Source: Gryganskiella cystojenkinii
Taxonomy: Eukaryota; Mortierellomycota; Mortierellomycetes; Mortierellales; Mortierellaceae
DNA: 25,097 nt
Reading direction: 5' to 3'
NCBI GenBank assembly: GCA_015852425.1
Contig: JAAAIG010000585.1
Location: 1-25,097 of the forward strand
A program made the position numbers and the translations under genes. The notes under the pieces are model-generated. The model searched no databases and had not been told where the DNA came from. It saw nothing but the letters and a program-made list of their open reading frames with translations. Positions 1 through 25,097 of the stretch are shown piece by piece. Position 1 is the stretch's first letter, and each line of letters starts with the position of its first letter.

Positions 1-73
1 GAGTGACATAGAACAGATCTTGCGCGAGCGGTGGGGCAATAGCAGGTGGTGATAGTGACGACTATGTCTGGAT

Positions 74-2286
74 TCATGCCATCGAGTGGAGGTCGATGCC
101 CGAATCCTTTCCTTGTTGGCCTTGTTGGCCTTGTGGATGTTGTTGGTCTTTTGGGTCCGATCCCAGACATGATCCCGCCGCTGTCTTGGTCGTGTTTTTT
201 GTTTGGTTCGTCTTTGTCGTGACGGTAGGAGTGGTATTAGCAGTAGTAGTGGTCGAATTAGCTGAAGACAATGCTAAAACGTCTGGCGTCGTAAACGATC
301 GGCATTCGAGAACGCGTCGAGTTAGCTCTGGAAGCGTAATTCGCATCTTGGGGTTGAGACAAAATACGGCTTTGATGATCTCGTTCAGTTCATCTGACAT
401 GGGCAATATCGTCTTTAGGAAATCAGGGTCTCGTACATAGGCCGCAAAGGTATCATCTCTCGTAAAGGCCTGCTTCCATGGATTCCGACCAAAGACTAGG
501 TTGATCAGGATTACACCCAAGGACCAAACATCATTGGCGGCGCTATCGTAGCTTTTCACCGTTTCGACGTATCCCCCTTGGCATTCTATTCCGTTTTTTT
601 TTTGGTTCATCCAAAGGTGAAGTCCGAAGAAAGAAAAGAGAGAAAAAAAGTACAGGGGTTGAAAGGGAAGGCAGGGGAAGGGAGGGCGGATGAGAGAAAA
701 GGGAGGAGAGAAAAGGAGAGGAGGACCAGTAGAACGTAAAAAAAAGATCGAGATTGTTAGGGACAACTTTCTTCGATAATGCAGTGTTTTTCTTTGTTCG
801 GAGGGTTCAAAGAAAAGGGGGTTTAAAAACAGCAATGCTCAACAACACAATCAAGATTTTTTATTCTCTTTGCTTGAGTAAACAAACATAGAAAAGACCA
901 ATGATATTTCTGTACAAAAAGGGCTTTTTTCCTACCTGGCGACAAGTAAAAAGTCGACCCACAACCAAAATCGCTTGAGGTCTTTTCTGTAGTCGCAAGT
1001 CCGAAATCGACGAGCTTGACGGTGCTGCCAAACATGATGATGTTTTCGGGCTATACATTTTTTTTTGGTTATCATGATGAATTCGTGAGGGAATATAAGT
1101 ATCAAGGTCTCGCTTCTTCCAAAAGCAATTGAAATTGATTTAATTCAATTTTCCTTTCTCTCCCCTTCTTTTGTTTGTCTTTGCTTTTTGTCATTCTCTC
1201 TCGACAAGTGGGTCTGAAACTGGGCCAATGATCGCGCGAATGAATGACTGCCGACGCGTCTGACTGATGTCTCTCTTTTTTTGAACCTGTTTGTCATCTC
1301 TTATGCTGTTGCAATTATGCGTTTCGCCCTGAAGGCTGGTCGTCCCTTCTCAATGAGGAAGAGGCGAGACGTAGATAGGGCGACCAGAGCATGAGGAAGA
1401 TGGATGAACCGAGAAAGAGGGTAAAGTTCTTTCCGCGGCACGAGGGAGCTGTTTTGACTGGTATTCGCACTCTTGTCCTTTTTTTATTGTCGAGTTCTAA
1501 AACTCCATCCTCTTTTGACCTTTTGTTACGAATGAAATGAAATGAAAAATATATGGCAAGATGATTGAATATACTTTTTTGAATCGAAAAAAGATGTTTG
1601 TTTGTTTGTTTGCGTTGCGTTGTGCATGCGTTTGTTGACATATACTTTTTTTTTTACTGGTGTCCATCCTTCCCCTCTTCATCGCCCGAGCACACAGCAA
1701 ATCAAGAGAGTAACCAAAGTTGCCGTCGGCTGTTTTCCATCTTTTTCTGGTTGCTCTGACACTGATCCTCATTCTTCATTCAATTGAGGGAGGATTTTTG
1801 TTTTGTTTTGTTTTGCGTTTGTTCTTAGTTTCTTACCTTCAAATCTCGATGGTAAACCCCCCTGGAATGACAATGAGAGACCGCACTGGCAATCTGTCCA
1901 AAGGCATTTTTGATGCCAGTCTCATTCCCCACAAAGCCCCCTCTTTCTGTGATTTTAAAGAACAGATCACCTTCGACCCCACAGTCGAGGACCATGTACA
2001 GGCAATCGTCTTCCTCGACCACCTTGTGTAACGTTGCAATGTTTGGGTGCCCCGAGACCATTGCATGTAATGTTGTCTCATGGGTCTGAAAAGCTCTTTG
2101 TCGACTATCGAGCCCAGAGGTATGAAGACATTTTACCGCTCTGATCTCAGCTGTGGTCGTGTCGATCGCGCGGTAGACCGCACCATAGGCGCCCACACCG
2201 AGCATATCCTGAAGGACGAGTGAGCCTTGGTCGATGCTTTGGGGTAACCTCCGGATGGCGCCAAAGGATGTGGAGGATGGTGTCAT
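74..2286 (-). CDS. Ser/Thr protein kinase, Ran1/Ksp1/Sks1-like
   Basis: Spliced gene of 358 residues. Exons are 2286-1837, 1050-936 and 585-74, with donors gtaaga and gtagg and acceptors tatag and aatag. The joins restore HRDLK|PEN and YLSP|EC, which no single frame contains. Visible kinase parts are: Gly loop GVGAYGAV (residues 30-37), VK lysine K52, alpha-C Glu near 70, HRDLKPEN (146-153), DFG (165-167), SPE (187-189) and DVWSLG (207-212). The SPEC and DVWSLGVILINL-type wording resembles the fungal Ran1/Pat1, Ksp1 and Sks1/Vhs1 group, which acts in nutrient and differentiation signalling; the exact orthologue is uncertain. After the kinase domain (about 300) there is a Thr/Asn/Gln-rich disordered tail. 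The ATG at 2286 lies in the context ccaaccATG. Intron 1 (786 bp) and intron 2 (350 bp) are far longer than most introns in this window. Confidence 0.9.
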
Positions 2287-3185
2287 GGTTGGAGTATTGA
2301 TGTTGATTTGCTATGTGTGTTTGTTGAGTATTGAACGTTCAAGCGAAAGACAAAACAAGAAAGGGGGGGGTTTGGTCGTAGTCCCCTGAATGGAGTAAGT
2401 GAATGAGAGAGGAATGAGAAGTGTCGTTAGTTGAATAAAATGAATGAGTTGGAAGCAGTAGTACTGGCGGTTGTAGTGGTAGTTGTGGTTGAACGAAAAA
2501 GAAAAAGAGAAAGAGAAAAGGAAGGAAAGAAAAAGAACGAAAAGAATAAAATAGACGAAATTTCAATTGGAAACGAAAGGAAGGCTTTGTGTGTTTCGCG
2601 CGGTCGTTGCTCTGTGGCGATTTGGGTTCAGCGCCAGTTGCAAAGAAAGGGAGCGCGTTCCTCTTTGTGACTGTGAGAGAACTAAATAAGAGTCCTTTTC
2701 CCTTAATAATGGATGAGCCTGTGTCTGCAAGTCTGTGTTTTCCTTTCCGTATCCTTCTTTGTGCCTGCCTGCAATTAGGGCAACATTGTTCTCGTGTTTG
2801 TGGCCTGTTTATCCCAAAAAATTGGATCAATTTGATCCGTCCATCCGCCGCCATGGGACCGTGGGAGGTGGACAAGTAACGGTGGTGGTCCGATGACAAC
2901 TCTTTTGATAATGCGTTTTATGAACCCAGTGTTGATAATCCATTACCTTTTTCAGCCCTCTCTTCTTCTTTTGTAAAGCTTTTTTAGCTTCCTGTTGTTA
3001 TCATTATTGTTGTTGTCGCTGTTGTTATTTTGTACCCTCTCGGTGGATTGCAATCCAAAAAAACAACTGTTATCCTGCCTGCTTTTTTTTTCAGAGATGA
3101 TAGGAAAGGAGAGAAGGGGGGTAAAAATCTCGAGGGAATTTTTTTTTTTCTTGTTTGATGATGTCGAAGATGACCAGAACGCTTT

Positions 3186-3218
3186 TGTGATGTCGCTGTG
3201 ATGTTGCTGTGATGTCGC
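3186..3218. repeat. Three tandem copies of an 11-bp unit
   Basis: The unit TGTGATGTYGC occurs three times head to tail, with one C/T difference in the middle copy. It lies in the gene-free stretch with no reading frame of note. It looks like a minor minisatellite. Confidence 0.75.
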
Positions 3219-6200
3219 TGAAATAGTTGAAGACGATGAAGACGATGATGCTATTGTTCGAGGATACAAGAGATGACAGATCGAAAAGAAAACTAGTTGG
3301 AATAGCTCGAGTCGAGAGAGTCGAGAAAGAGAACCTCACGCTATTGTTTCAGTGCAATCGATGGGATGGGAATTAGAGACGAGAAAGGAAGGACAAGGGA
3401 AGCGTAGGAAGAAGAAAAACGAGATGATGACATTCAGTTGTCACTCTCAGGAGACATCATGTCTTTAAACCATAAAATAAACACCAAAAAAAAAAGGGAA
3501 AGCAAGAGCGATCTTCGAGTGTCATCGTTTTTGGTCGTCGAACGAGGATTGCAGAAACAAGAACCAATTTTATTGAAGGAGGAGGGGCGGAGGGAGCGGA
3601 GGAGAGGGGATCGAAGAAAGGAAGAAAAAGTGACCCAAAATCAGGAGAAACGTCTTTTGTTGTTGCACTTTTGTTTTTTTTGCGCCTGCACACTGATTGG
3701 ATTGGATGGAACAAAAAGTAAGCCTCGACAACACTGGTAATCGATCTGCGAGCAGAAGTAAGAGAGAATGATGTGAATCCAGGGGGAGGACAGGGTTGTT
3801 TGCAAGGCAGAAAAAGTGAGAAACCTCTTTTTCTCTTCTTTCGGTTAGGGGTGTAGCTCTTTAAGGCCCTAATCATGATCGACGCCCTCTGCAGAAAAAG
3901 GCAGAACAACAATTGAAAAACAAGACTGAAAAAAAACTCGCCTGTTCCATGGACAAGTCAAAAGGGACAGAATGGCGTTTATCGGGGAATAGGCTTTTCT
4001 TAGAAAAGTCCATAAGAAAATAGAGTGAAAGGCGTTGGGAAAAAACGATAAATAAAAGCAGTCGATGTTGGGATACGCAAATACCTGAAAGTGGAGTAGT
4101 ATTGTCAGAAAGAAAAGGTCGTGTGTTCGTTTTTGAGTGAGACTGGTTAGGTGAAAGTATTTCTTTTTTCTTTTTGCTGTGAAGATGTGGCTAATTTGGC
4201 GGGAGAAAAGCAGAAACTGGAAAGAGAGGATAAAGTCTTTTTTATGCAATCTGCAATTCGATTTTGGGGGTTGTCCCAGATCCAGAGCAGAATAGAGCAA
4301 CGCCGAACTCTTGATTAGATCGGGGATCTTGCATGAACAAAAACCAAAAAAAAATCGAGTCCATATGAGAGGCTGGCAGGAGGGCGGTGTTGTTGATGTC
4401 TCTGCCCCGTCCTGCCGAACAACTCATTTTGCTTTTGACAACAGCAAGGTGGGTCAGGAACATGTCTCTTTTTTCTTTTCCTCTTTCTGTTTTCTTTATA
4501 CAATTCAATTGAACATGCGCAGAAGCTGACAGACGCCTGCATGCTCTTATTATTATCGACGAGAAAAAAAGGAGTCCAGCACCCACGACTTGGTTTTTCA
4601 GTACGAAGCTTTTATTTGGTGTTGACCTTATTTGCACGATCCAGCTTTGAAAACGCATGAGTGGTTTCAGCACTCGAATTGGCGCAATACCGTCGTCCAT
4701 TGGTCCATTTGTGCCTGGAAGGGGGACGAGCGACCCATTCAATGTTCGGTTCATCGAGCCCAGACTGAGGGAGTGGAGTCGTTTTTTTTCGAGACCACCC
4801 CTTTGATTCCGCTTTTCCCTCCTTGGCCCAAAAGTCGGAACTTGACATTGTGTTGGTCCACTCTTTCCTTCCCACTCCCTCGTTCTCCCTCTGACATTAA
4901 TCTGGGAAAGCGTTCTCTTTTTGTTTGGTCAATCAACTGGCGGTGCATCTGATTCTCTCGTTGACTTATACACTCCTGCATGATCCCTATCCTTGTCGTC
5001 CAATAGCAGTTTGAAGTATATACCGGGTAGGAAATGTTGAATCTGGCGCACTCATCACTGTCAATGATTCGATGTAAGACAAAGCCGGCTGGCTCTTGCT
5101 GCACAGACAAGAGAGCTCCCACGAAGAGTGACACTGTGTCGCAAGATTACATCCTATTTGCTTTTATCTACTGTATCTGGTTTCGTCTATCTCGAGTGGA
5201 GACGAATGCACTTTAGGGATGCCGAGGAAAAGACAAAGAAGCTGACAAAAAAAGTTATGCAATGTGGTGTACGTTCTTGTTTATACTGCGATCGAGATAG
5301 GCTGTATCCTTGGATACGCTGGGTTCGCTCCGAAATCAAACGTCGCTGCACGTCCATCTCTTCAATTCATTTTCTCTTTCCAATCCAAGATACCTCCACG
5401 GGACAAAAAAAAAGAAGAAACATTCTCTTACGCGCATATCCAGACAATAAAGAACGTTTCTCGCTACGGAAAGACCCATCGAAAGGCAAAAGGAATGGAA
5501 AAAAATGCAAGGCTCTACACTGCCCAGCAGCATCCATCATAGTTACAAAAACTGGACATAAAACTCCATTGAATGAGAGCAGAAGAGCATTGCTTGGTTC
5601 TCTTTGATGAACGCCTCTGTGTGAAATGGAAAAATCATGAAGTTGGTACTTTTTAAAAAACTTTGGCACGCTTGTTGGCATCAGCCTATGTTACCATTGG
5701 CTCGAATCCAGCCATTCAAGAAGTGACAACCTTGCCCACCCTTTTTTTGAGGATGGGGCTTTCACTTCTGGAGGGGCTGTGCCTCTTCACCTTCTTTCAA
5801 AAATCGGAGGTCAAACTGTCAAAGCTCTTTTTTCGAGAAGAGCAAAAATTCGATTTTGGAAGTTCTTAAGTGAAGGGGCACAAATCTTTTAAAAAAGTGG
5901 GCTAGGCTGACGCTTCTTGAAGGGTTAGAGCCGAGCGAACTGTTACCCCCGTGCCGATTCAAATCTCACCAAGTATCCTCGCCTCGGGTCACAATAGAGA
6001 GATAAAGAGAAAGGGGTGAAGCAGCAAAAGCAAAACAAGGAGGACTGGACTGTGTACGATTTGTACGAAATTGAGTCAATGCTGAACGACTCAGTTTTTA
6101 CTCCAAGGGAGCGAAATTGAACTTTCACGACAGGAATATAAAACGACTCCAAACTTGATCTCGAATCACTACCGTTCAAACAGAAAGAAATTTAACTTGT

Positions 6201-6777
6201 TTTCCCTTCCCAACCCAGAGAATTATGACGAGTCGCTGTCATTTGAATACTTCATAAAGATTATAGAACAAAGACCCAGGAATGAGTCGCATTTTGACTT
6301 AACGAACCAAGGGGTGGAGCGACAGCACCTCTTCTATTTCCGTGTCTCTCCTCTGTGAGCAGCCGGCGGGCAGGTGCAGTGAAGGATAGTGTTTCTGATC
6401 AACTTATGGATTGCTCGCATTGTCAATTGCAAACACGCGCTTCACCCTATCTTGTTCCTGCTTGTCGTTTCGAGATCCAGGCTTTTTTTATTTGACCAGA
6501 TGCCAACTACTCTCGAAATATCTTTTTTTTTTGTCCCACGTTCTCTGAATCTAACCCACTGGAACATATAGGTTCTTTTTCTTCTCTTTCCGTCTGTCTC
6601 TTTTTATTCGTGTCTTTCACACGCTTGTTGAACCCCTTTTCATCGGAAAGTCGTGTTCTCTTCTCCAACAATGCCTTTTTTTTAATGCGGATAGGCATAT
6701 TGGAACAAAAAAGATGAAAAAGAATGAAAGGCGCGGAGAGAAACAAGTAGGTTATTTGGGGTCGATGCGCGACAATT

Positions 6778-6810
6778 TTGTTGTTGTTGTTGTTGTTATT
6801 GTTGTTGTTG
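6778..6810. repeat. TTG trinucleotide microsatellite
   Basis: A run of TTG triplets interrupted once by TTA. Short open frames crossing it translate to poly-Val or poly-Asn and are composition artefacts. Confidence 0.85.
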
Positions 6811-7353
6811 TCTTCAGAGAACCAAGGAGGCGAGGAAACAGAAAAAAGGCAAAGGAAAGAAAACAAGAACGAAGGTCGACAAAGAAAGAGGTTACAACAT
6901 TGAACCCTTCAGTTCCAACATCAAACATTATGCGCATTCTCTTATTGAATATCCAATTGAACATATGCGTTTACTCATTCACTCTGCAGTCTCTCTCCTT
7001 TCCCCTTTCGTAACTTGGTCGTTTTTGTTGAGACGCTCCATAAGGGAAGAGAAACAAGGGGGAGAGGCGATTGGAACTGGTCCGTGAGGATTTAGGTGTT
7101 GCTTTCAGTACACACATGGAGCTCCTCAATTCCCTTTGGACCACTCATGTGGCCGGGAGGGCAACAGGGGAGAGAATACGAGAGCGAGAAAAGATTATCT
7201 TCGTCTAGTTGCTCTGACAGCCTAGACAATCCATATAGACTTGTTCTTAGCGCATAAACACGCTGTCGTCAGGCTAGGCTTCCCAATAATTGGATTATAA
7301 TAATTTTTTTTTGCATTATATTTTTATACTTTTTCATTGGCTGGTGAACGTCC

Positions 7354-8476
7354 CTATCGAGACTCGTTCCTGGATCCATGCGTAGTCGAACGATTAAAAC
7401 GCGAGGTTTCATGTAGGACACTACTCCCATGGGAGACTGTGCCATCGAATCGACCTGTACTACTGCCGTAATCCTGTGATGAACCTTGGTGACCGTACTC
7501 CTGATCTAGAGCTTGTCCTGTTGGCTTGAGTTTCGCAAGTTCGTAAAAGGCTTTGGTGAAGAAGGGTCGGATCTCATTGATTTCCATGAGACCAATATTA
7601 TCCATCTGCACATAAACCGAGCCGAGACTAGCCACACCCTGGCGGGCTTTACTCTGCCGAGCTTCCCGTAGATCCTTGAGGAGCATCCTGACCGTGTCCG
7701 CGCATGGAATATCGTCGCATGCACTAAGATAGAGTTTGGTTCGGTCATAAAAAAAGACATTGCGTGCTAATCAGCGTTCCTTTTCATTCTTTTTTCGATC
7801 GGCATTGCAAGATGCGGATAAAATATCTAAAATGACATTCCAGCTTACTTTTCCAGCAAGATCTGAGCGGTTTCCATGAAGTGATATGGCAGACCACTGA
7901 AGAGCCCATTCTCCTGTTCGTCCTTTAGTGATTTTTGCAGCGACTCTGTTGGCATGGGAGAGGGAATAGGACGGAGTGAGTTAACTCATTTGACAAATCC
8001 AAATTGTTGAGGGTTCGCCTGTCCCTTTTCAGAAGACGTTATCTTTATTCCTTACCAACAGACATCCATAATGGCGGCACAATCGAGCACTTGTGCTTCT
8101 TCTTTAATGAGATCGCGAGCCAGAGTGGTACTTGACTCAACTGTAGTGGCTTTAGTGGTGGCAGTGTCCCCTAAAAGTAGTCCAAAATGAAAATGGAAGA
8201 AACCATTCCATATATCGGTGTGAGCATGGGATTACCGCGTTATCAATGTTTCCTCGGACAAGTCGACGAGTTCCTTTTTTCGCCGTCAATGTGTCCTCGT
8301 TAGCAGACACTCGAGTTCATAGACTGATGGAGATCACGCAGAAATTTGCATACCCCAATCAATTCCAGATCCTGTCGTGTGTCGATCGCAGCTGCAATTT
8401 CGATGGGCTCATTCTCGGCCAGGAATTCAATTTCCAACGGCGTGAGTCCATTCTTGAGATGCCGCGGCAATGCCAT
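7354..8476 (-). CDS. PSF2: GINS complex subunit Psf2
   Basis: Four exons: 8476-8354, 8170-8056, 7945-7849 and 7723-7354, giving 234 residues. Introns are 183, 110 and 125 bp with donors gtatgc, gtaagg and gtaagc and acceptors ttttag, caacag and cttag. The spliced protein starts MALPRHLKNGLTPLEIEFLAE and then has ELIGG, VPLWLAISLKKKHKC, VPPLWM, an AQILLEN helix, and VYVQMDNIGLMEINEIRPFF. These are the hallmarks of Psf2, one of four subunits of the GINS ring that joins Cdc45 and MCM2-7 in the replicative CMG helicase in the nucleus. The Psf2 core ends near residue 175. The fungal tail of about 55 residues is Gly/Ser/Gln/His-rich and probably disordered. The second exon is hidden in other frames unless spliced, and the exact fit of each join is strong support. 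Confidence 0.95.
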
Positions 8477-8667
8477 TCGTGGTAGATAGAGATGTAATAA
8501 TAATGCAAATGAAATGAGAAGCGTGTTGTAATGCAGTTTTTTGGCGGCAAAAACGATTCCCTCACACCGAGTTCGTGACTTCGTTTTTTTTTGGACAATT
8601 GAACAGATCTTGTGGCCCATTTTGGGAGAAGTGAAGACAGTACGATTTTATTGGGGTATTTGTTCGT

Positions 8668-9020
8668 TCATTTTGAGCTCTCTGAGAACCAGCCCTCTGC
8701 TCGTACTCGCTCAATCTTGCGCTGGACAAGCTCTCGAAGGGTCCATTCTCGTGGGTGGTCGCGCTCATAGAGAAAATAGGCACCAAAGCCACAGGCCACC
8801 GAAAAGACAACGTCTCCTCGTCTACGGTTTTGAAATGAGAGAAAGAGAAAGAATCGCCAATGGAATAAGTCAGCATATGGAGAGGTGACAAACAAGGGAG
8901 TTCAGTTGTGTTCAGCAAATGGTGGTGGTGGCGATGAGCATACTTTGAGATCAGGTGTGTGTATCTAATGGGTGCCATGAATGTTGCATGAAGAAGGAAG
9001 GGATGTTGCAGGAAGGACAT
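8668..9020 (-). CDS. NCE101: Small single-pass membrane protein, NCE101-like
   Basis: Two exons, 9020-8944 and 8821-8668, separated by a 122-bp intron (gtatgc...accgtag). The product is 76 residues from the first ATG, or 62 from the second (8978, MAPIRYTHLISK). The second start fits the usual 50-65 residue size of NCE101 proteins. Features are an N-terminal LISK, a hydrophobic stretch VVFSVACGFGAYF, then LYERDHPREWTLRELVQRK and a basic end. The pattern ISK-(D)-hydrophobic span-YxLYE-xxx-TLxELxxRK is that of fungal non-classical export protein 1, a small membrane protein of unclear biochemical role first linked to leaderless protein export in yeast. It lies 191 bp downstream-flank to downstream-flank from PSF2 transcription start, same strand. 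The family call rests on remembered motif shape only. Confidence 0.65.
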
Positions 9021-9404
9021 TTTGAGATTCGACTTTCGAGTAAAATTCGAGAAAACTGAAATTGCACGTGACCTATTTTTAATTGCACAAAAAAATGGCT
9101 AGGGAAGGGGTCGTTTCCCATCATTGAACCCAAGGCCGTTGTCGTGAAGTTAGCTTAGAAGTGTCATAGCTGGCCAATAAAGAGACCTGAGCCGAGCGAA
9201 GATCATGGTCGATCCACCAGGAACTCTCTTTATTTATCTGAAAAAAATAAAAAAAGTGAGGTCTGAGGAAGCTTTACTGGGAGAGGCGCGATCGTTCTTA
9301 GTGCGGTGTCAACTGGCATCACTTTCGACCTGTTCTGCAGGATTCATGTCGACGACCGCAAAGGCGAAGAAAATTGACCAGATATAATCTTTCGTTCTCG
9401 TCGT

Positions 9405-9905
9405 TTATGTAGTCGATCCTCTAAGAGCGCTGAAACAACAGGTAGCTTGATCAATCTCTGAAGGGGGTATATGATATTTTGTGCGATGCTGAAGTGGGGG
9501 ATCAAACCTTTGGCAGAAAGTTCTCATAATATGAAGGCAAAGGTTTCTCAGGAGTCTCGAAATACCCAAGTTGAGGACAAAATCTTTCTGTTCCCAGTAA
9601 TCTCTGGCTTCAATAGTGGTCGCCAACGAAGCTTGCAGAGGATTTGCGAGGGTGTATATCGGCGGCAAAGAGTTTTGAGCGCCGTCGGGGTCGATAATCA
9701 CGACCGTGGTGTGAAATCATGGATTGCAACGAAAAGTATCTCGCTCGATCACCACAACCTCAAGGACCGCAAGGACCACGGCCACACCGACCAAGTTGTA
9801 TGGGGTTTGTTTGATCGTGATCTCGTGGCTTTGTGCGCCACCAAGTTCACTTCAAGATCGAGATTGACAAATCCATTCTTTTTTCCACCAACAATTTTCA
9901 CTCAC
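9405..9905 (-). pseudogene. Possible decayed protein-coding gene
   Basis: Minus-strand frames here look protein-like but do not join into an open gene. One frame reads LVGVAVVLAVLEVVVI, a good membrane-type segment, then RDTFRCNP and a TGA at 9719-9717. The same frame continues FHTTVVIIDPDGAQNSLPPI and TLANPLQASLATTIEARDYW up to a stop at 9405. Upstream, a neighbouring frame reads KNGFVNLDLEV, as if one frameshift separates it. Upstream still (10034-10330) are further fragments such as GPAFYNVHVHSVVFDSVGMG. I do not recognise the family and see no splice pair that removes the TGA cleanly. Decay of an old gene is inferred; chance open frames remain possible. Confidence 0.25.
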
Positions 9906-10369
9906 GAAATCCTATGCAACTGTTGGCAAGCTCAAATGCTCCAGGGGGCCGCAGAAATCAAATAAACTTGACACCATTGCCATTTGAGCTATTGACTCCA
10001 ACTCATAAGATTGCTATTCAAAAACCCATCCTGCTATCCCCCAAATCGACAGACTCTTTTTGCAACTAATTTAAGCGTCAAACATTTGTAGCGCTGAAGT
10101 ATATAGTGAATTTCTCCCATACCGACACTGTCAAAGACGACACTGTGGACGTGAACATTGTAAAAGGCTGGGCCAGATTGCAGGGTCAAGTTCAGGGTGG
10201 ATTGCGGAAGAGACTTGGAAAGTACGGATCTGCCATTTCGCTGCTTTTGTTGTTGGAGCAGAGGTAAAGTCAACCACGACAAGTCTAATCCACTGCAACA
10301 GTGAGAAAGGAGGCGAGCTCTCCCAGCTGTGAAACAAAGCAATTTGTTGTACTTTTGGATGGATGCACT

Positions 10370-10375
10370 TTTATT
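10370..10375 (-). terminator. Poly(A) signal AATAAA for STI1
   Basis: TTTATT on the plus strand reads AATAAA on the minus strand, about 90 bases past the STI1 stop codon, a usual place for a fungal cleavage and polyadenylation signal. Confidence 0.55.
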
Positions 10376-10463
10376 TTTGATTTGTGAGTGGAGGAGGACA
10401 AAAAGCGAAAAATTTCTCTCGTTCCTTATTATGTAAAGAAAGGCTCGCAGTACCGGACGGTGT

Positions 10464-12434
10464 TTAACCCAGGCGGATGATACCAGCGGCCACAAGCTTG
10501 CGAATGTTGGCGGCGACCATGGGGTTCTTCATGTGAGCCTGAGCTGCCTGGGGATCCTCCTGCATCTGCTGCAAGATGCTACGCATAGCAGGGTCGCTCA
10601 TGATCCGCTGGACCTCGGGATCTTGTTGTGCCCTCGCCAATGTCTCGGCCTCGGTCTCGCCCTCACGACGGGTAGGACCTCGACTCATCTCGGCATAGAC
10701 CTTGTTGATCTGTTGATCAATCTCCACGGTGTTCTTCTTCTCCACATCAGCATCCTTGGCCTGCTGGCAGGTCTCCAAGCACTCTGTGTATTCCTTCTTC
10801 AAGAACTGGATAGCAGCCTTGCGGATATAGCCCTTCACGAACTTGGGATCCAAGGCGATACAGGTCTCACAATCCTTCAAGGCCTCATTGATCGCCATCA
10901 ATTTCGTATAACAGGCCGCACGGTTCGAGTATGCGCGGGGGTCAGTGTCGTCACGCTTGATCGCCTCCGTGTACTCCTTGACGGCGCCGGCGAAATCACT
11001 CGTCTTGAACAGAGCATTGCCACGGTCACGAGCCTCAGCCGAGAGGTTCACATCCTTATAGGCCTCTTTGTCAGCCTTGGCCTTGGCCTTCTCGACCTCC
11101 TTGAGCTTAGTGAGAATATCAGCGGTACGGTGCTCGGAAAGAGACTTTTCATAGAAACGGATCGCCTCGGGCAACTTGTTCTGCTTGGCATATGCAGATC
11201 CAATTCTTCCAAGAGCCTTGGCAATTAACTTGTAATCGGCACGATGTTCACGACCGACCTCGATCGCCTCCTCACAGTTCTTGATGCAGTCCTCAAAGTT
11301 ACCCATCTCAAAATAGACAGCAGCCTTGTTAGTCAAGATCGAGATGTTGGTAGGGTCGAGCTCAAAGGCCTTGCTGTAGTGAACAAGAGCGTCATCAAAC
11401 TTCTTGGCCTTGTAGCTGGCGTTTCCGAGATCCTTGGCCTTCAGGGCCTCCTTCTTGTTGATTTCCTCTTCACTGGGCATTTCCTCCTCCTTGGGCTCCT
11501 CCTTTTCCTCCTTCTTGGGTGCTGACGTGGGCTTGGACTCTGTGGGCTTTGAAGAAGTAGGGGGAGAGTAAGGAGTGGGGTCCTGATCCATGGGACTAGG
11601 ACCATCGTCCTCGGGTCCACCAGCACCGAGACCCATCAAGCCCATCAACAAGTTCATGATACGGGGATCCTGCATGTGCTGGTTCAACGCCTTGGGGTTC
11701 GCCTGAATGGCGCGGACCTTCTCCATGAGGTCGGGCTGAGACAACAGGGGGGCCAACTTGGGGTTGGCGGCCATCTTTGTGAAAACATCAGGTCCGAAGA
11801 ACTGACCGATTCCCATGCTCGCCTCTTGAAAACGAGAAAGGAATAGAAAAAATAGAAACGATCAATTAGTCACGGTAATGGTCGCAAGGACTAATTTTTC
11901 AGGCAAGCCTGTTTGTCAGGAACACAGACGGATGAACACTTACCCTTCTCCATAGCCTGCTGAGTCTCCTGAAGACCCTTCTGCAATAGCGCATTGGTGG
12001 GCTCGAGCTTCAATCCGGCCTCGTAAACGTCGTTGGCATCGGGATAACGAGCGAGTCCAAAGAGGGCAGCGGCCTTGCGTCCATATCCCTTGGCCCAGTC
12101 AGCCTTGAGTTCTACAGTCTTCTCGCCGTCCTCGAGGGCCTTCTCGTAGTTCTTCTGAGAGGCGTAGCAGGCAGAGCGGTTAGAATAAAGGACGTGGTTG
12201 GAGGGGTCGAGTTCGATGGCCTTTGAGAAAAAGTCGATGGCGGTAGGGTAGTCCTTGGCGAGGAAGGCCTTGTTGCCCTGAGCTTTGAATTCTTCGGCCT
12301 AAATGCAAAACAAACAAAAACAAAAGTAGATTAGTGCAAGTCGCGAATCTCACAAGCGGCGGCTGTTATACCGCAAGAACGGTGAGAGAGGAAAGAAAAT
12401 TGAACAAAGGCAAGCAACATAAAGCAATTACCAT
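10464..12434 (-). CDS. STI1: Hsp70/Hsp90 co-chaperone STI1 (HOP)
   Basis: Three coding exons, 12434-12432 (only ATG), 12298-11944 and 11824-10464, give 572 residues. Introns are 133 and 119 bp (gtaatt...tttag; gtaagt...tcaag). The first TPR block opens AEEFKAQGNKAFLAKDY directly after Met. A first DP (STI1) domain spans about 122-185 (MGIGQFFGPDVF, LNQHMQDPRIM). A charged Pro/Lys/Glu linker follows. TPR2A starts near 247 (KAKDLGNASYKAKKF) and TPR2B near 380 (EARDRGNALFKTSDF). The last DP domain, about 510-572, ends RKLVAAGIIRLG. This is the full order TPR1-DP1-TPR2A-TPR2B-DP2 and the usual length. STI1 bridges Hsp70 and Hsp90 through their EEVD tails and passes clients between them in the cytosol. 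It is divergently arranged with TDG and has a heat-shock-element core upstream. Confidence 0.97.
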
Positions 12435-12850
12435 TGTGGATGATGATGTGCGGTGGTGATGAGATGGAAATGAGAGATTGAATGTGCGTGGGAGAGAGAG
12501 AAGCAAATAGAACTGGCACACAACGTGTTCGTGAAAAAAAAAAAATTAGAAGGGGAACACCTTCTAGAAGGTACGAAGAACAAAGAAATACGAAGTGACT
12601 GCCTTCCCGATCACTCTTTTTTTGGTGGCGGTCTGAGTCTGCATGGCGATGCATTGCATTTGGCTCTTTGACACCAATTTGCACATTCGCATGGCACATG
12701 GACATCAATCAAATCCACATCACATTTAAAACGAATCTAATCTCATTTGTCGTTTGACCCTCTTTCCTTTTTCTCTCACTCGCCCGCTTCGCTTCCTTTA
12801 TCCCTCCTCAAACGCACTTACACGCTCCCTCGCCATTAAAAAAACACGCC
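12435..12850. promoter_or_regulatory. Bidirectional promoter region between STI1 and TDG
   Basis: The 416 bp between the two divergent start codons must hold both promoters. On the TDG side a pyrimidine-rich leader (about 12757-12838) precedes the ATG. On the STI1 side lies the HSE-like core. Short A/T tracts in the middle (12536-12546) could favour an open nucleosome gap. No clear TATA box was seen. Confidence 0.6.
12562..12574. promoter_or_regulatory. Heat shock element core upstream of STI1
   Basis: The sequence TTCTAGAAGGTAC contains a perfect inverted pair TTCnnGAA, followed at the correct 5-bp step by TAC, which matches TTC at two of three bases. This is the HSF1 binding layout nTTCnnGAAnnTTCn. 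Extra GAA triplets flank it at 12549, 12555 and 12575. It lies about 130 bp upstream of the STI1 ATG, where HSF sites of heat-induced co-chaperone genes are expected. Confidence 0.6.
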
Positions 12851-14357
12851 ATGACAGAGTTTTCTTCCTTGGTTTCAAAATTCAAGCACGAGAACGACTC
12901 CAGCCAGGAGAGCCAGTCCAGCGGTAGTGGCAATGGCCGTAACAGTAATATGTCCACGATCAAGATCAAAAAACGAGAGCTCTCGGCCGAATTGGACATG
13001 ACAGAAGAAAACGAAGAAGATTCCGCCTCTGGTCTCGTCTCTCGAACTCGTAAGAGCTTGAGACTCAGCACCCCTCACCCCTCAGCCTTTCCCAACGGTC
13101 GCCCCTCAAACTCTCGAGTCATCAGCGCAGATAGCATCAAGTCTCGACCTCACTACAAACGGGAGCCAGTCAATGAGACTATCAAGAATGAAATCAAAGA
13201 GGAAACAAAGCCGGTACGTGTTGATCATCGAACCTGAGAAGAAAGTCCTGCGAGAGTAAATATTAATAACTTAATTCCTTTTTTATTGGGCGTCATTTCA
13301 CATAGCGCGCCATGAAGTCGCAGGGACGAAACGCAGGATACTCTGCTCCGGAGGTTTATGCCCACCTGAACCTGTTGTCGGATGTCATCGACTACGACCT
13401 AGACGTCTTATTTGTCGGTATCAACCCTGGCGTCCGTAGCAGCGAACGCTCTCACCACTTTGCAGGACCTACCAACCACTTTTGGCCCTGTCTGTCTGAC
13501 AGCGGTAAGCATTAAGAAACTGTTGATAAGTCGACCGTTATCGTTATTATTCCTCACGACTAAAAACCCGCATCGATATCTTCAATACCACAGGTCTACT
13601 CCCACCCGGCATTCGTATGGGACCCAACGACGACAGGACCTTGATTCAAGTTGCCAACATGGGTCTCACCAACCTTGTCGATCGCCCTTCCAGGATGGGG
13701 AACGAACTCTCGGTAGCAGAATGCCGTGCAGCCGCGCCGACTTTGACTGCTAAGATCAAGAAGTATCGGCCCCGCTTTGTGTGTTTTGTCAGTAAACAAG
13801 CCTGGGACATGTTTGCTGGGGTCGGTCTCGGTTTACAGACTGCCTGGATCAGCTGGTACAATGAAGAGGAAGACTACGCGGTGTTGCCGGGCGACAGTGA
13901 CGACCAGGAGAGGAACCATGCGATTCAGAATAACCTAGATGCTCAGGGGTATCGATTGGCGCCTTACTTGGAGGAAGGACCTGCGTCGGCTAAACTTGAA
14001 GAGGAACTCGCAGCCGAGGGCGTCTCCTCTCCTTTTGTCAAACATGAACCAACAGACAACGGCAGTATCAAGCAAGAACGCAGCGGAACATCTTCTTCCT
14101 CTTCTTTAGTATTCAAGACCAAGACTGAGGCTATGGAAGATACAAAGCCCCTCGAGGCCGATGTCGATATTGAAGACATGAGAACCCAGGGTCGACCTCT
14201 GAGAGGTTTGAACCGAGGCGGTGTCCGAGGCAGTCGCATGTTTGTCATGCCCAGTACTAGTGGCCGTGTGACTCAATACAGGAAAGAGGACAAGCTTGCG
14301 TATTTCAAACAGCTTGCAGAGTTAGTTCGCAAGGATCGTCAGATGCGTGGTGTTTAG
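12851..14357 (+). CDS. TDG: Thymine/uracil-mismatch DNA glycosylase (TDG/MUG family)
   Basis: Three exons, 12851-13213, 13306-13504 and 13594-14357 (introns 92 and 89 bp), encode 441 residues. The catalytic motif is GINPG (159-163), in which N161 matches the water-activating Asn of human TDG (N140). HHFAGPTNHFW (171-181) forms the pocket. NMGLTNLVDR (209-218) and MPSTSGR (406-412) are the other family signatures. The enzyme excises T or U opposite G, starting base-excision repair in the nucleus. The N-terminal 120 residues are Ser- and Lys/Glu-rich. About 120 residues are inserted between the GLGLQ strand (266-269) and the SRMFVMPSTSGR motif; human TDG has only a short loop there. KxE sumoylation-type motifs occur in both extra parts. 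Splicing restores SDSG|LLPPGI. Confidence 0.95.
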
Positions 14358-14443
14358 AAAAGGTGCCATCACATTAGAGTCTCTTTCGACCTTTTTTCAA
14401 CAATAATATACCCAGCCTAGTTTTGTCCTATTTTAATAGCTGT

Positions 14444-14449
14444 TTTATT
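14444..14449 (-). terminator. Poly(A) signal AATAAA for the 162-residue gene
   Basis: AATAAA on the minus strand, about 100 bases beyond the stop at 14548. The convergent TDG stop is only 87 bases further on, so the two 3' ends probably lie close together or overlap. Confidence 0.45.
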
Positions 14450-14547
14450 CATTCGTGAGTGGAGGAGGGTTGCTATGCACAGAGCTTCACTTCTTGAGGA
14501 GTAGAGAAGCGATGGTTATGAAAAATTCCGAAATGAAGGATCGTGCC

Positions 14548-15146
14548 TTATTGAAGGAACAGATGATTCTGAATCATTGTGTCCTGTTCACCCGTAGTTG
14601 GATAGGGTGTCTTGGGAAGTCCGAGTTTCGGCTCATGGTTCATCAAGTTGTCGTCTTCTCCTGTTATCACAATATACCAAGGGGAGAGAGAAGAGAACAA
14701 GAGAATGGCGTGAGGTTAGGATCCATGGTATGGTTTTATCATTTGTCCTTATCAAGCTAGTTTTACTCACCAGGAATGAACTGAATACTCTTCCTGCGGA
14801 CAGGTGGCTCTAAACTCCGTAAGGCCTCATTGTCAGCCTCTTGTAAAGCCTCTTCGAATCCAGTCGTCGATTCACCGTCCTCATCCCGTCCTGTCAAGCT
14901 GTTCAAGGTGGTGCTAGTTTTGCCTGCGGTAGCGGATCCAAGTTGACTGCTCCTGGAACGGGATGGTGGCAACGTGATCGAAAAGGACGGCCTGCGCTCG
15001 GGTCGAAAAGACTTTGTTGGACTATGAGGAACGATAACGCCGTTGCTAAGATGGTGTTGATGTTGACGAGAATGATGAACATGTGGTTGTCCAACTAGGG
15101 ACATTATTGACGAAGACGAAACTCTCATAGCCTGTTCCTGAGGCAT
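14548..15146 (-). CDS. Hypothetical Ser/His-rich protein with RRxS motifs
   Basis: Two exons, 15146-14771 and 14660-14548, join across a 110-bp intron (gtgagt...aacag) to give 162 residues. The join turns QFIPG into IPGEDDNLMNHEPKLGLPKT with an open frame to the stop, which supports the model. I do not recognise the family. The N-terminal third is rich in Ser, His and Gln (PHVHHSRQHQHH). The middle has RRPSFSITLPPSRSRS and the C-terminal part has VRRKSIQF. RRPS (51-54) and RRKS (117-120) fit the PKA/AGC kinase consensus RRxS. No membrane segment, signal peptide or enzyme motif is visible; it is mostly predicted-disordered by composition and may be a phospho-regulated adaptor (inference). The first ATG (15146) is used because the codon before it in frame is TTG ACC. 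Confidence 0.6.
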
Positions 15147-16737
15147 GGTCAATAACGAACACCAAAGTGAAAGAGTTGCACACGGTTAGCGAATATGTCC
15201 GTCAAAGAAAACGATCAGCACCAGCTTGTTACTATTGAGAGGAAGGGAGACGTGCTGTGAGTGTCCATACTCGTTCTGAGGAAGCAGCCATTGTTGATGT
15301 CGCGTGTGTGGAGAGCAAGGGTGGCCAAAAAACAATTTATATTTTTGTTCTGTGGAAAAAGCTGTCAAAAGTGAAAAGGTGCCGAGAGAAATTGTGCTAG
15401 AGTAAGGGAGATAATTAAAGAGAGAAGATAAAAAAAAGAGAAAAGTAAGAAGGTCATCCCCTTTTATTCATTATTCACGAGTTCAACACACTGCCGAGGA
15501 GTAAAAGCTGCGCGAAGGAACGAGGCTCGACTTGCGTGGTCCAAGGGTAAATGGGATGATGTCAGTCGAGTGCCTGTCTCCAAGGGAATACAACGAGTGC
15601 GCAAAGTGGTTTTTTTTGAGCGCGAGATATGGAGCGAAGGGAGAGTGCCTTCTCTACTTTGTGTTGATGATCCGTATTGTATCTGGGAGGAAACGAGATC
15701 AAGGACAACAGTGCTAAAATGACCCTACTGCACAGAAATCGCATGACTGTAAAGCATTCGAACGAGGAAAACATTAAAAAAAAAACAAAAAGCTACTTTT
15801 GTAGCGGGTCTCTTCTGTCATGGAATCATCCCACAGTCCCTTGATTCCCGCCGGATAGGATGTTCGAAGAATGGAAGAAAGAGAAGGTGGGGCCTAAAAA
15901 AAATGGAAGGGGTTCACTAGCGACAACAAAAAAAATCGATTTCTTCTAGCAAGTAAAAAAATGCGCCACATCCATGATGACTATGATGATGACGGCGATG
16001 ACGAACCAACCGGTGTACCATGATTGTCGGTGAAACCCGTTCGTTTTTTTCAGCCTTCCTCGCTCCCTTTTTTACCGGGCTGAATCGATATGTCCGAATC
16101 GAAACGCGCTCGCTCACCTAGAGGGCGATGAGTGTTTCCTTGTAACCTTGTTCAGCCCACTCATGCAGGTCACATGATCGATCTTTTGAGTTTTTTTATT
16201 TCTCTTTTTTGACTTCCCTTTTGAGGCATCCGCTTCTTTTCGCACGGCTCAAAGGAAGATCAGTCATCCCCAGAGCCGTGCCCTTTGATGAAGCGGACTA
16301 GGAAATCGCCCCATTGCTAACAACATCAACTCTTCGCAACAAGCAATTAGTCCGTTTCGTGTTGTATAGACCCAAGCATAGTCAGGAGCAATGCAAGTGA
16401 AGGGATAAGTGAAATCCAACTTGAAAGCGTCCAGGTCGGGCGTCAGGGTGGGGTGAGAACAAAAGACGACGACACAAAGATACATACAAAGACGAGAGAA
16501 CCCCCTTCGATGGAAAGTCCGAAAGGGACCAACAAAAAAAAGAAAACAATTTTCTGTTCAATAAAAATCGCGCTGACTCGAAAAAAGGGCCAGGACCGTT
16601 TCTTTCCATTCAATCAATCCATTCCCTTTTGCTTCCAAAGCAAAATCCAATCTCTCTCTCTTTCATCCATCAACATCTATCCACCCCTCCCCTCCCCCGA
16701 CACCATCCTCCCCTCCCTCTCCCTCTCTTCATACACA
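15147..16737. other. Intergenic region, with KGD2 leader at right end
   Basis: About 1.6 kb between the hypothetical gene and KGD2. It contains A-rich and CT-rich tracts and short open frames without motifs. A frame near 15960-16050 on the minus strand encodes a hydrophobic stretch (GWFVIAVIIVIMDVA) but has no ATG or usable splice acceptor, so it is not called. No RNA gene was recognised. Confidence 0.5.
16651..16735 (+). promoter_or_regulatory. Pyrimidine-rich leader of KGD2
   Basis: An almost uninterrupted C/T stretch (tctctctctctttc, then blocks of cccctcc) runs to within a few bases of the ATG. Such tracts mark the transcription start and 5' UTR of highly expressed fungal genes. The same arrangement, weaker, precedes TDG and the LUD gene here. 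Confidence 0.5.
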
Positions 16738-18952
16738 ATGATCTCTGCCGTCCGCTCAAAACCTCTCGCCCGCTTGGCCCGTCCTTTGGCCTCGCTTGTC
16801 CAGGCCTCCACTCATCTCACCTCCGTTGCTGCTTCCCAGGGCGCTCGTCGTCAGTTGTCCATCAATGCCGCTGCCGCCTCCGTTGCTATGTCTCAGCGTC
16901 TCAGGTAAGCACACATAATAGGCCCACAATAGGTGCCAAACGTAATTGAAGCGAAATATATAAAAAATCGAAGAAAAGCGCGCAACTTTCTCACACGTTC
17001 TGGTCAATCTCCTTGGGCCATCTCTTCTTGTAGCTCCCCTTACCGCTCCCAGGTCAGATACTACGGTAAGCGAGATCATACCCTGCATATTCCACAGCGC
17101 TGGAAGGATGGAGCACCTATTGGTTGAGTTGAGTTGATAGTTGCCCTGGATAATGATACTGATCTGCTGATAACTATTCCTTTTTCGCCATTTAGCTGAC
17201 TACGTCGTCAAGGTCCCCCATATGGCCGACTCCATCTCCGAGGGTTCTTTGAAGCAGTGGAACAAGAGTATGTGTCGTTATTTGTTTGTCATGGACCTTT
17301 CGCAGAACAAAGGATTCTCTATGATTCAGGAAATCAAGCTCAAGCAATTGCTAATCAAACTTTTATTTATGAACTGATCAATGATTCGAATAGAGGTCGG
17401 TGACTTTGTTGCCCTGGACGAGGAGATTGCCACCATCGAGACTGACAAGGTAATGAACCAAGGAATCTAAGAAAGACGAAACAATCCATTCCCAACCATA
17501 CAGGAAATCGCAGGATGATCAATGGAGACACACTACCTATTTTTGGGTTTATCACTTGTCTGACAGAAACGGAACGGATAAAAAAACACACAGATGGGGT
17601 AAAAAACGACTTTCTGTTGAGCCCGAGCGAAGCAAAAACACCAAGAAAGCGATCGCTCAAACCTTGACGGCCAAGAAGGACGACCTGATCACAATCAGTT
17701 ATCTAGTGTGGACGGCTATGCGCGCAAGGATCTCAGACCGACGTGGGTTTCATAAAATACCTCAGGACACTCCGGTCGTAGAATGAAGGAGAAAGAATAG
17801 AGTAACAACAGATCGCTGACTCTTTTACCGTAACCAATTGTATCAACAGGTCGATGTCGCCGTTAACTCACCCAAGTCTGGTACCATTATTGAGCTTTAT
17901 GCCAAGGAAGAGGAGACCGTTGCTGTCGGTGCTGATCTCTTCAAGCTGGAGCTCGGAGATGCCCCCGCCGGAGGTACCGAAAACTGGCGCATTTTTTTGT
18001 TGATATAAAAGGTCATTGCAATGACGTGAGCTAACGCATTTTTTCACTTTGAACTATCTCAGGCAAGACCGAGACCAAGGAGGAACCCAAGAAGGAGGCT
18101 AAGAAGGAAGAACCCAAGGCCGAGGTCAAGAAGGAGGAGCCTAAGAAGGAGGCCGCCCCTGCCGCCGCTGCCCCCTCAAAACCCGCTGCCCCTGCCCCTG
18201 CTAAGGCTGCTGCCCCCGCTGCCGAGTCTCATTCTGCCCCCGTTGCTTTTAGCCGTGAGGAGCGTAGCGTGAAGATGAACCGTATGCGTCAGACCATCGC
18301 CAGGCGTCTGAAGCAATCTCAGGAGAACGCCGCCTCGCTCACCACCTTCAACGAGGTCGATATGACCAACTTGATGAAGCTCCGTTCGACCTACAAGGAT
18401 GCCGTCTTGAAGAAGCACAACATCAAGCTTGGATTCATGTCGGCTTTCGTCAAGGCTTCTTGCTACGCCCTCAAGGAGTTGCCTGCTGTCAATGCCAGAA
18501 TCGAGGGTGACTCGATTGTCTACAACGACTACGTCGATGTCTCTGTCGCTGTCGCCACTCCTAAGGGTCTTGTCACCCCCGTTATCCGTAACGCCGAGAG
18601 CTTGTCCTTTGTCGAGGTCGAGAAGTCGATTGCCCAGTATGGTGCCAAGGCCCGTGATGGTCAGATTGCCATTGAGGATTTGAGCGGCGGTACCTTCACC
18701 ATCTCGAACGGTGGTGTCTTTGGATCGATGATGGGTACCCCCATTATCAACATGCCCCAGAGCGCCATCTTGGGTATGCACGCGATCAAGGAGAGACCCG
18801 TTGCTGTCGATGGCAAGGTCGAGATCCGCCCCATGATGTACATTGCCCTGACCTATGATCACCGTATCATTGATGGTCGTGAGGCCACGACTTTCTTGGT
18901 CAAGTTGAAGGAGGTTATTGAGGATCCCGTCCGTCTTCTCTTGGACGTTTAA
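16738..18952 (+). CDS. KGD2: Dihydrolipoamide succinyltransferase, E2 of 2-oxoglutarate dehydrogenase
   Basis: Six exons: 16738-16904, 17034-17065, 17196-17267, 17394-17449, 17850-17973 and 18063-18952. They encode 446 residues. Introns are 129, 130, 126, 400 and 89 bp; exon 2 is only 32 bp. The first ~65 residues are Arg/Ala/Ser-rich with few acids, a mitochondrial targeting signal. The lipoyl domain follows ([13 protein letters not shown], then [13 protein letters not shown] with lipoyl Lys K109). A linker of Lys/Glu/Pro then Ala/Pro repeats (about 155-225) replaces a peripheral-subunit-binding domain, as in other eukaryotic E2o proteins. The catalytic acyltransferase domain ends in [11 protein letters not shown] with H417 and D421 in place. 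It transfers succinyl groups from lipoate to CoA in the matrix TCA cycle. The last intron starts with the weak donor gtaccg. Confidence 0.97.
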
Positions 18953-19607
18953 GGATACTCGCTCCTAGTTCAGTGTTTTTCTCTCTTACGCGCCCCTTTT
19001 AGATTATCAATTCAGTTTGATTACGTTCCTCTTTCCTACCTTCATTCTCTTTTCACCTTCATTATTAAAAATCAACATATTCCGGTTTTTTTTTTTTTTG
19101 TTCAAGTCTCAATTATTTTACAGCTATTTGTCACAGAAAGGGAAGAGAAATAGGCACGAAAGAATGGCTACCGTGACGAATATTGGACTATTTGTCAACA
19201 GTGGCGTGGGAGAAAGTAGGGACTGGCAATCTATGTGCAAAATAACGAACTGGTGCCCCTTTTGTTGAACTCTTTGGCTTTAGTAATGTGCATGGAACTT
19301 GGACCAGTCCACAAGTAGAAAGCTTTGTCAATTTTTTTTGGGTGGCGCAATGAGACGGGTGGCTTTGGAGTTCTCCTTTGAAAAGAAACGCGGTAGGGAG
19401 AGCAGGAAAAAATCGCGTCAGTTCAGAGACAAAGTTGGACATTGCACGGGGCATCAATAAATAGGGACACAGGCCCTCTCTCTTCTGCTTCTTTTTCTTG
19501 TTCTTATCTATCCCTTTCTTTCCCACACACACACACACGCACACGCACACAAGCTCTCTTTCAACCACACCTTTCCCAGCAACTCGCATCCTTACACACT
19601 TAACACA
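18953..19607. other. Intergenic region between KGD2 and LUD gene
   Basis: Holds the KGD2 3' UTR (T-rich; no perfect AATAAA) and the LUD promoter. An A/T-rich stretch (caataaatagg, 19454-19464) about 150 bp before the LUD ATG could serve as a TATA-like element. CT-rich and CA-repeat leader sequence follows. Confidence 0.5.
19524..19550. repeat. CA dinucleotide microsatellite in LUD gene leader
   Basis: A run of CA with two CG interruptions, 58-84 bp upstream of the ATG of the LUD-domain gene, so probably in its 5' UTR or core promoter. Its length may vary between strains. Confidence 0.85.
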
Positions 19608-20552
19608 ATGTCTGCTCCCCAGAACACCAACCTCGCCGAGACTTTCCAGGGTCTCTCCAAAACCGATGCCCAGATCACTCCCTTGGTTGGCTCTCCGTAC
19701 ACCCATGCTGCTTCACCTGACCGTATCCAGGCCGCCAAGGCAGGTCTGGAGGCCAACGGATTCAAGGTTCATGTTGTCAACTCTCGCGCTGAAGCCTTCA
19801 ACACTGTCAAGAGCTTGATTCCCGATGTAAGGCAATCAACATGGCAAAGTTGGATCAAAGGGAGTTTTCTCTGTGGCCGCGTCTGTTCACACACTCCATG
19901 AACGGCAAACTGACTCGATTTCTGAATGTCACTTTTGTTTTGGATTCTTTTTAGGGTGCCTCCATCAACAACGCCCACTCAACCACCTTGGAGGAGGTAA
20001 GACGACCGTATATGTTTTGCACTTATCAATGATGATCACACAAGAGGCGAGGTCAAATGATCAATACCTGACCAATCTTTGCACTGTCCGCCTTTCATTC
20101 ACTTTTAGATCGGTTTCATCACCTACATCAAGGGCCAGACCCCCTGGGACAACGTCCACGGTACACTCTTGCAAGAGAAGGACCCTGCCAAGCAGGCTGA
20201 GCTCCGACGCAAACTCGGCTCCACCGTCGATTACTACTTGACCTCGGTCGCAGCCATTACTGAGACTGGTCACTTGGCTCATGCGGATCTTTCGGGATCC
20301 AAGGTCGGAGGTGTTGCCTTTGGTGCCGGCAACGTCATTGTTGTTGCTGGCTCGAACAAGATTGTGAGGGACGAGATTGAGGCCTGGAAGCGTACCGAGA
20401 CCTTTGCCCTTCCGCTGGAGTCGGCCCGTGTCCGGATCGCCTATGGATTGCCCGCCTCGAACATCACACATTATGAAGTCATCCGCAAGGTCAGCCCCTT
20501 CGCTCCCAACCGTATTCAAGTCGTCATTGTCAACGAGCCCTTGGGATACTAA
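19608..20552 (+). CDS. LUD-domain protein (LutC/YkgG family)
   Basis: Three exons, 19608-19826, 19955-19996 and 20109-20552 (introns 128 and 112 bp, both between codons), give 234 residues. The spliced protein has the LUD pattern: GLEANGFKVHVV and an alpha/beta start, then SINNAHSTTLEEIGF (about 75-89), TGHLAHADLSGSKVGG, then GNVIVVAGSNKIV, and a C-terminal IQVVIVNEPLGY. LUD proteins include LutB/LutC, needed for lactate use in bacteria; fungal stand-alone members have no well-proven reaction. No signal peptide, membrane segment or iron-sulfur Cys cluster is present, so it is probably cytosolic and similar to LutC rather than LutB. The ATG (acacaATGtct) follows a pyrimidine/CA-rich leader. 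Neighbouring KGD2 is on the same strand but has its own promoter region; any functional link is speculative. Confidence 0.88.
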
Positions 20553-20681
20553 AGATAAGAAGGAAAACCCGGAAAGAAAAAGAGGGTTGTGAACCCTGCT
20601 TCTGCGGATTATTTTTCTTCTCCAGCCTTTTTTGTTAGTTTTGTTTTGTTTGGAGTTACTACTCTCCATCCATAGCGTGTA

Positions 20682-20687
20682 AATAAA
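20682..20687 (+). terminator. Poly(A) signal AATAAA for LUD gene
   Basis: AATAAA about 130 bases after the LUD stop, followed by an A-rich run, a typical cleavage and polyadenylation context. Confidence 0.6.
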
Positions 20688-20741
20688 GTCCAAAAAAATT
20701 GATTGAGGTACAGTTGTTTGTTGATCGACGAGGCCCCACTC

Positions 20742-20783
20742 ATTAGCTACCCCAGCCCCTCCACTTATTAAGTACCCCAGCCC
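20742..20783. repeat. Imperfect direct repeat, 25-bp period
   Basis: ATTAGCTACCCCAGCCC at 20742 recurs as ATTAAGTACCCCAGCCC at 20767, with two differences in 17 bases. It is noncoding, between convergent genes. It may be a small duplication; no function is apparent. Confidence 0.7.
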
Positions 20784-21075
20784 ATAAGCGCAGTCTATCT
20801 TTCTGGGCTTGCTCTCTCACATCCCGTATTGCACTGACTTCCATGGCCAGTCAGCAGTTATGGGGGATGAACGTGAGCACGTCTTTTCTTCTACCTGGGA
20901 ATTGCGATCGAAAAACAAAACGTTGGATCTTAGGGCAGTAGAATAGTAGAATAGCACTTTTTTGTGTTGTTATTATTGTGGCAATGTGTTATTGTAGGGG
21001 TATGTAAGCTCTTTTTAGGTGTGTTCATGCGATTTCTCCATTGCCTTCTTGTGCCGAACCAACTATGGCATTCTT

Positions 21076-22280
21076 TTAGGCTGTGGCGTTCGCACGGGCG
21101 ACAAAAAGGGCATCTGAATCGACCTTGAGATGGCTCTGAAGATCCTCTTGGGACTTGATATGGTATCCCAACTCGCCCAAGAGTCCCGTACGGATATCGT
21201 AGACCATACCGACAATTTCGACATGTTGACCTCTCTCCCAGGCGGCACGCATCGTGGGCGTCTTGGCGACAGTCAAGACCGAGTTTCGGCAGTTAATCTC
21301 CACCAGGGCTCGGCACTTCTCCTCTGTGGTCTGGATCTTGTTCAGGTTGTGAAGATGTTGTTGCTTGACCTCCTTGATGTTGCCCAACCAGTTGTCGATC
21401 AAACCATAAGAGCCATCACCCAAGGCAGCGGCCACACCACCACACTCGTAGTGTCCACAGACAACGACGGTCTCAACCTTGAGGACATCAACAGCGTATT
21501 GGAGGACGGAAAGACAGTTCAGATCTGTGCCCACGACAACATTGGCGATATTGCGGTGCGTAAAGACTTCGCCGGGGGCTGAAATGAAATGAAATCAGAT
21601 TGGAAAAAGAGAGGTGAGTTAAATGAATAGGGTTCGGTCAGTTATGTGGGGTCTGGATCTGTTATCAGAGATTTTTTGATCGTCCGCCCAAAAAAAAAAA
21701 AGACCGAAAATGCTTTTTCGACTTCATTTTTGATTGTCCCGACTCTGCCCTAACCGTGTTGTGGTTGTGTTTCGAAAAACCTCCCCATAAACTTACCAAG
21801 TTGAAGGAGCTCATTCTCAGGCACACGCGAGTCCGAGCAACCGATCCAGAAGACCTTGGGTTGTTGACCCTTGGAGCAATTCTCAAAGAAGTCCGGCTGG
21901 CGTTCCCGAATGGCCTTGGACCACGCACGGTTGTTCTTCAAGAGACGGGACAGACCATGGTTCTTCTCGATCGTGGGGCTGGGACCGAAGGTGACGGGAG
22001 AACGAGGGCAGCAAGCGGAATGATCGTCCTCATCGTCCTCTACTTGCTGTTCACCACTACTGTTATATTTGTGAAGGAGGTGATGCAAGTGGTGATGATG
22101 TTTGTGGTCATGGGAGGAAGCAGTGCTGACAGAAAGTTGCTGAACCTGGTTCACGACATCGGCCTCGACGACGGTGGTATCCTTTTTCTCGACGATGATG
22201 TTGGGCGACATGCTGGTATTGTTATCAGGAATAGTGATGTTGTTAGGTTGAGGACTAGCGTGATGGAAGAAAGAAAACAT
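21076..22280 (-). CDS. NCE103: Beta-class carbonic anhydrase
   Basis: Two exons, 22280-21797 and 21578-21076, with a 218-bp intron (gtaagt...ttcag), give 328 residues. The zinc ligands are C148 (in FWIGCSDSRVPE), H204 and C207 (in VVVCGHYECGG). The catalytic Asp150-Arg152 pair is present. APGEVFTHRNIAN follows the splice and GNIKEV and EINCRNSV complete the family pattern. The enzyme interconverts CO2 and bicarbonate; in yeast the homologue NCE103 supplies bicarbonate for carboxylases in ambient air. About 105 residues precede the core, more than in yeast (221 residues in total there). This extension has a His cluster (HDHKHHHHLHHLLHK, 57-71) and an acidic run (VEDDEDD, 80-86). ATG 22280 is the first in frame; the frame upstream is open without another ATG. 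No clear mitochondrial presequence is seen. Confidence 0.95.
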
Positions 22281-23555
22281 TATTAAAATATTGAAAATGA
22301 AGGTAGAGAGAAGCAAGGAAGGCAGGGAATGAGACAGGCTTTTTAAACAGGGCAATGCTTTATCCAACTAGGAAAGCATCCCGTGAACGGATTCGACAAG
22401 TGTGGGCTATCCATTTGATCCCGTTATTGATCGACTTTTTCTTCCTGTTCTGTCAAGGTGGGCGACCGTTTTGGATCGAAAAGAGTCCTTCTTTGTTGTT
22501 GCTGTTCTCTTTCCTGTTTCCCCCAAAAGGGCTTCGATTCATGCAAAAAGAAAGTTCAAAGGTATTGTCCACAGGCGCAGACATGGCTGGAATAACTGTA
22601 GAAATAGAGGACGAGGGCGACAGGTTCTTCCATACACATGCCCCTGCTGATCGAATTTGTTCCAGAACATGAAATTCTCGGGAACTCCATCTTTGTCTCT
22701 TTTCTTTACCTTGGTGAAAAGAAGAGAGGGCGAATTGACTGGACTGGACTGGGAAACTTGGGAAGAGAGGTGAAGTGGTTGCTTGGCTGGTGGGGATTGA
22801 AGAGCTGAAGAGAAGAAAGGAAGAAAAAAGAAAAAGAAAAAAAGAAAGGAGTTATACTATTTATTTGCGTGAACAACGAGCGATCTCTTCTTCACTCCCG
22901 TTATTTTTTTTTTTGTTGGACCAACATTTTTTTTTTATTGGTTTTTTGAGCTTCTTGCTCCGAGGACCAGAAAGATACAATGAAGGACCATCGACTTTCA
23001 CCCCTCCACTCTTTACTGTCTTCCTTGTCGTTTCTCTTTCGAAATGTGCCGAATCTCACACCGCTTCCATATTTTGATGCGAAACTATTTGTGTTCTTAT
23101 TGTTTGCCCACGAAAACTGTCTCGTTGTGTTCGCGTTCGTTGTGCAACTTGACCAAGAAAACATTGCAAATGTGGGTAAAGGATGTGCTTATCCAACCCC
23201 TCGGAAATACAAGTCCACGCCCTTCAACCCAATATCTCCAATCAAAGCATGAAGAACACAGAGCCTGGCTCTCTTTACCTCAATAAGTGGTGAGTTCGAC
23301 AAAGGGGCAGAGTGAGCAGGTGAATTTTTTTTCCAATCGACGAAAGAAACTTTCAGGAACAGAAAACAAAGTTTGTGGGGATCGTCAAATATGGAGGTGC
23401 GCACGGTCAATTAGGCACATGTGCAGTTAAAAGAACCCTGCATCTACGTTCAATTATCGTTCCTGTCATTTTGAGAACACAAAACTATTTCTGCGTTAGC
23501 AGTCACTCATGATGCCTTGGAAATTAAAGAAGGGTGCGGCCGGCGCGATTTGCTT
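22281..23555. other. Intergenic region between carbonic anhydrase and Fanzor
   Basis: About 1.3 kb, containing the carbonic anhydrase promoter on the left and the 3' flank of the Fanzor on the right. There are T and A homopolymers (22903-22940) and short frames without motifs. The 150-250 bases next to the Fanzor stop contain a GC-rich patch (gcggccggcgcg near 23537) and a perfect palindrome gcacatgtgc (23415-23424). In TnpB and Fanzor loci the guide RNA and element end lie on this side, but I cannot define either by eye. Confidence 0.45.
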
Positions 23556-25097
23556 CTAAAAGGTCTGATTAGCTCTCGTGATAGCGAGGTGAGTAGCAAC
23601 AATCCATGCTGCGTTTGTATCTCTCCCTCTGTGACTGTATCCACATAGGAAAGAGATACAATCGGGGTTTATGCACTCCACTGCTCCGTGAATCCGCATT
23701 GTTTTCACACCCTTGGTTGTCATCCTGCGCGCACGAACGAGTCGTACAAGCTCAAAACAATATGGACATGTTTGCGAGCTCATGTGTTCGTTCGTCTTGG
23801 CCACAGGCGTGTATCGCATGTGTCGCTCCGGTACAGTACTGCCGCCCATTTTCGCCTTCCCTTTGAACCGGGATTGATCACCCATCCCTGCTGCACCGTG
23901 AAGAATGATTGGAATCACCTCGAGCTTTTCTAGTGGACACTGACCAACATGCTGTAGAACCTTGCGCACTGTCTCGTGTCCTGAGGCGTCGACAATCTTC
24001 TTGACAACAATCTCCGGTCGATGATGCCTCAAGCACGATGTGCAATAGCCGTCATCACAAATTGTCGACGCATCGAGAGAAGACTGGTCTAGTAAAGTTG
24101 ACGGCAATGGAGACGATGAAAGGCATCCATCTCGTTCCCAAGGCTGATGAACGGCATGGACAACTACAAAAATTAGGACAGTAAGGATGTTGTGCGCCAA
24201 TTAGAAACTAAAGTAAAGAAAACATATCCGTAGGCATGCACATTAGATAAAATTAAAACTTGCCATTCTTGCAGATACTTCGCTCCCGGGCAGCTGCATA
24301 ATCATATGCTCGGTTGAGGGACAGGTTTGTGTGATGCTTCATATTCCGCATGGCTGGGGACCGTTCGAATTTGCGAACCTCTGCTGCTGCAGCTCGTCGA
24401 ACCTGAGCCGCCTGCTCCACCTCCATGACCGAGCTCGCGTTCTCAAGACTTTGTCCTGCCAGACGCTCATATATCCTTCTGATCGGCCTATTCCTCTTGG
24501 AATTTAGTCTTTTTTGGCGGAATTGTTGTTGTTTGGTTAAGCCAGAAACATGGCGTAGTCTCGATACTGACGTCTCGTGAGCCTCAGGGATCTTGATAGT
24601 ATTGAGGGCCATAGTCCGACTCTGAGCAAGTGCGCTGTGGAAGTCACTGTCCAACTCGTCGATCCTTTCCGAATCCCTGGATGAGAGAGCCTCGTACCGA
24701 TTCTGGAGTTTGATGGCGGTCGAAACAGGCACCGGTACAGCGTTAAACATTTTGCTTCGACCGGGGTCGACGCCAATGAGAACCTCTTGCTTGACTCGAC
24801 GGGGCTGTTCACCACCGTCGCGGTTCTGTCTTTTTTCGCATTTGTCGGATAAATTGTCTGTTCTCATTGCTATAGAGTCATTGTTGACCCTGATCTCCTC
24901 CAGAAGCTCAGTGATTGACATGGACTCTGCATAGTCCATACAGCCCCGATGCTTCAGAGAAGGTGTCGAGGTGATGGTCGTCTGATCTGAGCTTGCAGTG
25001 GGTGTGGGAACCGACGCCGATGCCGATGCCGATGACGATGATGATGATGATGATGACGCAGCCGGTTCGCTTTTGTCCTTTGCCTTTTTTTTTCCTG
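23556..25097 (-). CDS. Fanzor (eukaryotic TnpB-like RNA-guided nuclease), C-terminal part
   Basis: Two exons are visible, from the window edge (25097) to 24264 and 24163-23556. They are joined across a 100-bp intron with a GC donor (AATG|gcaagt) and a tag acceptor; 479 residues are seen and the frame runs out of the window at its 5' end. The order, numbered from the edge, is: basic GKKKAKDK, a run of nine Ser then Ala/Ser/Thr (about 14-45), RuvC-I VLIGVDPGRS with D110, a long helical Arg/Lys-rich stretch (about 170-270), a GAAG-FKG segment (366-380), NEHMSSQTCPYC with E403 and C410/C413, then HGAVECINPDC (C441/C446) and RDTNAAW with RuvC-III D459. The DPG, TSxxCPxC...HGxxxCxNxxC and RDxNAA order is diagnostic of TnpB/Fanzor proteins, which cut DNA guided by an omega-RNA. 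No inactivating stop or frameshift was seen. A fully domesticated gene is an alternative to a mobile one. Confidence 0.88.

Follow-up and report, generated by a model that had tools for sequence, protein, structure and literature searches.

The question raised by this locus is whether the gene at the edge of the window (the whole stretch of DNA analysed, which is contig G000:C645 with 25097 bp, from an assembly of 35.0 Mb in 1,050 contigs) is an intact Fanzor nuclease gene that is active or was so until recently, as the initial annotation had read it. The answer that we consider very probable is a different one, namely the C-terminal part of a damaged Fanzor gene, provisionally of the Fanzor1 type, placed at the right end of a mobile element. 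For the locus itself the result is mostly corrective: it holds a Fanzor, but a damaged copy.

Between the contig end and a stop codon at 23558-23556, the minus strand holds two open frames. Exon 1 (24264..25097, minus strand) is partial and runs off the contig; its 280-aa open frame contains a Ser-rich linker, a long and, judged by eye, helical stretch and the RuvC1 segment with DPG. It is followed by a predicted intron of 100 bp (24164..24263, minus strand, GC-AG, phase 1), across which the exons join in frame, and by exon 2 (23556..24163, minus strand) with RuvC2, a C4 zinc ribbon (TNB) and RuvC3, and then a frameshifted end and the stop. Paralogous copies, named here by their contigs, carry introns at the same position in C92 (91 bp, GT-AG) and in C797 (GC-AG, AG/GCAAGT, by eye), and the GC-AG intron of the window is for this reason credible. 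The joined product has 479 residues without its N-terminal part, as the N-terminal half of the gene lies beyond the contig end.

In this product the RuvC1 catalytic Asp of DPG is residue 110 (codon 24766..24768, minus strand). On the same strand follow the alternative RuvC2 Glu (codon 23787..23789), which stands in TNEHMSSQTC as the Glu of KTNEHMSSQTCPYC and six residues before the first zinc Cys, the zinc ribbon CPYC...ECINPDC (23658..23768) and the RuvC3 catalytic Asp of RD in RGRDTNAA (codon 23619..23621), with 11 residues between the last zinc Cys and RD in the order SSQTCPYC, ECINPDC, RD. For comparison, window exon 2 and six paralogous exons were aligned as profile A2 (7 rows), the exon-1 rows as profile A6 (6 rows) and an exon further upstream as profile A5. 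The RuvC2 Glu (E138), the four zinc Cys and the RD Asp (D194) are invariant in all seven rows of A2, and the RuvC1 Asp in all six rows of A6, where it stands in DPG in four, in DPS in C420 (a broken copy) and in DRG in C271. The latter (L019:3254-5410) is a distant paralogue which keeps the Glu, the zinc Cys and RD. The initial annotation had thus placed IGVDPG, SSQTCPYC...HGAVECINPDC and RDTNAA in the right order, on the right strand and at the right coordinates, in frame across one intron, and the two Asp codons (24768-24766 and 23621-23619) and four zinc Cys which it found to survive are those that the aligned paralogues hold invariant. It made no mention of the RuvC Glu at 23789-23787, of the damage after RDTNAA or of the element end at 23454.

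Its view that the rest of the window is housekeeping fits the genes that Pfam recognised above its cut-offs among ten ORFs scanned, which are a protein kinase (77-838, minus strand), an STI1/HOP-like TPR protein (10467-11861, minus), a member of the uracil-DNA glycosylase superfamily (13530-14354, plus) and a 2-oxoacid dehydrogenase acyltransferase (18053-18949, plus). No transposase domain was found in these ten ORFs. The nearest neighbour scanned, at 21753-22367 on the minus strand, is a frame resembling the start of a beta-carbonic anhydrase, with a Pro_CA score of 21.2 bits below the cut-off of 25.7. The size of the genome, its short introns and its gene content suggest a fungus.

The gene belongs to a family with several copies in the genome. 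Counting copies elsewhere in the genome had been proposed as a check, and exon 2 matches 11 places including the window, the 10 others at E-values from 4e-81 to 1.6e-4, well beyond what chance would give. Exon 1 yields nine rows in seven contigs including the window, the eight others lying in six contigs (E 5e-70 to 9e-4), with homologues in C92, C420, C797, C986, C141 and C232; a search with the C272 exon adds one broken piece, in C330. In exon 2 the identity of the six aligned paralogues to the window is 32-66%, and at the DNA level C141 and C420 share 89% and C986 and C232 86%, with other matching stretches at about 65-75%. The exons of C797 join without a stop to give a predicted spliced model of at least 1,393 residues, for which a start codon was not found, and those of C272 are individually open where read. 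In C986 the frame seems to be broken within the N-terminal part, stops fall within the matched stretches of C420, C227 and C232, and C887 is frameshifted by eye. C797, the longest Fanzor model, has an extended acidic (DDL) run (L016:1275-2457), and no Pfam domain in its four upstream exons exceeds the cut-off.

The Pfam TnpB/Fanzor zinc ribbon has 36 matches in the whole genome at E-values up to 1, of which 19 exceed the cut-off and at least four of the 36 are members of the window family. When compared profile to profile with the window family, twelve other zinc ribbons of the genome aligned with a probability of 94.7 (E 6e-8, 59 columns). Besides the window family, at least four further sequence groups can be distinguished by eye among the zinc-ribbon loci L048-L067. 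With 19 matches elsewhere in the genome passing the zinc-ribbon cut-off, the case for this gene as the chief candidate for an unusual system has little weight.

Downstream of the gene, the stretch 23454..23520 (67 bp, minus strand) ends on the Fanzor strand with ...TGACAGGAACGATAA at a boundary at 23454. This block recurs at 96% identity in C422:34252-34318 and at 90% in C46:11603-11665; all three copies begin at the same base and the flanks outside are unlike. No further place in the assembly was found to hold it by two DNA searches, which skip very common words. Inward of the block, C422 and C46 contain an open frame for a Fanzor tail, similar to the one in C92 (PFNS...GAPRNWV in C422 against PFNS...GAPKNWV in C92, by eye), of which C46 holds the last part only, and their contigs end 167 and 104 bp further inward. 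The two are 95% identical to each other; C292 gives an extra 53-bp match at 83%, confined to tail coding. We infer that 23454-23520 is the right end of a dispersed element, with the assembler breaking within near-identical copies. The 22-bp right terminus occurs in the genome at three exact sites and at one with three mismatches, where a reversed-pattern control likewise gave one. Since C422 and C46 share this element end, recent activity of close relatives is plausible. At the loci scanned neither a left terminus nor flanking inverted repeats were found: in five regions there were six pairs of inverted repeats, but no Fanzor gene lay between the members of a pair, and in L015 and L016 a scan of the leading 700 bp against their own 3' boundaries showed no TIR, though these stretches may fall short of the true left ends. 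The shared right terminus offers a handle for finding the left end, the target-site duplication and the guide RNA.

That the family consists instead of host-domesticated genes, old and diverged copies that selection has kept and not mobile cargo, would agree with several of these observations, such as the low identity of the paralogues (32-66%) and the five scanned loci in which no inverted repeat brackets a gene. A frame downstream of the gene in C986 also looks Sm-like by eye, and for the one computable pair, the window and C92, dN/dS is about 0.13 over 350 codons (with dS near saturation at 1.7), which reflects past purifying selection on the window gene. However, three loci whose flanks are unlike share one right boundary, which like the 89% pair of C141 and C420 points to dispersal, and several copies are broken; domestication is therefore unlikely.

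The case for damage lies at the 3' end of exon 2. Relative to C92 and C141 a 17-bp deletion (alignment columns 844-860) has its junction at 23595..23596 on the minus strand, directly after RDTNAA; it puts the sequence out of frame, and both the ALNIA...GYS helix and the tail are lost. After RDTNAA, C92 continues for 57 residues and C141 for 63, but the window for only 16 unrelated ones, WIVATHLAITRANQTF, before it stops. This new stop codon falls within a 27-bp block (23537..23563, minus strand) common to C422 (24 of 27 bases). Beyond this block 16 bp in the window (23521..23536, minus strand) take the place of 140 bp in C422, which comprise tail coding and 3' UTR with a putative donor GTAAGT, a net loss of 124 bp. 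Sites held constant elsewhere have changed as well. Among the exon-2 columns invariant in six paralogues the window differs at 5 of 33, four of them after RDTNAA and one before; with only the four nearest paralogues considered it differs at 14 of 65 (10 after, four before), including the L and N of NAALNI. Changes are also seen away from the 3' end: in exon 1, where a contig end cuts off C92 and the comparison leaves it out, the window departs at 21 of the 66 columns on which C797, C986 and C420 agree, several beside DPG.

Upstream of the damage, exon 2 has changed no faster than its counterpart, with 10 derived sites in the window against 11 in C92 and 13 ambiguous, and the damage may therefore be recent, or an assembly fault at a repeat. 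Were both deletions assembly errors, with reads of similar copies mixed at the contig end, the true locus would be intact. The window contig does end inside the element, as do C422 and C46, and Fanzor-like loci are over-represented within 1 kb of contig ends (7 of 19, P 7e-5, and 4 of 11, P 0.003, against 6% expected). The altered stretch, however, also carries substitutions at flanking invariant sites, and the terminal 67 bp differ from C422 by three bases and so mark a distinct copy; an error of this kind is unlikely.

Still less probable, in our judgement, is that the gene is intact and active and that its shorter C-terminus is a natural variant which still folds. The survival of all motif residues speaks for such a variant, as do the dN/dS of 0.13 and the lack of excess exon-2 changes before RDTNAA, and a helix might still arise from the altered end. 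Against these stand the 17-bp gap that shifts the frame within the conserved RuvC3 helix, the changed L and N of NAALNI, and the remnants downstream of the gap, which align out of frame to C92 and, with the 124-bp net loss, to C422. The window Fanzor is probably a damaged, dead copy, in which activity would have been lost. 'Apparently intact' is not supported for this copy as assembled, in view of the frameshifting gap, the changes at invariant residues and the 124 bp missing on balance, and 'active or recently active' finds no support for the window copy given the frameshift and the 3' losses. Being damaged, this copy is not a suitable pick as an active nuclease. A structure model of window exon 2 alone, a single exon with the N-terminal half of the protein missing, has a pLDDT of 34.5, too low to be informative about the fold.

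The family call itself stood up well. DPG together with an alternative RuvC Glu is described in PMC10711439 as the molecular fingerprint of Fanzors, and the window carries IGVDPG and the alternative Glu of E-HMSSQT-C. The motif given in PMC3627910, [TS][TS]xx before the C4 finger and X(5,50)-RD after it, is likewise present. The gap from the Asp to [TS][TS] is 295 in the window, outside the D-X(125,275) published there, and within that range in C797 (262) and C986 (270); we regard that range, which dates from 2013, as empirical and not as defining for Fanzor/TnpB. The TDG motif of the Fanzor1 WED domain is absent from the spliced models of C797 and C986, the window lacking the region concerned. 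As the gap of 295 is out of range and TDG is absent, the Fanzor1 label is provisional, and the Fanzor label stands.

Window exon 2 alone detected no Fanzor in PDB, and the Pfam zinc ribbon PF07282, proposed as a check by the initial annotation, scores 17.2 bits on the window against a cut-off of 26.3, and no Pfam match of the window Fanzor reaches its respective cut-off; because of these results the profile of seven exons was needed. When A2 was compared with 177,635 distinct PDB sequences, the best match was SpuFz1 (E 3.8e-4), with PpFz1 next (E 0.15, non-significant by itself, the third match being an antibody-like chain at E 0.19). On the C-terminal exons of the paralogues PF07282 scores 16.0-22.2 bits in five of six, C797 having no match at E 1, and passing its cut-off is not a defining feature of Fanzors. 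Profiles A6 and A5 detected no Fanzor in PDB (best match of A6, geminin at E 0.004), and the C272 exon alone only Cas12f, at E 1.2. Weak or sub-threshold matches to TnpB, transposase or Cas12 were obtained for 3 of 7 proteins in NCBIfam, 3 of 5 in PHROGs and 2 of 5 in PADLOC, and no such match in these three collections for the window exon itself; no relative of the window exon or of A2 was confirmed on viral contigs. That the gene encodes an unrelated zinc-ribbon protein with motifs arisen by chance, as the sub-threshold Pfam score and the single exon without a PDB Fanzor match might suggest, is extremely improbable in view of the ordered motifs in seven diverged paralogues and of the Fanzor1 structures as the top two PDB matches.

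In Fanzors, dsDNA cutting by RuvC is directed by an omega-RNA that derives from the gene's 3' side and whose guide extends into the flank (PMC10432273, PMC10711439). The window gene would descend from an RNA-guided RuvC nuclease, and its working relatives, by analogy with the steps in the Fanzor literature, would cut DNA under the guidance of such an omega-RNA; cutting of matching targets, such as the empty donor site, may let the element persist. The two ends of the 3' region pair with p-values of 0.009 in C422, 0.03 in C46 (near-identical to C422 and non-independent of it), 0.09 in C797, 0.87 in C986 and 0.67 in C141, and in C422 and C46 the sequence after the stop codon pairs with the last bases of the element in a possible terminal stem. 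Terminal and whole regions fold no better than shuffled ones (z-scores from -0.81 to +0.77), and Rfam found no match in six sources. A proven terminal hairpin was dropped, as the z-scores are non-significant and two of the five copies show no pairing.

A feature recurring on this side is GTAAGT, found by eye within about 25 bp after the stop codon in C92, C141, C422, C46, C797 and C986 (loci L013, L014, L015, L016, L069 and L070) and followed by an acceptor-like AG in five of the six, all but C92. Homology ends, again by eye, 9-10 bp past this AG both in C422, C46 and the window and in C141 and C420. As an alternative to a terminal stem in these bases, the arrangement suggests a 3' UTR intron, of which the window retains the putative acceptor side and has lost the donor side. 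A further idea, which we hold only tentatively and think unlikely, is that Fanzors of very large size (about 1,400 residues) and lacking TDG make up a divergent branch, whose element right end lies about 9 bp past the acceptor of the 3' UTR intron and in which splicing of read-out transcripts might help to make or to limit the guide RNA. Introns in Fanzor genes have reportedly been described in other work, and we therefore do not claim them as new. The word 'intron' is absent from the main text of PMC10711439, PMC10432273 and PMC11423790. What the genome offers is several Fanzor/TnpB-like branches at once, with introns inside and probably just past the coding frame; the window copy comes from one of large size and some divergence.

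With regard to known systems, a search of one literature library found no report joining Fanzor with Mortierella. Within the same genome, the zinc-ribbon loci of C2, C37, C340, C201, C434, C625 and others have the same layout of E-[FY]-x-[TS]-S...C4...RD, however, they pass the PF07282 cut-off, which the window family fails. With the shorter profile built from them, the top matches are TnpB-like L79 (E 3e-10) and TnpB structures, and the three Fanzor1 structures come at E 0.018 (PpFz1), 0.045 (SpuFz1) and 0.24 (GtFz1). The initial annotation had called Fanzor the counterpart of IS200/IS605 TnpB; according to PMC10711439 the nearest prokaryotic lineage is instead IS607 TnpB. The same source gives the size of Fanzor1 as up to about 800 residues, an upper range that the C797 model (at least 1,393 residues) exceeds.

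Among characterised proteins the nearest is SpuFz1, the Fanzor1 of Spizellomyces punctatus (PDB 8gkh) and the best PDB match of the window-family profile, which is colinear with the family from RuvC2 through E-x-x-[TS][TS], the C4 ribbon and RD, and which we take to be the protein named SPu-1-1p. As described in PMC3627910, SPu-1-1p of Spizellomyces punctatus has 633 aa, is encoded by one ORF and lies in an element with 33-bp TIRs; the window family, unlike it, has introns, a paralogue model of at least 1,393 aa and no TIR found, and the window copy is damaged. The second match, PpFz1 (Parasitella parasitica Fanzor1, PDB 9cf0), is likewise fungal, and its fused construct has 1,259 aa against 1,032 for that of SpuFz1. 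It bears an insertion in RuvC, the FRI domain, which PMC11423790 reports only from Parasitella and Rhizopus. Fanzor1s of Mucor, Rhizopus and Phycomyces, some of them without TIRs, were described in 2013 (PMC3627910). By their description, the family can be likened to MCi-2 and MCi-5 of Mucor circinelloides, fungal Fanzor1 elements without recognisable TIRs, the copies of MCi-2 sharing a common 6-kb 3' region that codes for the Fanzor and differing in their 5' ends (PMC3627910).
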